Shown here: piece after piece, positions 1 through 64,000 of the stretch
Numbering within the stretch: the first letter of the stretch is position 1
Layout: each line of letters opens with the position of its first letter
DNA from: Qipengyuania sp. SS22
GTDB taxonomy: Bacteria > Pseudomonadota > Alphaproteobacteria > Sphingomonadales > Sphingomonadaceae
Direction: 5' to 3'
Length of the DNA stretch: 64,000 bases
NCBI RefSeq assembly: GCF_025736935.1
Contig: NZ_CP107048.1
Coordinates: 1,550,001 to 1,614,000, forward strand
Notes under the pieces: model-generated
Seen by the model: the letters and a program-made list of their open reading frames with translations, nothing else
The model's database searches: none
Told to the model about the DNA's origin: nothing
Program-made: the position numbers and the translations under genes

Positions 1-730
1 TGACTCCGACCGAGACCTGCATGCGGACGTTCTTCGACGAATAGGACCAGTTTTCGACTTGGTTGATCATCAAATTTTCGTTGGGAATCAGATACTCGCG
101 CTGGTCACGCGTAGTTACCGACACCGCGCGGATGCCGATCTTGCGGATCTGGCCGAAGCTTTCCTTGCCCACTGTATCGGCCACAGCGATCACATCGCCC
201 GGCTTGATCGAGCGGTCCATCAGCAGGATGATCCCCGCGATGAGATTGCCGAAGGTCTTCTGCAGCCCGAAGCCGATCGCGAGACCGAAAGCGCCCGAGA
301 ACACCGCAAAGGCAGTCAAGTCGATACCGAGCAGGTCGATACCGAGGAAGAAAGCCGTCGCCCAGATGACAATGGTAACGAGCTTCTCGACCAGCAATTG
401 CTGCGCATCGTCCAGCTTGGTCATCCGCCGTACCACGCGGCGTCCCATCCGGCTGACGAACCAGGCGAACACCAGGACGCCGGCGATCACTGCGCCGACA
501 ATCAGCACATCGAACACCGAGATGCGGAAATCGCCGAAGGACAGCGCCACCGCATCGACCGTGTCGATAACCGAGCCGACCGTTTCGCTCTGCGAGCTAA
601 GCGCTTCCTTGGCGCCCTCGGCCGCGGCAACCGAGCTTTCCTCGCTTACCGGTTCGGCGAGGCTCCACGCCTGTTCGACCGGCGCTGCAGAACCTGCATC
701 GGCGGCGCTTGGTGGGGTCTCGCCCTGCAC
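1..730 (-). CDS. Mechanosensitive ion channel, MscS family (partial, C-terminus off the left edge)
   Basis: 243 residues of the N-terminal part are visible and the frame runs off base 1. MscS-family channels open under membrane tension and release solutes during hypo-osmotic shock. A low-complexity Ala/Glu stretch is followed by hydrophobic segments near residues 73-93, 117-137 and 138-170. The last contains the Gly/Ala-rich pore helix (FGLAIGFGLQKTFGNL), and the beta-domain motif IPNENL follows at about 215. The start is GTG at 730, 2 nt after the stop of the lyase gene, with AAGGA at 5-nt spacing, so it is probably cotranscribed with the lyase and sulfurtransferase genes. The subfamily cannot be told from this fragment. 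Confidence 0.9.
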   Translation of the reverse strand, partial: MQGETPPSAADAGSAAPVEQAWSLAEPVSEESSVAAAEGAKEALSSQSETVGSVIDTVDAVALSFGDFRISVFDVLIVGAVIAGVLVFAWFVSRMGRRVVRRMTKLDDAQQLLVEKLVTIVIWATAFFLGIDLLGIDLTAFAVFSGAFGLAIGFGLQKTFGNLIAGIILLMDRSIKPGDVIAVADTVGKESFGQIRKIGIRAVSVTTRDQREYLIPNENLMINQVENWSYSSKNVRMQVSVGV

Positions 731-732
731 AT

Positions 733-1944
733 CTATCCTTCGGTTAGCGCCGCGAACCCGCTGGCGAGATCGGCGATCAGATCATTCTGGTCTTCCAGCC
801 CGATCGATAGCCGGATGGCATGGCGATCCTCAACCCCCCATCCCGCTTTGGGCCATGGCATCGTATCGCGAACCGGTTCGACATCGAAGGGCAGCGCGAG
901 GCTTTCGAACCCGCCCCAGCTATAGCCGATGCCGAACAGCGCAAGCGCATCGACGAGCCGGCAGCGCGCGGCATCGTCCCCGCCCTTGAGCACGAAGCTG
1001 AACAGGCCGCAGCCGCCCGAAAAATCGCGCTGCCACAGTTCGTGGCCGGGTGCGCCGGGGAGCATTGGCGCGAGAACATGCGCGACCTCGTCGCGGCCCG
1101 CGAGCCATTCGGCAACCGCCAGCGCGGTGGCGCTCTGTTTCTCCAGCCGGACGCCCATGGTGCGTAATCCGCGCAGCACGAGCGCGGCATCGTCAGGCGA
1201 AACGACATGGCCGAGCTGCTGCGCGCCCAGCCGCAGGCGGCGGTACCAGCGATCGCCCGCGCTCGCCGAACCCATCATCACATCCGAATGGCCGCCGACA
1301 TGCTTGGTCAGCGCGGTAATCGCGATATCGCAGCCATGCTCGAGCGCAGGGAAGCCAAGCGAGGTCGCCCAGGTGTTGTCGATTAGGCTGACCGCACCCT
1401 TGGCGCGCGCGATCCGGGCGAGCGCGGGAATATCACACACTTCCATCGTCAGGCTGCCCGGCACTTCGAGCATGACCGCACGTGTGCGGTTGCAGAAGGC
1501 GGCCTCATAGGCGTCGAGGTCGAGCGGGTCGAAGAAGCGGTGCTCGATCCCGAACCCCGCGAGCAATCCGGTCGCGGTGTTGCGCGTCGGATCATAGGCA
1601 TTGTCCGCCACCAGCAGCACATCGCCGCTGCGCAGCACGGTCAGCAGCGCTCCGACCAGCGCCGCCAGCCCGCTGGGGTAGAGCACGGTTCCGGCGGCCC
1701 CCGGTTCGAGTGCGGTCAGGGCCTCGGCCAGCGCCCATTGCGTCGGCGCACCGCGGCGTCCGTAGAAGAACTGCCCGTCGCGATTGGCCGCCTTGCGCGA
1801 ACGCAAATCGGCACAATTCTCATAGAGATGCGTACTCGCGCGCCACACCGGCGGATTGACTACGTCGTGCGCGAAATCGCCCGACCGTCCGCCGGTGACC
1901 AGCCGCGTGGCCGGCCGGTATTTGCTGTCGTCGTCTCCAGCCAT
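733..1944 (-). CDS. metC: Cystathionine beta-lyase-type PLP enzyme
   Basis: A PLP-dependent Cys/Met metabolism enzyme of 403 residues, the usual size. It probably cleaves cystathionine to homocysteine, pyruvate and ammonia in methionine synthesis. Visible family features are the cofactor-phosphate region YPSGLAA, the LIDNTWATS segment with the conserved Asp, and the Schiff-base lysine near residue 214 in TALTKHVGGHSD. The frame is open back to 1995, but the ATG at 1944 overlaps the sulfurtransferase stop by only a few bases and gives the normal N-terminus. A related gamma-synthase or methionine gamma-lyase activity cannot be excluded by eye. It sits between a sulfurtransferase and an MscS gene on the same strand. 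Confidence 0.85.
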   Translation of the reverse strand: MAGDDDSKYRPATRLVTGGRSGDFAHDVVNPPVWRASTHLYENCADLRSRKAANRDGQFFYGRRGAPTQWALAEALTALEPGAAGTVLYPSGLAALVGALLTVLRSGDVLLVADNAYDPTRNTATGLLAGFGIEHRFFDPLDLDAYEAAFCNRTRAVMLEVPGSLTMEVCDIPALARIARAKGAVSLIDNTWATSLGFPALEHGCDIAITALTKHVGGHSDVMMGSASAGDRWYRRLRLGAQQLGHVVSPDDAALVLRGLRTMGVRLEKQSATALAVAEWLAGRDEVAHVLAPMLPGAPGHELWQRDFSGGCGLFSFVLKGGDDAARCRLVDALALFGIGYSWGGFESLALPFDVEPVRDTMPWPKAGWGVEDRHAIRLSIGLEDQNDLIADLASGFAALTEG

Positions 1945-1946
1945 CG

Positions 1947-2795
1947 CTAGCGTGCCGCTCCCTGTTCTTTTGGCGTTTCCGGATCGCTGCCCCATTCGAG
2001 CCAGCTACCATCGTAAAGCGCAACATCCTGCTTGCCCGCCAAATGCAGGCCGAAGGCCAGCACCGCCGCGGTCATCCCGCTGTTGCAGGAGGTGACGACC
2101 GGACGATCGAGCGCGATCCCAGCCTCGGCGAAAAGCGCCGCGATCTGCTCAGGCGCGCGATAGGTTCCGTCCTTGGCGAACAGCAGCGGGAACGGGACAT
2201 TCGCCGCGCCGGGAATATGGCCTGCCGATCCGCTGCCTGCCTCACCGGCATAGCGCGCGGCATCGCGGGCATCGACCACTTGCTCGGAGCCTTGGTCGGA
2301 GCCTTGGCCGCAATTGGCCATGATCTCGGCCTTCGAGCGGGTGCCAGGCTCGCGGCGAGGAACGGGAAATTCCGTCCGTGTCACCTCCGTTTGGCCAGCT
2401 TCGAGCGCGCGCCCCTCGGCCTTCCATTTGGCCAGCCCGCCATCGAGGATCGCCACCTTCGCGAAACCATAGAGCCGGAAGACAAACCACGCGCGCGCGG
2501 CGCTTTTGATCTGGCTGTCGTCATAGAGGACCACGCGGCTTTCCGGCGTGATGCCGAGGTGGCCGAGCCTGTTGGCAAACTGCTCTGCCGTCGGAACCGC
2601 CTTGGGCACCGGCGATCCCGCATCGACGAAGCTTGCCAGATCGAGCCAGCGCGCGTCCGGCACATGCGCCGCAGCATATTCCGCCGCGGCATCGCGCGGA
2701 TTGTCGGGTAGGTGCATCGTGGCATCGAGCACCACCAGATCCTCGGCGCCGAGTTGGTCGGCCAGCCACCGGGTCGAAACAAGACTATCCATCAT
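1947..2795 (-). CDS. sseA: Two-domain sulfurtransferase (3-mercaptopyruvate/thiosulfate type)
   Basis: 282 residues with two rhodanese folds. The N-terminal, inactive domain spans about 1-130 (VVLYDDSQ... ARAWFVFRLYG, LDGGLAKW). The C-terminal domain spans about 150-275 and has GHIPGAANVPF and the active-site loop CNSGMTA. The family transfers sulfur from mercaptopyruvate or thiosulfate to cyanide or thiol acceptors. The SseA-type loop is normally CG(S/T)GVTA; here Asn and Met replace Gly and Val, while the catalytic Cys is kept. The start is ATG at 2795 or the adjacent ATG at 2792; no clear ribosome site decides. The stop overlaps the downstream lyase start region, suggesting a sulfur-metabolism operon. 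Confidence 0.87.
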   Translation of the reverse strand: MMDSLVSTRWLADQLGAEDLVVLDATMHLPDNPRDAAAEYAAAHVPDARWLDLASFVDAGSPVPKAVPTAEQFANRLGHLGITPESRVVLYDDSQIKSAARAWFVFRLYGFAKVAILDGGLAKWKAEGRALEAGQTEVTRTEFPVPRREPGTRSKAEIMANCGQGSDQGSEQVVDARDAARYAGEAGSGSAGHIPGAANVPFPLLFAKDGTYRAPEQIAALFAEAGIALDRPVVTSCNSGMTAAVLAFGLHLAGKQDVALYDGSWLEWGSDPETPKEQGAAR

Positions 2796-2829
2796 GGCCC
2801 GAGTAGCGGGCGGATCGGTGCAAGTCGAG

Positions 2830-3915
2830 CTAGGCGAGTTCGCGCTGCGCGATCGGCGCGTAGCTGCGCGGCCCTTCGTCGAGGCGGAAGGGTTGCACGC
2901 GGCCACTGCCCGGCGTGCCCTGCCCGACCACATAGGTCTTGAGCAAAGCGCCCTCGCCCGGTCCGTCGATCCGCACCCGCAGCAGCGGCACCAGCAGCGG
3001 ATAGCGCCCCTGCCGGATGACATGCGCTCCGGCCAAAGCGAGCTGGACCTGTCCCTCCAGCGTCACGCTTTGCCGCGGCGAGATGCGTGCGATGGCATGG
3101 CGCTGGTCCAGCGCAGTCGCGATGGTCGCGACCTGGTCCTCCATTGGCGCGCCGGCATGGGCGGAGACGAGATCGAGACCCACCGCGACATCGGTCAGCG
3201 CGGCATCGGTCCGGTTGACCAGCGTCATGCGGTATTTGAGTGTGGCAAAGGCAGCGCTGCGGATCAGCTTGTCGTTCTCGACCTGCACCGCCAGTACAGC
3301 GGACATCGGTACCGGGCCGGACGGGGCGGCGGTGCCGACCGTGGGCCGCTCGATCTGCGGCACCGCTGCCGCGCTGCGGCGACGCCATGCGAAACCCGCC
3401 ACTGCGAGAAGCGCCAGCATGATCGCGCCGCCGATCGGTAGCCACGGCCATTCTTGCGCAGGTTCCTCGACCGGCGCTGGCGCTTGCGGCATGGGAAGCG
3501 GCGTCGGTGATGGCGTCGGCGTGGCTGGGGCGCCGGGTGCCGGTGCATCGCTCGCCGCCGTCGTGGGTCCAGTGGCCGGGACCTGCGTTTCCGGGCTCCC
3601 CGTCTCGGCCGCGCGCGGCGTCCCCGCAGGGCTCGAGCGCAGCGCGGGTGTGGTCGCCGAAGGTTGCGGCGCCGGGGTTGTGGCCGCGGGCGTCGGACTG
3701 GGGGTGATCGCCGGTGAAGGCGCTCGCGTGGGCGTATTGACCGCACGCGGCCTGATCTCGACTCCGCTCTGCGTATCCGCCGGGCCCTGCGCCTGCGACG
3801 TAGCGGTCGGGCTAGGGGCCGGTTCGAGCGTAAAATCATTGACCGATTGCGCATGCACCAGCGCCGGGAGCGCGGCGGCCAGAGCCATCAGGGAAAGGCG
3901 AATAGGAGGGGGCAT
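2830..3915 (-). CDS. Conserved hypothetical protein: signal peptide, Pro/Thr-rich linker, one membrane helix, C-terminal domain
   Basis: 361 residues, function not recognised. A cleavable signal is likely at residues 1-23 (LMALAAALPALVHAQ). About 120 residues of Pro/Ala/Thr/Ser low-complexity sequence follow, then a membrane helix (LPIGGAIMLALLAVAGFAW) and an Arg-rich stop-transfer. A cytoplasmic domain of about 190 residues ends the protein; it has a beta-rich look (RMTLVNRTDAALTDVAVGLDL...). That domain resembles those seen in other alphaproteobacterial hypotheticals, but I can assign no activity. The start ATG at 3915 was chosen because it opens directly into the signal peptide; the frame is open further upstream. 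Divergent to queF. Confidence 0.72.
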   Translation of the reverse strand: MPPPIRLSLMALAAALPALVHAQSVNDFTLEPAPSPTATSQAQGPADTQSGVEIRPRAVNTPTRAPSPAITPSPTPAATTPAPQPSATTPALRSSPAGTPRAAETGSPETQVPATGPTTAASDAPAPGAPATPTPSPTPLPMPQAPAPVEEPAQEWPWLPIGGAIMLALLAVAGFAWRRRSAAAVPQIERPTVGTAAPSGPVPMSAVLAVQVENDKLIRSAAFATLKYRMTLVNRTDAALTDVAVGLDLVSAHAGAPMEDQVATIATALDQRHAIARISPRQSVTLEGQVQLALAGAHVIRQGRYPLLVPLLRVRIDGPGEGALLKTYVVGQGTPGSGRVQPFRLDEGPRSYAPIAQRELA

Positions 3916-4033
3916 CCAGGGTCGTTTCACGGAAGGGAGGCGCGACAGTGCAGGGGCGCGCTGAATAGGTACTGAAGCGCGCGCTTCCAAGCCCCGGCTT
4001 GCGCTGCGCCGCGCTTCGCGGCAGGAGCGCGGC

Positions 4034-4492
4034 ATGAGCGACACACCTGCCCCCAAGTTCCTCGGCACCAACACCGGGCTGCCCGATTCCCCCGAAGCGG
4101 CCGAACTCGATTACGTGCCCAATCCGCGCACCGGACAGCTGTATATAGTCCGCTTCGCCGCGCCCGAGTTTACCTCGCTATGCCCGGTGACCGGCCAGCC
4201 CGATTTCGCGCATCTGGTGATAGACTATGCGCCCGGCGAAACGATCGTGGAATCGAAAAGCCTCAAGCTGTTCCTCGGCTCGTTCCGCAACCACTGCGGC
4301 TTCCACGAGGATGTGACGGTGGGCATCGGGCAGCGCCTGTTCGACGAGATGCAGCCGCGCTGGCTGCGCATCGGCGGCTATTGGTATCCGCGCGGCGGCA
4401 TCCCGATCGACGTGTTCTGGCAAAGCGGCGCCCCGCCGCAGGATCTGTGGCTGCCCGACCAGGGCGTCGCGTCCTACCGCGGACGCGGCTGA
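4034..4492 (+). CDS. queF: NADPH-dependent preQ0 reductase QueF (unimodular type)
   Basis: Reduces 7-cyano-7-deazaguanine (preQ0) to preQ1, the nitrile-to-amine step of queuosine synthesis. At 152 residues it is the short, single-module QueF. The catalytic pair is visible as Cys50 and Asp57 in LCPVTGQPD, and the family motif ESKSLKLF lies at 73-80, followed by the substrate-side [15 protein letters not shown] lies 6 nt before the ATG. No other que gene is nearby, but a queuosine-precursor transporter lies at 35.4 kb. I looked for a preQ1 riboswitch upstream and saw none. Confidence 0.95.
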
Positions 4493-4546
4493 CCCCGTCC
4501 GCCAGAGGGCGTTGCGCAGCATGAACGGCTGATCGAGAAGGTCCCG

Positions 4547-4636
<90 letters not shown>

Positions 4637-4798
4637 GCATATGTCGGGTGCGCTTCGGGCCAAAGGCCCCGGTCGAAGCAAGGCGCGCCGATTAGCCGAG
4701 CGCCCCCTCCTTGCCAAGCCCCTTTTCACGAGATTTCGGGGGATCGGCCGCGCATGCCCATTGTAAGCGGGCCGGTGCACCCCATATCGTCGGTTCTC

Positions 4799-5179
4799 AT
4801 GGATCGAGCACAGTATTTCTCCGCCCAGGCTGGTCGCACCATCGATGCCCCGCGCCGCATGAAAAGCCGCTTCGCCATCGGCGATGTGGTGAAGCACCGC
4901 ATGTTCGACTTCCGCGGCGTGATCTTCGACATCGACCCCGTCTTCGCCAATAGCGACGAATGGTACGAGGCGATCCCCGAAGACATCCGGCCCGACCGCA
5001 ACCAGCCGTTCTACCACCTGCTCGCCGAAAGCGACGACAGCGATTATGTCGCTTATGTCAGCCAGCAGAATTTGGTGACGGATTCGATCTCGGGCCCGGT
5101 TTCGCATCCCGATGTGCACCAGTATTTCGAGCATTTCGAAAACGGCCGCTATCGTATGCGGCGGAGCATGACCCACTGA
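4799..5179 (+). CDS. hspQ: Heat shock protein HspQ (YccV family)
   Basis: 126 residues of the HspQ hemimethylated-DNA-binding/YccV family. In enterobacteria HspQ is a small cytosolic heat-shock protein that acts as a Lon specificity factor. The recognisable block is FAIGDVVKHRMFDFRGVIFD, then PFYHLLAE and YVAYVSQQNL, which are the family's most conserved strings. The N-terminal 20 residues are extra relative to the enterobacterial protein. ATG 4799 was chosen; an in-frame ATG at 4754 would add 15 unconserved residues. The role in alphaproteobacteria is inferred from the family only. Confidence 0.87.
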   Translation: MDRAQYFSAQAGRTIDAPRRMKSRFAIGDVVKHRMFDFRGVIFDIDPVFANSDEWYEAIPEDIRPDRNQPFYHLLAESDDSDYVAYVSQQNLVTDSISGPVSHPDVHQYFEHFENGRYRMRRSMTH

Positions 5180-5192
5180 TCGCGCGAAGCGA

Positions 5193-6092
5193 TCAGTTCT
5201 TGATTTTCCAGCCTGATTTCAGCAGCTTGTAAGTGCCCAGCGCGAGCAGTGCGTTGAGCGCGAGCAGGCCCAGTGCCGCCATGGCCACCGCTGTTGCATC
5301 GCCGATATCGCTCTGGCCGAGAAAGCCGTAGCGAAAGCCCGAAATCACATAGAAGAACGGGTTGGCGCGGCTGACCGCCTGGAACGCGGGTGCCAACCGG
5401 TCGATCACGTAGAAGGTGCCCGACAGCATCGCCAGCGGGGCAATCACGAAATTGGTCACCGCGGCATTGTGGTCGAATTTCTCCGCCCAGATCGACGCGA
5501 GCAAGCCGAGCAGCGAGAGCATCATCGCCCCCATCAGCCCGAACCACAGGACCGCCCAGGGATGCGTCATCGCGAGGCTGACACCGGGATAGAGCATCAT
5601 CGCACCGGCCACCACGAACCCCACCGCCACCGCGCGGGTCATGGCGGCGCCGACGATCCCGCCCATCAGCTCGCCTTCGGACAGCGGCGGCATCAGCAGG
5701 TCGATGATCGTGCCCTGGATCTTGCCCGAGAGCAGCGAGAAGGACGAATTGGCAAAGGCGTTCTGCATCATTGCCATGGCAATCAGCCCCGGCGCGACGA
5801 AGGTCGGGAAGTTGACGCCGAGCACTTCGCGTCCGCCGCGCCCCAGCGCGACAGAGAAGATGACAAGAAAAAGCAGCGTAGTGATCGCCGGGGCCCAGAT
5901 TGTCTGCGTCTGGACCTTGAGAAACCGGCGGACCTCCTTCATATAGAGGCTCCACAGGCCGATCCCGTTGATCCCGCGAATCACCGGGTGTCCCCGCGGC
6001 GGAAACCGGCCCCCCCTTCCGGCATTACCCTCCACGAAGGAGGCGTCCGGGTGATCGCTTCCGGGCGATACGGGCGGGGCTTGATCGACCAT
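5193..6092 (-). CDS. ABC-2 type transporter permease
   Basis: 299 residues with about six hydrophobic segments (for example ITTLLFLVIFSVALG, FVVAGAMMLYPG, MMLSLLGLLASIW, and a C-terminal LGLLALNALLALGTY). It carries the ABC-2 signature stretch with PLAMLSGTFYVIDRLAP and NPFFYVISGFRYGFLG. The family forms the membrane part of exporters for drugs, polysaccharides or lipids. No ATP-binding partner is adjacent; it must lie elsewhere. ATG 6092 was preferred over 6113 because it leaves space to the divergent gcrA gene. The first 45 residues are polar, rich in Gly and Pro, and unlike the rest of the family. Confidence 0.88.
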   Translation of the reverse strand: MVDQAPPVSPGSDHPDASFVEGNAGRGGRFPPRGHPVIRGINGIGLWSLYMKEVRRFLKVQTQTIWAPAITTLLFLVIFSVALGRGGREVLGVNFPTFVAPGLIAMAMMQNAFANSSFSLLSGKIQGTIIDLLMPPLSEGELMGGIVGAAMTRAVAVGFVVAGAMMLYPGVSLAMTHPWAVLWFGLMGAMMLSLLGLLASIWAEKFDHNAAVTNFVIAPLAMLSGTFYVIDRLAPAFQAVSRANPFFYVISGFRYGFLGQSDIGDATAVAMAALGLLALNALLALGTYKLLKSGWKIKN

Positions 6093-6164
6093 GGGGGCGG
6101 CGACTAGGCCCAAGCGTCACGGCATGCAAGCTGCGACGTCGAGACACGAGATACAGGACTGCAA

Positions 6165-6854
6165 ATGAGCTGGACCGACGAACGGATCGCAACGCTGAAA
6201 AAGATGTGGGAGGGCGGCTCGACCGCCAGCCAGATCGCCGACGAACTGGGCGGGGTCAGCCGCAATGCCGTGATCGGCAAGGCGCATCGCCTTGGCCTCA
6301 AGTCGCGTCCTTCGCCGGTGAAGGCCAACGATAAGAAAAAGGCCCCGACCAAGCCCGCACCGGCGCCCAAGCCGGCGGCCAAGAAAGCCGCCAAGCCTGC
6401 GCCGAAGACAGCGCCTGCCGCTGCCGCGCCTACCAAGCCCGCTGCTCCTGCCGCAGCCGGTCCCAAGCAGGACGGTGCGGCCCAGTCTCAGCCGCTGCCC
6501 AACCGGTCTTCCAACCTGCCCAAGATCGTATCGGTCGGCCCCGGCGGCTTCCTGCGCCAGGGTCCGGGCGATCAGCAACCGCCGATCCCGCCCGCGCCAC
6601 CGCGCCGGCTGGTGCCCGCCAAGCCGAGCGCCGAGATTGCCGACAAGACCAGCCTGCTCGACCTGTCGGACAAGGTCTGCCGCTGGCCGATGGGCCATCC
6701 GGGCGAACCCGATTTCCATTTCTGCGGTGAAGCCGTGAACCCCGGCTTCCCTTATTGCGTCGAACATTGCGGCCGGGCCTATCAGGCGCAGCTGCCCCGC
6801 GGTGCGCGCCGTCCCCCTCCGCCGCTGCCGTTCGGCGGACCGCGCGTTCGCTAG
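6165..6854 (+). CDS. gcrA: Cell-cycle regulator GcrA
   Basis: 229 residues. GcrA is an alphaproteobacterial transcription factor that binds sigma-70 and CcrM-methylated GANTC promoters to switch on S-phase genes. The N-terminal DNA-binding helix-turn-helix is clear at 1-45 (WTDERIATLKKMW, TASQIADELGGVSRNAVIGKAHRLGL). A long Lys/Ala/Pro linker covers about 50-110. The C-terminal sigma-interacting region contains CRWPMGHPGEPDFHFCGE and YCVEHC. The gene is divergent from the ABC permease with a 70-bp gap. The linker is longer than in Caulobacter, which is common in sphingomonads. Confidence 0.95.
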   Translation: MSWTDERIATLKKMWEGGSTASQIADELGGVSRNAVIGKAHRLGLKSRPSPVKANDKKKAPTKPAPAPKPAAKKAAKPAPKTAPAAAAPTKPAAPAAAGPKQDGAAQSQPLPNRSSNLPKIVSVGPGGFLRQGPGDQQPPIPPAPPRRLVPAKPSAEIADKTSLLDLSDKVCRWPMGHPGEPDFHFCGEAVNPGFPYCVEHCGRAYQAQLPRGARRPPPPLPFGGPRVR

Positions 6855-6925
6855 ACACCGAATTCCGGGTCGCTCCGTCGCCCTACCCCAAAATGGGAGG
6901 GTGTAAGAATTAGGCATACCGCTCG

Positions 6926-6949
6926 CCCCACCGCTCACCGGCGGTGGGG
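6926..6949. terminator. Hairpin after gcrA
   Basis: A 9-bp perfect stem CCCCACCGC/GCGGTGGGG with a 6-nt loop lies 72 nt past the gcrA stop and before the diguanylate cyclase gene. There is no T-run on either side, so it may be a Rho-assisted end or an RNA-stability element rather than a true intrinsic terminator. Confidence 0.4.
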
Positions 6950-6996
6950 TCGAGGCCGTTTGGTATGCGCCAGCCATGGGGGGCCGGGAAAGCGAG

Positions 6997-8181
6997 ATGG
7001 AATGGGGGAGCGTCACTTTCGGCGCATTTCTGGGCGTGGCCGGGACTTTCGGCATGCTCGCGCTGGCGTTCTATCCGGTCATGCGGCGCACCTTCCTGCT
7101 GTGGAACGCGGTCCGAACGTTCGCCTTCTGCCTCATGGGGCTGGCACTGTTCCCGGTGGAACTGCCCGCGTTCTTTCCGACGGGCGAGGCACGCATCGAC
7201 ATTGGCGAGATCGCGCTGTCGATCGCGATCGGCTGCACCGGCCCGTTCCTCGCCGCCTATATCGAAGAGCACGCCCGCTACGCCCGGATCCGCTTCTGGC
7301 TGCGAACGATGTTACCGATCGGCGTCCTTGGCGGCACCGCGACTGCGCTGGCGCCGTGGTGGCCGCGGCTCGACTGGCTGCACGATTTGATCATCCTCGC
7401 CATGATCCTCGGGCTGCTGGTCGCGCTGATCGTGGCGGTGCGCGCGGGCAGCCGGGCGGCGCGGTTCCAGGCGGTCAGTTACTCTCCGCTGATCGCGGTC
7501 GCGCTTGTCGTGCTGTCCTATGAGCTGAGCACCGGCGAGCCGATGCCCTATTGGCAGGTCGCCGCATTGTTCGCGATCCTGGCCGATTTCCTCTTTACCG
7601 GCGTCGGAGTGATCGACGGCTTCATGGTCATCAAACGCCAGCGCGATGCGGCAGTGGCCGATGTGCGCGAGGCGCGGATTGCGGTCGCCACCGACCCGCT
7701 GACCGATATCGCCAACCGCCGCGGCCTGGCACTACGCTTTCGCGATAGCGGCCATGGACGTCCCCGCGGACTGGCAGTGATCGACTGCGACCATTTCAAA
7801 CGCATCAACGACATGTTCGGCCATGATGTCGGCGATGAAGTGCTGATCGCGGTGGCCGAAGGGCTCAAGCACGACAATGTCTTCCCTGCGCGGCAGGGGG
7901 GCGAGGAATTCGTCGTGCTGCTCTATGGCGACGATTGGCAGCGGCTCGCCGAAACTGTGCGCCGCCGGATCACGATCTCGGTGCTCGAGCTGGTACCCGA
8001 GGTGCCCTTCCCCGTTACCGCCAGCGCCGGGCTGACGCAGGTCGGCGAGCAGGACACGCTCGATTCTGCGGTAAAGCGCGGCGACGATGCGCTGTATGCC
8101 GCCAAGGACGCAGGCCGCGACAAATTGCTGCTGTGGCAGGATGGCAAGCATTCCCAACCCCGGCTGGTCCGCGAGGTCTGA
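6997..8181 (+). CDS. Membrane-bound diguanylate cyclase (GGDEF domain)
   Basis: 394 residues. It makes cyclic di-GMP from two GTP. About six or seven hydrophobic segments fill residues 1-205. A GGDEF domain follows, with ADP-side strings TDPLTDIANRRGL, DHFKRINDMFGHDVGDEVL and the active-site GGEEF near 300. The RxxD inhibitory site expected five residues before GGEEF is absent, so product inhibition is probably weak. ATG 6997 is preceded by GGGAA-type purines; an ATG at 6976 is also in frame. There is no EAL domain. The membrane sensor belongs to no family I recognise. Confidence 0.88.
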   Translation: MEWGSVTFGAFLGVAGTFGMLALAFYPVMRRTFLLWNAVRTFAFCLMGLALFPVELPAFFPTGEARIDIGEIALSIAIGCTGPFLAAYIEEHARYARIRFWLRTMLPIGVLGGTATALAPWWPRLDWLHDLIILAMILGLLVALIVAVRAGSRAARFQAVSYSPLIAVALVVLSYELSTGEPMPYWQVAALFAILADFLFTGVGVIDGFMVIKRQRDAAVADVREARIAVATDPLTDIANRRGLALRFRDSGHGRPRGLAVIDCDHFKRINDMFGHDVGDEVLIAVAEGLKHDNVFPARQGGEEFVVLLYGDDWQRLAETVRRRITISVLELVPEVPFPVTASAGLTQVGEQDTLDSAVKRGDDALYAAKDAGRDKLLLWQDGKHSQPRLVREV

Positions 8182-8250
8182 GCGGATTGCGGCTGGCACG
8201 GGCGAACTTCTCGCCTATGGTCGGCACCAAATTCGGGAGAGAAAATCACT

Positions 8251-8772
8251 ATGCCGCTATCGCTTCACGCCGCCTATGTCCCCAGCGCCTTGCAGATGCT
8301 CGGAACGGCAAACCACCTTGTCGACATGGCCGAGAAATGGTGCGGCGAACATGATTGCGGGCACGATGAATTCATCGGCGCGCGCATCTTCGATGACATG
8401 CTGCCGTGGTCGTATCAGGTCAAATGCGTGGCCGAGCATACGCAGGGTTCGATCGAGGGCGTGCGCGCCGGGCTCTATTCGCCCGATCTCAACCCCCCGC
8501 CCGCCAGCTTCTCCGATTTGCGTGCCAAGCTCGCCGGCGCGGTGGCCGCGCTTGAAGCACTGACCGAGGAGGAGATGGAGAGTTTTATCGGCCAGCCGAT
8601 GCGGTTCGAATTCAAGGACCGCGGGATGGATTTCACCGCCGAGGACTTCCTGCTCAGCTTCAGCCAGCCGAACTTCTATTTCCACTGCGCGACCGCCTAT
8701 AACATCCTGCGGATGAAGGGCGTGCCCGTGGGCAAGATGGATTTCATGGGCCGCGTGCGGATCGCCCGCTAA
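8251..8772 (+). CDS. DUF1993 family protein
   Basis: 173 residues of the DUF1993 family, small cytosolic helical proteins related to the DinB-like four-helix fold; no activity is established. Family features seen are the N-terminal HAAYVPSALQMLGTANHLVDMAE, the DDMLPWSYQVKCVAEH segment, and the C-terminal FYFHCATAYNILRMKGVPVGKMDFMG. It lies 69 nt after the diguanylate cyclase gene and its stop overlaps the convergent methyltransferase-like gene by 4 nt. Confidence 0.85.
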   Translation: MPLSLHAAYVPSALQMLGTANHLVDMAEKWCGEHDCGHDEFIGARIFDDMLPWSYQVKCVAEHTQGSIEGVRAGLYSPDLNPPPASFSDLRAKLAGAVAALEALTEEEMESFIGQPMRFEFKDRGMDFTAEDFLLSFSQPNFYFHCATAYNILRMKGVPVGKMDFMGRVRIAR

Positions 8773-9449
8773 AGCTTGCGGGCGAACCAGATAGTGTGCC
8801 GCGGGCCCTTGTTGTTGGGGCGCGCGCGCACTTCGCGCACTTCGACATCGAACCCGCCTTCCTTGAGGCGCTGGGTGAACTTGTGGTCGGGCGCGGCCGA
8901 CCAGATCGCGAGGATGCCGCCGCGGTTCAGCGCATCGCGTGCCTTGGCGAGGCCGGTCCGGCTGTAGATACGGTAATTGGCATCGCGGACGATCCCGTCG
9001 GGGCCATTGTCGACATCGAGCAGGATCGCATCATATTTGCCCGTGGTGCCATCATTGGCATCGTCGATCAGCGCCGCCACGTCGCAGATCACGACCTTGC
9101 CGCGGTCGTCGGACAGGCTGTCGCCGGTCAGATGCGCCAGCGGCCCCGCCGCCCAGTCGATTATCTCCGGAACGATTTCGGCCACGGTCACCGAGCCGCC
9201 CGCAGGCAGTCGGTCGAGCGCGGCGCGATAGGTAAAGCCCATGCCATAGCCGCCGATCAGCACCCGCGGCTTCGGCGCCGCGAGCTCGGCCAGCGTAAGC
9301 TCGGCCAGTTGCTCCTCGGAAAACTGCATGCGCGTGCCCATCAGCTCGTCGCGGCCGAGCATGATGATGAAATCGCGCCCGTGGCTGACCAGCGTGAGCG
9401 TTTCGCCGTCGGGGATGTCGGCAGTGGCAATGGTTTCGCGCGGAAGCAT
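8769..9449 (-). CDS. Spermidine-synthase-like methyltransferase-fold protein
   Basis: 226 residues with a Rossmann fold of the spermidine synthase/SAM-dependent type. The nucleotide-binding loop is VLIGGYGMGFTYRAAL near 75, followed by the acidic strand VTVAEIVPEII and YDAILLDVDNGPDG. It lacks the N-terminal beta-domain of full SpeE, so polyamine synthesis is unlikely, and this short form is usually annotated only as spermine/spermidine synthase-like. ATG 9449 has GGAG at good spacing; an in-frame ATG at 9467 falls inside the pnp terminator stem and was not used. Downstream of pnp on the same strand. Confidence 0.8.
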   Translation of the reverse strand: MLPRETIATADIPDGETLTLVSHGRDFIIMLGRDELMGTRMQFSEEQLAELTLAELAAPKPRVLIGGYGMGFTYRAALDRLPAGGSVTVAEIVPEIIDWAAGPLAHLTGDSLSDDRGKVVICDVAALIDDANDGTTGKYDAILLDVDNGPDGIVRDANYRIYSRTGLAKARDALNRGGILAIWSAAPDHKFTQRLKEGGFDVEVREVRARPNNKGPRHTIWFARKL

Positions 9450-9466
9450 GGCAAATCTCCAAAGCA

Positions 9467-9496
9467 AAGGGGCCGCAGGCGAACCCGCGACCCCTT
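9467..9496 (-). terminator. Intrinsic terminator of pnp
   Basis: On the minus strand, AAGGGGTCGCGGG pairs with CCTGCGGCCCCTT (13 bp with two G-U pairs) around a TTCG tetraloop, followed by TTTGCTTT. It begins 20 nt after the pnp stop. Confidence 0.8.
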
Positions 9497-9516
9497 CCCT
9501 AATCGTTAGCGAAGGA

Positions 9517-11793
9517 TCAGTCCTTCAGGAAGTCGGGAACGTGAGCTTCACCGCCCCCGTCCTTGTCGCCGCCGCCATCACGGTCGCGGCGCGGGCCACC
9601 CCGGCCACCGCGGCGGTCGCCGCCACGGCCACCACCGCCGCCACGCGGGCCACGGTCACCGCGCGGTTCGCGCGCAGGACGGGTGTCTTCCAGCTCTTCG
9701 CCGGTTTCCTGGTCCACGACACGCATCGACAGACGGACCTTGCCGCGCTGGTCGATCTCGAGGACCTTGACCTTCACTTCCTGGCCTTCCGACACGACGT
9801 CGGTCGGCTTTTCGACGCGCTCGTTCTTCATTTCGCTGACGTGGACGAGACCGTCCTTGCCGCCCATGAAGTTCACGAAAGCGCCGAAGTCGACGATGTT
9901 GACGACCTTGCCGTTGTAGATCTTGCCGACTTCCGCCTCTTCGACGATGCCTTCGATCCACTTGCGGGCAGCTTCGATCTCGTCCGAGTTGGAGGAGCTG
10001 ATCTTGATCACGCCCTCGTCGTCGATGTCGACCTTGGCGCCGGTTTCGGCGACGATCTCGCGGATCACCTTGCCGCCGGTACCGATAACGTCGCGGATCT
10101 TCGACTTGTCGATCTGCATGGTCTCGATACGCGGTGCGTGCTTGGAAACCTCGGTGCGGGCGCCGGTCAGCGCCTTGTTCATTTCACCCAGGATGTGCGC
10201 ACGGCCGGCCTTAGCCTGCTCGAGCGCGGTCTTCATGATTTCCTGCGTGATGCCGGCAACCTTGATGTCCATCTGGAGCGACGTGATCCCGCTTTCCGAA
10301 CCGGCGACCTTGAAGTCCATGTCGCCCAGGTGATCTTCGTCACCGAGGATGTCCGACAGGACGGCAAAGTCGTCGCCTTCGAGGATCAGGCCCATGGCGA
10401 TGCCCGAAACCGGACGTTCGATCGGAACGCCAGCATCCATCATCGACAGACAGCCACCGCAAACGGTCGCCATCGAGGACGAGCCGTTGGACTCGGTGAT
10501 GTCCGACAGGAGGCGGATAGTATAGGGGAAGTCTTCATGCGCAGGCAGCACCGGGTGCAGCGCACGCCATGCGAGCTTGCCGTGGCCGGTTTCGCGGCGG
10601 CTGGTGAAGCCGAAGCGGCCCACTTCCCCGACCGAATAGGGCGGGAAGTTATAGTGCAGCATGAAGTGATTGTACGACAGGCCTTCGAGACCGTCGATCA
10701 TCTGCTCGGCATCCTTGGTGCCCAGCGTGGTGGTGCAGATTGCCTGCGTTTCACCGCGCGTGAACAGCGCCGAACCATGCGTACGGGGCAGCAGACCGAC
10801 CATGGCTTCGATCGGGCGAACCTGGTCGAGCTTGCGGCCGTCGATGCGCTGACCGTCCTTGAGGATGGCCCCGCGGACGATTTCGGCTTCGAGCTTCTTG
10901 ACCGCTTTGTTGGCGACCATCTGCGTCTGCGCTTCTTCGCTGGCGAATGCTTCCTTGGCCTTCGCCCGCGCTTCGTTGAGCGCATTCGAACGCGCCGACT
11001 TGTCGGTCAGCTTGTAAGCGGCAGCGATGTCGTCACCGACGATGCCGCGCAGCTGTTCCTTGATCGCCGAGGTATCGTCCGAAGCGTCGACTTCCCACGG
11101 CTCCTTGGCAGCCTGTTCGGCCAGATCGACGATCGCGCCGATAACCTTGCGGCTTTCCTCATGTGCGAACAGCACCGCGCCGAGCATTTCCTCTTCGGTC
11201 AGCTCCTTGGCTTCGGATTCGACCATCATCACCGCGTCCTGCGTCGCAGCGACGACGAGGTCGAGACGACCGTCTTCGTCAAGCGCGGCACCAAGGCTCG
11301 GGTTCAGTTCGTATTCGCCATTGCGGTAGCCGACGCGTGCAGCGCCGATCGGGCCCATGAAGGGCACACCGCTGATGGTCAGCGCAGCCGAAGCGGCGAT
11401 CATCGCGACGATATCGGGCTCGGTCTCGCCATCATACGACAGGACCTGGCAGATCACGTTGATTTCGTTGTAGAAACCTTCGGGAAACAGCGGTCGCACG
11501 GGGCGATCGATGAGACGCGAGGTAAGCGTTTCCTTCTCCGTCGCGCGGCCTTCGCGCTTGAAGAAGCCGCCGGGGATCCGGCCCGCAGCGGAGAATTTTT
11601 CCTGGTAGTGGACGGTCAGCGGGAAGAAGTCCTGCCCTTCGCGTACACTCTTGGCGGCGGTCACGGCGCACAGCACCACGGTTTCGCCATAGGTGGCCAG
11701 AACGGCGCCGTCAGCCTGACGGGCGATGCGGCCGGTTTCGAGGGTGAGGGTCTTTCCGCCCCACTCCAGCGATACGGTTTTCGTGTCGAACAT
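9517..11793 (-). CDS. pnp: Polyribonucleotide nucleotidyltransferase (PNPase)
   Basis: 758 residues. A 3'-to-5' phosphorolytic exoribonuclease and part of the RNA degradosome. Two RNase PH domains cover about 1-215 and 310-545, with the linking helical domain between. A KH domain at about 550-615 carries the [11 protein letters not shown] loop and an S1 domain covers 620-690 ([15 protein letters not shown]). The C-terminal tail is Arg/Gly-rich (residues about 700-740), as in RNA-binding or RNase E-contacting tails. It follows rpsO on the same strand, the standard rpsO-pnp order. Confidence 0.98.
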
Positions 11794-11930
11794 GTATTTT
11801 CCTTATGAACCCGCGCGGCCTTATTGCGGTGCGGGGCCTACTGTGCCGGGTATTCCGTCCCGGTCCGGTGCGAGGCTTTTCGCGCCCCTAGTTTCCGCCC
11901 CCGCGCCGTATTGCGCGGATGCCGGATAAA

Positions 11931-11958
11931 CAAAGGGGCGGCCTGAGCCACCCCTTTG
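11931..11958 (-). terminator. Intrinsic terminator of rpsO
   Basis: On the minus strand, CAAAGGGGTGGC pairs with GCCGCCCCTTTG (12 bp, one G-U) around a TCAG loop and runs into TTTAT. It lies just after the rpsO stop and before pnp, so some transcripts probably end between the two genes. Confidence 0.85.
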
Positions 11959-11966
11959 AGAAACTC

Positions 11967-12236
11967 TTACTTGCGAAGACCCAGCTTCTGGATCAGCGCG
12001 TTGTACCGCTCGACGTCTATCTTCTTGAGATAGGCGAGCAGGTTGCGGCGCTTGTTGACCATCATCAGCAGACCACGGCGCGAGTGGTTGTCCTTGTGAT
12101 TGGACTTGAAATGCTCGGTCAGGTTGCGGATACGCTCGGTGAGGATCGCGACCTGGACTTCCGGCGAACCGGTATCGCCTTCGGCGACGGCATTGTCCTT
12201 GATGATCTCTTGTTTCTTTTCGGCAGTTACCGACAT
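11967..12236 (-). CDS. rpsO: 30S ribosomal protein S15
   Basis: 89 residues, the exact family length. S15 binds 16S rRNA early in 30S assembly. The conserved blocks [29 protein letters not shown] and [19 protein letters not shown] are all present. It follows truB by 5 nt on the same strand and precedes pnp. Confidence 0.99.
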
Positions 12237-12241
12237 TCATT

Positions 12242-13318
12242 CTACTCCGCGACATCCGGCAGGTTAAAACCCCGCACGACCTTGGCCGTGCCCCCGCTGA
12301 GTTCCATCAAGGCTACCGGCACATCGTGCGCGGTGGCGAGGTAGAGCCCGTCGGTATGGGGCAGTTCCGACAATACCCGGCCCTGGCGGACCGCCTGCGC
12401 GCTGTCGGGATCGAGGGTGAGGACCGGGATGTCGTCCAGTCCCGCCTCAAGCGGCAGGAGAAGGTTTTCAATGGCCGCGCCCTTAGCGATTTCCTCCAGC
12501 GTGTCCAGCGAAATCGCCTGTTCCTCGAGGAACGGCCCGGCCTTGATCCGCCGCAGATAAGTGACATGGCCGAGCGTGCCAAGCGCGCGTGCGATATCCC
12601 GTGCCAGCGACCGGATATACGTGCCCTTCGAGACATGCGCGATCAGCGTGACGCTGTCCGCCAGTTCGAGCGGGGCCTGCGGATCGTATGGATCGGGGCG
12701 GCCGGCAGTGGTCTGGAATGCGCTGACGAGGCCAACACCACCATCGTCACCCCCGCGAAGGCGGGGGTCCAGCCGCCCCCGAGCGAGAGAGCTGTCCTTG
12801 TCTGGATCCCCGCCTTCGCGGGGATGACCGGCGAGATAAAGGTCGTGAACCGTCACAGCGCGCGTCTTCATTTCGACCGTTTCGCCCGCGCGGGCACGGT
12901 CGTAGGCGCGCTTGCCATCGATCTTGAGTGCCGAATAAGCGGGCGGCACCTGTTCGATGGGGCCGGTGAAATGGTCGAGCACGCCCGCGATCGCTGCCAT
13001 CAGCGGCCGGCGATCGTTGCGCTCCGTCACCTCGCCCTCGGTGTCGAGCGTAGCGGTCTCCTCGCCGAACTGGATGGTGAAGGCGTAGATCTTTTCGGCA
13101 TCGAGCATGCGCCCCGCCAGCTTGGTCGCCTCGCCCAGCGCGATCGGGAGCACGCCTTCGGCCAGCGGGTCGAGCGTGCCGCCGTGACCGACCTTGGTCT
13201 TCGCATAGCCGCCTTGGCGCAGCACGCGCTTGACCATGCCGACGGCCTGCGTCGAGCCAAGCCCGCGCGGCTTGTCGAGGATCAGCCAGCCATGCGATGC
13301 GGGCTTGAGGTCGCTCAT
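12242..13318 (-). CDS. truB: tRNA pseudouridine(55) synthase TruB with an in-frame repeat insertion
   Basis: Isomerises U55 in the T-loop of tRNAs. 358 residues, longer than the usual 300 or so. The catalytic Asp lies in GGTLDPLAEGVLPIALGEATK, and the later motifs QVPPAYSALKIDGKRAYDRARAGE and VSKGTYIRSLARDI are intact. Between VTVHDLYL and the SKGTYIRS strand about 55 extra residues occur. Some 28 of these are encoded by a palindromic DNA element (12746-12828) and read REGGDPDK...DPRLRGGDD. The ATG overlaps the M50 protease stop by 4 nt (ATGA). The insertion lies in a loop between strands, so the enzyme should still fold. Confidence 0.95.
   Translation of the reverse strand: MSDLKPASHGWLILDKPRGLGSTQAVGMVKRVLRQGGYAKTKVGHGGTLDPLAEGVLPIALGEATKLAGRMLDAEKIYAFTIQFGEETATLDTEGEVTERNDRRPLMAAIAGVLDHFTGPIEQVPPAYSALKIDGKRAYDRARAGETVEMKTRAVTVHDLYLAGHPREGGDPDKDSSLARGRLDPRLRGGDDGGVGLVSAFQTTAGRPDPYDPQAPLELADSVTLIAHVSKGTYIRSLARDIARALGTLGHVTYLRRIKAGPFLEEQAISLDTLEEIAKGAAIENLLLPLEAGLDDIPVLTLDPDSAQAVRQGRVLSELPHTDGLYLATAHDVPVALMELSGGTAKVVRGFNLPDVAE
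12746..12828. repeat. Palindromic repeat element inserted in truB
   Basis: Two 27-bp arms (12746-12772 and 12802-12828) are inverted copies differing at 2 positions. Each arm itself contains a CCCCGC-gaag-GCGGGG hairpin. The whole is 83 bp and stays open in the truB frame. Arms of this kind (GTCAYCCCCGCGAAGGCGGGG core) are a common dispersed repeat in sphingomonad and other alphaproteobacterial genomes. I noticed no second copy in this window. Confidence 0.9.
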
Positions 13319-14007
13319 TCCGCAATCCCGCGTGCGACCCACTCGGCCAGTTCGAAATAGCGTTCCTGCATCCACAATACCGGCGGCAGCACGGTGTTCT
13401 CGATCAGCCCGCTGTCGGGGAAGGCCCAGGTTGCGGCGATCAGCACGATGAAGAACAGCATGCCGAGCGACTGGAGCCTCTGCCAATTGACCGCCCATTT
13501 GCGTGGCAGCAGGCCGCCGACGATATGCGAACCATCGAAGGGCGGGATCGGCAGCAGGTTGAACAGCGCCAGGAAGACGTTGATCAGGATGAACATGCCG
13601 CCTGCGGTCAACAGCCAGTCGGGCGGCACCGCGCCCGCGGCGATGATCGTGCCCGAAAGGGCGCCGAACACCACGGCCCCCACCAGGGCCAGCAGCAGGT
13701 TGGTCCCCGGTCCTGCCGCGGCCACAGCGACCATGCCGAAACGGGGATTGCGCAGGCGGTCGCCGCGTACCGGGACGGGTTTCGCCCAGCCGAAGATCGG
13801 TCCGCCGAACAGTGCCAGCGTACCGGGGACCAGCAGTGTGCCGATCGGGTCGATATGGCGGATCGGGTTGAGCGACAGCCGCCGCTGTTCCTTGGCGGTG
13901 GGATCGCCCAGCGCAAGCGCGGCCCAGCCATGTGCCACCTCGTGGAACACGATGGCGACGATCAGGCACGGGATCAGGATCGCCGCGAGGAGGAGGGTTT
14001 CGGTCAT
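13315..14007 (-). CDS. M50 family (site-2-like) membrane metalloprotease
   Basis: 230 residues, a short rhomboid-sized S2P-family protease without PDZ or CBS domains. The zinc-binding HEVAH lies in the first membrane helix (about 22-26), and the second motif is NLLPIPPFDGSH near 155-165, where Asp is the third zinc ligand. Four to five hydrophobic helices are seen. The family cleaves within membranes; the substrate is unknown. The stop overlaps the truB start by 4 nt, so the two are translationally coupled inside the translation cluster. Confidence 0.88.
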   Translation of the reverse strand: MTETLLLAAILIPCLIVAIVFHEVAHGWAALALGDPTAKEQRRLSLNPIRHIDPIGTLLVPGTLALFGGPIFGWAKPVPVRGDRLRNPRFGMVAVAAAGPGTNLLLALVGAVVFGALSGTIIAAGAVPPDWLLTAGGMFILINVFLALFNLLPIPPFDGSHIVGGLLPRKWAVNWQRLQSLGMLFFIVLIAATWAFPDSGLIENTVLPPVLWMQERYFELAEWVARGIAE

Positions 14008-14032
14008 GGTCGGCTAGATAGGGTGCGCCGGG

Positions 14033-14611
14033 TCAACCCGCCAGCGCTTCGCAAAAATGCCGCCGGCACATGGCGACATAGCGGTCGCTCCCGCCGATTT
14101 CGGTCTGCGCGCCTTCGCGCACCGCTTTGCCTTGTGCATCGACGCGCAGGTTCATCGTCGCCTTGCGGCCGCAATCGCAGACCGCCTTCAATTCGATCAG
14201 CGCATCGGCAATGCCAAGCAGCGAGGCGGAGCCGGTAAACAGTTCGCCCTGGAAATCGGTGCGCAGGCCATAGCAGAGCACCGGGATACCCGCATCGTCG
14301 GCCAGCCGCGCCAATTGCCAGACATGGTCGCGGGTGAGGAATTGCGCCTCGTCCACCAGCACACAGGCGATCGGGTCGGCGGCATGGTCGGCCAGCACCC
14401 GGGTTTCGATATCGGTATCGGTTTCGTAGCGATGCGCATCGCTGGCCAGCCCGATACGGCTGGAAATCGCGCCGAACCCCGGCCGATTGTCGAGCGCCGC
14501 AGTCCACAGCGACACGCGCATACCGCGCTCGCCATAATTGAACGCGGTCTGCAGCAGGGTCGAGCTCTTCCCCGCATTCATGCTCGCATAATAGAAATAG
14601 AGCTTGGCCAC
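14033..14611 (-). CDS. tdk: Thymidine kinase (type II)
   Basis: 192 residues. Phosphorylates thymidine in the dTTP salvage pathway. The P-loop is YYASMNAGKSSTLLQ at 8-22, the Walker-B-like VLVDEAQFL is near 84, and the zinc site shows CDCGRKA and CRRHF. It follows rbfA with no gap, so the kinase is embedded in the rbfA-truB operon, an arrangement unrelated to translation. Confidence 0.97.
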   Translation of the reverse strand: MAKLYFYYASMNAGKSSTLLQTAFNYGERGMRVSLWTAALDNRPGFGAISSRIGLASDAHRYETDTDIETRVLADHAADPIACVLVDEAQFLTRDHVWQLARLADDAGIPVLCYGLRTDFQGELFTGSASLLGIADALIELKAVCDCGRKATMNLRVDAQGKAVREGAQTEIGGSDRYVAMCRRHFCEALAG

Positions 14612-15010
14612 TCAGTCCTCGTCGTCGAGGTCGCGCACCACCTTGGGATCGCTCAGCAATTGTTCGATCCGGTCGGCCTCGTCGAAGCTCTCGTCGGGCT
14701 GGAAGTTGAGCTTGGGCGCGAATTTGAGGCCGAGCCGCTGCGCGACCTCTTTCTGGAAGAAGGCGGTGTTGGTCCGCAGCGCCTTGAGCACCTGCCCCTC
14801 GTCCTCGCCCAGCAGCGGTTTCACATAGGCCTTCGCATTGCGCAGATCGGGCGTCATCCGCACTTCGGTGACCGCGATGTTGCTGGCCGAGAGCACGTCG
14901 TCATGCGCCTCGCCGCGCGCGAGCAGTTCGGACAGGATATGGCGGACCCGCTCGCCCACCTTGAGGACGCGGACCGATTGCTGTTCGGGAGTGGAGTCGT
15001 TGCGGGCCAT
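14612..15010 (-). CDS. rbfA: 30S ribosome-binding factor A
   Basis: 132 residues. Binds the 30S subunit and helps 16S rRNA 5'-end maturation. Family strings are [43 protein letters not shown] and the C-terminal [25 protein letters not shown]. It sits downstream of infB, separated by the thioesterase gene, and abuts tdk. Confidence 0.97.
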
Positions 15011-15056
15011 CAGGCAAGTCTTTCGGTAATTCGCTAGAGCGCGACGGGATAGGCCA

Positions 15057-15503
15057 TCAGGCGGCCCCGCCCGGACGCGGTGTGGGGATCGCGGTACTGG
15101 TCGCGCGGGCGAGCAGCTTGCCCGCCTCGTCGAACAGTTCGCCTTCGAGGAAGATGACCTTGCGCCCGCGGCGGATTACCCGGCCCTTGCCGATCAACGG
15201 CCCCGCCATGACCGGCTTGAGCAGGCTCATCGAAATGTCGAGATTGAGCGGCGCTTCGGCGTGATCGGTGGCCCAGACATGCGCCCAGCCCATCACCTCG
15301 TCGAGGAAACCCGCGACGAGCCCGCCCTGCACGCTGCCGCGCGGGGTAATGAAGCTGTCGGGCGCGTGAAACCGTAGGGTGATTTCCTCGCGCTCCTTGT
15401 CGAAGCTGTCGAATGCGACCCCCATGAGGTCGGCATGGGCCGCGCCAAGCGCGTGTTCGGTCGCAGTCACTTGCTCACTCGCATCCCTCGATACCCTCGC
15501 CAT
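15057..15503 (-). CDS. PaaI-type hotdog thioesterase
   Basis: 148 residues with a single hotdog fold that hydrolyses acyl-CoA thioesters. The central segment [24 protein letters not shown] matches the PaaI pattern (helix after xxHGG, here VQGG). The end is the usual strand pair [21 protein letters not shown]. The substrate is not evident. It lies between infB and rbfA on the same strand; this insertion into the nus-inf operon is not functionally explained. Confidence 0.87.
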
Positions 15504-15526
15504 CGTCGCTGATGGGATTCGATGGC

Positions 15527-15559
15527 GAGCCCGGCACCATTTGCGGTGTGGCCGGGCTC
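15527..15559 (-). terminator. Hairpin downstream of infB
   Basis: GAGCCCGGC pairs with GCCGGGCTC (9 bp), with an inner ACC/GGT pairing, 35 nt past the infB stop. No T-run follows on the minus strand, so it may only slow or stabilise the transcript. Confidence 0.4.
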
Positions 15560-15593
15560 CCCTTCGGTTTACTCTTGGAACGGAAGGACGCGC

Positions 15594-18131
15594 TTACAGC
15601 GTCCGTTCGCGCTCCTCGACTTCGAAGACTTCAAGCTGGTCGCCCGCCTTGATGTCGTTCGTGTCGGCCAGCACCACGCCGCATTCGAGCCCGGTGCGGA
15701 CTTCGTCCACATCGTCCTTGAAGCGCCGCAGCGAAGCGATCGTGGTCGCCGAGACGATGACGTCGTCGCGCGTGAGGCGTGCATGCAGCCCCTTGCGGAT
15801 GACGCCTTCCTCGACCAGCAGACCAGCCGCCTTGTCCTTCTTGCCCGACCGGAACACTTCCTTGACCGCGGCGCGGCCAACGACATGTTCGATCCGTTCC
15901 GGACCCAGCTCGCCCGCCATTTCCTTCGCGATCTCGTCGGTCAGGTGGTAGATGACGTCGTAATATTTCATCTCGACGCCATCGCGCTTGACCAGTTCGC
16001 GCGCCTTGGCGTTCGGACGCACGTTGAAGCCGATGATCGGCGCCTTCGAGGCGGCCGCCAACTGGACATCGCTTTCGGTGATCGCACCCACGCCGGCGTG
16101 CAGCACGCGAACCTTGATGAGATCGTTCGACAGATTGTGCAGCGCGGAGGTGATGGCTTCCACCGACCCCTGGACATCGGCTTTCACCAGCACGGGGAAT
16201 TCGACCACATCCGAAGCGAGGTTGTTGAACATCGTATCGAAGCTGGTCGGCGCCAGCGCGGTGCGCTTCTCGGTCGCCTTTTCCTGGCGGTATTCCGCCA
16301 CTTCGCGCGCGCGCTGTTCGTTTTCGACCACGCTCAGCACGTCACCGGCAGACGGCACGCCGCCCAGCCCGAGGACCTCGACCGGCATCGACGGGCCGGC
16401 CTTCTTGATCTGCTTGCCCTGGTCGTTGACGATCGCGCGGACGCGGCCGCTTTGGGTGCCCACCACGAAGGTGTTGCCACGCTCGAGCGTACCGCGCGTC
16501 ACCAGCACAGTGGCCACCGGCCCGCGGCCCTTGTCGAGCTGCGCTTCGATGACCGTCGCTTCGGCCATGCGATCGGGATTGGCCTTCAGTTCGAGCAGTT
16601 CGGCCTGCAGGCTGATCGCGTCGAGCAGCTTGTCGAGACCGGTCTTCTCCTTTGCGGAGATTTCGACGTCCTGCACCTCGCCCGACATCTTCTCGACGAT
16701 CACTTCGTGTTCGAGCAGACGCGTGCGGATGTTGTCCGGATTGGCTTCGGGCTTGTCCATCTTGTTGATCGCAACGATCATCGGGACGCCCGCGGCCTTG
16801 GTGTGATTGATGGCCTCGATCGTCTGCGGCATGATGCCGTCATCGGCCGCCACCACCAGCACCACGATATCGGTGACATTGGCACCGCGCTGGCGCATCT
16901 CGGTAAAGGCGGCGTGACCCGGCGTGTCGAGGAAGGTGATGGCATCGCCGCCCTTCGTCTGCACCTGGTAGCTGCCGATATGCTGCGTGATACCGCCGGC
17001 TTCACCCTTGACGACATTGGCGCCGCGCAGGGCATCGAGCAGGCTGGTCTTGCCGTGATCGACATGGCCCATGATGGTGACCACTGCCGGACGCGGCTTG
17101 AGCGTTTCGGGCGGATCGACATCGGCTTCCTTGGCGATGTCGACATCGGCTTCGGAAACCTTCTCGATATTGTGGCCGAACTGGTCGACCAGCAATTCCG
17201 CAGTGTCCTGGTCGATCGTCTGGTTGACGGTAACCATCATGTCGAGATTGAAGAGTTCCTTGACGAGGTCGGCACCCTTTTCGCCCATGCGCTTGGCCAG
17301 TTCGCCAACCGTGATCGCCTCGGGGACGATAACATCGCGGACCTGCTTTTCGCGCGGCTTCGACGGGCCGCCCTGCATCCGGCGTTCCTTCTCGCGCGCA
17401 CGCTTGAGCGCGGCGAGCGAACGGGCACGGCGACCTTCGTCCTCGTTGAGGGCCTTGTTGACCGTCAGCTTGCCCGACCGGCGCTTGTCGACGGGCTCTG
17501 CACCGCGTGCAGGCTTTTCTTCCTTCTTCTTGCGCTCGGGTTTCTTGGGCTCGGGACGCGCAACCGGGGTGAACCGGCGCGGCGCAGGCGAAGGCGTGCT
17601 GCCCGCATCCTTGGCGGCGGGCGCTTCCTCGGCGGGCGTTTCTTCGGCCACTTCCGCAGGCGCTTCGGCAGCGGGCTTGGTCGCAGTAGCAGCCTGCTGG
17701 GCAGCCTCTTCCTCGGCCTTGCGCTTGTCTTCGGCGCGCTTCTTCTGGTCTTCGGCAGCCTGACGCGCCTGCTGTTCTTCGCGCTTGCGCGCGTCCTCGG
17801 CCTGCCGCAGGCGATCTTCCTCGGCTTCGCGCTGGAGCCGCGCGACGCGTTCCTGCGGAGTCTCGCCAGCGGGCGCGGCTTTCTTCTTCGGCGCAGCCTT
17901 TTCGGCAACCGGTGCCGGAGCCGGGGTCGGCTCGGGTGCGGGCGGCGGCGGCGCGGGCGCCGGCTCTGCGGGCGGCGGGGTTTCGCCGGGCTTCACGAGC
18001 TTACGGCGGCGCTTCACCTCGACCGCGACCTTGTTGGTGCGGCCGTGGCTGAAGGTCTGCTTGACCTCGCCCGGCTGCGCACCCTTCAGGGTCAGCGGCT
18101 TGCGGGCTGGTTTCTTTTCGTCGTCGCTCAT
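15594..18131 (-). CDS. infB: Translation initiation factor IF-2
   Basis: 845 residues. A GTPase that brings fMet-tRNA to the 30S subunit. Residues 1-50 resemble the IF2-associated N-terminal region. A long Lys/Ala/Glu/Pro low-complexity stretch covers about 50-240 and an IF2_N helix bundle covers 265-320. The GTPase has G1 GHVDHGKT at about 355-362, DTPGHAAF and NKMDKPEAN. C-terminal domains run to the end. It follows ylxR by 28 nt, and the order rimP-nusA-ylxR-infB is kept. Confidence 0.98.
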   Translation of the reverse strand: MSDDEKKPARKPLTLKGAQPGEVKQTFSHGRTNKVAVEVKRRRKLVKPGETPPPAEPAPAPPPPAPEPTPAPAPVAEKAAPKKKAAPAGETPQERVARLQREAEEDRLRQAEDARKREEQQARQAAEDQKKRAEDKRKAEEEAAQQAATATKPAAEAPAEVAEETPAEEAPAAKDAGSTPSPAPRRFTPVARPEPKKPERKKKEEKPARGAEPVDKRRSGKLTVNKALNEDEGRRARSLAALKRAREKERRMQGGPSKPREKQVRDVIVPEAITVGELAKRMGEKGADLVKELFNLDMMVTVNQTIDQDTAELLVDQFGHNIEKVSEADVDIAKEADVDPPETLKPRPAVVTIMGHVDHGKTSLLDALRGANVVKGEAGGITQHIGSYQVQTKGGDAITFLDTPGHAAFTEMRQRGANVTDIVVLVVAADDGIMPQTIEAINHTKAAGVPMIVAINKMDKPEANPDNIRTRLLEHEVIVEKMSGEVQDVEISAKEKTGLDKLLDAISLQAELLELKANPDRMAEATVIEAQLDKGRGPVATVLVTRGTLERGNTFVVGTQSGRVRAIVNDQGKQIKKAGPSMPVEVLGLGGVPSAGDVLSVVENEQRAREVAEYRQEKATEKRTALAPTSFDTMFNNLASDVVEFPVLVKADVQGSVEAITSALHNLSNDLIKVRVLHAGVGAITESDVQLAAASKAPIIGFNVRPNAKARELVKRDGVEMKYYDVIYHLTDEIAKEMAGELGPERIEHVVGRAAVKEVFRSGKKDKAAGLLVEEGVIRKGLHARLTRDDVIVSATTIASLRRFKDDVDEVRTGLECGVVLADTNDIKAGDQLEVFEVEERERTL

Positions 18132-18159
18132 TCTTGCTCGTTTCTCTTCTTTATCTCGT

Positions 18160-18879
18160 TCAATTCGTCATCGGCGCGCGGCGTGGCGGCCCATCCGCGG
18201 CGGGCAGATCATGCCCCAAATAATGCATGAGGCGCTTCAGGGGCTTCATCACCCTTGCAGCCGCAGCTTCATCGGCCAGCGCCAGATGGACGACATTGTC
18301 GCGGCCCAATGCCACAGACAAAGCGTTCCGGTCCAGAGGCAGTTCGAGGCCGCGTTCGCCCGAGCCTTCCGCATCGCGCCCGACACGCCATGCCTGATCG
18401 AGTTTCTTGCGCCCGTCTTCGCTGGCATCGCGGGCATGCAGGAGCAAGGCTACCGCCCCGCCGCGTGCCTGTTCGGCGATGCGCTGGGTGCCCAAGATAA
18501 GACTTCCCACGCGCATTTCGAGCCCCAGCCGGTCGAGCAATACGCGGGTCAGCGCATTTTCGACCATCTCGGGCAAATTCCCGGACACTTCGAGATCGCC
18601 GGTCTTGAACGCGCGTGCCAGCGCGCCCTTGAGCTTACCTGCTGCAAGCGCAGCGGCAAACTCGTCACGCGAGACCCCGATCCAGGCACCGCGCCCGGGG
18701 GCCTTTTCCTGCGCGTCGGGCAGGATCAGTCCCGCAGGCGAGGCGACCAGCCGCACGAGCGTTTCGCGCGGGGCCGTCTCACCCGACAGGATGCAGCGCC
18801 GTTCGGGCTCGGAAGCTTTCCGGGCCTGCGGCGTGTCAGCGATGTCGGAACTCAGGCTCTCATTGGGTGGAGTCCGCAT
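18160..18879 (-). CDS. ylxR: YlxR (DUF448) family RNA-binding protein with L7Ae-like C-terminal half
   Basis: 239 residues. The N-terminal YlxR domain is seen as ERRCILSGETAPRETLVRLV and GRGAWIGVSRDEF (about 27-80), with the usual (R)xCIxxxxxxPKxxLVR pattern. The C-terminal half (about 110-225) is an L7Ae-like fold (GALALLLHARDASEDGRKKL-type helix and strand, and NVVHLALADEAAAARVMKPLKRL). In other bacteria YlxR modulates RNase P activity; here that role is only inferred. The ATG overlaps the nusA 3' end by 20 nt. Confidence 0.85.
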   Translation of the reverse strand: MRTPPNESLSSDIADTPQARKASEPERRCILSGETAPRETLVRLVASPAGLILPDAQEKAPGRGAWIGVSRDEFAAALAAGKLKGALARAFKTGDLEVSGNLPEMVENALTRVLLDRLGLEMRVGSLILGTQRIAEQARGGAVALLLHARDASEDGRKKLDQAWRVGRDAEGSGERGLELPLDRNALSVALGRDNVVHLALADEAAAARVMKPLKRLMHYLGHDLPAADGPPRRAPMTN

Positions 18880-20524
18880 CGGCGGCCTCCTGCGTGTCGG
18901 ACGTCTCGGCGGGTGCCGGAGCTTCCTCGTCTTCGAACCAATGCGCGCGGGCCGCCATGATGATCTCGTTGCCCTGCTCTTCGCTCAGGCCATAATCACC
19001 CAGCACGCCGCCCTTGTCCTGCTCGCGCACCGAGGGGCGCCGCATCGGCGGGCCATCGGCGGGAGCATTGTTGCGGCGACGCGGTGCTTCGCGCTTGCGC
19101 GCAATGAGTTCGTCGGTCGCGAGGTCGGCCAGATCGTCGAGCGTCTTGATGCCTGCCTTGCCCAGCGTGACCAGCATGGCTTCGGTCATGTGCGGCAGCT
19201 CGGCCAGGTCGTCCTCGACGCCCAGTTCACGGCGCGCTTCGCGGTGCGCGGCTTCCTGGCGGTCGATCGCTTCCTTGGCGCGGTTCTGGAGTTCCTCGGC
19301 GAGGTCGTCGTCGAAGCCTTCGATCGCGGCCAGCTCCTCGAGCTCGACATAGGCGACTTCCTCGAGTTCGGCGAAGCCTTCGGCAACCAGCAGCTGCGAC
19401 AGCGTTTCGTCGACGTCGAGTTCTTCCTCGAACATCTTCGAGCGCTCGGCGAATTCCTTCTGGCGCTTCTCCGAGGCTTCTTCCTCGGTCATGATGTCGA
19501 TCTGGTTGCCCGTCAGCTGGCTGGCGAGACGCACGTTCTGGCCGCGGCGACCGATGGCGAGCGACAGCTGGTCGTCGGGAACGACGACTTCGATGCGGCC
19601 TTCCTCTTCGTCGAGCACGACGCGGGCGACGGTGGCCGGCTGAAGCGCGTTGACGATGAAAGTCGCGCCGTCATCGCTCCAGGGAATGATGTCGATCTTT
19701 TCGCCCTGCAGTTCCTGCACGACCGCCTGAACGCGGCTGCCCTTCATGCCGACGCAGGCACCGACCGGGTCGATGCTGCTGTCGTGGCTGATCACGCCGA
19801 TCTTGGCGCGGCTGCCCGGATCGCGGGCGGCGGCCTTGATCTCGATGATGCCATCGTAGATTTCGGGCACTTCCTGCGCGAACAGCTTCTTCATGAAATC
19901 GGGATGCGCGCGGCTGAGGAAGATCTGCGGGCCGCGGTTGTTGCGTTCCACCTTGGTGATCAGCGCGCGGACGCGTTCGCCAACACGCGCGGCTTCGCGC
20001 GGGATCTGCTGGTCGCGGCGGATGACACCCTCGGCGCGGCCGAGGTTGACGACCACATGGCCAAACTCGACCGATTTGATCACGCCGGTGATGACTTCGC
20101 CCGCGCGGTCCTTGAATTCTTCGAACTGGCGTTCGCGTTCGGCATCGCGGACCTTCTGGAAGATCACCTGCTTGGCGCTCTGCGCGTCGATGCGGCCAAG
20201 GTCGACCGGAGGCAGCGGGTCGACGATGAAATCGCCGATCTTGGCATCGTCCTGCAGCTTTTCAGCGGCCTTGAGGTCGATCTGCTTGAAGTAGTCCTCG
20301 ACTTCCTCGACGACCTCGACGACGCGCCACAGGCGCAGATCGCCGGTCAGCGGATCGAGCTTGGCGCGGATGTCGTTTTCCGCACCGTAACGGTTGCGGG
20401 CAGATTTCTGGATCGCTTCTTCCATCGCCTCGATGACGATCGCCTTGTCGATCATCTTTTCGGAGGCGACCGAGGTTGCAATCGCGAGGAGTTCAGCCTT
20501 GTTGGCGGAAATGGCACTGGCCAT
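18860..20524 (-). CDS. nusA: Transcription termination/antitermination factor NusA
   Basis: 554 residues. Binds RNA polymerase and nascent RNA at pauses and terminators. The N-terminal polymerase-binding domain covers 1-125, S1 about 130-200, and KH1/KH2 about 230-345 ([19 protein letters not shown] and [18 protein letters not shown]). The C-terminus has two acidic helix-hairpin-helix repeats ([14 protein letters not shown] and [24 protein letters not shown]), as in proteobacterial NusA, and then an acidic tail. The start ATG shares one base with the rimP stop (TGATG), so translation is coupled. Confidence 0.98.
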
Positions 20525-21081
20525 CAGTCGTCTGCCTTTTCTTCTTCGATGTCATCGGCACCGCTCGTGTCGAGCGGCTGGGTGGCGGCAATCAATTCGT
20601 CGGTAAGAACGAGTTTGGCCGAGTGTATCTGGTCGCGGGGAAGAAACACATCGCCCGCCTTGCGGTCTTCGACGGCAACCGTGTCGCCTTCGATACCCTT
20701 CAATTCGCCGCGCAGATTGCGCTGGCCGTCATAGCCTTTGGCCATGGAAATCTTCACTTCGTGCCCGGCCCAATTGGCGAAATCCTTCGCGCGGGTCAGC
20801 GGACGGTCGATGCCGGGGCTGGAAACTTCGAGGTGATAGGCGCCGGCCACCAGCACTTCACCCTGTTCCTCGAGCGCGTCCATACGCTCGGACACCCGGC
20901 GCGACAACGCAGCGCATTGTTCGATCACCAGCTGGCCGGTGGCGGGATCTTCGGCCATAATCTGCAGCGCCTCGCCGCCGTCACCGGCTTCCGAGGACAC
21001 CATCTTGACGCGCACGAGCTCGAAACCAAGGGCCTGTGCCTCGGGTTCGATCACTTCGGTCAAGCGTTCCAGATCGGCCAT
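20524..21081 (-). CDS. rimP: Ribosome maturation factor RimP
   Basis: 185 residues. Needed for 30S subunit maturation. Conserved strings are LERLTEVIEPEAQALGFELVRVKM, CAALSRRVSERMD, YHLEVSSPGIDRPLTRAKDF and DQIHSAKLVLTDELI. The ATG at 21081 has GGAGAA at 4-nt spacing; the frame stays open upstream to 21264 but that part is unconserved. First gene of the translation cluster, with its promoter presumably in the 146 bp before pspF. Confidence 0.96.
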   Translation of the reverse strand: MADLERLTEVIEPEAQALGFELVRVKMVSSEAGDGGEALQIMAEDPATGQLVIEQCAALSRRVSERMDALEEQGEVLVAGAYHLEVSSPGIDRPLTRAKDFANWAGHEVKISMAKGYDGQRNLRGELKGIEGDTVAVEDRKAGDVFLPRDQIHSAKLVLTDELIAATQPLDTSGADDIEEEKADD

Positions 21082-21227
21082 TCGTTCTCCACTTACGCGC
21101 CCCGTGCGACAATGGGGCTTCGTGCCGGCCCCTTGCGGCGCCAGCCCCTCCAGTGTCGCGACAATGTCGGGATGAGCAGCCAGATAAGCGGGAGTCGGTT
21201 GAAAAGCAAGCGCGAAGACGCGCCCGT

Positions 21228-22250
21228 TCAGCTGTCGTCGGCGAGCGCGTGTTTCTTGATGCAATGCCGTAGCTGATCATACGACAGACCAAGCGCCTTG
21301 GCGGTCTGGCGCTGGTTCCAGCGATGCTTGCCCAGCGCATGCTCGACGATGGTGCGTTCATGCCCATCGACCGCCGCGCGCAGATCGTCGATGCTTTCCA
21401 GATCGGGCCCGGAGGACGCGGGCGCGGCCGTGGGAGCCGCTGCCTGGTCTGCGCGAAACGCGGGACTGAGGGGTTTCCACGGACTGTCGAAGGGGTCGAA
21501 CACCGCATGGCCGATCGGTGCGCTCCAGTCGTCCCAGCGATAGATCGCGCGCTCGACGACATTGCGCAATTCGCGGACATTGCCCGGCCAGTCGTATTTC
21601 TCGAGCTGCTCGGCGACATGCGGCGCAAAGCCCGGCCAGCCTTCCCAGCCAAGCTCGGCGGCCATCCGGCGGCCGAAGTAGTCTGCCAGCACTTCGACAT
21701 CGCCCTCGCGTACGCGCAGCGGCGGTAGCGTGATGACCTCGAAGGTCAGCCGGTCGAGCAGATCGGCGCGAAACTCGCCGCGCTCCGCCTTGGCCGGCAG
21801 ATCTTCATTGGTCGCGGCAACGATGCGCACATCGACGCGTGTCGGACGACTCGAACCGATGCGGGTGACCTCGCCATATTCGACCGCGCGCAGCAGCCGT
21901 TCCTGCGCGCCCATCGACAAAGTACCCAGTTCGTCGAGAAATAGCGTGCCCTTGTCGGCTTCTTCGAACCGGCCCGCGCGCACTCTGGTAGCGCCGGTAA
22001 AAGCGCCCGCTTCATGGCCGAACAATTCGGCCTCGATCAGCGTTTCGGGCAGCGCGGCACAGTTCATGACGACCAGCGGTTCGTCCCACCGGGTAGAGAG
22101 GCGATGCAGGCGCTCGGCGATCAATTCCTTGCCGGTTCCGCGCTCGCCGATGACCAGCACCGGGCGCCGCATCGGCGCCGCGCGACTGGCCCGTTCGACC
22201 GCGTCGAGAAAGGCCCCCGACTGGCCGATAAACTGATTTTCCCGCTCCAT
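21228..22250 (-). CDS. pspF: Phage shock operon activator PspF
   Basis: 340 residues. A sigma-54 activator ATPase without a receiver domain, the hallmark of PspF. Walker A is GERGTGKE, the sigma-54 contact loop GAFTGATRV is intact, and FLDELGTL serves as Walker B. The arginine-finger region and the C-terminal Fis-type helix-turn-helix (NQRQTAKALGLSYDQLRHCI) follow. A Pro/Ala linker of about 40 residues separates ATPase and DNA-binding parts. It is divergent from the psp operon and faces its sigma-54 promoter at 22351. In E. coli PspA holds PspF inactive; the same is expected here. Confidence 0.94.
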   Translation of the reverse strand: MERENQFIGQSGAFLDAVERASRAAPMRRPVLVIGERGTGKELIAERLHRLSTRWDEPLVVMNCAALPETLIEAELFGHEAGAFTGATRVRAGRFEEADKGTLFLDELGTLSMGAQERLLRAVEYGEVTRIGSSRPTRVDVRIVAATNEDLPAKAERGEFRADLLDRLTFEVITLPPLRVREGDVEVLADYFGRRMAAELGWEGWPGFAPHVAEQLEKYDWPGNVRELRNVVERAIYRWDDWSAPIGHAVFDPFDSPWKPLSPAFRADQAAAPTAAPASSGPDLESIDDLRAAVDGHERTIVEHALGKHRWNQRQTAKALGLSYDQLRHCIKKHALADDS

Positions 22251-22350
22251 GACCAAGATATAGGGAAAATTCCCAAAGCTTAGCAACAGAAACCAACACA
22301 TCATTTGGCACTGCACTCAGAAACCACGTATTTCTCCCGTTTTTCTGGTT

Positions 22351-22366
22351 TGGCACAGCGCTTGCT
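22351..22366 (+). promoter_or_regulatory. Sigma-54 promoter of the psp operon
   Basis: TGGCACAGCGCTTGCT matches the -24/-12 consensus TGGCAC-N5-TTGCW exactly, with GG and GC in the correct 10-bp spacing. It lies 49 nt before the start of the 50-residue ORF. The divergent activator PspF is the obvious partner; its binding sites are expected in the 22251-22350 region, but I cannot define them. Confidence 0.92.
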
Positions 22367-22414
22367 GAACAGGGTACAACAGCAATCGGCCCACGGGCCC
22401 AGGGAGTTACCCAA

Positions 22415-22567
22415 ATGTATAACCGCAGTTTCTTCCGCAGCCAGCTTGGACAGGCCGCCCTCGCCAGCATGGCAGCGATGGCCACTTTCGTCCTGCTGAG
22501 TTCGCAGATCGCGGTGACGGCACCCACGCCGGTGCTGGCCGCATACGAACAGGTCGAGATCGCATGA
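22415..22567 (+). CDS. 50-residue membrane peptide, first gene of the psp operon
   Basis: Function not recognised. The peptide starts MYNRSFFRSQLGQAAL and has one hydrophobic segment at about 14-43 (AALASMAAMATFVLLSS... APTPVLA), followed by the polar end AYEQVEIA. It could be a signal-anchored or cleaved peptide; the APVLA-type end fits a signal peptidase site. GGGAG lies 9 nt before the ATG, and the sigma-54 promoter is immediately upstream. Its stop overlaps an ATG at 22564 (ATGA) that opens an in-frame extension of pspA. The position suggests a role in the Psp response; this is inference. Confidence 0.72.
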   Translation: MYNRSFFRSQLGQAALASMAAMATFVLLSSQIAVTAPTPVLAAYEQVEIA

Positions 22568-22593
22568 CCCTGCCTCCCGATCATGATCCCCTA

Positions 22594-22654
22594 GGGCCGG
22601 AGAGTCGGTCCCCCGACAGTCCCCGCGGCAGCAATGCCGGCGACTCTCCGGCCC
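22594..22654 (+). repeat. Perfect 14-bp inverted repeat in the pspA leader
   Basis: GGGCCGGAGAGTCG at 22594-22607 is repeated in exact inverse at 22641-22654, with a 33-nt loop. It would form a very stable RNA hairpin between the 50-residue ORF and pspA. No T-run follows. It lies 129 nt before the pspA start and inside the alternative frame that begins at 22564. Confidence 0.85.
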
Positions 22655-22782
22655 GCCCCGATCACCGGCCGCGCTTGTCGCGTATCGAGGAAGAGGTAGA
22701 ACGGCTCCGCCGGTCGCCGACTCCGACCCGCGACAGCGGACGGCCCAAGACATCGGACTTTTTCTCCAGTGGAGCACCATTG

Positions 22783-23472
22783 ATGGGCATTTTTAGCCGA
22801 ACTCGCGATATCATCGCCGCCAATTTCAACGATATGCTGGACAAGGCGGACGACCCCCAGAAGATGATCCGCATGATTATCCTCGAGATGGAGGAAACGC
22901 TGGTCGAGGTCCGCGCGAGCGCCGCGCGCACCATTGCCGACCAGAAGGAAATGCACCGCCACACGGTCAAGCTCGACAAACTCCAGGCCGACTGGAACGA
23001 GAAAGCGCAGCTCGCCATCTCGAAGGACCGCGAGGATCTCGCCCGCGCCGCGCTCGTCGAGAAGAAGAAGGCGGTCGATATGAGCGAGCAGCTCAAACAG
23101 GAAATCGCCGTGCTCGACGACGCGTTGCGCGCCTATGAGCAAGACATCCAGAAGCTGCAGAACCGCCTGCGCGAAGCCCGCAGCCGGCAGACGGCGATCG
23201 CCGCCCGGCTCGAAAGCGCGGAAAACCGCGTCAAGCTGCGCAGCCTGATGACCAACGAACGCGTCGACGATGCGCTGACGCGGTTCGACCAGCTCGAACG
23301 CCGCGTCGATTATGCCGAAGGCCGCGCCGATGCGCTGAGCATTGCCGACAACTCCGACAAGCCCAGCCTGTCGGACGAGATCGCCGCGCTCGAGGGCGCC
23401 GATGCGATCGATGATGAACTCGAACAGATGAAGAAGGCGCTCGGCAAGGGCAGCGCCGGCAAGGAGGACTGA
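22783..23472 (+). CDS. pspA: Phage shock protein A
   Basis: 229 residues of the PspA/IM30 (ESCRT-III-like) family, which coats stressed inner membrane and inhibits PspF. It begins MGIFSRTRDIIAANFNDMLDKADDP, the typical amphipathic membrane-binding helix, and then is almost wholly coiled coil to about residue 190. GGAG lies 8 nt before the ATG. The same frame is open upstream to an ATG at 22564 and would add 73 Pro/Arg/Ser-rich residues; I regard the short form as the main product because it starts exactly at the family N-terminus. Confidence 0.96.
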   Translation: MGIFSRTRDIIAANFNDMLDKADDPQKMIRMIILEMEETLVEVRASAARTIADQKEMHRHTVKLDKLQADWNEKAQLAISKDREDLARAALVEKKKAVDMSEQLKQEIAVLDDALRAYEQDIQKLQNRLREARSRQTAIAARLESAENRVKLRSLMTNERVDDALTRFDQLERRVDYAEGRADALSIADNSDKPSLSDEIAALEGADAIDDELEQMKKALGKGSAGKED

Positions 23473-23477
23473 GACCC

Positions 23478-23774
23478 ATGGAAGAGCTTATCATCATTCC
23501 CGCGATCTTCATCGGGCTTCCGTGGATCATCCTCCACTACATCACCAAGTGGAAGACATCGGCCACGATCACCGGCGACGACGAAGCCCTGCTCGAGGAA
23601 CTCTATAACCTCGCCAAGCGGCTCGATGACCGGATGGACACGGTCGAACGCCTCGTCGCCAGCGACAACCCCGAATTCCGTCCCGGCCGCATCGTTCACG
23701 ACAGCGAGCAGGACAACCAGCAGCTGCGCGAACTCGAGCAGCTGATTGCCGAGAAAAAAGGAGCCAAGCTGTGA
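23478..23774 (+). CDS. pspB: Phage shock protein B
   Basis: 98 residues, somewhat longer than the 75 or so of E. coli PspB. One N-terminal membrane helix (IIIPAIFIGLPWIILHYI) is followed by a cytosolic coiled coil with the PspB block AKRLDDRMDTVERLVASDNPEFR. PspB and PspC sense envelope stress and bind PspA to free PspF. The gene starts 5 nt after pspA, and its stop overlaps the GTG of pspC by 4 nt. The extra C-terminal 25 residues form a second short coil (QLRELEQLIAEKK). Confidence 0.9.
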   Translation: MEELIIIPAIFIGLPWIILHYITKWKTSATITGDDEALLEELYNLAKRLDDRMDTVERLVASDNPEFRPGRIVHDSEQDNQQLRELEQLIAEKKGAKL

Positions 23775-24148
23775 ATAGCCCCCGCACCACGCTTTACCGC
23801 GACAAGCAGAACGCGAAACTGATGGGTGTCTGCTCGGGCATCGCGGATTACACCGGCGTCAACGTGTTCTGGGTCCGGCTCGGCTTTCTCGGCCTGACCT
23901 TCATGTCCGGCGGCTCGACCATCCCGTTCTACTTCATCGCCGGCCTGCTGCTGAACAAGAAGCCCGCGCACCTTTATGTCGATCACGAAGAGCAGACCTA
24001 TTGGCAGCGCGTGCGACAGAACCCCAAGCGCACCGCCCGCGAAATCCGCGCGCGGATGAAGGATGTCGACCGCCGCCTGGCCGATGTGGAAACCTTCTAC
24101 GTCAGCAACAATCCGCGGCTGACCGCCGAGATCGAACAGCTGCGCTGA
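23771..24148 (+). CDS. pspC: Phage shock protein C
   Basis: 125 residues. The PspC domain has RDKQNAKLMGVCSGIADYTGVNVFWVRL and the membrane helix FLGLTFMSGGSTIPFYFIAGLLL (about 15-63). A cytosolic tail ends in a coiled coil, RRLADVETFYVSNNPRLTAEIEQLR, that matches the tails of PspB and the small genes downstream. It starts with GTG at 23771, overlapping the pspB stop. Membrane partner of PspB in relieving PspA inhibition. Confidence 0.92.
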   Translation: MNSPRTTLYRDKQNAKLMGVCSGIADYTGVNVFWVRLGFLGLTFMSGGSTIPFYFIAGLLLNKKPAHLYVDHEEQTYWQRVRQNPKRTAREIRARMKDVDRRLADVETFYVSNNPRLTAEIEQLR

Positions 24149-24172
24149 GCGAACGAGAGGGGGAGAAATCAC

Positions 24173-24484
24173 ATGGAAAACCTCGGAGTATTCGTCCCGA
24201 TCATTGCGCTGATGATCCCGATCGTCGCGATCTGGACCAAGCATCAGCAGAAGCTGGCCGAAATGAACGTCCAGACGACCGCCCAAGCGACCGCCGAAAA
24301 AGCGGCTCAATATGCCAGCCAGGTACATGATCTCGAAGACCGCGTCCGCGTGCTCGAACGTATCGTCACCGACAAGGGCTACGACGTGGCCACACAGATC
24401 GAAGCCCTGCGCGACCAGCGCAGTGTGGAAGAGCGCGGCAGCGGCGTGCCGCTGGGAATGAAACAGGGGGAACAGGCGCTATGA
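24173..24484 (+). CDS. PspB-like small membrane/coiled-coil protein 1
   Basis: 103 residues, first of six similar genes after pspC. A membrane helix at about 6-23 (VFVPIIALMIPIVAIWTK) is followed by a polar helix rich in Ala and Gln. The PspB-like module DRVRVLERIVTDKGYDVATQIEALRD lies in two parts at about 61-86, and a short tail follows. GAGGGGGAG precedes the ATG. The stop overlaps the next ATG by 4 nt (ATGA). No enzyme motif is seen. By position and module it should join the PspABC membrane complex; this is inference. Confidence 0.8.
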   Translation: MENLGVFVPIIALMIPIVAIWTKHQQKLAEMNVQTTAQATAEKAAQYASQVHDLEDRVRVLERIVTDKGYDVATQIEALRDQRSVEERGSGVPLGMKQGEQAL

Positions 24485-24822
24485 ACTGGGGAGGACCTGA
24501 ATTCGTGCTCGCGATCATCGCGCTGAGCACCGGCGGCTGGCTGCTGAACAACTGGATCCGCGCCAAGCACGGTTATTCGCTCGAAGATGAATGGGGCGGC
24601 AAGACCGAACGCAGCGACACTGCGGAAACCACGGCGCTGAAGGCGGAGAACCGCCAGCTGCATGACAAGCTCGATACCATGCAGGACCGCATGGTGGTGC
24701 TCGAAAAGATCGTCACCGACCGCGGCTATTCGCTGCATGATGAGATCGAAGCCCTGCGCGACAAGCGCACCGGCACCGACGCGGGCGTACCGCTGGATAT
24801 GAAGCGCGGGGAGAAGGCATAA
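24481..24822 (+). CDS. PspB-like small membrane/coiled-coil protein 2
   Basis: 113 residues. Membrane helix at about 7-25 (FVLAIIALSTGGWLLNNWI), then WIRAKHGYSLEDEWGG, a string almost repeated in protein 3. The coiled coil carries DRMVVLEKIVTDRGYSL followed by EIEALRDKR, and the tail VPLDMKRGEKA mirrors VPLGMKQGEQA of protein 1. These shared strings make recent duplication likely. The start overlaps the previous stop by 4 nt, and the next start shares one base with this stop (TAATG). Confidence 0.8.
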   Translation: MNWGGPEFVLAIIALSTGGWLLNNWIRAKHGYSLEDEWGGKTERSDTAETTALKAENRQLHDKLDTMQDRMVVLEKIVTDRGYSLHDEIEALRDKRTGTDAGVPLDMKRGEKA

Positions 24823-25130
24823 TGGAATTCATCAACGAAACCACCGTGATCGTCGGTGTAGCCGCGCTTTCGCTGGCCTGGATTGCCAATACCTGGATCC
24901 GCGTCAAGAACGGCTACCCGCTCGAAAACAGCTGGGGCAAGTCGGTCTATCCCAAGAACGACCAGGCGGTCGAACGGGTGAAGCTGCTGACACAGGAAAA
25001 TGCCGAACTGCGCGCCGAACTTGGCTCGCTCAAGGACCGGCTGGGTAATGTCGAACGCATCGTAACCGACAGCGGCTATCACCTCACGCATGAGATCGAT
25101 CGCCTTCGCGACACGAAGGATGCCAACTGA
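24822..25130 (+). CDS. PspB-like small membrane/coiled-coil protein 3
   Basis: 102 residues. Membrane helix at about 8-24 (TVIVGVAALSLAWIANTWI), then WIRVKNGYPLENSWG, close to the same place in protein 2. The coil AELRAELGSLKDRLGNVERIVTD is followed by HEIDRLRD. It is the clearest paralogue of protein 2. The next gene's ATG shares the last base of its stop (TGATG). No known function. Confidence 0.8.
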   Translation: MEFINETTVIVGVAALSLAWIANTWIRVKNGYPLENSWGKSVYPKNDQAVERVKLLTQENAELRAELGSLKDRLGNVERIVTDSGYHLTHEIDRLRDTKDAN

Positions 25131-25444
25131 TGGACGGTGATCTTGCCCTCATCTTCGGGTTCATCCTCGCTATCGTGATGCTGGTGCTGCCCTTCGCCTA
25201 TTTCATCAACCAGCGCGTGCAGGAGCACGAGGAACGCAAGCTGGAGCTCAAAGCGCGGGCGGAAGAAGCCAAGGCCGACCAACTGCGGTTCTCCAACGGG
25301 GACTACAGCAAGATGGAAGAGCGCGTCCGGGTGCTTGAACGCATCGCCACCGACAGCAACCATGCGCTGGCCTCGCAGATCGAGGAATTGCGCGACCTGC
25401 AGGAAATCGAAGACCGCACCACCCCGCGCGAGACGGCACAATGA
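25130..25444 (+). CDS. PspB-like small membrane/coiled-coil protein 4
   Basis: 104 residues. Membrane helix at about 6-24 (ALIFGFILAIVMLVLPFAYF), then a charged helix (VQEHEERKLELKARAEEAKADQL). The module ERVRVLERIATDSNHALASQIEELRD is at about 64-89. ERVRVLERIATDSNH resembles the C-terminal coil of E. coli PspB (ERIQALESILDAEHP) in pattern. The next start overlaps by 4 nt (ATGA). Confidence 0.8.
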   Translation: MDGDLALIFGFILAIVMLVLPFAYFINQRVQEHEERKLELKARAEEAKADQLRFSNGDYSKMEERVRVLERIATDSNHALASQIEELRDLQEIEDRTTPRETAQ

Positions 25445-25716
25445 GTTTCTGGACCGCCGTTGTCGTAATCGTCGCCATCAGCGCGATCGCCGGGGTTTTG
25501 CGGGACCGCTACAAGGCGATCGGCCGCGCCGAAAAGGCGCGGCAGGCCGAGCCCGAAGAGCGGATTTCCGCTGCGGAGAAGCGCGAGGTCGAGGAACTGC
25601 GCGAGAGGATCAAGGTGCTCGAGCGGATCGCCACCGACGGCAATTCGCTCGACGCAAGCGAAACCAAGAGGATTGCCGCCGAAATCGAAGCCCTGCGCGA
25701 CCAGCGGGCGGATTGA
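25441..25716 (+). CDS. PspB-like small membrane/coiled-coil protein 5
   Basis: 91 residues. A short membrane helix at about 3-20 (FWTAVVVIVAISAIAGVL) precedes a charged coil. The module is ERIKVLERIATDGNSL, then an extra KRIAAEIEALRD, so the two halves are spaced a few residues wider than in proteins 1-4. The start overlaps the previous stop by 4 nt. A 31-nt gap follows. Confidence 0.78.
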   Translation: MSFWTAVVVIVAISAIAGVLRDRYKAIGRAEKARQAEPEERISAAEKREVEELRERIKVLERIATDGNSLDASETKRIAAEIEALRDQRAD

Positions 25717-25747
25717 GAACGGCAAGGTTCAAGGAGGACATGAGGTA

Positions 25748-25990
25748 ATGTTCGAACCGACAATGATAATCGCCGGCGCTTCGCTGGTCGGCCTGACCAT
25801 CGTCGCGGCAGCCCTGCTGCGGGCATGGTACGGGTGGCTGGCTCTCAAGCGCCAGGAGCTTGAACGGCACCACACCGGCACCGAAGAGCGCGAGACGGGA
25901 TCGTCGGTCGGCGCGGCGCGGATCGAGCTGGCCGACCTCAAGGAACGCATCAAGAAGCTCGAAGCCATCGCCAGCGGGGTCGATTTGTGA
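25748..25990 (+). CDS. PspB-like small membrane/coiled-coil protein 6 (shortened module)
   Basis: 80 residues. Membrane helix at about 5-27 (TMIIAGASLVGLTIVAAALLRAWYGW), a polar middle, and a C-terminal coil, LADLKERIKKLEAIASGVDL. It keeps the first half of the shared module but ends before the EIEALRD half. ATG 25748 has GAGG about 5 nt upstream. The stop overlaps the following GTG start by 4 nt. Confidence 0.75.
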   Translation: MFEPTMIIAGASLVGLTIVAAALLRAWYGWLALKRQELERHHTGTEERETGSSVGAARIELADLKERIKKLEAIASGVDL

Positions 25991-26163
25991 CCGTCGTGCG
26001 CACCGATGCCGCCCGCGCCGGAATCGGCCTCGGCACTGCCATCGCCGTGGCGATCAGCTGGAGCCTGCACCAGTCGATCGTCTGGGCGGTGATCCACGGG
26101 TTCTTCGGCTGGTTCTACGTCGCCTATTTCGCGCTTACCCGGCCTGGAGGGCTGACCGGCTGA
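25987..26163 (+). CDS. 58-residue two-helix membrane protein
   Basis: Not recognised. Starts with GTG at 25987, inside the stop of the previous gene (GTGA). Two hydrophobic stretches are seen at about 10-25 (RAGIGLGTAIAVAISWSL) and 31-50 (IVWAVIHGFFGWFYVAYFAL), and a short basic-free end follows. It lacks the coiled coil of its neighbours but is translationally coupled to them, so it is probably the last gene of the psp operon. Confidence 0.68.
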   Translation: MTVVRTDAARAGIGLGTAIAVAISWSLHQSIVWAVIHGFFGWFYVAYFALTRPGGLTG

Positions 26164-26204
26164 GGCCGATGGACGCCCGCCGACCGGCCAGCTAAAGGCG
26201 CGCC

Positions 26205-26612
26205 ATGCGCACACTTTCCGATATTGCCGAAGAATACACCTTCCTCGAGGGCGACGAACGCTATCGCCTGCTGATCGAACTGGGCCGCGAGCTCGAAGCC
26301 ATGCCCGCCGCGCTCAAGACCGATGCCACGCTGGTACGCGGCTGTTCGGCGCAGGTCTGGGTCTATCCCACCGGCGAGGCAGGCCAGCTCCACTTCCTCG
26401 CCGACAGCAATGCGGCGATCACCAAGGGCATCGTCGCGCTGGTGATTGCTGCGGTGCAGGACAAGCCCGCGGATCAAGTCGCCACGATGGACGTCGCCGC
26501 CGCGCTTGGCCCGTTCGATCTCAAGAACCAGCTGTCGAGCAACCGCACGCAGGGCGTGCCCAACATGATTGCGCTGGTGAAGGAACATGCCGCGCGGATC
26601 GCGGCCGGTTGA
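26205..26612 (+). CDS. sufE: SufE-type sulfur acceptor
   Basis: 135 residues. SufE accepts persulfide from the cysteine desulfurase SufS and passes it to the Fe-S scaffold. The active Cys lies in VRGCSAQVWVYP near residue 47, and the C-terminal TQGVPNMIALVKEHA is typical. The suf operon itself is not in the window. It is separated by about 40 nt from the psp operon and overlaps the next gene by 26 nt. Confidence 0.93.
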   Translation: MRTLSDIAEEYTFLEGDERYRLLIELGRELEAMPAALKTDATLVRGCSAQVWVYPTGEAGQLHFLADSNAAITKGIVALVIAAVQDKPADQVATMDVAAALGPFDLKNQLSSNRTQGVPNMIALVKEHAARIAAG

Positions 26613-26964
26613 GTTGAAGCGGCCGATCTACAAGGGCCTCGGCTTCCTGGCCGTCGGGCTTGGCGCCGTGGGCGCAGCGCTGCCGATCATGCCGACGGTG
26701 CCTTTCCTCCTGCTGGCGGTCTATTTCTTTGCCCGGTCGAGCCCCGAACTCGAACAGAAGATCCTCGATCATCCGCATTGGGGGCCGCACGTGAAGGACT
26801 GGCGCGAGCGCCGCGCGATCAGCCGTCGTTCGAAGACCATGGCGATCGGCGCGATGGCCACCGGCGCGGTCTTCACCTGGTATACGCTGGGCCACCCCTG
26901 GTACTGGATTTCAGTGGCGGTGCTGGTGATCTGCGGGAGCTGGATCGCCACGCGCAACGAATAG
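26587..26964 (+). CDS. DUF454 (YbaN-like) inner membrane protein
   Basis: 125 residues. The family motif is GLGAVGAALPIMPTVPFLLLAVYFFARSSPE in two parts, with two to four membrane helices. It continues LEQKILDHPHWGPHVKDWRERRAISRRSK, a well-kept DUF454 signature. ATG 26587, preceded by AAGGA, lies inside sufE; a TTG at 26614 just after the sufE stop is an alternative. Function unknown in the family. Confidence 0.87.
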   Translation: MPRGSRPVELKRPIYKGLGFLAVGLGAVGAALPIMPTVPFLLLAVYFFARSSPELEQKILDHPHWGPHVKDWRERRAISRRSKTMAIGAMATGAVFTWYTLGHPWYWISVAVLVICGSWIATRNE

Positions 26965-27037
26965 GCCGGCGGAACCGCGTGCGCCCCGACCCGTTGATGA
27001 CCCGAACGACGGGAGGGACGACAAAAGGACATTCCCC

Positions 27038-27196
27038 ATGGCAATTCTCATTCTTATCGCGACCATCCTGCTGCCCCCGCTCGGCGTCGCCGCCAAACAC
27101 GGGCTCGGCAAGACCGCGCTGCTCAATCTGGTGCTGACGCTGCTGGGCTATATCCCCGGCCTGATCCACGGATTGTATGTAAACTACGCCAAGTAG
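27038..27196 (+). CDS. YqaE/Pmp3 family small membrane protein
   Basis: 52 residues with two membrane helices (AILILIATILLPPLGVAA and LNLVLTLLGYIPGLIHGLYV), the exact layout of the Pmp3/YqaE stress-related proteolipids. The LPPLGVA and LGYIPGLIH strings are diagnostic. AAAAGGA lies 9 nt before the ATG. The exact role in bacteria is not known; homologues in yeast affect ion balance. Confidence 0.9.
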   Translation: MAILILIATILLPPLGVAAKHGLGKTALLNLVLTLLGYIPGLIHGLYVNYAK

Positions 27197-27208
27197 ACCG
27201 TTCGCCAG

Positions 27209-27619
27209 CTAGAATGGCATTCCCGAGGCCGGGACCGTTTCAGCGGTCTCGGCCTCTTGCGTTTCCGTGGCGCGTTCCTCGCGGTGCATTTCGAATGTCC
27301 CGTTCAGTTCCGCGAGGCTCCACATGCCGGTGACGGTCATGCCATCTCGCGACATCTGCCCGACGTAATCAACGGGGTTTTCGTACCCTTGTGGATGGTC
27401 GATATAAATCTTGGTGAAATCGACCGAACGTCCGCTGCGATGGCCCGATATCATGGCGCCGATGGTCGACATGGGGCGAAACAAATCCGGCTCGATCAGC
27501 TCCCCGCTAAACCTGCCACCGCTCTCGGCAATGCGTAGGCGGAAAGGTGTGACGGCCTCGCCGCCGGGATAGCTGTAACTGCCGTCCCAGTCGCCGGTGA
27601 GGTCACACGCGTCGACTAT
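27209..27619 (-). CDS. Conserved small protein lacking a normal start codon
   Basis: About 137 residues that look like a real, conserved beta-rich protein: LTGDWDGSYSYPGG, VTPFRLRI, GELIEPDLF and VTGMWSLAELNGTFEMHRE fit a small 'lipocalin-like' hypothetical family. There is no ATG, GTG or TTG in frame between this block and the interior of crtZ. The first in-frame NTG within it is after the conserved N-terminal strand. The coordinate given starts at an ATA (27619), which is only a marker. A longer frame starting inside crtZ at 27757 or 27841 encodes no plausible protein upstream. See the finding on a possible +1 shift. Confidence 0.55.
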   Translation of the reverse strand: MVDACDLTGDWDGSYSYPGGEAVTPFRLRIAESGGRFSGELIEPDLFRPMSTIGAMISGHRSGRSVDFTKIYIDHPQGYENPVDYVGQMSRDGMTVTGMWSLAELNGTFEMHREERATETQEAETAETVPASGMPF

Positions 27620-27623
27620 CGAA

Positions 27624-28142
27624 TCAGGCCCCGGCGCTTTCGCGAACCACGGCGATCCCTGCTTCGCGCTGGCGCCTGAGATCGGCCTTGAGCTTGGCCG
27701 GATCGCGCGCGAGGAGGAAGCCGAAGCTGACCCCGCCTTCCTTGCCCACCGTCGCATGGTGCAGCTTGTGCGCCTGCACCAGTCGCTTGGCATAGCCCTG
27801 CTTGGGCACCCAGCGGAAATAGCGCTGGTGGACCAGCCCATCGTGCACCAGCGTGTAGATGATCCCGTAGAACAGGATGCCCAGCCCGATCCACGTTGCC
27901 GGCCACCACGCCGCCGCGCCCGCGACCAGCGGGCTGCCCCACGCGAACATCGAAATGCTCATCGCGGCGCCGACGATGGCGTAGAGATCATTCTTTTCGA
28001 GCAAATTGTCATGCGGCTCGTGGTGGTCGCGGTGCCACCCCCAGCCGAACCCATGCATGATGTATTTGTGGCTCGCCCAGGCGACCCATTCCATCGCGAC
28101 GACGGTCGCGAACACGATCAGGGCGGGGACGAGGAAGTTCAT
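27624..28142 (-). CDS. crtZ: Beta-carotene hydroxylase CrtZ
   Basis: 172 residues of the membrane di-iron fatty-acid-hydroxylase superfamily. It adds 3-hydroxyl groups to beta-carotene to make zeaxanthin. All four histidine clusters are present: HKYIMH, HRDHH, HDGLVH and HKLHH. Three to four hydrophobic helices are visible. ATG 28142 opens into the membrane helix FLVPALIVFATVVAMEWVAW. No other carotenoid gene is in the window. Its stop lies directly before the start-less conserved ORF. Confidence 0.93.
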   Translation of the reverse strand: MNFLVPALIVFATVVAMEWVAWASHKYIMHGFGWGWHRDHHEPHDNLLEKNDLYAIVGAAMSISMFAWGSPLVAGAAAWWPATWIGLGILFYGIIYTLVHDGLVHQRYFRWVPKQGYAKRLVQAHKLHHATVGKEGGVSFGFLLARDPAKLKADLRRQREAGIAVVRESAGA

Positions 28143-28191
28143 GGCACCGATATAGGCGCTTCGCTGCGGCAGACAAAGCCCGCGGCGCGCC

Positions 28192-28617
28192 CTACTCGCC
28201 CGTTTGCGGTTCCTGCTTGCGCGGGAGGCCGAAGAAAGTCTCGGCAACTTCGCGGCTGATGCGCGCGGGCCGCAAGCTTTCGGCATCGATGCAACACCAC
28301 ATGCTCTGCACTTCGGCCAGCACGTCTTCGCCGCGGCGAATCACCGTATTGTAGAAACTGCGCGCGCCGGCGATCTTTTCGAGCACCGTTTCGGCAATCA
28401 CATCATCATCGAGGAAGGCCGGACGGCGATAGGTGATTTCATGCTTGAGCGCGACCCACGCCTTGCTGGCGACCTCCTCGGCCGGGGCAAGTTTCTGCCA
28501 ATGCGCGAGGACGGTATCCTGCACCCAGTTCAGGTAGCGCGCGTTGTTCACGTGCCCCATGAAATCGATATCGTCGGGCAGGACCTTGATCGGAAAGGTG
28601 AATGGCTTTGCTGACAT
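28192..28617 (-). CDS. Acyl-CoA thioesterase (YbgC/FadM hotdog type)
   Basis: 141 residues, a hotdog thioesterase. The active-site region DIDFMGHVNNARYLNWVQD matches the YbgC/FadM pattern with the catalytic Asp. ITYRRPAFLDDDVIAETVLEKI is the usual following strand. ATG 28617 is chosen; a TTG three codons upstream is in frame. Divergent from leuC, with 91 bp between them. Confidence 0.9.
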   Translation of the reverse strand: MSAKPFTFPIKVLPDDIDFMGHVNNARYLNWVQDTVLAHWQKLAPAEEVASKAWVALKHEITYRRPAFLDDDVIAETVLEKIAGARSFYNTVIRRGEDVLAEVQSMWCCIDAESLRPARISREVAETFFGLPRKQEPQTGE

Positions 28618-28708
28618 TGATGTCAATAGAGCAGCAAAAGGTTAAGTTTGGAAGACTCTTGTTTTGCCATTTTGCCCCGCCGCCATTCCTGCCGCACATT
28701 CCGCCTCG

Positions 28709-30160
28709 ATGGCCAGCAAACCGCGCACACTTTATGAGAAGATCTGGGACCAGCACGTTGTCGAACGGCGTGAGGACGGGACCTGCCTGATCTATATCGA
28801 CCGGCACCTCGTGCATGAGGTCACCAGCCCGCAGGCGTTCGAAGCGCTGCGGCTGGCGGGCCGCACGGTGCGCCGCCCCGACCTGACGCTGGCGGTACCC
28901 GACCACAATCTGCCCACATCGCCGCGCGTAGCCGCCGATGGATCGCGCATCCCGATCGAGGATGCGCAAAGCGCCGCGCAGCTCGCGGCGCTGGAGCGCA
29001 ATGCCCCGTCCTTCGGGATCGACTATATCGATGCCATCGCGCCCGCGCAGGGGATCGTCCATGTGGTCGGCCCCGAACAGGGCTTCTCGCTGCCGGGCGC
29101 AACCATCGTATGCGGCGACAGCCATACGGCGGCGCATGGCGGCGTCGGCGCGCTCGCTTTCGGTATCGGAACCAGCGAGGTCGAGCATGTGCTGGCAACG
29201 CAAACGCTCCAGTTGCGCCGATCCAAAGCGATGGAAATTCGCGTCGAAGGCCGGCTGGGTCCGGGCGTAACGCCCAAGGATTTGATCCTCCATATCATCG
29301 GCGTGATCGGCACTGCGGGCGGGACCGGTTATGTGATCGAATATCGCGGCGCAGTGTTCGAGGAGATGAGCGTCGAGGGCCGCCTGACGGTGTGCAACAT
29401 GAGCATCGAGGGCGGCGCGCGCGCGGGCCTGATCGCGCCCGACGACACCGTGTTCGATTACCTGCGCGGCCGCCCCTACGCGCCGCAAGGCGAAGCCTGG
29501 GACCGTGCGGTCGCCTGGTGGCGGACGCTAAAGACCGATGACGGGGCCGAGTTCGACAAGAGCGTGGTGATCGACGCGGCTGCGATCGAACCGACGGTCA
29601 GCTGGGGGACCAGCCCCGAAGATGTCGTCCCCGTGGGCGGCACCGTCCCCTCGCCCGACAGTTACGCCGACCCGTCGAAACGCGAGGCGGCACGCAAGAG
29701 CCTCGAATATATGGGCCTCGAACCGGGTACTCCGATCGAGGATATCCCGGTCGAGAACATCTTTATCGGCAGCTGCACCAACAGCCGGATCGAGGATTTG
29801 CGCGCGGCGGCAAAGGTGCTTGAAGGCCGCACAAAGGCACCCAACGTGCGCTGGGCGATCGCCGTCCCGGGATCGGGGCTGGTCAAGCGGCAGGCCGAGG
29901 CCGAGGGACTCGACAAGATCTTCACCGATGCCGGATTCGAATGGCGCGAACCGGGATGTTCCGCCTGTCTGGCGATGAACCCCGACAAGGTCCCGCCGGG
30001 CGAACGCTGCGCCTCGACCAGCAATCGCAATTTCGTCGGCCGGCAGGGTCCGGGGTCGCGCACGCATCTCGTCAGCCCGGCGATGGCCGCCGCCGCCGCC
30101 GTTACCGGGCGGCTCGCCGATGTCCGCAAGCTCACCCCTTGCCAAGCAGCCGACGGCTGA
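28709..30160 (+). CDS. leuC: 3-isopropylmalate dehydratase large subunit
   Basis: 483 residues. With LeuD it isomerises 2- to 3-isopropylmalate in leucine synthesis and carries a [4Fe-4S] cluster. The aconitase-family signatures [26 protein letters not shown] and [18 protein letters not shown] are clear, as is the third cluster Cys in [14 protein letters not shown]. Standard length. ATG 28709 opens the usual N-terminus [14 protein letters not shown]. First gene of an operon that ends with leuD and a quinone oxidoreductase. Confidence 0.98.
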
Positions 30161-30173
30161 CCATTGAGAAGCG

Positions 30174-30332
30174 ATGACCAAGAAGCTTTCCGGAAAAGCC
30201 GCCATTGCCGGGGCCATCGGCTCCGCCGCCGTCGCCGCTGCACTGCTGTATGCCAACAAGCGCAAAGAGAGGAAGCGGGGGCCCAAACAGCCCGGTCCGA
30301 TTCCTTCGGGGGAAAATCCCGAAACAGATTGA
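30174..30332 (+). CDS. 52-residue single-helix protein between leuC and the metallo-beta-lactamase gene
   Basis: Not recognised. Residues 9-26 form one hydrophobic, Ala-rich helix (AAIAGAIGSAAVAAALLY), and the rest is basic and Pro-rich (NKRKERKRGPKQPGP). GAGAAG lies close to the ATG. It starts 13 nt after leuC. A membrane anchor facing the cytosol is likely; nothing shows a link to leucine synthesis. Confidence 0.65.
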   Translation: MTKKLSGKAAIAGAIGSAAVAAALLYANKRKERKRGPKQPGPIPSGENPETD

Positions 30333-30358
30333 GGTCGCGCGTCACAGGGGAGAGAGAC

Positions 30359-31195
30359 ATGTCGCCGAAATCAGCATTGCTGGCCATGGTGCTGGCGGGC
30401 ATCGCCGCGCCGGCCATCGCGCAGGAGACCCCGGCGGTCGAACTGTGGCGGCTCGATTGCGGATCGATCGAACTGAGCGATACCGCACCTTTTTCCGACA
30501 CCCATCTCTACGATGGCGAGCCCCGGATGCTGGCCGACAGCTGCTATCTCGTCCGCAATGGCGACCGCTATCTGCTGTGGGATGCCGGGCTGCCCGCCGC
30601 ACTCAAGGGCACGAGCGCCAGCCAGTGGGTCTTCACTTCCCGCCTCGAAGTGACAATTGCCGAACAATTGGCGGACATCGGGCTGGCCCCGGCGGATATC
30701 ACTTTCCTTGGCGTGAGCCATTACCATGACGACCACATCGGCCAGGCGGCCGCGTTTCCCGATGCCGAATTGCTGATCGGGAGCGGCGACGCGGCGGCGG
30801 TCACATCGGGCAAGATGGATGCCACGCGCGCGCAGCTTGCCCCGTGGCTGGGCGAAGGCGCGACCGGCAAGGTCACCCGTGTAGCGGGCGATCACGATGT
30901 CTTCGGCGATGGCTCGGTCAGCATCGTCGCCGCGCACGGTCATACGCCGGGGCACAAGGCGCTGGTGGTCAGGCTGCCGCGCATGGGCACCTATATGCTC
31001 ACCGGCGACCTGTATCATTTCGAAGAGCAGATCGAGAACCGCGGCGTGCCCACATTCAACACCGACCGCGCCGATACGCTGGCCGCGATGCACCGCTTCG
31101 ACCAGATGGCCGACACTCTCGATGCGACGATCGTGATCCAACACGATCCGCGTCACCTCGACCGCCTGCCCACCTTCCCCGAAAGCGCCAAGTAA
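30359..31195 (+). CDS. Secreted metallo-beta-lactamase-fold hydrolase
   Basis: 278 residues. The signal peptide (about 1-22) is [18 protein letters not shown]. The metal-binding SHYHDDHIG, downstream [10 protein letters not shown], the metal-bridging Asp in LTGDLYHFE, and the final HDPRH make an intact dinuclear site. The family includes N-acyl-homoserine lactonases, and the layout (DAGLPAAL before the motif) is of that group; the substrate is not proved. GGGGAG precedes the ATG. The stop and the leuD ATG share one base. Confidence 0.87.
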
Positions 31196-31800
31196 TGCGC
31201 GCGGTATCCACCATTGCGGGCCGCGCGATCCCGCTGGGGCTGAAGAATGTCGATACCGACGTCATCATCCCTGCGCACTGGCTCAAGACGGTCAGCCGCG
31301 AAGGGCTTGGCCAAGGCGCGTTCGAGACCATCCGCGCGACCCCCGGCAATCCTTTCGATGTGGAGGATTTCGCGCAGGCGCCGATCCTCATCGCGGGCGA
31401 CAATTTCGGCTGCGGGTCGAGCCGCGAACACGCCGCATGGGCGATGCTCGACATGGGGCTAAACGCGGTGATCGCGCCCAGCTTTTCGGACATTTTCGCG
31501 GGCAATGCCTTCAAGAACGGCATCCTCGCGGTGGAATTGCCGCAGGAGCAGGTCGATCGGCTGCTCGAAGTCGCGCAGGATCACCCGATCACCATCGATC
31601 TGGAAAACCAGGTCGTCACCACCGAATTCCAGGATCGGTTCACTTTCGAGATTGACCCGTTCCGCAAGCGCTGCCTGCTCGAGGGGCTCGACGAGATCGG
31701 GCTGACGCTCGGCAGCGCCGGCGAAATCACCAAACACGAACAGATGCGCGAGGGCGCCATGCCCTGGCTCGATAAACCGCATAGGAGAGATGCAGCGTGA
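31195..31800 (+). CDS. leuD: 3-isopropylmalate dehydratase small subunit
   Basis: 201 residues, the swivel subunit partner of LeuC. Typical strings are [36 protein letters not shown], and the [19 protein letters not shown] segment. The ATG shares a base with the hydrolase stop, and its own stop overlaps the next gene's GTG. The separation of leuC and leuD by two other genes is unusual. Confidence 0.98.
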
Positions 31801-32795
31801 AAGCAGTCCTTTCGAAGGAAGTCGGCGGACCCGAAACCCTCGTCGTCGAGGATATCGCCGAACCCACCGCCAGCAAGGGCGAGGTGCTGGTCAAGGTCGC
31901 AGCCTGCGCGATCAATTTCCCCGACACGCTGATCATCCGCGACATGTACCAATTCAAGCCGCCCCGCCCGTTTGCGCCCGGTGGCGAGATCTCGGGCACG
32001 ATCGAAGCACTGGGCGAAGGCGTCACCGGCTTTGCCGTCGGTGACCGCGTGATGTGCGGCGTCGGCAATGGCGGGCTGCAGGAAAAGGTCGCGGTGGCGG
32101 CGGAGCGCCTGTTCAAGGTCCCCGAGGGGATCGATCTCGTAAAAGCCAGCGCGCTGCTGATGACCTATGGCACGACCATTCACGGCCTGAAGGATCGCGG
32201 CGACATCAAGGAGGGCGAAACCGTCCTCGTGCTGGGCGCCGCGGGCGGTGTCGGCCTGTCGGCAGTCGAACTGGCCAAGGCCTATGGCTGCCGCGTCGTC
32301 GCGGCGGTGTCGACCGAGGAAAAAGGCGAAGTCGCCAAACAGCATGGCGCCGACGAAGTAGTGATTTATCCGCGCGCGCCGTTCGACAAGGATACCTCCA
32401 AGCAACTGGCGAGCGACTTCAAGGCCGCGGTCGGCCCTGAAGGCGCGAATATCGTCTATGACATCGTCGGCGGCGATTATTCCGAACCTGCACTGCGCGC
32501 GATCGCCTGGGAAGGCCGCTTCCTCGTGATTGGCTTCCCCGCGGGGATCGCCAAGATGCCGCTCAACCTCACCCTGCTCAAAAGCTGCGACATCCGCGGC
32601 GTGTTCTGGGGCGCCTTCACCGCGCGCGAGCCCGAGCGCAACCAGCGCAATATCGAGGAACTGTTCGACCTGTGGCAAGCGGGCAAGATCAATCCGCTGG
32701 TCAGCGAGACCTATCCGATCGAACGCGCGCATGAGGCCATTGCCAAGCTCGAAAATCGCGGCGCGATCGGCAAGCTCGTCGTGACGATGGAATAA
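31797..32795 (+). CDS. NADPH:quinone oxidoreductase, zinc-independent MDR family
   Basis: 332 residues. A medium-chain dehydrogenase that moves hydride from NADPH to quinones or enones. GroES-like N-terminus to about 125, then the NADPH fold with [17 protein letters not shown]. The structural-zinc cysteines are absent. GTG start at 31797 overlaps the leuD stop by 4 nt (GTGA), so it is probably cotranscribed with leuCD. It could act on an enoyl-thioester; the substrate is not visible. Confidence 0.9.
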
Positions 32796-32862
32796 CCGCC
32801 CTTGCGAGGTGGGGGGGCCGCGCCTATTCCGGCCCCCGAGATTCCATCCCGAGAGGACCATC

Positions 32863-33189
32863 ATGACCGATTTCAAGGATCGCGAACGCGGCGAGGAAGC
32901 CAAGTTCGCCTTCGACGAGGAAAACGCCTTCAAGATCGCCGCCCGCCGCAACCGTCTGGTCGGCGAATGGGCTGCGGGCCTGATGGGTCTGACCGACGAA
33001 GAAACCGACGCCTACAAGAAGGCCGTCGTGCAGGCCGATTTCGAAGAAGCCGGCGATGAAGACGTGATTCGCAAGCTGCTGGGCGACCTCACCGCTGCCG
33101 AATGCGATGTCAGCGAAGCCGATATCCGGACCAAGCTGGAAGAGTGCGCCGTCGAGGCTCGCCGCCAGTTCATGTCCGACGGGGCCTGA
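32863..33189 (+). CDS. DUF1476 protein, F1-ATPase zeta-type inhibitor
   Basis: 108 residues. The family is the alphaproteobacterial zeta subunit that blocks ATP hydrolysis by F1. Seen are TDFKDRERGEEAKFAFDEENAFKIAARRNRLVGEWAA in several consecutive strings and a helical C-terminus. The inhibitory N-terminal helix matches the Paracoccus form in pattern. GAGAGGA precedes the ATG. It lies 4 nt before bolA. Confidence 0.9.
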   Translation: MTDFKDRERGEEAKFAFDEENAFKIAARRNRLVGEWAAGLMGLTDEETDAYKKAVVQADFEEAGDEDVIRKLLGDLTAAECDVSEADIRTKLEECAVEARRQFMSDGA

Positions 33190-33193
33190 ACCC

Positions 33194-33427
33194 ATGCCGA
33201 TGGCCGCTGCAGACATCGTCGCACTGATCGAGGAAGCGCTGCCCGGCGCACAGGTAGAGATGCGCGACCTTGCGGGCGACAACGACCATTGGGCGGCCAA
33301 GGTGACTGCGCCGCAGTTTACCGGGCTGACGCGGGTCAAGCAGCACAAGCTGGTTTACGACGCGTTGGGCGGGCGCATGGGCGGCGAACTGCACGCCTTG
33401 CAACTGACCACGCAAGCCCCCACCTGA
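33194..33427 (+). CDS. bolA: BolA family protein
   Basis: 77 residues. BolA-type proteins bind a [2Fe-2S] cluster with monothiol glutaredoxins and act in Fe-S/iron handling. The motif region NDHWAAKVTAPQF and the VKQHKLVYDALGG helix with its conserved His are intact. It starts 4 nt after the DUF1476 gene and is followed by grxD, a pairing seen in most alphaproteobacteria. Confidence 0.93.
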   Translation: MPMAAADIVALIEEALPGAQVEMRDLAGDNDHWAAKVTAPQFTGLTRVKQHKLVYDALGGRMGGELHALQLTTQAPT

Positions 33428-33463
33428 TTCTCCGCAACTCGAATTCATACAAAGGACGGACCC

Positions 33464-33796
33464 ATGTCCGATACCAATCAGCGCATCGCCGACATCGTCG
33501 GCGGCAAAGACGTCGTCCTGTTCATGAAGGGCACCCCGCTGTTCCCGCAATGCGGCTTTTCGAGCCGTGCGGTAGCGATCCTCGACCATTGCGGTGTGGC
33601 CTATGACAGCGTCGATGTGTTGCAGGACATGGAAGTCCGCCAGGGCATCAAGGCCTATTCCGACTGGCCGACCATCCCCCAGCTTTACGTCAAGGGCGAG
33701 TTCGTCGGCGGCAGCGACATCATGATGGAGATGTTCGAGGCTGGCGAATTGCAGCAGATGATGGATGCGAAAGCCGTGGCCAAGGCCGAAGGCTGA
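33464..33796 (+). CDS. grxD: Monothiol glutaredoxin Grx4 type
   Basis: 110 residues. Carries the CGFS active site in [16 protein letters not shown], the [19 protein letters not shown] glutathione-binding strand, and the conserved C-terminal helix. It transfers or stores [2Fe-2S] clusters and partners with BolA, which is encoded directly upstream. A terminator follows at 33857. Confidence 0.97.
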
Positions 33797-34119
33797 AGCG
33801 CAGCGGGCGCGTCCTTTGAGGACCGCGCCTGCAGTTACCGGCTCCAGAACGGGTAAGGCCCGCCCGGTGGGACTACCGGGCGAGCCTTTCGTTCGTTCTG
33901 AGGGTACCGGGTGTGGAGACCTTGGGTTGGCACCCCGTGAAGACTTGAACGGGACACGGAAATGTATGCATGCCCCGTGCCAAACCGGCCCGAGTGCGGA
34001 TTTCCGCCCTTCCAAATGGTAAACGCGATTTTCGCCGCATTGCTTAGTGTAAAGTTCTCCGACAGCCGCCGTTTACCTTTGCGCTTGGCAAGCAGCGCGG
34101 CCCCCGCCACAACAGGCGC
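33797..34119. other. Intergenic region between grxD and the Nudix gene
   Basis: 323 bp with no convincing gene. The first part holds the grxD terminator (33857-33897). The second part (about 33925-33986) contains several nested or mutually exclusive inverted repeats, described in findings. The promoter of the Nudix gene should lie in the last 100 bp, which are comparatively AT-rich. Confidence 0.6.
33857..33897 (+). terminator. Intrinsic terminator of grxD
   Basis: GGCCCGCCCGGT and ACCGGGCGAGCC form a 12-bp stem with one mismatch and a 6-nt loop, followed by TTTCGTTCGTT. It starts 61 nt after the grxD stop. Confidence 0.8.
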
Positions 34120-34902
34120 ATGAGCGAGCACACCGATACCGGGGCCAATGGTATCCCCGCCGCAACCGTCGTCATCTTCCGCAATGCGCCGCAGGGTGGC
34201 CCACCGGAAATCCTGATGACCATCCGTTCGCGCGAGATGGTCTTTGCGGGCGGTATGGCGGTCTTTCCGGGTGGCCGGGTCGACCCGGCCGATTTCGATC
34301 TGGGCGCCAGCATGGGCGGCCCGCTGGATCCCGACGAGGCCGCGCACCAGGTCGCGGTGGTTCGCGAAACGCTCGAGGAAACCGGGCTGGCCATCGGCCT
34401 GACGGGAGAGATCGATGCGGCAAAGGCGCGTGCGGCCCGCAACTTCTTGCAGGAAACCGGCGAACTTGCGCCGGTCCTCGACCATTTCGGCTGGGAGCTC
34501 GATCTCGACCAGCTGGTTCCCTTCGCCCGCTGGTTCCCCAAGAACGAACGTATCCCGCGCGTATTCGACACGCGCTTCTACCTCGCCAACCTCGGCACCG
34601 GCGCGGTCGAGATCGAGGCGGATTTGTCGGAAAACACGCATCTGTTCTGGACCAGTGCGCAGGGCGCGCTCGATGCCGCCGAGCGCGGCGAAATCAAGGT
34701 GATCTTCCCCACCCGCCGCAATCTCGAGCGGCTCGCGCTGTTCGGCAGCTTCGCCGAAGCCTCGGCGCAGGCACAGGCCATCCCGGTGCGCACGATCACC
34801 CCCTTCATCGGCGAGAAGGACGGCACCTCCTGGCTGAATATCGGCGAGGAGTTCGGCTATCCCGTCACCGCCGAACCGATGGACAAGGTCGCGCGCGGAT
34901 AG
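34120..34902 (+). CDS. Nudix hydrolase
   Basis: 260 residues. Cleaves nucleoside diphosphates linked to another group; CoA or NADH-type substrates are common in this subgroup (NUDT19-like). The Nudix helix is visible as VAVVRETLEETGL (RExxEExG), with GGMAVFPGGRVDPADF before it. There is an insertion of about 50 residues between the two, as is usual for this long form. ATG 34120 gives the N-terminus directly before the beta-strand VIFRNAPQGGPPEILM. Confidence 0.9.
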   Translation: MSEHTDTGANGIPAATVVIFRNAPQGGPPEILMTIRSREMVFAGGMAVFPGGRVDPADFDLGASMGGPLDPDEAAHQVAVVRETLEETGLAIGLTGEIDAAKARAARNFLQETGELAPVLDHFGWELDLDQLVPFARWFPKNERIPRVFDTRFYLANLGTGAVEIEADLSENTHLFWTSAQGALDAAERGEIKVIFPTRRNLERLALFGSFAEASAQAQAIPVRTITPFIGEKDGTSWLNIGEEFGYPVTAEPMDKVARG

Positions 34903-35278
34903 CGGGAGCGACTGACGCGGACCGTCTTCCGGCCGCCCTGCCTCGACTATTCAAGCCCGCGATCGAGCTTGGCCCGACGGCAAGATGTCAGTCCTGCGCC
35001 CTAGCTACGTTCTCCGCGGAAGACGACACTACCGGATCGCCAACACCCGGCGATCCGCCACCGCTCCTATTGCTTTACGCTGTATGGGGCAGCCAATCCG
35101 CAATTTTAAAGAAGCTGGCCTCGGTTTACTGACTATTACTTGTCACCCACTCACACCAGGTCGTTGTCGGTCTGGGCATGCGCTTCTGATTGCGGGAGGG
35201 AGGGGCTTGTCCCTCCCTCCTCGTTTGCTGGGTTGGTAGTCGGGGTTTGGGCGGCGGAACACATCTTCCACGCTAAAT
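34903..35278. other. Intergenic region between the Nudix gene and tRNA-Arg
   Basis: 376 bp. An open frame at 34985-35239 (+) is low-complexity, without a ribosome site, and I do not call it. The region carries a strong hairpin at 35195-35220. The rest shows no repeat or gene that I can support. Confidence 0.6.
35195..35220. terminator. Strong hairpin upstream of tRNA-Arg
   Basis: GGAGGGAGGG and CCCTCCCTCC make a perfect 10-bp stem around GCTTGT, followed on the plus strand by TCGTTTG. It lies 59 nt beyond the 3' end of the minus-strand tRNA. It could end that transcript or the Nudix transcript; strand is not decided. Confidence 0.5.
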
Positions 35279-35355
35279 TGGCGCGCCCGGCAGGACTCGA
35301 ACCTGCAACTCCAAGCTTAGAAGGCTCGTGCTCTATCCAGTTGAACTACGGGCGC
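35279..35355 (-). tRNA. tRNA-Arg, anticodon TCT
   Basis: On the minus strand the acceptor GCGCCCG pairs with CGGGCGC, followed by discriminator G and an encoded CCA. The D-arm is AGTTCAACTGGATAGAG, the anticodon loop CTTCTAA with anticodon TCT reads AGA, and the T-arm GCAGGTTCGAGTCCTGC is intact. 77 nt. Confidence 0.95.
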
Positions 35356-35416
35356 GCTTGGGAGGTCCCATAACGCGCCTTTCGCGGCTGGCCAATCGGC
35401 ACTATTCGTGTTTGTG

Positions 35417-36142
35417 ATGGAAAACGCCCCGCCGAGCCCGCCCGCACCGCAGTTCCGCTATTACGACCTGGTGATGGCGGCCTTCGTCACCATCCTGCTG
35501 CTGTCGAACCTGATTGGCGCGTCCAAGCCGAGCTATGTCACGCTGCCGTGGATCGGCGAATGGTCGTTTGGCGCGGGTGTCCTGTTCTTTCCCGTCAGCT
35601 ACATCATCGGCGACATCCTGACCGAGGTCTATGGTTATGCCCGCGCGCGGCGGGTGATCTGGACCGGCTTTGCCGCGCTCTTGTTCATGGCCTTCATGGC
35701 CTGGGTGGTGGTGCGATTGCCGCCCGCGGCGGGCTGGCCCGGACAGGAATCCTATGAATTCGTGTTCGGCAATTCGTGGCGCATCGTGCTGGCATCGATG
35801 GTCGCCTTCTGGGTCGGCGAATTCGCCAATAGCTATGTGCTGGCCAAGATGAAGGTCTGGAGCAAGGGGCGCCATCTGTGGATGCGCACGATCGGGTCGA
35901 CCGTGGTCGGCCAGGGGCTCGACAGCCTGATCTTCTACCCGCTGGCCTTCTGGGGCCTGGCTGGTTGGCCGGTCGAATTGCTGTGGCAGGTCGTGCTGTC
36001 GCAATGGGCGATCAAGACGCTGTGGGAAGCCTTGCTGACGCCGGTGACCTATGTTGCGGTCGGGGCGCTCAAGCGCGCCGAGCAGGTCGAGGTCTTCGAT
36101 ACCGAAACCGATTTCTCTCCCTTCGCCTCCGCCGGGCGCTGA
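35417..36142 (+). CDS. Queuosine precursor transporter (YhhQ/QPTR family)
   Basis: 241 residues with six hydrophobic helices. The family imports preQ0 or preQ1. It shows the hallmarks YYDLVMAAFVTILLLSNLIGASKPSY (in parts), FPVSYIIGDILTEVYGYARARRVIW, and FWVGEFANSYVLAKMK. QueF at 4 kb makes preQ1 from preQ0, so together they fit salvage of preQ0. ATG 35417 was chosen over the GTG at 35408. Confidence 0.92.
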   Translation: MENAPPSPPAPQFRYYDLVMAAFVTILLLSNLIGASKPSYVTLPWIGEWSFGAGVLFFPVSYIIGDILTEVYGYARARRVIWTGFAALLFMAFMAWVVVRLPPAAGWPGQESYEFVFGNSWRIVLASMVAFWVGEFANSYVLAKMKVWSKGRHLWMRTIGSTVVGQGLDSLIFYPLAFWGLAGWPVELLWQVVLSQWAIKTLWEALLTPVTYVAVGALKRAEQVEVFDTETDFSPFASAGR

Positions 36143-36153
36143 GCCATGTGAAA

Positions 36154-36177
36154 AGGGGCGACCCGCAGGCCGCCCCT
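36154..36177 (-). terminator. Intrinsic terminator of the TonB receptor gene
   Basis: AGGGGCG and CGCCCCT pair (7 bp, plus inner GGCC/GACC partial pairing) and run into TTTT on the minus strand, 26 nt past the receptor stop. The convergent transporter gene ends 12 nt away on the other side. Confidence 0.7.
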
Positions 36178-36202
36178 CCCTCCCCCATGGAGCTTGTGGG
36201 TT

Positions 36203-39127
36203 CTAGAACTTCGCGCCCACCGCGATGCCGTAGCGCCGCGGATCGAGGGTGAAGATATTTGTGAAATTGCCCGACGAGGCATCGGTGACATAAAGGCCCG
36301 TCACCGAGTCGCTGTCGAAGATGTTCTGAACAAAACCGCGCACGAACCAGCGATTGTCGTTCCCGTTGAGCGTGATCGAGGCGTTCGCCTGGACGAAAGG
36401 TTCGATCCGGTTGACGTTGCCGTTGAACACATTGCCGTATTGTTCGCCCGTATAGGCAAGGTCGAACCGCGGAACGAGCGACATGCCATTATCGAAGTCG
36501 GCAGTGTACTGCACGCCCACCGAAGCCTTGTATTCGGGTGCCTGCGGCAGGCGATTGCCCTTCAGATTGACCTCCACGCCCGGGCTCAGCACGTTAATCG
36601 GGCCGAGCGGTGCGAAAGCCGGGTTGGCAGTCTGATCGTCGAGCACGCTGCAGATGCTGAACGCGCCGGTCGAGGCAATCCTCCCGTCGGCTGGGAAGGC
36701 GGTCGGGCCCTGCAGTCCCAGTCCGGCGTTCACCGCCCCGACGAAGGCATTGGCCCCCGCGCCGGTCACCGCACAGAGCGAGCCATTCGACAGGTCCTTG
36801 ATGATCACGGCATCGGGATCGCCGCCGCCCGGATCGCGCGGATTGCTGAACAACTGGTCGCCCGCCACCTTCGCATTGAGGTAGCTGACGTTCATGTTGA
36901 TCATCCAGTTGTAGCTGGGCCGCAAGATGGTCTCCAGCTCGACGCCCCAGATATTGGCATCGATCGTATCGTTGACCGAGGTCCGAGCAACGATGCGGCT
37001 AAGCTGCAAGCCCTTGTACTTGTAGTAAAACCCCGTGAGGTTCACCTGAGCCGCGCCGTTCAGGAAAATGTTCTTCGAACCAATTTCGAAAGCGTCGATC
37101 TTCTCGGAACCGAAGTTTTCGGAAACCGCGAAAACCGGTGACAGCGGCGGGTTGATCCCGCCCGACTTGTACCCGCGCGAATAGGAGAAATAGAGGTTGT
37201 TGTCGGGCGAGATCGCGAAGTCGAGGACCGCGCGCCCAGTGATGGCGTCGAAACTGACTTCGCGTTCCTGCAGCAGCTGGTTCCCCGGCGTCGCGGCGTC
37301 CGCATCGAAGCTTCCGACGAATGGGGAGGTGAACGGTTCGTCATTCCCGAAGGGGTTGAGGAAACTTGCGTAGGTCGTCCGCGCGGCAACGCTCTTGCTG
37401 TCGTCATTGTAGCGGATGCCGCCCGTGAACTGGAGCCGGTCGGTAATGTCGACATAGACTTCGCCGAAGATACCGAAGCTTTCCAGTTTGAAGTCGGTCG
37501 TGTTGTTCCGGTACATCGACGTAGCGAGATAGGATGGCGGTGCCCCTGCCCCGAATGCCGAGAATGTCCCGAGGATCGCGCTGGCATAGTCCAGCCCGAA
37601 GTTGTTAACGTAATAGCTGTTCTCGGCGACTTCGGATTCGGCGTAGATACCGCCGACCAGGAAATTGAACGGCCCGTCGAAATCGCTGGAGAGGATCGCC
37701 TCGCCCGACCACGAGGTCTGCTCCTGGCTCGACCGGTCGAAGGCCAGCGGAACATCGGCGCAGATCGAATTACCCTCGAACGCACCCAGATTGCCCGCAT
37801 CATTATCCGATGTGCACAGCACGCCATTGGGCCCGTCGGGGATTAGCGCGTCGACGATCGGCGCGAAATAGGCGCTCGATCCCGGAACAAAGGGCTGAGC
37901 CGGTACGCCCGTGGGAATTCCGTTCGCCCCGAAGAAAGCCAGCGTGTTCAGGGCGCCGGCATAGCCGCTGCGGTCGAGGATGCCGAGGTTGTAGTCCTGG
38001 CGGGAATCGACAGAGGTTTCCTGGTAGATCCCCGTAAGCGACAGGTTCATGGGCCCGATCCGTTGGTCGAGATGGGCCTGCAACTGCAATTCATCCGCGA
38101 AATATTCGGGTGTGAACGCGGTGTTGACCGTGCGCACGTCGTTGGGTTCGTCGAAATTTGCATAACCGTCGGGTCCGTAGACGCTGCCCAGGGCCAGCGC
38201 TTCCGGGATGCCCTGGATACGGAACAGCTCTACCGAAGACAGGACCGTACCCAGCGTCGAATTGGCATTGGTGCTGTCGAAATCGCGGCGGTTGTTGAGA
38301 CAACCCAGCACGCCGGTTGGATCGCGCTGGCAGGCCTGCTTCTGGATCCGCAACCGGTCATCGTTCTCGCGGAAGTAGAATGCCATGAGGTCGAGCGTGG
38401 TGTCAGCGGTGGGTTCGAAGCGCAGCGAACCGCGCACCGCGTACATATCGCGCCCGTCGATATCGGTGTTGTCGTAGAGGTTTTCGGTGAAGCCGTCGCG
38501 GTTGAGGTAGAAGCCGGCCGCGCGGAAGGCCAGCGTGTCGCCGAGCGGCACGTTCACCATGCCCTTGGCCTTGATGCTGTTGTAATTGCCGTATTCGAAT
38601 TCGGCAGCGGCCCCGAAGGTGCCCAGTTCGGGCTTGGCGGTCACCACATTGACCACGCCCGAAGTCGCATTGCGACCGAATAGCGTGCCCTGCGGTCCGC
38701 GCAGCACTTCGACGCGCTCAAGATCGAAGTATTCGGTTTCGAACAGGCGCGTGCCGAACAGCGGCGAACCGTTGGTATGGATCGCAGTCGCGCTATCGCA
38801 AGTCACGCCCACGCAAAGGTCGCCGATCCCGCGGATCGTGAAGCTCGCACTGGTGAAATTGCTCTTGGTGAAGGAGACGTTGGGCAGCGTCAGCTGGAGA
38901 TCGCTGGCGTTCTCGATCTGCTGTGCTTCGAGCGCCTCGGCATCGAAGGCGCTGACCGCGATTGGCACTTCCTGCAGCGACTGGTTCTGGCGCTGCGCGG
39001 TAACGATGATGACATTATTGCTGAACCGCGGATCTTCGAGATCATCACCGGTTGCATCCTGCGCGAACGCCGGAAACGAAATAGCGCTCGCGCAAATACC
39101 CGCGAGCAGGGAAGCCCGTACCCTCAT
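36203..39127 (-). CDS. TonB-dependent outer membrane receptor
   Basis: 974 residues. Signal peptide about 1-22 (LLAGICASAISFPAFAQ), plug domain about 45-165 (VPIAVSAFDAEALEAQQIENA, VEVLRGPQGTLFGRNATSGVVNVVTAKPE), then a 22-strand beta-barrel ending in the C-terminal aromatic F (YGIAVGAKF). It has two extra barrel loops with Cys pairs (CVGVTC near the plug; CQRDPTGVLGC). GAGGAGAGGG precedes ATG 39127. No transport partner or regulator is adjacent, so the ligand is not known. Confidence 0.93.
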   Translation of the reverse strand: MRVRASLLAGICASAISFPAFAQDATGDDLEDPRFSNNVIIVTAQRQNQSLQEVPIAVSAFDAEALEAQQIENASDLQLTLPNVSFTKSNFTSASFTIRGIGDLCVGVTCDSATAIHTNGSPLFGTRLFETEYFDLERVEVLRGPQGTLFGRNATSGVVNVVTAKPELGTFGAAAEFEYGNYNSIKAKGMVNVPLGDTLAFRAAGFYLNRDGFTENLYDNTDIDGRDMYAVRGSLRFEPTADTTLDLMAFYFRENDDRLRIQKQACQRDPTGVLGCLNNRRDFDSTNANSTLGTVLSSVELFRIQGIPEALALGSVYGPDGYANFDEPNDVRTVNTAFTPEYFADELQLQAHLDQRIGPMNLSLTGIYQETSVDSRQDYNLGILDRSGYAGALNTLAFFGANGIPTGVPAQPFVPGSSAYFAPIVDALIPDGPNGVLCTSDNDAGNLGAFEGNSICADVPLAFDRSSQEQTSWSGEAILSSDFDGPFNFLVGGIYAESEVAENSYYVNNFGLDYASAILGTFSAFGAGAPPSYLATSMYRNNTTDFKLESFGIFGEVYVDITDRLQFTGGIRYNDDSKSVAARTTYASFLNPFGNDEPFTSPFVGSFDADAATPGNQLLQEREVSFDAITGRAVLDFAISPDNNLYFSYSRGYKSGGINPPLSPVFAVSENFGSEKIDAFEIGSKNIFLNGAAQVNLTGFYYKYKGLQLSRIVARTSVNDTIDANIWGVELETILRPSYNWMINMNVSYLNAKVAGDQLFSNPRDPGGGDPDAVIIKDLSNGSLCAVTGAGANAFVGAVNAGLGLQGPTAFPADGRIASTGAFSICSVLDDQTANPAFAPLGPINVLSPGVEVNLKGNRLPQAPEYKASVGVQYTADFDNGMSLVPRFDLAYTGEQYGNVFNGNVNRIEPFVQANASITLNGNDNRWFVRGFVQNIFDSDSVTGLYVTDASSGNFTNIFTLDPRRYGIAVGAKF

Positions 39128-39330
39128 TAACCCTCTCCTCTCGATGTGGCCGTCTTTGCGGCCTACGGTGCTATTGCTATCACACATTCGTATGCACGCA
39201 AGCGCCGGCGCATTATTATTGCGCAAAACAGGCGCAAGTTTTGGCAAGTGTTATGTGAAGGGCGCCTTCCGATGCGCAGCTGACGCTACGGCATGGTCGC
39301 GTTTTTCCGGTGGGCGCGGTTTTACCGCAC

Positions 39331-40356
39331 TCAGACCAGCGTGTGGCTTTCGGCGATCTGAGCGATCCCGCGCTTGCCCGATCCGTCGCGTCCAAGCTGG
39401 ACGAGAACGTCGATCACGCTGGCGGCATAGGCGATGGTATCGGTCCGGGTGAGACCGATTCCCGTCTGCATGACCATCAGCGAAAGCTGTTCGAGCGCAC
39501 CGCGCAGCGAATTGGCATGGATGGTCGAGAAGCTGCCCGGGTGCCCGGTGTTGATCGCGCGCAGGAAACTGACGCTTTCCGCACCGCGCAATTCGCCCAG
39601 TACGATGCGGTCGGGGCGCAGCCGCAGCGCCGCCTGCAGCAATTCGTTCGCGGTCACCTTGGCTTCGCCCAATTCGCCCTTCACCGCGACCAGACCGACC
39701 CCGTTTTCGCCGGGCAGCCTGAGCTCGGGCGTGTCCTCGACCAGCACCACGCGTTCGTGGCGCGGGATTTCGCCGAGCATGGCGTTGAGAAAGGTGGTCT
39801 TGCCGGTGCTGGTGCCGCCCGACACGAGGATCGTGCGGCGCTGGCGGATCGCTTCGCGCAGGAAGGCCACCGGTTCGGCCTGCGCATCGGGCATGGTGCC
39901 CTGCTCCGGCGGGGCCAGCGGGCCGGTGTCATAGGCGTCGAGCGGCAGGTCGAGCCGGCGGTGGCGGCGGATTGCCATCGCCCAATGCTTGCGCGCCGCG
40001 GGCGGGCCGCAGAACTGTACGCGCGCGCCGCCGGGCAGCGTCGCGCCGAGCAGCGGATGTTCGCGGTTGATGCCCTGGTGGCTGACCCGCGCGACCTGCT
40101 CGGCCAGGCGCTGGATCAGCCGGTCGTCGATGTCGGGACGGATGATCTTCTGCATCCCGCCGGCGGCAGCATCCTCGACCCACACCTCGCCCGGCTGGTT
40201 GACGAGAATTTCGGTTACCGTGTCGCGTTCGAGCCATTCGCGGAACGGCGCCAGATAGGCATCGAGATAGACGCTGCGTTCGCCATGCAGGTCCACGCCC
40301 GGCGCGTGGGCTTCCGGATTGTCGTCCGGATTGAAGGGGTGGATATCGGCGCTCAC
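39331..40356 (-). CDS. virB11: Type IV secretion ATPase VirB11
   Basis: 341 residues. A hexameric traffic ATPase at the cytosolic face of the secretion channel. Walker A is VSGGTSTGKTTFLNA near 170, followed by the Asp box LVEDTPEL and the Walker-B-like LRPDRIVLGELRGAESVSFLRAINTGHPGSFSTIHAN in several strings. Last gene of the virB operon, 12 nt after virB10. Confidence 0.95.
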   Translation of the reverse strand: MSADIHPFNPDDNPEAHAPGVDLHGERSVYLDAYLAPFREWLERDTVTEILVNQPGEVWVEDAAAGGMQKIIRPDIDDRLIQRLAEQVARVSHQGINREHPLLGATLPGGARVQFCGPPAARKHWAMAIRRHRRLDLPLDAYDTGPLAPPEQGTMPDAQAEPVAFLREAIRQRRTILVSGGTSTGKTTFLNAMLGEIPRHERVVLVEDTPELRLPGENGVGLVAVKGELGEAKVTANELLQAALRLRPDRIVLGELRGAESVSFLRAINTGHPGSFSTIHANSLRGALEQLSLMVMQTGIGLTRTDTIAYAASVIDVLVQLGRDGSGKRGIAQIAESHTLV

Positions 40357-40368
40357 GACTGGATGGGC

Positions 40369-41487
40369 TCAGCTGACCGAGGTGAAGTCCAGATCGCGCG
40401 CGGTGAAGATGCGGATCGGTTCACCCTGCCGCACCCGCACCGTCGGGCCGCGCTGACCGTCCTGCTGGGCCGCGGTGGCGGCAGCCGAGGAACTGGCCCC
40501 GCCGATGAGCACGCCAGCCGCGCCGCCCGTGGCGAGCGAACCGACGCCGCCGACGACCGACAGCAGCAGGGCCGAACCGAAACGCTTGAAGAAACCATCG
40601 CCCGAGACCTTGCCCGCAAGTCCGGTGGTGCCGTCGAAGCCGATCGCGGGCGATGCAAGATTGACCGAGGCGCCATCGGGCCGGATCAGCCGCGTCCAGA
40701 TGACATAGGCGCGCTTCTGGCCATTCTGCAGGCCCGACTGGTACTGGCCGATCAGCCGCGATGAGCGCGGGACCAGCACCTTGGTCCCGTCGAAGCTACG
40801 CACGTCCTGGCTCACCACCGCGCGGACATAGCCCGGGACATTGGTGTCGATCGCGGTTTCGAGGATCGCGGGGATCAGCGTGCCCTGCGTGACCGTGGTC
40901 GCGGGATTGACCATCGCCCTCGCCTGCGCGGGCGAGCCGCCGACACCGCCGATGCGGCTGGCGAAATCGCTCGCGGCATTGCCGGTCGCACCTGCGGCCT
41001 CGCCAGCGGCGCTCGCTTCGCCCAGCGCCAGCGTCGCGGGCGCGCTGCCCGCATCGTAGACGACGGTTGGATTGGCGTAGGGATTGGCGGCAAGCCCGGG
41101 CTGCGGCTGCGCTGCAAGAACCGGCTGCGGGGCGGGATCGGGCCGCGGCGCCTGCGCCGCGGCCCGCGCCGGGGGCGGCGTCACCGCTGCGGGGGTCGCC
41201 ACCGGAGCGGCTTCGATCGGCGTCTGCTGGCCGCCGATGCCTTCAGGAGGCGCGACGCGCGCGGAGTTCATGCTCCACAAAGTGACCAGACCGAGGCCGG
41301 CGACGACCGCGATCCCCGCGGCGAGGCCGAGCGCATCGGACTTGCCCGCGGGTCGTGCCACCGCGGGGAAGGCGTTGCGCTGGGCGAGGTCGATGACGTC
41401 CGCATCCGCACCCTCGCGCGGGTCGAAATCGTTGGCGATCCCGCTGTCGCCCGGCTTTTTCTCGGGCAATCGCATGGCAAGACGCAT
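40369..41487 (-). CDS. virB10: Type IV secretion core protein VirB10
   Basis: 372 residues. Spans both membranes. One inner-membrane helix near 52-70 (LGLAAGIAVVAGLGLVTLW), a Pro/Ala linker to about 160, then the TrbI/VirB10 beta-barrel region (PAILETAIDTNVPGYVRAVVSQDVRSFDGTKVLVPRSSRLIGQY in parts). The antenna helix region SALLLSVVGGVGSLATG lies near 290. Spacing is 3 nt to virB9. Confidence 0.95.
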   Translation of the reverse strand: MRLAMRLPEKKPGDSGIANDFDPREGADADVIDLAQRNAFPAVARPAGKSDALGLAAGIAVVAGLGLVTLWSMNSARVAPPEGIGGQQTPIEAAPVATPAAVTPPPARAAAQAPRPDPAPQPVLAAQPQPGLAANPYANPTVVYDAGSAPATLALGEASAAGEAAGATGNAASDFASRIGGVGGSPAQARAMVNPATTVTQGTLIPAILETAIDTNVPGYVRAVVSQDVRSFDGTKVLVPRSSRLIGQYQSGLQNGQKRAYVIWTRLIRPDGASVNLASPAIGFDGTTGLAGKVSGDGFFKRFGSALLLSVVGGVGSLATGGAAGVLIGGASSSAAATAAQQDGQRGPTVRVRQGEPIRIFTARDLDFTSVS

Positions 41488-41490
41488 CGT

Positions 41491-42255
41491 TTACCTCCCC
41501 TTCGAGGCGAGAGCGGGATTGCCGCTCGCACTGGCAGCGGGCCGTTCGGGCCCGGTGTTGATCAATTGGGCGCTGTCTTCGCCCGAGCGCAGGACGATCG
41601 TGCGCGGCACTCCGTCGACGACGATCGTATCGCCGCGAACGGTGAAATTGACCGGGCCTTCGACGCCCTGGCTATTGGTCACGAGGATTGCAGGCACATC
41701 CTTGCCGCTTGGCCAGGTAAGGAAGGTCGCAGTGCCATCGTCATAGGTGTTTTCGGGCAGCAGTTCGGGATCGCCCGAGGCATTCCACGCAAAGTTGAGA
41801 TCCGCCGGATCGACGACCGCATAGGGATCGCGCGCAGCCTGCCGTTCGACCGCATTGGGGGCCATCTGTACCGGTTCTTCCACCGGCTCGTCGGGATAGG
41901 CGAAGCGCATCAGGTAAAGCGGCTTGGCACCGGGGCTGGCGACAAGATCGAACAGATAGGTCCGCTTGCTGGTGACGACCGTGAGATTGGTCATGGCGCG
42001 CGGCTCGAGCGGTTTGACGAACAGGATATTGGCACGCTTGTTGGGCGTGACCTGCCAGGTCGAGCTGTCGCCGATGGCTACGTTCTCGATCACCTCGTCA
42101 TCGCCAAACATGATGCTCGCCTGCACCGCGACGCGGCCGTCAATGCGGACCACTTTGGCCTCGTCATACAGCACCTCGACGAGGCGCGAATCCTGCGCGC
42201 TTGCCGGCACGGCCAGCAAAGCGAAAGCGAGCGCGGGAATGAGCGCGCGGGTCAT
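41491..42255 (-). CDS. virB9: Type IV secretion core protein VirB9
   Basis: 254 residues with a signal peptide at 1-20 (LIPALAFALLAVPASAQ). VirB9 forms the outer-membrane core ring with VirB10 and normally VirB7. The N-terminal half (VLYDEAKVVRIDGRVAVQASIMFGDDE in parts) and the C-terminal CagX-like strand FTVRGDTIVVDGVPRTIVLR match the family. No VirB7 lipoprotein gene is seen. Starts within the virB6 stop (4-nt overlap). Confidence 0.93.
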   Translation of the reverse strand: MTRALIPALAFALLAVPASAQDSRLVEVLYDEAKVVRIDGRVAVQASIMFGDDEVIENVAIGDSSTWQVTPNKRANILFVKPLEPRAMTNLTVVTSKRTYLFDLVASPGAKPLYLMRFAYPDEPVEEPVQMAPNAVERQAARDPYAVVDPADLNFAWNASGDPELLPENTYDDGTATFLTWPSGKDVPAILVTNSQGVEGPVNFTVRGDTIVVDGVPRTIVLRSGEDSAQLINTGPERPAASASGNPALASKGR

Positions 42256-43427
42256 GCATGTTTCTCCATTGAACGGTCGAGCGCCTTGGGCGTCGCGGAC
42301 TTGAACCGGCTGCCGATGCCGGAGCCGCGGACGCGGGCCTTGCTATTGGATGATTGCTGGGCGGAAGCGGGCGAGGTGGCGTAAACCTTCACCGTGCGCG
42401 ATCCGCCGCCACCGCCCGCACCGCCGCCATCGTTGGCGGCATAGGCAGTCGGGACCGCCGATACGTCGATCCTGCGCGCCTGCGAACTGGCCTGGTTGGC
42501 CGCCTGTACCTGCGCCAGTGTGGGGGCGCTTGCCACCTGCTGCGGCACCGGTGCGGGGGAGGATTTTTCATCCCGATCGGGGACCAGCCCGAACACCGAC
42601 CACCCGGCGACCATCGCGCCCGCCACCTTGAGCACCAGCACCATCAGCGCGACATGCACCGCGCCGATCATGAAGAAGGCCATGGCCGCCTGCGGGTCGA
42701 TCTGGCCCGGGGCAGCGGTCAGCGCGCCGAGGATCGGCACTGCGAGTTCGAGCATCACGCTGCCGCCGAGCACGGCGAACAGCGGCGCCAGCGCGCATAG
42801 GGTCAATCCCTTGACCCAGCCGGTGAACAGGCCGCGGGTCCCGTTGAACAGCGCCAGCACGACGAAGAGCGGGCCCAGCGCGATCAACACGCCAAGCGCG
42901 ATCTTGGTAGTGACCAGCAGGCCGACGGTGCCAAGCATGAACAGCAACGCGCCGAACCACATCATGCCTTCGGGCGAGAAAGTGGAAATGTCCTGCGCCC
43001 CGGCGCTGGCTTCCTGGATGGCAATGAAGACCACGTCGATCTTCTGCGCGAACGTGTCGGTCGCCGAACCCTGCGCGCCTGTCAGCACGCCCGCAAGATA
43101 ATCGGGGGTAGCGACGGCGAGGTTCCAGACCACGCTCTGATAGGCGATCCAGCTGGTCGCGAAGGTCAGCACGAGGCCCAGCGTCATCATCCGCGGGACA
43201 AGGCTGCGGATGCCGATATTGGTCCGCCCGGTCAGCAGCGCAAAGGCGAACAGGGCAATGAACAGCGTGAGGACAAGCGTCAGCACCGTGCCGAGCGAAC
43301 CGCCCGGTGCGAACAGCCGGCCGAAGGCGGCGGCGCTGGTCTCGCCCGCAATACAGTCCACCCCGCGCAGTGCGGCGGCGACGCCATTGCCGACTTCGGC
43401 GGCGACACGGTCGCAGGTCGCGCTCAT
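42252..43427 (-). CDS. virB6: Type IV secretion inner-membrane protein VirB6
   Basis: 391 residues, polytopic. About six hydrophobic helices between residues 45 and 275 (FIALFAFALLTG, MMTLGLVLTFATSW, MMWFGALLFMLGTVGLLV, IALGVLIALGPLFVVLALF). A polar Ala/Ser/Gly-rich cytosolic tail of about 105 residues follows. VirB6/TrbL proteins form part of the inner-membrane channel. Overlaps virB4 by 4 nt at its start and virB9 by 4 nt at its end. Confidence 0.9.
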   Translation of the reverse strand: MSATCDRVAAEVGNGVAAALRGVDCIAGETSAAAFGRLFAPGGSLGTVLTLVLTLFIALFAFALLTGRTNIGIRSLVPRMMTLGLVLTFATSWIAYQSVVWNLAVATPDYLAGVLTGAQGSATDTFAQKIDVVFIAIQEASAGAQDISTFSPEGMMWFGALLFMLGTVGLLVTTKIALGVLIALGPLFVVLALFNGTRGLFTGWVKGLTLCALAPLFAVLGGSVMLELAVPILGALTAAPGQIDPQAAMAFFMIGAVHVALMVLVLKVAGAMVAGWSVFGLVPDRDEKSSPAPVPQQVASAPTLAQVQAANQASSQARRIDVSAVPTAYAANDGGGAGGGGGSRTVKVYATSPASAQQSSNSKARVRGSGIGSRFKSATPKALDRSMEKHA

Positions 43428-45862
43428 TCGGCGGCGAGGCCGAGGGCTTCGACCCCAGCCCCCCCTTCGTCATTCGCCCCGCCCGGCCATTTGGTACCGG
43501 TAAGCGCGGGGAACCATTCGCTTGGCGCATCGCCCAGCGCTTCGCGCAGCAGGTCGAGCCGGCGAACCGAACTTTCGCGGCCCGAGAGCAGCGTCAGCAC
43601 TTCGGGTGCGCCCGACAGGTCGAGGCGTACGACGACGCTCGCATCGGGCTGGCGCACGAGGAAGCAGCGGCTGTGCGCGGGCAGCGTGCGGATCAGCGCG
43701 AGCTCGTGCTCGGTCAGGCCGAAGCCGTCGCAATAATCCTCGGGCCGCGCGCGGCTGTTCGGCATGAACACCATGGTCGCGGTCTGCTCGACCAATGCGG
43801 TCGAAATGCGGCTTTCGAGTGCATCGCGCGCGCTTTGCGTGGCGAAACCGACCAGCGCGTTGCGCTTGCGCAACGTCTTGAGCCAATCGCGGATGCGCGC
43901 GGCGAAGACCTCGTCGTCGAGCGCTTTCCATCCCTCGTCGATCAGGATCATCGTCGGCTTGCCGTCGAGCCGTTCCTCGATCCGGTGGAACAGATACATC
44001 ATCGTCGGCGTGCGCAGCCTCGGGTTCTCGAGCAGTGCGGTCATGTCGAAACCGAGTACCCGCGCACTCAGGTCGAGCCGGTCCTCGGCATTGTCGAACA
44101 TCCAGGCATGCTCGCCCTCACCGATCCACGCGCCAAGCCGATCGGCCAGATCACCCGGCTGCGGACGGCGGGTGCCCGAGAGCAGTTCCTTGAAATGCCG
44201 CAGGCGGCGCAGGCTGGCATCATTGGCATAGGCCGCATCGACCGCGCCCGCGATGGCCTGTTCTTCCTCGGGGCCCTCGGCCTTGAGCAGGACGCCCAGC
44301 CAGTCGCGCAGGAATGCCTTGTTGGCCGCCGTATCGGGCAGTGCGAGCGGGTTGAACCCGGTCGGCTCGCCCGCGCGGATCGAATCGTAGCGCCCGCCGA
44401 TCCCGCGGACGAACAGTTCCGCGCCGCGATCCTTGTCGAACAGGATCGTGCGCGGGCTGAATTTCTGCGCCTGCGCGGCAAGGAAGTTCATCACCACGGT
44501 CTTGCCCGAGCCGCTTGGCCCGATGACCGAGAAATTGCCCAGATCGCCATGGTGGAAATTGAAGAAGAACGGGGTCGCGCTGGTGGTTTCCAGCAACGTC
44601 ACCGCTTCGCCCCAGTGATTGCCCTGCGCCTGGCCCAGCGCAAAACCGTGCAGGCTGCCGAAGCTGGCCATGTTGGCGCTCGAGATCAGCGCGCGGCGGA
44701 CGAGGTAGCCCTCATTGCCGGGGAACTGGCCCCAGAAGGCGGGTTCGACATTGGTATCCTCGCGCACCGCGATCGCGCCGGTATCGGCCAGCGCGGCGGA
44801 GCAGGCGGCCATGGCATCGTCGAGGAGGCCAAGCTGGCGTTCCTTGACCATCACGGTGAGGTGGTGGTCGCCGAAGCCGACCGCGCCATTGCCCAGCGCG
44901 TCGCGCGCGGCCATCATGTCGGCGCGCTCGGCGGCGGCTTCCTCATCGGCGCTCTTGAGGCGGCGGATCGCCAGATCCATCCGTTCGCGTGCGGTCTGCC
45001 GTTCGGTCGGGGCATAGCTTTCGCTCACCACCATTTCGAAGGGCAGCCGCAGCAGGCTGTCGAGCAGGCCGGGCGAGGTTGCTTCGGGATAGTCCTTGAG
45101 GCCGAGCACGGCTGCGAAATCGGGCGAGCCCGAACCGCGCATCTCGATCGCGTCGAGCCCGAAGCTGACCCGGCGATAGGGCAGCATATGGCCGATATCG
45201 ACATCGTCAGCGGGCTTGCGCACGGGGCGCATCTCGCCGTTGTAAAGCGCGCTCAGCAATTCGAGCATTTCGGAATTGGTATGACCCTGCGGCCCGACAT
45301 AATCGGCCAGCGGGGTTGCGCCATAGGCGGTCAGCGCGGCGACCAGCCCCTGCGAGGCGGCGCGCAGGCTGCGCAGGTCCTTGGGGTCGGGTTCGAGCCG
45401 TTCGCCGTCCTTGCGGCGCAATTTCTTGGCGACCCGCTCGACCAGCCCCGCCTTGCCGCGCGCGGGCCGCCGGATCAGCGTGATAAACTGGTCGTTGACG
45501 AACAGCTGGCCCGAGCCGAGCCGTTCGCGCCAGCGCTCATCGATATGGCGGCTGATCGGATCGGGAAATTCGGCTTCCAGATCGACCGAGACGCGGCGGC
45601 GGATCACGTGATGATACAGGACGAAGCGCGCATCGAGCGTCGAGCGCAGCACCACTTCGCGCGTGGCGGCATGCGCGTTGAGCGCTTCGCTGTCCTCGGT
45701 TTCGAACAACAGGCCGGGGACCTGGATCGCGGTCATCACCGATCCGTCACGCAGCAGCAGCGTGCTCTCGTCGATCAGGCGCAGATAGGGCAGACGGTCG
45801 CCCGCGCGCGCTTCTTTCGCGCTCCACGCGGCCGCGCCCTTCCATTTGGCGTTATGCGGCAT
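43424..45862 (-). CDS. virB4: Type IV secretion ATPase VirB4
   Basis: 812 residues, the largest Vir ATPase. Walker A is VIGPSGSGKTVVMNFL near 450, and Walker B is MILIDEGWKALDDE near 645. C-terminal strings ALVGFATQSARDALESRIS and YCDGFGLTEHELALI are typical. The N-terminal domain is complete. The start ATG 45862 overlaps virB3 by 11 nt. Energises pilus or substrate transport. Confidence 0.96.
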   Translation of the reverse strand: MPHNAKWKGAAAWSAKEARAGDRLPYLRLIDESTLLLRDGSVMTAIQVPGLLFETEDSEALNAHAATREVVLRSTLDARFVLYHHVIRRRVSVDLEAEFPDPISRHIDERWRERLGSGQLFVNDQFITLIRRPARGKAGLVERVAKKLRRKDGERLEPDPKDLRSLRAASQGLVAALTAYGATPLADYVGPQGHTNSEMLELLSALYNGEMRPVRKPADDVDIGHMLPYRRVSFGLDAIEMRGSGSPDFAAVLGLKDYPEATSPGLLDSLLRLPFEMVVSESYAPTERQTARERMDLAIRRLKSADEEAAAERADMMAARDALGNGAVGFGDHHLTVMVKERQLGLLDDAMAACSAALADTGAIAVREDTNVEPAFWGQFPGNEGYLVRRALISSANMASFGSLHGFALGQAQGNHWGEAVTLLETTSATPFFFNFHHGDLGNFSVIGPSGSGKTVVMNFLAAQAQKFSPRTILFDKDRGAELFVRGIGGRYDSIRAGEPTGFNPLALPDTAANKAFLRDWLGVLLKAEGPEEEQAIAGAVDAAYANDASLRRLRHFKELLSGTRRPQPGDLADRLGAWIGEGEHAWMFDNAEDRLDLSARVLGFDMTALLENPRLRTPTMMYLFHRIEERLDGKPTMILIDEGWKALDDEVFAARIRDWLKTLRKRNALVGFATQSARDALESRISTALVEQTATMVFMPNSRARPEDYCDGFGLTEHELALIRTLPAHSRCFLVRQPDASVVVRLDLSGAPEVLTLLSGRESSVRRLDLLREALGDAPSEWFPALTGTKWPGGANDEGGAGVEALGLAAE

Positions 45863-46136
45863 AGGAATTGCACCCCCAGCGCTTGTAGTTCTTCACCCGT
45901 GGGCATTTCGACACCTTGGTGATCCACAGGTCGAAGATGCGCGGCTCGCGCAGGCAGGCGAAATAGCCGACCCCGTGCATCACGGCGAAAACCAGCAGCG
46001 CCAGCCAGCTGCCGGTGATCAGGAAGGCTTCTGTCGTCACCATCCCGTTGATGATGAAATAGTTATATGTCACCCCCGCGAACATCTGCGGGCGCGTCAG
46101 CGCTCGGTGGACGGGATGGCGGACAAGCGCGGTCAT
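45852..46136 (-). CDS. virB3: Type IV secretion protein VirB3
   Basis: 94 residues, inner-membrane protein with two hydrophobic helices (YFIINGMVTTEAFLITGSWLALLVFAVMHGVGYF in two parts). N-terminal HPVHRALTRPQMFAGV is the usual VirB3 string. It ends by overlapping virB4, and the preceding virB2 stop abuts its start, consistent with one operon. Confidence 0.92.
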   Translation of the reverse strand: MTALVRHPVHRALTRPQMFAGVTYNYFIINGMVTTEAFLITGSWLALLVFAVMHGVGYFACLREPRIFDLWITKVSKCPRVKNYKRWGCNSYAA

Positions 46137-46436
46137 TTACGCAGCGACCCCTTGAATACCGGCCACGATACTCGCTGCGCCGAACAGGATGAACACGCCG
46201 ATGATGACAGTCGCGCCAAAGCGCCAGTTGAGGCGTCCGGTCAGCATCATGAAGCCGACGGCGGCCACGGCCATTACCGCGACCGCAGTCGCGACATTGC
46301 CCAGCAGCGTGCCCTGGAGCCAGCCGAGCGCGGCGACGATCGGACCCGAACCGGCCGGATCGGCGGCCTGCGCGAAAGCGGCGCTGGGGGTCATCAGGGC
46401 GGCAAGGACTGCCGGCAGGGTAAGCTTGCGACTCAA
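46137..46436 (-). CDS. virB2: Type IV secretion pilin VirB2
   Basis: 99 residues. Signal peptide (LPAVLAALMTPSAAFAQ) and two hydrophobic helices (LGNVATAVAVMAVAAVGFMMLTG and VIIGVFILFGAASIVAGI), the TrbC/VirB2 pilin layout. A TTG start at 46436 with GGGAG 7 nt upstream is preferred; ATG-initiated frames further up overlap virB1 and encode no signal peptide. Follows virB1 by 4 nt. Confidence 0.85.
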   Translation of the reverse strand: MSRKLTLPAVLAALMTPSAAFAQAADPAGSGPIVAALGWLQGTLLGNVATAVAVMAVAAVGFMMLTGRLNWRFGATVIIGVFILFGAASIVAGIQGVAA

Positions 46437-46440
46437 GTAT

Positions 46441-47070
46441 CTACTCCCGTGAATGGTCCGAAAGGCGCCCCATGATGGCCGCCACGTAAAGTTGCGTTTC
46501 GCGAATGCGCGGAATGCCCCCCGCGCGGATAACGCGGCCCGGGCCGGCGTTGTAGGCGGCCAGCGCCTTCTCGAGATCGCCATCGAAACGGTCGAGCTGT
46601 TCGCGCAGATAGCGTGCCCCGCCCTCGAGATTGGCGGAGGGATCGTCGGGATCGACGCCGAGGTCGCGCGCGGTGCCGGGCATCAGCTGCGCCAGGCCGC
46701 GCGCGCCGACCGGCGAAACCGCATTCGCGCGCCAGCGGCTTTCCTGCCATACCAACGCCTCGATCAGCGTCGGGCTGAGATCGAACCGTGCGGCGAGTTC
46801 GGCCACCTTGGCCTGGTAGTTGGCGGGGACGAGACGCGCATGCTCGCCGGGATCGGCAATCGCGATGTCGGGCACGAAAATTTCCGCGGGTACTTCGGCC
46901 ACCGGCACGGCAAACCCCGGCTCGACCGGGGCAGCAGCCGGCCCAGCGTCACCGCCGGCAATCCAGCGCGCGCCGTCGGTATCGATCTCCATAACATCCG
47001 CTTTCGCTTCGAAAGCGGTAAGCGCGGCGCAGGACAATCCCATCACCAGCGCCAAGCGTGCCAGAATCAT
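46441..47070 (-). CDS. virB1: Lytic transglycosylase VirB1
   Basis: 209 residues. Signal peptide at 1-24 (ALVMGLSCAALTAFEAKA), then a linker and an SLT domain from about 95. The catalytic Glu is in ALVWQESRWRANAVSPVGARGLAQLMPGTARDLG, and AAYNAGPGRV is the substrate-side motif. Opens the cell wall for the secretion channel. First gene of the virB operon. Confidence 0.92.
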   Translation of the reverse strand: MILARLALVMGLSCAALTAFEAKADVMEIDTDGARWIAGGDAGPAAAPVEPGFAVPVAEVPAEIFVPDIAIADPGEHARLVPANYQAKVAELAARFDLSPTLIEALVWQESRWRANAVSPVGARGLAQLMPGTARDLGVDPDDPSANLEGGARYLREQLDRFDGDLEKALAAYNAGPGRVIRAGGIPRIRETQLYVAAIMGRLSDHSRE

Positions 47071-47165
47071 TGCACCCTCCGTCCGGCCCCATTGGGCATA
47101 CTACATGACAGGCGGGTGACAGAAAGCCGAATATCGCGGGAAAGTATTGCACCGGAATATGAAAA

Positions 47166-47193
47166 GGCCCGCCTCCCGGTAAGGAGACGAGCC
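47166..47193 (-). terminator. Intrinsic terminator of the TPR gene
   Basis: On the minus strand GGCTCGTCTCC pairs with GGAGGCGGGCC (11 bp, with G-U pairs) and runs into TTTTC. It lies 26 nt after the stop of the TPR gene and separates it from virB1. Confidence 0.72.
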
Positions 47194-47219
47194 CAATAGT
47201 GCGGCGATCTCGCGAAGAT

Positions 47220-47603
47220 CTACCGGAGCGACAAGGCGTAATACCGGGCGAATTCGCCCTGATCGAGCATGGCCAGCGCCTTGCGGGCGAGGCGGCGCGA
47301 ATCCACCCATTCACCGGCAGCGGTTTCGAGCTCGACACTGTCGCGCGCGCCCGCAGCGGCTTCGAATTCGGTCCGCGCCGCATCATAGTCGCCCATGCGC
47401 GCGAGCGCGATTCCGTGATTGATCAGACAGGCCGGATCGGCCTCGGCTAGCTTGTCGCAGTTTTCAATCGCCTCGCGGGCGGCGCGATTGTCGTTCGCGA
47501 CCAGTTCCTCGTAGCCGACATCATAGCCGGTCTGGGGCCCCGGGACCGCTTCGACCGGCCCTTGTGCCAACAAGGCCAATGCAACGCTTGTGATGATCGC
47601 CAT
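47220..47603 (-). CDS. Small tetratricopeptide-repeat protein
   Basis: 127 residues with a short N-terminal hydrophobic signal (IITSVALALLAQGP). One or two TPR-like helical pairs follow (CLINHGIALARMGDYDAARTEFEAA). Cys residues (ENCDKLAEADPACL) flank the first repeat. GGAGAG precedes the ATG. Periplasmic; role unknown. Divergent from the lipoprotein gene across a 267-bp region that carries GTCACGAA repeats. Confidence 0.75.
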   Translation of the reverse strand: MAIITSVALALLAQGPVEAVPGPQTGYDVGYEELVANDNRAAREAIENCDKLAEADPACLINHGIALARMGDYDAARTEFEAAAGARDSVELETAAGEWVDSRRLARKALAMLDQGEFARYYALSLR

Positions 47604-47766
47604 GACAGCTCTCCCTATTCATTTCGTGGGAGCAGATATGACCCCTTGTTACGATCGCTGCAATAAAACTGTAACGTTGTCATATTTGTGCAATCTGATG
47701 GCCAATCCGGCTTTTTTTCGCAAAGCCGTTCGGTTCGTCGCACTGAGCGTCGGATTTGCAACATAA

Positions 47767-47796
47767 CAGTCACGAACCGACAAAAACTGTCACGAA
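47767..47796. promoter_or_regulatory. Candidate operator: direct repeat of GTCACGAA
   Basis: CAGTCACGAA (47767-47776) and CTGTCACGAA (47787-47796) are direct repeats 20 bp apart, with a weaker C-N-G-N-C-A copy between them at 10-bp spacing. The array lies 75 nt upstream of the lipoprotein start. Half-sites resemble the CTGTCA word of Pho boxes but not the 11-bp period, so the bound regulator is uncertain; the winged-helix regulator at 52.7 kb is a candidate. Confidence 0.4.
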
Positions 47797-47870
47797 GCAC
47801 CCCTAGCGGACGAGTCGCGATCAACGACTTCGCATTCTGATTCATTCGGTTTTTGAGGGGACCGCTACCC

Positions 47871-49439
47871 GTGACCAATTTCCATCGTTCGCTCGTCCTT
47901 GGCTGCTCTCCTCTGGCTCTCGCCAGTTGCGGCGCCGACGAAATCGTCTCGCCGGGTACCGGCGGTGACGTGATCATCAATAATCCCACCCCGGCACCCA
48001 CGCCGACCCCGACGCCGACGCCGACGTCGGCCCTGGTCACCCCGGCAGCGGGCTGCCCAACGATTTCGGATCCGGCCGGCCTGACCGATGACAACACCAT
48101 TTCGGGGCCGACCGGTGAATACCGCGTCTGCACCCTGCCCGCGCGCTTCACCGCTTCCTCGACCCTGCCCTACATCGAAGGCCTGCTGTACCGCATCGAC
48201 GGCCGCGTCGATGTCGGCACCGATGGCGGAGCTGCCGATACGGGAGTGGATACCGATGTCGAACTGACCATCGAGCCGGGCGTCGTCCTGTACTCGGCCG
48301 GTTCGGGCTGGCTCAACGTCAACCGCGGCAACACGATCGATGCCAACGGCACCGCCGCCCGTCCGATCATCTTCACCAGCCGTGACAACGTCCAGGGGCT
48401 CAACACCGCCAATTCGTCGGGCCAGTGGGGCGGCGTCGTCCTGTCGGGCCGCGCTCCGGTGACCGATTGCATCGCACCGGGCGCCGCGTCCGGCACCACC
48501 GCCTGCGAACGCCAGGTCGAAGGTGCGGCGCAACCGGCGCTGTTCGGTGGCGCAACCGCCAACGACAGCTCGGGCAGCATGAGCTTCGTCCAGATCCGCT
48601 ATTCGGGCTTCGTCCTGTCGGGCGATAACGAATTGCAGGCGCTGACCACCGGCGGCGTCGGTTCGGGCACCTCGCTCAGCAACATCATGAGCTACAACAG
48701 CTCGGATGACGGCGTCGAATTCTTCGGCGGCCAGTTCAACGTGCGCAATCTGATCGTGGTAGGCGCCGAAGACGACGGCCTCGACACCGACACCGGCGTC
48801 AAGGTCGACATGCAGAACGTGATCGTGATGCAGCGTCCCGGCGTCGGCGACACGATCATCGAAGCCGATTCGTCGAACGGTCTCGAAGAAGACACCCCGC
48901 GCCAGAACACGCGGATCTCCAACGCTACCTTCGTTGCCAACAGCGGCGTGGGCGACCAGGCGGTCCGGATCCGCGGCTTTGCCGACTACACGATCGTCAA
49001 CTCGATCCTGGTCGACAACGAAGGCACGACCCCGTGCCTGCGCATCGACAACACCGAAACGCTGAACCGCGCTACCAACGCGGCGATCGACGAAGCCGGT
49101 CCGGTGGTGTTCAACTCGTTCGTACTCGACTGTGCGGTGGACTTCCGCGACAGCTCGGGCGGGGTTACCGGGGCCAATATCGCAACCCGCTACAACGCCG
49201 GTGCGGACAATGATGCGGCCTTCACCAACACGCTGACCATGGGCTTCGTCAACGGTTCGAACGAAGACGCCATAAGCGTGTTCGACCCGACCGGGTTCTC
49301 GTCCTTCTTCCAGCTCCCGACCAGCATCGGCGCCGTCTATGCGGGCAACGATACCTGGGTGAACGGCTGGACCTGCAACTCGGCCACCGTGACGTTCGAC
49401 GCCGCCGCGTCCGACTGCGCGAGCCTGCCCGTCTACTAA
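47871..49439 (+). CDS. Surface or periplasmic lipoprotein, beta-helix-like
   Basis: 522 residues. The lipobox LASC places the acylated Cys at residue 20. A Pro/Thr repeat (about 43-60) acts as linker. The rest is rich in short Val/Ile-Asn/Asp strands (FTSRDNVQGLNTANSSGQWGGVVLSGRAP, SDDGVEFFGGQFNVRNLIVVGAEDDGLDTDTG), typical of a right-handed beta-helix. GTG 47871 is chosen, with GAGGGG upstream. A receptor gene follows, so the pair resembles a lipoprotein and TonB-receptor uptake system. The substrate is unknown. Confidence 0.78.
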   Translation: MTNFHRSLVLGCSPLALASCGADEIVSPGTGGDVIINNPTPAPTPTPTPTPTSALVTPAAGCPTISDPAGLTDDNTISGPTGEYRVCTLPARFTASSTLPYIEGLLYRIDGRVDVGTDGGAADTGVDTDVELTIEPGVVLYSAGSGWLNVNRGNTIDANGTAARPIIFTSRDNVQGLNTANSSGQWGGVVLSGRAPVTDCIAPGAASGTTACERQVEGAAQPALFGGATANDSSGSMSFVQIRYSGFVLSGDNELQALTTGGVGSGTSLSNIMSYNSSDDGVEFFGGQFNVRNLIVVGAEDDGLDTDTGVKVDMQNVIVMQRPGVGDTIIEADSSNGLEEDTPRQNTRISNATFVANSGVGDQAVRIRGFADYTIVNSILVDNEGTTPCLRIDNTETLNRATNAAIDEAGPVVFNSFVLDCAVDFRDSSGGVTGANIATRYNAGADNDAAFTNTLTMGFVNGSNEDAISVFDPTGFSSFFQLPTSIGAVYAGNDTWVNGWTCNSATVTFDAAASDCASLPVY

Positions 49440-49450
49440 TCGGCACGACA

Positions 49451-49487
49451 GGCCGCGGGGCGCACGCATGATGCGCGTCCCGCGGCC
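49451..49487 (+). terminator. Hairpin between lipoprotein and receptor genes (terminator or attenuator)
   Basis: GGCCGCGGGGCGC pairs with GCGCGTCCCGCGGCC (13 bp, one G-U) around a 10-nt loop and runs into TTCTTCGCCTTT. It lies 11 nt after the lipoprotein stop and 78 nt before the receptor start, so it would cut transcription partly between two genes that look operonic. Confidence 0.75.
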
Positions 49488-49564
49488 TTCTTCGCCTTTC
49501 GCATCGGAGCCGTCGCAGGGCTCCAGCACAGTTTTCCGACCTGACTATGAGGGGGTCTCGAACC

Positions 49565-52315
49565 ATGTCGACCGGCAAGCAGCTTTCCGCGCTGCTCCTG
49601 CTCTCCACTGCGCTCGCCTTTCCTGCCGGAGCCGCATTCGCCCAGACGGCGAGCACCGGCGCCGAAGGCGTACCCGCCGATGAAGATCCCGCGACCGACG
49701 CCGTGATGGCGCAGCAGGCCGAGGGCATCGACGACACGCCGCAGGAGGAAGCGTTCGAGCAAGCCGAGATCTCGGTCCCGGGCGGCGCGATCGTGGTCAC
49801 TGGCCGCCGTCGGCAGGACGTCACTCGCTCCTCGTCGCAGGTCGTCTCGGTGCTCGACAGCGCCAGCATTGCGCGCACGGGCGAAGGCGACATCGCCGGC
49901 GCGCTGACCCGCGTCACCGGCCTGTCGACCGTGGGCAACGGCCTCGTCTATGTCCGCGGCCTCGGCGATCGCTACTCGCTCGCGCTGCTCAACGGCCTGC
50001 CGCTGCCCTCGCCGCAGCCGCTCAGCCGCGTGGTCCCGCTCGACATCTTCCCCACCAGCGTCATCGCCTCGAGCTTGGTGCAGAAGACCTATTCGGCCAA
50101 CTTCCCCGGCGAATTCGGCGGCGGCGTCATCAATCTGACGACCCGCGCGGTGCCAGATGAGAGCTTCGTCAAGATCAGCGCGGGCATTTCGGGCGACACC
50201 GAAACTACCTTCGGCACCGGCTACACCTATTTCGGTTCGGACTACGACTGGTTCGGTTTCGACGATGGACGCCGCGACCCCGGCCCCGACCTCCAGTCCT
50301 TCCTCGACAGCGGGCAGGCGATCAACGATCCGGACGTCGACCAGCAGGCGATCCTGACCGAACTGGGCGATCCCAATCTGATCCTGCTGCAAAGCACCGA
50401 TGAACTGCCGGTCAATTGGTCGGGCGGCATCACCGCGGGCACCAGCGTCGACGTCTTCTCCGATGGCGTCTTCGGCGTGATCGCGACCGCTTCGCTCAGC
50501 AACAAGTACCGCAATCGCTACATCACGCGGCAGGCGGCGCTGAACGGCGATCTCGACCTCGACCAGACGGGCAACCAGTTCCAGACCGACCAGCGGATCC
50601 TGGCCAATGCCATGCTCGGCTTCGGGCTCGAAGTGGGCGAGCACCGGTTCCGCCTGACCAATCTCTACATCCGCGATTCGCTCAAGCGCGCGTCACTGGC
50701 GCAGATTTCCGACCTGACGGACGACGATGACGATCTGTTCCAGAACACCGGCTGGTACGAACGCGAGCTGATCGACACGCAATTCGTCGGCGAGCTCGAA
50801 TTCGGCGATCTGTCGATCGACCTGCGCGGCGGGTATGCGCAGACGCAGCGCGAAGCCCCGAACGAATGGGAATTCGTCTATTCGCGCGATCTGAACCCGA
50901 CCGGCGGGTTCGACGACATCTACCTGAATTTGCAGAACGGCGGGCAGCGTGGCCGGTCGACGGTCGCCTTCTCCGACCTGACCGAAGACCTCTATTATGG
51001 CGGCGTGGACGTCAGCTACCAGCTGGCCGACTGGCTGGGCGTGACCGTCGGCGGCGCCTACACCGATACCGAGCGCCTCTCGCGTCGCCGCGAGTTCGAC
51101 ATCCGGACCACCGGCGCCTACCCGCTGGCGTTCGGCGCCTTTCGCCCGGACAATCTGCTCGGCGATGCGCTGATCGAACTGGGTTACGACACCGAAGCGC
51201 AAGCCGCTGGCGGGATCGGGCCGTTCTCCTACACCATCATCGAAACCACTGCCGCCGACCCCGCCTTCTCCGCCGGGCTCGAGATCAAGGCGGGTTACGT
51301 GCAAGCGCGGGTGGCTCCGGTCGACCGGCTGTCGCTCGATGTCGGTGTGCGTTACGAAGACGCCACGCAGCAAGTCGTGCCGCTCGGTCTCGACGGGCTG
51401 CCCAGCGGTTCGGCCAATGCGACGCTGCTGAACAATGACTACTGGCTCCCCGCAGCCACGCTGACCTGGGAGCTGACCGACAGCCTGCAGGCGCGCATCA
51501 ACGCGTCGAAGACCATCGCGCGGCCGCAGTTCCGCGAACTGATCCTGCAGACCTATTACGATCCCGAAAGCAACCGCCAGTTCACCGGCAACCCCGGCCT
51601 GGTCGACAGCGAGCTGACCAATTACGAAGCGCGCGTCGAATATTACTGGGGCTCGGGCAGCAAATTCAGCCTCGCCGGGTTCTACAAGGACATCACCAAC
51701 CCGATCGAGGTATTCTCCAGCTTCAACGACAACACCGTAGTCAGCCGCTTCGCCAATGCGCCGCAGGCCGAGCTCTACGGTGCGGAAGTCGAAGTCCAGT
51801 GGAACAAGGACCTCTATTCGCTGGGTGAATGGTGGGACAGCAAGCGCTTCGTCGCGATTGCGAATTACACTTACACCCAGTCCGAAATCAGCGTGCAGCC
51901 GGGCGACGTGGTCAACGTGCCCGAGCTGGGCGGGTTGCAGGCCGCGACCAACTTCTTCGAAGACGGCACCGCGCTGACGGGCCAGTCCGACCATATCGCC
52001 AATGTGCAGCTCGGCCTCGAGGATCTCGACCGCGTCAGCCAGATGACCTTCCTGTTCAACTACGGCAGCAAGCGCGTCATCAGCCGCAGCACGCTGTCGC
52101 GGCCGGACATTCTCGAAAACCCCGGCTTGACGATCGATTTCGTCGCGCGGCAGGGTTTCGAACTGGCCGGGACCGACATGGAAGTGAAGTTCGAGGCGCG
52201 CAACCTGACGGGGCGCGACCATTTCGAATACCAGACCACCGGCACCACGCGGATCGAGAACAACAGCTACGATGTGGGCCGCAGCTTCAGCCTGTCGGTA
52301 TCGGCCGAGTTCTGA
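49565..52315 (+). CDS. TonB-dependent receptor paired with the lipoprotein
   Basis: 916 residues. Signal peptide about 1-27 (LSALLLLSTALAFPAGAAFAQ), then an N-terminal acidic stretch. The plug domain runs about 75-190 (ITGRRRQDVTRSSSQVVSVLDSASIARTGEGDIAGALTRVTGLS in parts; YVRGLGDRYSLALLNGLPLPSP). The barrel ends in the C-terminal aromatic F (LSVSAEF). The GLGDRY and PLPSPQP plug strings are a subclass common in sphingomonads. ATG 49565 with a GAGGGGG run upstream is chosen; an ATG at 49547 is in frame. Confidence 0.92.
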   Translation: MSTGKQLSALLLLSTALAFPAGAAFAQTASTGAEGVPADEDPATDAVMAQQAEGIDDTPQEEAFEQAEISVPGGAIVVTGRRRQDVTRSSSQVVSVLDSASIARTGEGDIAGALTRVTGLSTVGNGLVYVRGLGDRYSLALLNGLPLPSPQPLSRVVPLDIFPTSVIASSLVQKTYSANFPGEFGGGVINLTTRAVPDESFVKISAGISGDTETTFGTGYTYFGSDYDWFGFDDGRRDPGPDLQSFLDSGQAINDPDVDQQAILTELGDPNLILLQSTDELPVNWSGGITAGTSVDVFSDGVFGVIATASLSNKYRNRYITRQAALNGDLDLDQTGNQFQTDQRILANAMLGFGLEVGEHRFRLTNLYIRDSLKRASLAQISDLTDDDDDLFQNTGWYERELIDTQFVGELEFGDLSIDLRGGYAQTQREAPNEWEFVYSRDLNPTGGFDDIYLNLQNGGQRGRSTVAFSDLTEDLYYGGVDVSYQLADWLGVTVGGAYTDTERLSRRREFDIRTTGAYPLAFGAFRPDNLLGDALIELGYDTEAQAAGGIGPFSYTIIETTAADPAFSAGLEIKAGYVQARVAPVDRLSLDVGVRYEDATQQVVPLGLDGLPSGSANATLLNNDYWLPAATLTWELTDSLQARINASKTIARPQFRELILQTYYDPESNRQFTGNPGLVDSELTNYEARVEYYWGSGSKFSLAGFYKDITNPIEVFSSFNDNTVVSRFANAPQAELYGAEVEVQWNKDLYSLGEWWDSKRFVAIANYTYTQSEISVQPGDVVNVPELGGLQAATNFFEDGTALTGQSDHIANVQLGLEDLDRVSQMTFLFNYGSKRVISRSTLSRPDILENPGLTIDFVARQGFELAGTDMEVKFEARNLTGRDHFEYQTTGTTRIENNSYDVGRSFSLSVSAEF

Positions 52316-52335
52316 TCACGCGAGCATACCCCTCG

Positions 52336-52363
52336 GAAAGGGCCGCCTTCGGGCGGCCCTTTC
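52336..52363 (+). terminator. Intrinsic terminator of the receptor gene
   Basis: GAAAGGGCCGCC and GGCGGCCCTTTC form a perfect 12-bp stem around a TTCG tetraloop, followed by TCGTTG. It lies 21 nt past the receptor stop. Confidence 0.92.
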
Positions 52364-52425
52364 TCGTTGATGCACGGCTAAATTTGGGTGGAAAGCGGAC
52401 GAACCCGCGTGACCTTCACGAAGGA

Positions 52426-52728
52426 CTAGCCGAGCTTCGTTCCAGATGGTCTCTGGCGAAGCAAAAGGGCTGCAACCGCGGTCGACATAAGGGCGATCGC
52501 AAATGCGAGCCACCAGGCAAGCCCGAACTCGCGGCAACCTGTATAAGTCAGCACTCCAAATACCGCGAAGAACGCGCTTTGATATTTGCGAATGAAGTTG
52601 ACTAGCAACGTGCGCCCCCGATCCGGTAGAGTGCAGGTAGAACTAAGCCGGGCCAATGAAATCCGCAATCGGGTCGTCAGCCGAACGACCGCTTTCGCCC
52701 GATGCTTAGTCGTAGCTGTCGTAGACAT
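52426..52728 (-). CDS. Hypothetical small membrane protein
   Basis: Not recognised. The C-terminal 60 residues have two hydrophobic stretches (SAFFAVFGVLTYTGC and LAWWLAFAIALMSTAVAALLL). The first 40 residues from ATG 52728 are basic and look unstructured, so a TTG at 52608 that gives a 60-residue protein is equally likely. It overlaps the 3' end of the response-regulator gene by 23 nt in the longer form. Coding status is uncertain. Confidence 0.45.
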   Translation of the reverse strand: MSTTATTKHRAKAVVRLTTRLRISLARLSSTCTLPDRGRTLLVNFIRKYQSAFFAVFGVLTYTGCREFGLAWWLAFAIALMSTAVAALLLRQRPSGTKLG

Positions 52729-53383
52729 ACCCCAGCGAGCGCACCGTCCGCACGCGCTCGCCCGCGCCGACCTTGCGCAGCGCGCGGCGCAGGCGGCCGA
52801 TCCATACGTCGACCGTGCGTTCGTCGATCGGCGGTTCCTGCTTGCCGAGTGCCGCGATCAGATCGCCGCGCGACAGCACGCGGTCGGGGTTCTGTGCCAG
52901 GAAATGCAGCAGGCGGAATTCATTGGGGCGCAGGTCGAGCGCCTGCCCGTTCCACCGCGCCTGCAAGGCTGCGAGATCGACCAGCAACGCGCCCAGCTCG
53001 AGCCGTTCGTTGACGCGCGGCTGCGCACCGCCGACCTGCAGCGCCATCACCCGGTCGAGCACCACGGTGCGATCGATCGGGCCGACGATGTAGTCATCCG
53101 CCCCAGCCCGTAGCGCGCGGCGTTTGTCCTCGGCATCGTCCTCTTCGAGCACAATGGTGATATGCGCGTCGTCCATACGCGCGTCCGAGCGCAAGCGGCG
53201 ACACATTTCGAGCCCCGACAGATCGGCCATTACCCAGTCGACAAAGGCGCAGACCGGCCCCTCGACCAGCCGCCGCGGGCCGTCGGGAAAGAGCCGCGCG
53301 AAAGCATAGCGCAAATCGCCATTGTCGAAGTCGGGAAAATCGCCCGCCACCGGGTCTGTCAGGAAGATATTGATCGTTCGCAC
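52706..53383 (-). CDS. Winged-helix response regulator (OmpR/PhoB family)
   Basis: 225 residues. A receiver-like domain (1-120) keeps the phospho-acceptor Asp in FVDWVMADLSG, but the N-terminal acidic pair is reduced to LTDP. The C-terminal winged helix is clear (LDLRPNEFRLLHFLAQNPDRVLSRGDLIAALG, ERTVDVWIGRLRRALRKVG, VRTVRSLGYVY). No sensor kinase is next to it. The start is GTG at 53383 or 53398. Candidate regulator of the lipoprotein and receptor pair, by closeness only. Confidence 0.82.
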   Translation of the reverse strand: MRTINIFLTDPVAGDFPDFDNGDLRYAFARLFPDGPRRLVEGPVCAFVDWVMADLSGLEMCRRLRSDARMDDAHITIVLEEDDAEDKRRALRAGADDYIVGPIDRTVVLDRVMALQVGGAQPRVNERLELGALLVDLAALQARWNGQALDLRPNEFRLLHFLAQNPDRVLSRGDLIAALGKQEPPIDERTVDVWIGRLRRALRKVGAGERVRTVRSLGYVYDSYD

Positions 53384-53487
53384 GCTGCAGTGTCCCACCC
53401 AGTCAAGGGCAGCGATGCCGCAGTCATGTGACCTGTTTGTGACCTGATTTGCGCGTTTGTAACACTTTGGGAAAAGCGCGCGATTTC

Positions 53488-54510
53488 CTATTCGGCGACC
53501 TGCGATAGCGACCAGTCGCGCGGCACGGTGGAGACCACGCCGACCGGGGTTTTGGGCAGATAGGGCTGTTCGAGCCGCGCGACCTCGTCATCGCTCAGGC
53601 CAAGGTCCATCGCGGCCACGGCGGCGGCGATATGACCGTCCTTGGTCGCGCCGATGATCGGTGCGGTGACATCCTTGGCGAAGTGCCATGCCAGCGCGAC
53701 GCTCGCGCGCGATACACCGCGGTCTGCGGCAATCGCGCCGACCGTCTCCACGATTGCGCGATCCGCCTCTTCCTGCTGGCGATAGAGCAGCTTGCCGAAG
53801 CCGTCGGTCTCGCTGCGCACGGTGGTTTCATCCCATGCGCGCGCGAGCTTGCCCCGCGCGAGCGGGCTCCACGGGATGACCCCTACGCCCTGATCAGCGC
53901 ACAGCGGGAGCATCTCGCGCTCTTCTTCGCGGTAGAGCAGATTGACGTGGTTCTGCATCGAAATGAACCGTGTCCAGCCATTCGCGCGGGCCACTTCCTG
54001 CGCCTTGGCGAACTGCCAGGCGAACATCGACGAGGCGCCGATATAGCGCGCCTTGCCCGCCTTCACGATGTCGTGCAGCGCCTCCATCGTTTCCTCGATC
54101 GGCGTGGCATCGTCCCAGCGGTGGATCTGATAGAGATCGACATAGTCCATCCCCAGCCGCGTCAGGCTGTCGTCCACCGCCTGCATCAGCGCCTTGCGCG
54201 ACAGCCCGCCCGCATTGGGGGCCTGCTGCCAGGGCAGGAAGGCCTTGGTCGCGACCACGATCTCGTCGCGCCGCGCGAATTCGGGCAGCAGGCGCCCGAT
54301 CACCTCTTCCGAGGCGCCGCGCGAATACATGTTCGCCGTATCGAAGAAGTTGATCCCCGCCTCCACCGCCTCGCGAATGAAGGGGCGGCTTTCGTCCTCG
54401 GAAAGCACCCAGTCTCCGTGCCAGCCCTTACTGGTATCGCCATAGCTCATGCAGCCCAGGCACAGCCGCGATACCCTGAGACCCGAGGGCCCGAGATTGA
54501 CATAGTCCAT
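53488..54510 (-). CDS. Aldo/keto reductase
   Basis: 340 residues, NADPH-dependent TIM-barrel reductase. N-terminal LGPSGLRVSRLCLGCMSYGD with INFFDTANMYSRGASEEVIG has the catalytic Asp and Tyr, and the later YVDLYQIHRWDDATPIEETMEAL is the usual barrel end. The catalytic Lys lies in VVATKAF. Same strand as the SDR and acyl-CoA dehydrogenase, 32 nt downstream of the SDR frame's end. The substrate is not shown. Confidence 0.9.
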   Translation of the reverse strand: MDYVNLGPSGLRVSRLCLGCMSYGDTSKGWHGDWVLSEDESRPFIREAVEAGINFFDTANMYSRGASEEVIGRLLPEFARRDEIVVATKAFLPWQQAPNAGGLSRKALMQAVDDSLTRLGMDYVDLYQIHRWDDATPIEETMEALHDIVKAGKARYIGASSMFAWQFAKAQEVARANGWTRFISMQNHVNLLYREEEREMLPLCADQGVGVIPWSPLARGKLARAWDETTVRSETDGFGKLLYRQQEEADRAIVETVGAIAADRGVSRASVALAWHFAKDVTAPIIGATKDGHIAAAVAAMDLGLSDDEVARLEQPYLPKTPVGVVSTVPRDWSLSQVAE

Positions 54511-54542
54511 GATCGTATCCCCTTTCAGGAGCAGGCCGGTTT

Positions 54543-55280
54543 TCAGGCGAGCGTCATTCCGCCATCGACCCGGATGGTCTGCCCGACGATCTAATCGGCC
54601 AGCGGCGAGGCAAGGAACAGCGCTGCCCCGGCCATGTCCTGCGGGGTGCCCATCCGCCCGGCCGGGATCCGCGCCACTGCACCCGCCGCACGTTGTGCGT
54701 TATCGGTGGTGACCTTGGTCAGCTTCGTCGGGACGAGGCCCGGTGCGATGCCGTTGACGCGAATGCCCTCCCCCGCCCAGGCCTGCGCCAGACTGCCCAC
54801 GAGACTGACCGCGCCCGCCTTGCTCGCAGCATAGGCCGGGTTGCCCAGCATGGCGTGGTACGCGCCGACTGAACTGACGACGATCAGCGATCCGCCCCGC
54901 TCGGCCAGCCGGGGGCGGACGATCCGCGCGCAATCGATCAGCGAGTTGAGGTTGACCTCCATCACCGCATCCCAGCCGTCGCGCTCGAATTCCTCGCGGG
55001 AATAGCGCACCGTGCCCTGGCACAGGACGACGACATCGAGCCTGTCGGGCAAGGCAAAGCTGGCAGTGGCGGAGGCGTCCGACACGTCGAGCCGGTGGAA
55101 GGTCAGCCCCGCCAGATCGCTGCCTTCGGAGGCCGTATAATCGGATGCCGCCGCACGGGTCCCGGTCACATGGACCAGCGCGCCGTGCTGGCGGAAACCC
55201 TGCGCGATGCCATTACCGATCCCGCTCGACCCGCCGATGACGAGCACGGTCTTGCCGGAAAAATCGAACGGGTCGGTCAT
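54543..55280 (-). pseudogene. Short-chain dehydrogenase with a premature TAG 16 codons before the natural end
   Basis: The frame reads a full NAD(P)-binding SDR: VIGGSSGIGNGIAQ cofactor loop, NSLIDCARIVRP and the catalytic YAASKAG. At 54591-54593 a TAG interrupts SPLAD just before IVGQTIRVDGGMT, the C-terminal segment with the VDGG motif common to all classic SDRs. The same frame then continues to TGA at 54543-54545. The stop therefore looks like a nonsense mutation of one codon (TAC/TAT to TAG), giving a 229-residue protein without its dimer-forming tail. It could be a pseudogene, an amber readthrough site, or a sequencing error. Confidence 0.8.
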
Positions 55281-55293
55281 GTGCTGTGCCTCC

Positions 55294-56436
55294 TCAGATC
55301 GAGCGGCTGATCACTTCCTTCATGATCTCGTTGGTGCCGCCGAAAATGCGCGTAACACGCGCATCGCGCCACAGCCGGGCAATCGCATATTCGTTCATGT
55401 AACCCGCGCCGCCATGCAGCTGGAGCGCCATGTCGCAGGCTTCCCACTGCAGGTCGGTGTGCCACAACTTGGCCGCGCTGGCCTCGTCGGTGGTGAGCTC
55501 GCCCGCAAGGTGCTTCTTGATCGCCCAGTCGAGATGCGCCCAGCCGACCTGCAGCTTGGCCTTGAGGTCAGCGAGGACGAATTTGGTGTTCTGAAACTCG
55601 AATACGGTCTTGCCGAATGCCTTGCGGTCCTTGGTGAACTTGACCGCCTCGTCGAAGGCACGCTGTGCGGCGGCCTGTGCGCCCACCGCGATGCCGAGGC
55701 GTTCCTGCGGCAGTTCTTCCATCAGGTGGATGAAACCCCGGCCTTCGCCGCCAAGGATATTGGTCATCGGCACGCGCACGTCGTTGAAGAACAGTTCGGA
55801 GGTGTCGGCCGAATGCTGGCCGATCTTGTCGAGATTGCGCCCGCGCTCGAACCCTTCGGTTCCTGCATCGACCAGCACCAGCGAGGTGCCCTTGGCCCCT
55901 TGCGCGGGATCGGTCTTGGCCACGACGATGACGACATCGGCGTTCTGGCCATTGGTGATGTAGGTCTTTGACCCGTTCACCACGAGATGGTTGCCATCCT
56001 TGATCGCAGTGGTGCGGATGCCCTGCAAATCGCTGCCCGCGCCGGGTTCGGTCATCGCGATCGCCGAAATCACATCGCCCGAGACCATGCCGGGCAGGTA
56101 TTTCGCCCGCTGTTCATCGGTGCCGAGGCGTTCGATGTAATTGGCGGTAATGTCGTTCTGCAGCGTGAATCCGGCCGAACTGCCGAGATAGGACAGCTCC
56201 TCGCAGAGCACACAGTTGAAGCCGAAATCGAGGCCGAGCCCGCCGTTTTCTTCCTTGACGGTGGGGCATAGCATGCCTGCTTCGCCCAGCGCCTTCCATG
56301 CGGAGCGCGGGACGATGCCTTCCGCCTCGTGCTGGTCGAGATAGGGGATCATGTGTTCGGCGAAGACCTTGCGCACGGTGTCGCGGAAGGCCTCGTGATC
56401 GTCATTATAGGCGGTGCGATAGCTGGTATCGAGCAT
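55294..56436 (-). CDS. Acyl-CoA dehydrogenase
   Basis: 380 residues, an FAD enzyme that makes the alpha,beta-double bond in acyl-CoA. N-terminal helices and GLDFGFNCVLCEELSYLGS precede the flavin and substrate strings AIAMTEPGAGSDLQGIRTTA and GSKTYITNGQNADVVIV. The C-terminus has RIFGGTNEIMKEVISRSI. The chain length it acts on is not visible. It lies 13 nt from both neighbours (SDR and monooxygenase). Confidence 0.92.
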   Translation of the reverse strand: MLDTSYRTAYNDDHEAFRDTVRKVFAEHMIPYLDQHEAEGIVPRSAWKALGEAGMLCPTVKEENGGLGLDFGFNCVLCEELSYLGSSAGFTLQNDITANYIERLGTDEQRAKYLPGMVSGDVISAIAMTEPGAGSDLQGIRTTAIKDGNHLVVNGSKTYITNGQNADVVIVVAKTDPAQGAKGTSLVLVDAGTEGFERGRNLDKIGQHSADTSELFFNDVRVPMTNILGGEGRGFIHLMEELPQERLGIAVGAQAAAQRAFDEAVKFTKDRKAFGKTVFEFQNTKFVLADLKAKLQVGWAHLDWAIKKHLAGELTTDEASAAKLWHTDLQWEACDMALQLHGGAGYMNEYAIARLWRDARVTRIFGGTNEIMKEVISRSI

Positions 56437-56448
56437 GGTCCGTCCCCC

Positions 56449-57426
56449 TCAGGCGTCGAGGAAGCCGGCGAGGCGCTGGCGAATGAGCACTTCGGCTTCG
56501 GCCATGATGCCGTCGATCAATTCCTTGCAGGTGGGGATGTCGTTGATGAGGCCCGCTACCATGCCGCACGACCAGGCGCCTGCATCCATGTCGCCTTCGG
56601 TCATGATCCGCGGATAGACGCCCGCGACTTCCTCGATGATATCCTCGAACTTGAGGTCGGCCCCCAGCTTGCGTTCTTTTTCGAGCAGGCGTTCGACGGC
56701 ATCATTGGTCATCACGCGTTCGGTGTTGCGCAGCGGGCGCATGACCAGCCGCGTGTCGAGCTCGCTCGCCGCGACGATCGCCTTCTTCACGTTCTCGTGT
56801 ACCGGCGCTTCCTTGGTGGCGATGAAGCGCGTGCCCATGTTCATGCCTTCGGCACCCATCGCGAGGCTGGCCACCAGGCTGCGCGCATCGGCCATGCCGC
56901 CGCTGGCGACGAAGGGAATGTCGAGTTCGTCTGCCGCGCGCGGCAGCAGGATCATGTTGGGAATGTCGTCCTCGCCCGGATGGCCGCCGCATTCGAACCC
57001 GTCGACGCTGACCGCATCGCAGCCGATCGACTGCGCCTTGAGGCTGTGCCGCACGCTGGTGCATTTGTGGATCACCTTGACCCCGGCATCCTTGAAGAAG
57101 GGCAGCACCTGTGCGGGATTGTTGCCCGCGGTTTCGACTGCCTTCACCCCGCCGTCGATGATCGCCTTGACCAGACCGGGATAGTCGGGTGCGTTGACCG
57201 TCGGCAGGAAGGTCAGGTTCACGCCAAACGGCTTGTCGGTCATGTCCTTGCAGCGCGCGATCTCATTCGCGAGCTTCTCGGGCGTGCCCAGCGTCAGTCC
57301 GGTGATAATGCCCAGTCCGCCCGCATTCGAAACCGCCGCAGCCATTTCTGCAAAGCCGACATAATGCATGCCACCCTGGATGATCGGATGCTCGATACCG
57401 AACATTTCGGTGATGCGGGTTTTCAT
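56449..57426 (-). CDS. NAD(P)H-dependent flavin oxidoreductase, nitronate monooxygenase type
   Basis: 325 residues, FMN TIM-barrel. N-terminal FGIEHPIIQGGMHYVGFAEMAAAVSNAGGLGII is the family signature, as are IHKCTSVRHSLKAQSIGCDAVSVDGFECGGHPGEDD (in parts) and ASGGMADARSL. In actinobacteria and sphingomonads such enzymes often accompany acyl-CoA dehydrogenases and act on CoA thioesters rather than nitronates. This is inference. Confidence 0.88.
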   Translation of the reverse strand: MKTRITEMFGIEHPIIQGGMHYVGFAEMAAAVSNAGGLGIITGLTLGTPEKLANEIARCKDMTDKPFGVNLTFLPTVNAPDYPGLVKAIIDGGVKAVETAGNNPAQVLPFFKDAGVKVIHKCTSVRHSLKAQSIGCDAVSVDGFECGGHPGEDDIPNMILLPRAADELDIPFVASGGMADARSLVASLAMGAEGMNMGTRFIATKEAPVHENVKKAIVAASELDTRLVMRPLRNTERVMTNDAVERLLEKERKLGADLKFEDIIEEVAGVYPRIMTEGDMDAGAWSCGMVAGLINDIPTCKELIDGIMAEAEVLIRQRLAGFLDA

Positions 57427-57486
57427 GTGCTGTGCCTCTTCCCTTGGTTGCTTTTCGCAACGGGTATCGGCGCAGGCGCGCTGAGT

Positions 57487-58077
57487 CTAGCGCTTCGCCA
57501 AGGCTTCGAGCGCGTCCAGCAATTGGGCACCGCTCGCCGTAAGGGAAAGTTCGTCGCCGCTACGCTCGGCCAGGCCTTCGCGTTCGAGGTCGTCCCCGGT
57601 GGGCGCGCGCATGACGCGGCCATAGCGTCCGCCGTGATAGATCAGCGGCTCGACCTCGCGGCGGTCGAAATCGACCACTTCGCCGAGGAAGATCGCATGG
57701 TCGCCGCCCTCATATTCGAACCGTGCGGTGCAACCGAAGCGGGCGGCATAGCCATCGAGCTGCGGCGCGCCTTCGGGTCCGTCGGGACAATCGATCCCGG
57801 CGAACTTGTCCTCGCCGGGGCGGGCGAACAGATCGGACATGGGTTGCTGGTCGGCAGCCAGCACATGAACCGCCCAGCTGGAGGCATCGCGGAACACCGG
57901 CAGCGTGCCCGAACGCAGCGACAGGCTCCACAGCACCATCGGGGGATCGAGGCTCACCGAGTTGAAGCTGTTCGCAGTCAGCCCGAACGGGCGCCCCTCG
58001 GCGTCGCGCGCGGTCACGATGGTGACGCCGGTGACAAAGCTGCCGAGCGCATCGCGGAATGCCTGGGGATCGAACAT
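57487..58077 (-). CDS. Flavin reductase (FMN-binding split-barrel)
   Basis: 196 residues. Makes reduced flavin for a partner oxygenase. The N-terminal ALGSFVTGVTIVTARDAEGRPFGLTANSFNSVSLDPPMVLWSL (in parts) is the HsaB/HpaC-type block, and the FLGEVVDF and EPLIYHGGRYGRV ends match. ATG 58077 is chosen; the open frame runs upstream but is not conserved. Next to the NMO-type gene, so the two may share flavin. Confidence 0.9.
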   Translation of the reverse strand: MFDPQAFRDALGSFVTGVTIVTARDAEGRPFGLTANSFNSVSLDPPMVLWSLSLRSGTLPVFRDASSWAVHVLAADQQPMSDLFARPGEDKFAGIDCPDGPEGAPQLDGYAARFGCTARFEYEGGDHAIFLGEVVDFDRREVEPLIYHGGRYGRVMRAPTGDDLEREGLAERSGDELSLTASGAQLLDALEALAKR

Positions 58078-58275
58078 GCCCGACCCAGCTAGTCCCGCCC
58101 CGCAATTTGGGCAACCTTCAGCACGCGTGATGGCGCAGACTTTTGTCGCTCGGGGCAGCATCCTTGCAGCATTGCTGTGGGCCGATTTCGCAACTGCAGC
58201 ATATCGGGTCTTCGCAAGACTGCCCGTCTCTGTCATGTCGAGCGCCAGATTTTTGGACCTGGAGACCCACCCGCA

Positions 58276-59007
58276 ATGACCGATGCCGAACTCGCCGCCC
58301 ACCTCGCCAATGTGGCGGGCAAGATCCTCATCGAGGTACGCGAGAGCGGGATGTTCGCGGGCAAGGCGCTGGGCAAGGCAGGCGACGAGACCGCCAACCA
58401 GTTCCTCGTCCATGCGCTGCGCGAACAGCGGCCCGAGGACGGGTTGCTGAGCGAGGAAAGCAAGGACACCGACGAACGTCTGTCGAAGGAGCGCGTGTGG
58501 ATCGTCGACCCGGTCGATGGCACACGCGAATATGGCGAGGCGCGGACCGACTGGGCGGTGCATGTCGCGCTATGCGTGAACGGCAGGCCCGAAATCGGCG
58601 CGGTCGCGCTGCCCGGGCTCGATGTGGTCCTGCGCACCGATGCCCCGGTCACCGTGCCCGCAGCTGCGGAAACGCCGCGCATGGTGGTCAGCCGCACTCG
58701 CCCCGCCGCCGAAGCGGTCGCGGTGTCGGAGGCAATCGGTGCAGAACTGGTCGGCATGGGTTCGGCAGGCGCGAAGTCGATGGCGGTGGTCCGCGGCGAG
58801 GCGGAAATCTACCTCCACACCGGCGGCCAGTACGAATGGGACAGCGCCGCCCCGGCAGCGGTTGCGCTCGCGCATGGCCTGCACGCCAGCCGTATCGACG
58901 GCAGCCCGCTGGTCTACAACAATGCCGACACCTACATGCCCGATCTGCTGATCTGCCGTCCCGAATGGGCGGACCGGGTGCTGGAAGAGGTCGGCAAGCT
59001 TAACTGA
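58276..59007 (+). CDS. cysQ: 3'(2'),5'-bisphosphate nucleotidase, CysQ-like (inositol monophosphatase family)
   Basis: 243 residues. Hydrolyses PAP, the by-product of sulfate activation. The motifs are VWIVDPVDGTREYGE (metal-binding DPxDGT), the LLSEESKD metal Glu upstream, and the C-terminal YEWDSAAPAAVA. ATG 58276 was chosen. Divergent to the flavin reductase with 198 bp between. A role as a general phosphatase is possible. Confidence 0.85.
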   Translation: MTDAELAAHLANVAGKILIEVRESGMFAGKALGKAGDETANQFLVHALREQRPEDGLLSEESKDTDERLSKERVWIVDPVDGTREYGEARTDWAVHVALCVNGRPEIGAVALPGLDVVLRTDAPVTVPAAAETPRMVVSRTRPAAEAVAVSEAIGAELVGMGSAGAKSMAVVRGEAEIYLHTGGQYEWDSAAPAAVALAHGLHASRIDGSPLVYNNADTYMPDLLICRPEWADRVLEEVGKLN

Positions 59008-59029
59008 GCAATTGCCGAACTGCCGGGCG

Positions 59030-59923
59030 TCAGGCCTCGACCTGCGCCAGCAGTTGGCGTGCGCGCGATAGATGCGGGCGGTCGAGCATGCCGCCCTTCC
59101 AGCCAATGGTCCCCGCTGACGGATCGGCTTCGAACAGCTCGACGATCTCGCGCGCTTCGGCGATCTCTTCTTCACTCGGAGTGAAGGCCTCGTTGATCAC
59201 CGGCACCTGCGCGGGGTGGATCGCGAGCATCCCGCGATAGCCCTGGCGGCGCACCTCGATCGCGCGCTTGCGCAGCGCTTCGAGATCGCGGAAATTGGTA
59301 TCGATGGTTTCGACCGGCACCACTTCGGCGGCCGCTGCGCCCAACAGGCACAGGCTGCGCGCCAGCTTGTAGGTAAAGGCGAAGTCGCCCTCGAAATCCT
59401 TATTGCTCTGCGCGCCGAGCGAATCGGCAAGATCTTCCGCGCCCCAGGTCATCGCGGCGAGCCGCGGGGCACCGCCGTAATCGCCAGTGGTGAACATGGC
59501 GGCGGCGGTTTCGGTGACCAGCGCGATCACCGGTGTCGATCCGGGCGCAATGTCGTGTTCGGTTTCGAGCGCGGTCATCTGCCGGTCGAGTTCCTCGACA
59601 TCGTGGCGCCCGCGCGATTTGGGCAGCATGATCCCTCCGGGCCGGGCAGGCATGATCGCGGCGAGATCGTCCGCCGTCCATTCGCCGTCGAGCGGGTTGA
59701 TCCGCACCCACAGCCGTTCGCGCTCCGCCGCGCTCTTGCCGGCGAGGAATTCGGCGATCGCGGCGCGCGCGCTGACCTTGCCGCTCTCGACCACCGCATC
59801 TTCCAGATCGAACAGGACGATATCGGCGTCGCCCTCGGCGGCCTTGGTCATCTTCTTCACGCTGTCGCCCGGGGCGAACAGCCAGCTGCGCATGCGGATT
59901 TGCGGTTTGGATGCTTCGGTCAT
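59030..59923 (-). CDS. HpcH/HpaI aldolase family CoA lyase (CitE-like)
   Basis: 297 residues, Mg-dependent TIM-barrel lyase acting on CoA thioesters (citramalyl, malyl or similar). RSWLFAPGDSVKKMTKAAEGDADIVLFDLEDAV is the family start (in two parts). VRINPLDGEWTADDLAAIMPARPGGIMLPKSR has the conserved Arg and metal Glu/Asp, with TETAAAMF and MTWGAEDLADSLGA later. ATG 59923. Convergent with the CysQ gene. Confidence 0.9.
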   Translation of the reverse strand: MTEASKPQIRMRSWLFAPGDSVKKMTKAAEGDADIVLFDLEDAVVESGKVSARAAIAEFLAGKSAAERERLWVRINPLDGEWTADDLAAIMPARPGGIMLPKSRGRHDVEELDRQMTALETEHDIAPGSTPVIALVTETAAAMFTTGDYGGAPRLAAMTWGAEDLADSLGAQSNKDFEGDFAFTYKLARSLCLLGAAAAEVVPVETIDTNFRDLEALRKRAIEVRRQGYRGMLAIHPAQVPVINEAFTPSEEEIAEAREIVELFEADPSAGTIGWKGGMLDRPHLSRARQLLAQVEA

Positions 59924-60177
59924 GCGCGTGCTTGAGGCGAAAGCCATCGCCTGCGTCAAGCGCAAAGCGCCGTGCCGTAGCGTCCATGCGGTAGTGCTTG
60001 CCCGCTTTCGGTTGTCCGGTATGGTGCGACCACCCGGAGAGCGCGCGATTCCCCATATTGGAGAACGCGCGGGGTGTGGAGAGGAGAGCAAGAGGTGCGG
60101 CACCAGCCCCGCCACGGGAGCGGCGTCCATGCGGCGCATTTTCCGAATATCGGGTATCCTGCACAGGCGCCGCGGCA

Positions 60178-61677
60178 GTGAACCGCGCCGATCCCGTAGC
60201 CGCGCCTGCCGTGCCGAACCTCTCGGCAGCGACCCGCATTGCCTATGGCACGGGGGCGATGGCCAATGGGGTCAAGAGCGCGGCCTTCTCCAGCTATCTG
60301 ATGCTCTATTTCAACCAGGTGATCGGCGTGCCCGCCGGGATCGTCGGCACCGCGCTGGCGTGCACGCTGCTGGTCGATGCGATCGTCGACCCCCTCCTCG
60401 GCCGCTGGGCGGATGTCACCCGGACGCGGTGGGGCCGCCGCCATCCGTTCATGTATGCCGCAATCGTGCCCACTACGCTGCTGTTCTATTGCGCGTGGTT
60501 TCCGCCCGACGGGATGAGCCATCTGCAGCTGGGCCTGTGGATCTTCGCCTTCGCAGCGGGGACGCGCGCCGCGATCAGCGCGTTCGAGATCAATTCCTCC
60601 GCCATGGCCCCCGAATTGAGCACCGATTATGCCGAGCGGACACGGCTGTTTTCGCTGCGCTACTGGTTCGGCTATTCGGGCGCCTATGGTTTCACCGCCT
60701 TTTCGCTCGCTTTCATCTTCGTCGAAAGCGAGGCGTTTCCGCGCGGTCAGCTCAATCCCGCAAGCTACGAGAATTTCGCGCTGCTCGGCGCGGTGCTGAT
60801 CTTCCTCGCGATGATGATCAGCACACTGGGGACGCACAACCGCGTCCCGTATCTGCGACAGGCCGAAAACAGCGCGCCGATGCCCGCGGGCCAGCACTTG
60901 GGCGAAATGTTCGCGGCCTTCCGCAACCGGGCGTTCCTGATCATCTTCGGCTTCGGCGTGCTCAAATATACCGCGATCGGCCTCTACAGCGCGATGAACC
61001 TCTATTGGGACACCTATCTGTTCAAGCTCGACGTCGGACAATTGGCCCTGCTGACGCTCGCCAGTTTCGTTGCCGCAACCATCGCCGCGCCGGTGGCGCC
61101 GTGGTTCTCCAGGCGGATGGGCAAGCGCAACTCCAGCATCGTCTTCGCCATCACCGGTATCAGCATTGGCCTGTCACCGCTTTACCTGTCCTATTTCGAC
61201 CTGTTCTGGGTACCCGGCGATGCGCTGCTGCTGCCCGCTCTGTTCACCATCGGGGCGATCTACATGGCGATGATCGCGATCAGCCTGATCAACACCAGCG
61301 CCATGCTGGCCGATGTGGTCGAGGACAGCGCGATCGAAACCGGCAAGCACACCGCGGGTACCTTCTTCTCCGCATCCAGTTTCATGCAGCAATGCTCCAC
61401 CGCGCTCGGCCTGTTCTTTGCCGGCTGGCTGTTGGCGGCGGCGGAGTTTCCCGAACGCGCCGACCCCGCAACGATTGCCGAAGGGCTGGTGGACAGGCTG
61501 CTTGTCCTTTACATCCCCACAATCCTTTGCCTGTGGATTGTCGGCGCGCTGATCCTGCTGTTCTATCCGATCAGCCGCGCCCGCCACGAGCGCAATGTCG
61601 AAATCCTGCGTGCCCGCGAAGCCGAAGCGCGCGACCAAGTGCAAAGCAATACCCCGCTGGGCGGCCCTGCCCGGTAG
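60178..61677 (+). CDS. GPH-type sugar/sodium symporter (MFS)
   Basis: 499 residues with about 12 hydrophobic helices. The glycoside-pentoside-hexuronide family imports sugars or glycosides with cations. It begins after a GTG at 60178 (NRADPVAAPAVPNLSAATRIAYGTGAMANG...). The typical DAIVDPLLGRWADVTRTRWGRRHPFM loop lies near 75-100 (in two parts). In sphingomonads such transporters are often placed in catabolic clusters and the ligand may not be a sugar. Upstream 254 bp holds its promoter and that of the lyase. Confidence 0.88.
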   Translation: MNRADPVAAPAVPNLSAATRIAYGTGAMANGVKSAAFSSYLMLYFNQVIGVPAGIVGTALACTLLVDAIVDPLLGRWADVTRTRWGRRHPFMYAAIVPTTLLFYCAWFPPDGMSHLQLGLWIFAFAAGTRAAISAFEINSSAMAPELSTDYAERTRLFSLRYWFGYSGAYGFTAFSLAFIFVESEAFPRGQLNPASYENFALLGAVLIFLAMMISTLGTHNRVPYLRQAENSAPMPAGQHLGEMFAAFRNRAFLIIFGFGVLKYTAIGLYSAMNLYWDTYLFKLDVGQLALLTLASFVAATIAAPVAPWFSRRMGKRNSSIVFAITGISIGLSPLYLSYFDLFWVPGDALLLPALFTIGAIYMAMIAISLINTSAMLADVVEDSAIETGKHTAGTFFSASSFMQQCSTALGLFFAGWLLAAAEFPERADPATIAEGLVDRLLVLYIPTILCLWIVGALILLFYPISRARHERNVEILRAREAEARDQVQSNTPLGGPAR

Positions 61678-61702
61678 GATGACACGAGAAAAGGAGAGGC
61701 CC

Positions 61703-62914
61703 ATGGCAACCCAGCTAGAACCCGATGTACACGCCGACGAGGAGGCGTTTCGCACCGAAGTGCAACAATTCCTCGCCACCCATTTCACCGACGAGCTCAA
61801 GGGCAGCGCCAATGCGCTGGCCGGAGTCGACGGCCCGACCGATGAAACGCCTGCACAGACCAAATGGCGCGAAGCGGTGGGCGAGCGCGGCTGGGGCACA
61901 CCGACCTGGCCCAAGGAATATGGCGGCGGCGGCCTGACCAAGGCGCAGGCCAAGATCGTCGACCAGGAATTTGCCAAGGCCGGGGCCTACAACCCGATCG
62001 GCGGCATGGGCGTGATGATGTTCGGCCCGACGCTGCTCGAATATGGCAACGAGAAGCAGAAGCAGGAGCATATTCCGCCGATCTGCCGCGGCGAAATCCG
62101 CTGGTGCCAGGGCTATTCGGAACCCAATGCCGGGTCCGACCTCGCCAATCTGCAGACCTTCGCCGAAGACAAGGGCGACCATTACATCGTCAATGGCCAG
62201 AAGACCTGGACCAGCGGCGGCCAGTGGGCGGACAAGTGCTTCGCCATCGTCCGTACCGACAAGAGCGACAAGCACCGCGGCATCAGCTTCATGCTGCTCG
62301 ACATGGAGGCCCCCGGCGTGGAAGTGCGTCCGATCACCATGATCAGCGGCACCAGCCCGTTCTGCGAAACCTTCTTCACCGACGTCAAGGTACCGAAGGA
62401 AAACCTCGTCGGCGAGGAAGGCCAGGGCTGGACGATCGGCAAGCGCCTGCTGCAGCACGAGCGGACCAATATTTCGGGCGGTGGCCGGTTGGCCAGCATG
62501 ATGGGCCAGAGCCTTGGCGACATTGCCAAGAAATATGGCGACACCGACGCTCAGGGCGAATTGGCCGACAAGGTCCTGCGCGACCGGATCGCCGATTTCG
62601 AAATCCGCTGGAACAGCTTCCTGCTCACCGCGCGCCGCGCGGTCGAGGAAAGCAAGGCACAGGGCGGCGTGTCGGAAATCAGCTCGGTGCTCAAGAAACT
62701 CGGCACCAAGCTGAGCCAGGAACGCAGCGAACTGCTGATCGAGATCCGCGGCCTGCAGGGGCTCGGCTGGGAAGGCGACGAATTCACCAAGGGTGAACTC
62801 GATGCCGTACGCGGCTGGCTCTTCGGCAAGGCCACCACGATCTACGGCGGCTCGACCGAAATCCAGAACAACATCATCGCCAAGCGTGTGCTCGGCATGC
62901 TCGACCACCAGTAA
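61703..62914 (+). CDS. Acyl-CoA dehydrogenase, first of a tandem pair
   Basis: 403 residues. FAD-binding WCQGYSEPNAGSDLANLQTFA, VNGQKTWTSGGQWADKCFAIVR and the C-terminal TTIYGGSTEIQNNIIAKRVLG are clear. The usual catalytic Glu of YEGT is replaced by Gly (YGGST), as in heteromeric family members. AAGGAGAGG precedes the ATG. The second dehydrogenase follows 18 nt downstream, and the two probably form one complex, as do FadE28-FadE29-type pairs. Confidence 0.92.
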   Translation: MATQLEPDVHADEEAFRTEVQQFLATHFTDELKGSANALAGVDGPTDETPAQTKWREAVGERGWGTPTWPKEYGGGGLTKAQAKIVDQEFAKAGAYNPIGGMGVMMFGPTLLEYGNEKQKQEHIPPICRGEIRWCQGYSEPNAGSDLANLQTFAEDKGDHYIVNGQKTWTSGGQWADKCFAIVRTDKSDKHRGISFMLLDMEAPGVEVRPITMISGTSPFCETFFTDVKVPKENLVGEEGQGWTIGKRLLQHERTNISGGGRLASMMGQSLGDIAKKYGDTDAQGELADKVLRDRIADFEIRWNSFLLTARRAVEESKAQGGVSEISSVLKKLGTKLSQERSELLIEIRGLQGLGWEGDEFTKGELDAVRGWLFGKATTIYGGSTEIQNNIIAKRVLGMLDHQ

Positions 62915-62932
62915 GAGAGGGGAGCAAAGACA

Positions 62933-64000
62933 ATGGCAGTTCTCAACGAAGAACAGGAAATGCTGCGCGACATGGCGCGCGACTGGGCGACCAACGAAAG
63001 CCCCGTGGCAGAATTCCGCAAGGTCCGTGCGGCCGGCGAACCGCAGGCCTATAACACCGGCGCCTATGCCACGATGGCCGAAATGGGCTGGGCCGGGGTG
63101 ATCATCCCCGAAGCGCAGGGCGGCTCCGATTTCGGCTTCATGTCGGCGGGTCTCGTGGTCGAGGAACTGGGCAAGACGCTGACCGCCAGCCCGCTGGTCG
63201 CGACGACCATCGCCGCGAGCGCGATCATCCTCGGCGGGAGCGACGAACAGAAGGCCAAATGGCTGTCCAAACTCGCCAGCGGCGAAACCGTGGCGACGCT
63301 CGCGGTCGATGAAGGCGCGCATCACGATCCCTCCGCGATCGAGGCCAGCGTGTCGGGTGGCAAGCTGTCGGGCAAGAAAGCCTTCGTCCACGAAGCGCAT
63401 GGTGCCGACCTGTTCGTGGTCGCCGCCAAGGATGGACTGTACCTGGTCGAAAAGGGTGACGGCGTTTCACTGACGACGCGCAAGCTCACCGACCAGCGCA
63501 GCCATGCCGATGTGTCGTTTGACGGCGCCGCGGCAGAGAAGCTTGAAGGCGGCGGCGACACGCTGCTCGACGATGTGCTCGACCGGGCGCGCGTGCTGGC
63601 GGCTGCCGAAATGCTCGGCATGGCGCAGCAGGTGTTCGACACCACGCTCGATTATCTGAAGCAGCGCGTGCAGTTCAACCAGGTGCTCGCCACCTTCCAG
63701 TCGCTCCAGCACCGCATGGCCGATCTGTTCGCCGATCTCGCGCAGATGCGCTCGGCGGTGGAAGCGGGCCTGCAGGCGGTCGATGGCGGCTTTGGCGTCG
63801 CCCGCGCGGCCACGGTCGCCAAGGCCGAGGCCAATCGCGTGCTGCACGTGATCAGCAACCAGGGTATCCAGCTGCACGGCGGCATCGGGATGACCGATGA
63901 ATACGATATCGGCTTCTACGTCAAACGCGCGCGCGTGCTTGAAGCGAGCTGGGGTTCGACGAGCTATCTCAAGGATCGTTTCGCCAAGCTGGGTAGCTAT
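62933..64000 (+). CDS. Acyl-CoA dehydrogenase, second of a tandem pair (partial, right edge)
   Basis: 356 residues visible and open at the right edge. N-terminal EEQEMLRDMARDWATNESPVAEFRKV is typical, and GWAGVIIPEAQGGSDFGFM and the VLHVISNQGIQLHGGIGMTDEYDIGFYVKRAR string mark the family. The middle domain is more degenerate than in its partner (AVDEGAHHDP instead of the usual FAD loop), as is common in the accessory subunit of heteromeric dehydrogenases. ATG 62933 has GAGGGGAG upstream. Confidence 0.88.
   Translation, partial: MAVLNEEQEMLRDMARDWATNESPVAEFRKVRAAGEPQAYNTGAYATMAEMGWAGVIIPEAQGGSDFGFMSAGLVVEELGKTLTASPLVATTIAASAIILGGSDEQKAKWLSKLASGETVATLAVDEGAHHDPSAIEASVSGGKLSGKKAFVHEAHGADLFVVAAKDGLYLVEKGDGVSLTTRKLTDQRSHADVSFDGAAAEKLEGGGDTLLDDVLDRARVLAAAEMLGMAQQVFDTTLDYLKQRVQFNQVLATFQSLQHRMADLFADLAQMRSAVEAGLQAVDGGFGVARAATVAKAEANRVLHVISNQGIQLHGGIGMTDEYDIGFYVKRARVLEASWGSTSYLKDRFAKLGSY

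Follow-up and report, generated by a model that had tools for sequence, protein, structure and literature searches.

The window, which is the whole 64-kb stretch of Qipengyuania sp. SS22 DNA analysed here, contains a psp operon on the plus strand, with the gene of the sigma-54 activator PspF diverging from it (21228..22250, minus strand; TIGR02974 465 bits, cut-off 443.55). Downstream of a sigma-54-type -24/-12 site, TGGCAC-N5-TTGC (22351..22365, plus strand), the operon comprises the pspA ORF (22564..23472; TIGR02977 276.6 bits), pspB (23478..23774; TIGR02976 94.2 bits, cut-off 51.7) and pspC (23771..24148; TIGR02978 126.1 bits, cut-off 104), the last encoding a C-terminal tail module; pspA, pspB, pspC and pspF all pass the NCBIfam equivalog cut-offs. 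The PspA match begins at residue 74 of its ORF, which places the canonical pspA start near 22783; an in-frame 73-residue extension precedes this start, and a loose extension motif was detected in 68 of 119 loci.

Six small genes on the same strand, named here S1 to S6, follow pspC after a gap of 24 nt. An earlier note on this DNA had described them from 24173 to 25990, with overlaps of 1-4 nt and a 31-nt gap ahead of the sixth, and all ORF coordinates, the overlaps and the gap were borne out. S1 (24173..24484) encodes a membrane helix followed by a tail module of two halves, and S2 (24481..24822), S3 (24822..25130), S4 (25130..25444) and S5 (25441..25716) are built in the same way, S2 having the least hydrophobic helix of the six (score 1.48) and S5 a 7-residue insert separating the halves. 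S6 (25748..25990) encodes a membrane helix and the first half of the module only, the lack of the second half (EIEALRD) having been correctly recognized before. The overlapping gene run is closed by a 58-aa membrane protein (25987..26163, plus strand) without a family match, which has matches in 47 of 80 named loci.

The site at 22351..22365 is the sole strict match to TGGCAC-N5-TTGC on both strands of the window, and no terminator-like site was found on the plus strand between 22200 and 27200. The overlapping genes, the single strict site and the lack of a terminator-like site are compatible with a putative common transcription unit of pspABC and the S genes, and the sigma-54-type site ahead of the operon supports the interpretation in the earlier note. 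A looser pattern, TGG[CT]A[CT]N5TTGC, is present upstream of pspB in 26 of 55 loci of the family and absent from 29. The expected co-occurrence with pspF was also found, 56 of 59 family genomes scoring above the pspF cut-off. Among the other three genomes, two also lack PspA, PspB, PspC and the S genes, and the third assembly is 67% complete.

Conserved module, predicted topology and spread of the array

S1-S5 are predicted single-helix membrane proteins, and their C-terminal module consists of a helix R-x4-E-R-I-x-T-D, a short spacer and E-I-E-x-L-R. The repetition of this pattern, pointed out in the earlier note, exceeds chance: across 222 array proteins from 69 loci (one of these loci without any), the core columns are conserved, in rounded values, at 100% (R), 100% (E), 95% (T), 94% (D), 98% (I) and 100% (L). 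The S genes are under purifying selection; in comparison with a congener the dN/dS ratios of S1-S5 range from 0.20 to 0.46, and with a closer relative they do not exceed 0.18. The register of the module is identical in PspB, PspC and S1-S6, and when S1-S6 were compared with PspB and PspC from both E. coli and the window, the sole invariant columns were those of residues R97 and E102 in the E. coli PspC.

An excess of Lys and Arg on the C-terminal side of the helix was observed in 163 of the 166 array proteins with a helix call, with three ties and no case of the reverse; 56 of the 222 proteins have no call, and the helix score of S2 falls under the cut of 1.6. By prediction, the S proteins fit the PspB trait of an N-terminal membrane helix with a cytoplasmic coil. 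AlphaFold2 models S1 as a single helix of low confidence, lacking the break that the PspC model shows (pLDDT of the structure models, 62), and a search for solved structures related to PspB or PspC by sequence found none.

In the survey of relatives, the array was identified behind pspC in 56 of the 57 genera that were sampled within the family and have PspC, and this occurrence rules out an array limited to the window's species. One genus (L147) has pspABC without the array, and outside the family the array is missing from 36 of the 40 psp operons examined. Among 56 family loci, the S5 type is the final full copy in 52 and S6 is present in 49. The number of copies is variable and their helices and linkers are divergent, the best within-genome identity between copies having a median of 34% and a highest value of 61%; the order from 1 to 5 is respected by 108 of 123 adjacent typed pairs (209 of the 222 proteins could be typed). 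As judged from this divergence and order, the array genes are old paralogues in a mostly conserved order, and a mostly recent duplication is ruled out.

Relationship to PspB and to the PspC tail

The earlier note interpreted the array as a multiplication of PspB itself. This interpretation was not upheld, since no copy reaches the cut-off of PF06667 (25.6 bits; best 15.8) or TIGR02976 (51.7 bits; best 22.8 in S1, 15.4 in S5) and the nearest non-array match in the same genome is the PspC tail; on these scores, the S proteins are not simply copies of PspB. Matches to the curated PspC model TIGR02978 are all below its cut-off as well (S1, 20.8; S3, 19.8; S4, 17.7 bits), and the PspC domain PF04024 has no match in S1-S6 at E<=1. 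Searched against the window's genome, the S profile detected S1-S5, the PspC tail (E 0.0019) and S6 (E 0.046), while the rest of the 28 scored candidates gave no match at E<=10. A phage family was rejected as a candidate, the best of two weak PHROG matches having E 0.0069.

In profile-profile comparison (hhalign), the S1-S5 profile matched PspB at 95.7% (reversed controls, 1.8-3.0%) and the PspC tail at 80.9% for tails from outside the family and at 94.3% for those of the family itself, with reversed or unrelated profile controls at 0.2-9.3%; outside the family it fits PspB more strongly than the PspC tail. The S6 profile matched S1-S5 at 95.4%, PspB at 4.8% and the PspC tail at 2.9%. Thus, the common ancestry with PspB proposed earlier stands for S1-S5, whereas S6 has no direct PspB match. 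The proposed common module is shared in both its halves by S1-S5 and the PspC tail alone, with S6 carrying its first half; the EIEALRD half is a trait of the PspC tail and is missing in E. coli PspB. In comparisons with single E. coli sequences, the matches of S2 and S5 to the PspC tail were equalled by 97 and 296 of 1000 shuffles, respectively, and those to PspB by 1 and 13 of 1000; for S6 the corresponding counts were 289/1000 (PspC) and 30/1000 (PspB, weak).

These comparisons bear on a reading in which the S proteins are PspB paralogues that bind PspC and one another via helix and coil and tune sensing, with no binding of PspA. Such a role would agree with PspB as the best profile match outside the family, with the better fit of S2 and S5 to E. 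coli PspB by shuffling, with the 40.7 bits that a relative from outside the class reaches against TIGR02976 (cut-off 51.7), and with the term chosen by Ravi et al. 2024 (PMC11237479) for operon extras. We consider it unlikely, given that the second half, nearly invariant in S1-S5, has no counterpart in E. coli PspB, that the PspB cut-off is passed by no S protein, and that the next match in the genome is the PspC tail and not PspB.

S-type members also occur away from psp loci. All 27 non-family genomes with S relatives away from pspC possess a full PspC, and of the 46 genomes in which the S profile has a match, 45 contain PspC at E<=1e-18, versus 27 of the 352 genomes lacking such a match (raw counts, in which kinship is ignored). 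A perfect sigma-54 site precedes none of 20 S relatives outside the operon (with at most one mismatch, 3/20 versus 2/145 controls), and their assignment to the PspF regulon is not supported. In one genome, for which a completeness of 100% is given, pspA is followed by a pspC that lacks the tail and then by two S genes, and PspB was not found. In the family f153, a tail-less second pspC is followed by one S gene in four of the seven operons examined; in the f153 operon L188 such a pspC has no S gene.

The members away from psp loci, the varying copy number and the divergent helices and linkers might also be explained if the S proteins were independent envelope-stress effectors, using the module for mutual assembly only and the operon location for co-induction; the full PspC in 27 of 27 such non-family genomes, and the coincidence of the top conserved columns with those common to the PspC tail, make this quite improbable. 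Finally, chance convergence of unrelated short coiled coils of similar composition, to which the short, charged helical sequences and several non-significant single-sequence comparisons could point, is very improbable in view of reversed-profile controls of 2-9% versus 81-96%, the single register of PspB, PspC and S1-S6, and an own-genome search that yields psp-operon genes only.

Possible role of the S proteins

PspA is a bacterial relative of ESCRT-III, and to our knowledge the mechanism of its recruitment to damaged membrane is not settled. We regard as evenly balanced the proposal that S1-S5 are co-induced, membrane-tethered PspC-type tails docking PspA. They would be produced with PspA, PspB and PspC from the PspF/sigma-54-driven psp operon as single-pass inner-membrane proteins in N-out/C-in orientation, exposing in the cytoplasm extra PspA-docking tails that are divergent in helix and linker. 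We infer that S1-S5 could bind PspA and assemble with PspB and PspC, keeping PspA at the membrane under stress in excess of the capacity of one PspC, and that S6, having the first half only, may pair with other S proteins and leave the PspA site incomplete. Since the S proteins end in a segment resembling the one by which E. coli PspC binds PspA, the cell may build several docking sites where other bacteria have one. As a more tentative extension, the PspC tail might be a portable PspA-docking cassette that was detached, provided with its own helix and multiplied, and that in at least one lineage replaces PspB and the PspC tail, making Psp a multi-valent, mix-and-match PspA scaffold in place of a single PspBC complex.

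The few residues shared by more than 200 diverged proteins, with R97 and E102 in the E. coli PspC among them, mark a likely contact, and the S proteins offer a single-helix means to examine the PspA contact apart from the PspC domain. If the docking proposal is true, sphingomonads operate Psp with many membrane anchors, and a genome retaining the array after loss of PspB and the PspC tail shows which part is indispensable.

Comparison with known Psp systems

Binding of PspA by the PspC tail is in print, in the texts accessible to us, for E. coli and Yersinia PspC. According to the available text of PMC3068692, E. coli PspC 40-119 (membrane segment and tail) binds PspA, a leucine-zipper mutation abolishes this binding, the fragment can induce psp even without PspB, and a direct PspB-PspA interaction was not observed. 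In the on state PspA is bound by the cytoplasmic C-terminus of PspC (PMC5596341, available text). The C-in orientation of the E. coli PspC tail is not settled, because the tail is periplasmic in the classical topology and a topology switch has been proposed (PMC3068692).

Extra psp-operon genes are already in print as 'PspB duplicates' (Ravi et al. 2024, PMC11237479), which contradicts the assertion of the earlier note that known Psp systems have one PspB. The available text of that paper gives no copy number, array structure or taxonomic spread and mentions neither the second half nor members outside the operon. Within the openly accessible main texts, we found on the sphingomonad Psp array only the general statement in PMC11237479, and no such array in the available text of PMC9239133.

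Like PspB (PF06667, TIGR02976), the S proteins have an N-terminal membrane helix, an R-x4-E coil and a location in the psp operon; they differ from it in their sub-cut-off scores and, for S1-S5, in the second half that E. coli PspB lacks, and a true pspB is present beside the S genes. AOL22920.1 is presumably an Erythrobacter protein. The S proteins differ from PspC in having no PF04024 domain, in being encoded by separate genes, several per operon, and in scoring under the PspC cut-off. The C-terminal part of PspC (TIGR02978 positions ~42-121; E. coli 40-119), on the other hand, has the membrane segment and two-half tail of S1-S5 in one register, and several S members, belonging to f153 or to lineages beyond the class, align to TIGR02978 positions ~41-121.

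The psp locus and its promoter region

In the window, pspF, pspA, pspB, and pspC pass the curated NCBIfam cut-offs, and the gene layout proposed in the earlier note, with six ORFs behind pspC, was confirmed. These small genes (S1-S6, 24173-25990) are followed by the gene of a 58-aa membrane protein and sufE, and the genes from S1 to the 58-aa protein are overlapping or closely spaced. S1-S5 contain a two-half module, consisting of R-x4-E and an EIEALRD-type second half, and S6 has the first half only. The array genes are real and old. In the comparison with a congener, S1-S5 have dN/dS values of 0.20-0.46 and S6 has 0.28, versus 0.19, 0.10, and 0.15 for PspB, PspC, and SufE, respectively; compared with a closer genome, dN/dS is 0.18 at most.

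Across the two strands of the window, the sole strict match to the sigma-54 -24/-12 site (TGGCAC-N5-TTGC) is located at 22351-22365. Of 55 family loci, 26 carry the looser pattern TGG[CT]A[CT]N5TTGC upstream of pspB, and 29 lack it there. Between 22200 and 27200, no terminator-like sites were found on the plus strand, and eight were found on the other strand. A 50-aa ORF directly after the sigma-54 site (22415-22567) has no match in NCBIfam and was detected by a loose-pattern search in 6 of 119 loci. An in-frame stretch ahead of the canonical PspA start (22564-22782) contains RIEEEVERLRRSPTPTR; since 68 of 119 family loci have a loose form of this motif ahead of pspA, PspA in loci with the extension appears to have an additional N-terminal segment before its first helix. 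The 58-aa membrane protein closing the gene run (25987-26163) is found in some relatives only (47 of 80 named loci, selected by likeness to S1). A DUF454 (YbaN-like) membrane protein, scoring under the NCBIfam cut-off, is encoded 3' of sufE (26617-26964).

Relation of the array proteins to PspB and the PspC tail

Multiplication of PspB itself, as put forward in the earlier note, is not supported as stated: none of the S1-S6 proteins reaches the cut-off of the curated PspB or PspC models. The profile-profile match between S1-S5 and PspB (95.7% over 27 columns) does support common ancestry. S1-S5 also match the PspC tail (80.9% over 40 columns for tails from outside the family, 94.3% for those inside) and thus connect PspB with this tail, although the two match each other at only 14%; reversed or unrelated control profiles gave 0.2-9.3%. 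The S6 profile matches S1-S5 (95.4%), with 4.8% for PspB and 2.9% for the PspC tail. When ten proteins were aligned together, the positions of E. coli PspC R97 and E102 showed no variation, and S1-S4 align with the PspC tail gap-free across both halves, whereas E. coli PspB ends past the first half.

Single sequences were also compared with shuffled ones, counting shuffles as good out of 1000, with mixed results. Against the PspC tail, S1 (11), S3 (2), and S4 (11) stand out, and S2 (97) and S5 (296) do not; against PspB, S1 (8), S2 (1), and S5 (13) stand out, and S3 (66) and S4 (142) do not. The S6 counts are 289 for the PspC tail and 30 for PspB. A search of the genome containing the window with the S profile recovered S1-S5, the PspC tail, and S6, with no further match at E<=10 among the 28 candidates scored.

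Distribution of the array and of module-bearing genes

Among 59 genomes of the Sphingomonadaceae, one per genus, 57 have PspC; the other two lack PspA, PspB, S genes, and any PspF above the cut-off. The window and 55 of these 57 genomes provided 56 loci, in which profile matches to S1-S5, some loci ending at a contig edge, number 0 (one locus), 1 (7), 2 (5), 3 (21), 4 (11), 5 (7), 6 (3), and 7 (1, with one gene modelled merely as a 36-residue piece). S6 is present in 49 of the 56. Of 123 adjacent typed pairs, 108 keep the recurring order of types 1 to 5, and type 5 is last in 52 of 56 loci. Among the 80 named loci, from Qipengyuania, Erythrobacter, and others and selected for resemblance to S1, 78 have 2 to 8 copies. 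Four database proteins were read as two-unit fusions; because each is a single sequence, they may reflect a frameshift or assembly error. Two family genomes (L151, L163) have an additional tail-less PspC-domain gene between pspB and pspC.

The 57th PspC-bearing family genome, G040 (listed as 100% complete), represents a natural replacement, with the array kept and both PspB and the PspC tail lost. It has pspA, an 88-aa tail-less PspC, and then two S genes, with no PspB at E<=0.05; its PspF is on a separate contig.

Operons outside the family were surveyed with a query that misses too divergent PspC genes. Within the order, 38 operons from the remaining families matched and 29 were examined, of which 4 have an S gene; none was found in the 11 elsewhere in the class (all that matched). 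All four are among the seven operons examined from one family (f153), and each combines pspB and pspC with an additional pspC lacking the tail and a single S gene. In a fifth operon of f153 (L188), the tail-less pspC is present but an S gene is missing. In another alphaproteobacterium (L171, 2860000-2868500 of G232), the genes behind pspC include a separate one whose product ends like the PspC tail and another that is a second PspB-like gene, perhaps an independent case. A second PspB-like gene is likewise present at locus L187.

Across the phylum, the S profile matches 46 of 398 genomes at E<=1e-4, 19 from the family and 27 from others. By coordinates, all 27 have at least one match apart from their PspC gene, and all have PspC above the cut-off. 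PspC is held by 45 of the 46 profile-bearing genomes versus 27 of the 352 others (Fisher p 3e-39, relatedness of genomes ignored), the sole exception being G040 with its tail-less PspC. Of twenty outside loci retrieved, 19 came from non-family genomes (15 of the 27). The twenty loci contain small module-bearing genes, with no gene recognized by the pspB or pspC profile and no perfect sigma-54 site upstream of the module-bearing genes. By-eye reading of the 15 loci listed revealed no psp-like neighbors, and some of them have neighbor genes in common. In two alphaproteobacterial genomes of family f146 (L240, L251), two S-like genes adjoin each other away from pspC. Outside the psp operon of a family genome, one gene (L246, 4228-4617) combines a Cys-containing N-terminus with the S-type tail module.

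Known Psp systems and a proposed mechanism

The statement of the earlier note that known Psp systems have one PspB is contradicted by Ravi et al. 2024 (PMC11237479). The core observation is partly published already, because PspB duplicates in the operon are stated there; the same paper adds that PspC may bear a divergent C-terminal PspB. The parts of the literature searched contain no mention of the ordered variable array, of the PspC-type second half, of the spread across the family, of PspC-tied members outside the operon, or of a genome keeping the array after loss of PspB and the PspC tail.

According to PMC5596341, PspA is bound in the on state by the C-terminus of PspC, which is cytoplasmic, and PspF is released. 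As described in PMC3068692, residues 40-119 of E. coli PspC bind PspA, a leucine-zipper mutation abolishes this binding, the fragment can induce psp without PspB, and no direct PspB-PspA interaction was seen; the classical topology places the PspC tail in the periplasm, and a topology switch is argued for. A helix was called in 166 of the 222 array proteins, and 163 of these fit an N-out/C-in orientation, the other 3 being ties; the remaining 56, as well as S2 of the window, do not reach the helix cut. AlphaFold2 models (pLDDT 62 each) present the PspC tail as helix-break-helix and S1 as one helix. We propose that S1-S5 may dock PspA, because their make-up is that of the E. coli PspC 40-119 fragment and the predicted topology of nearly all array proteins with a called helix fits N-out/C-in.
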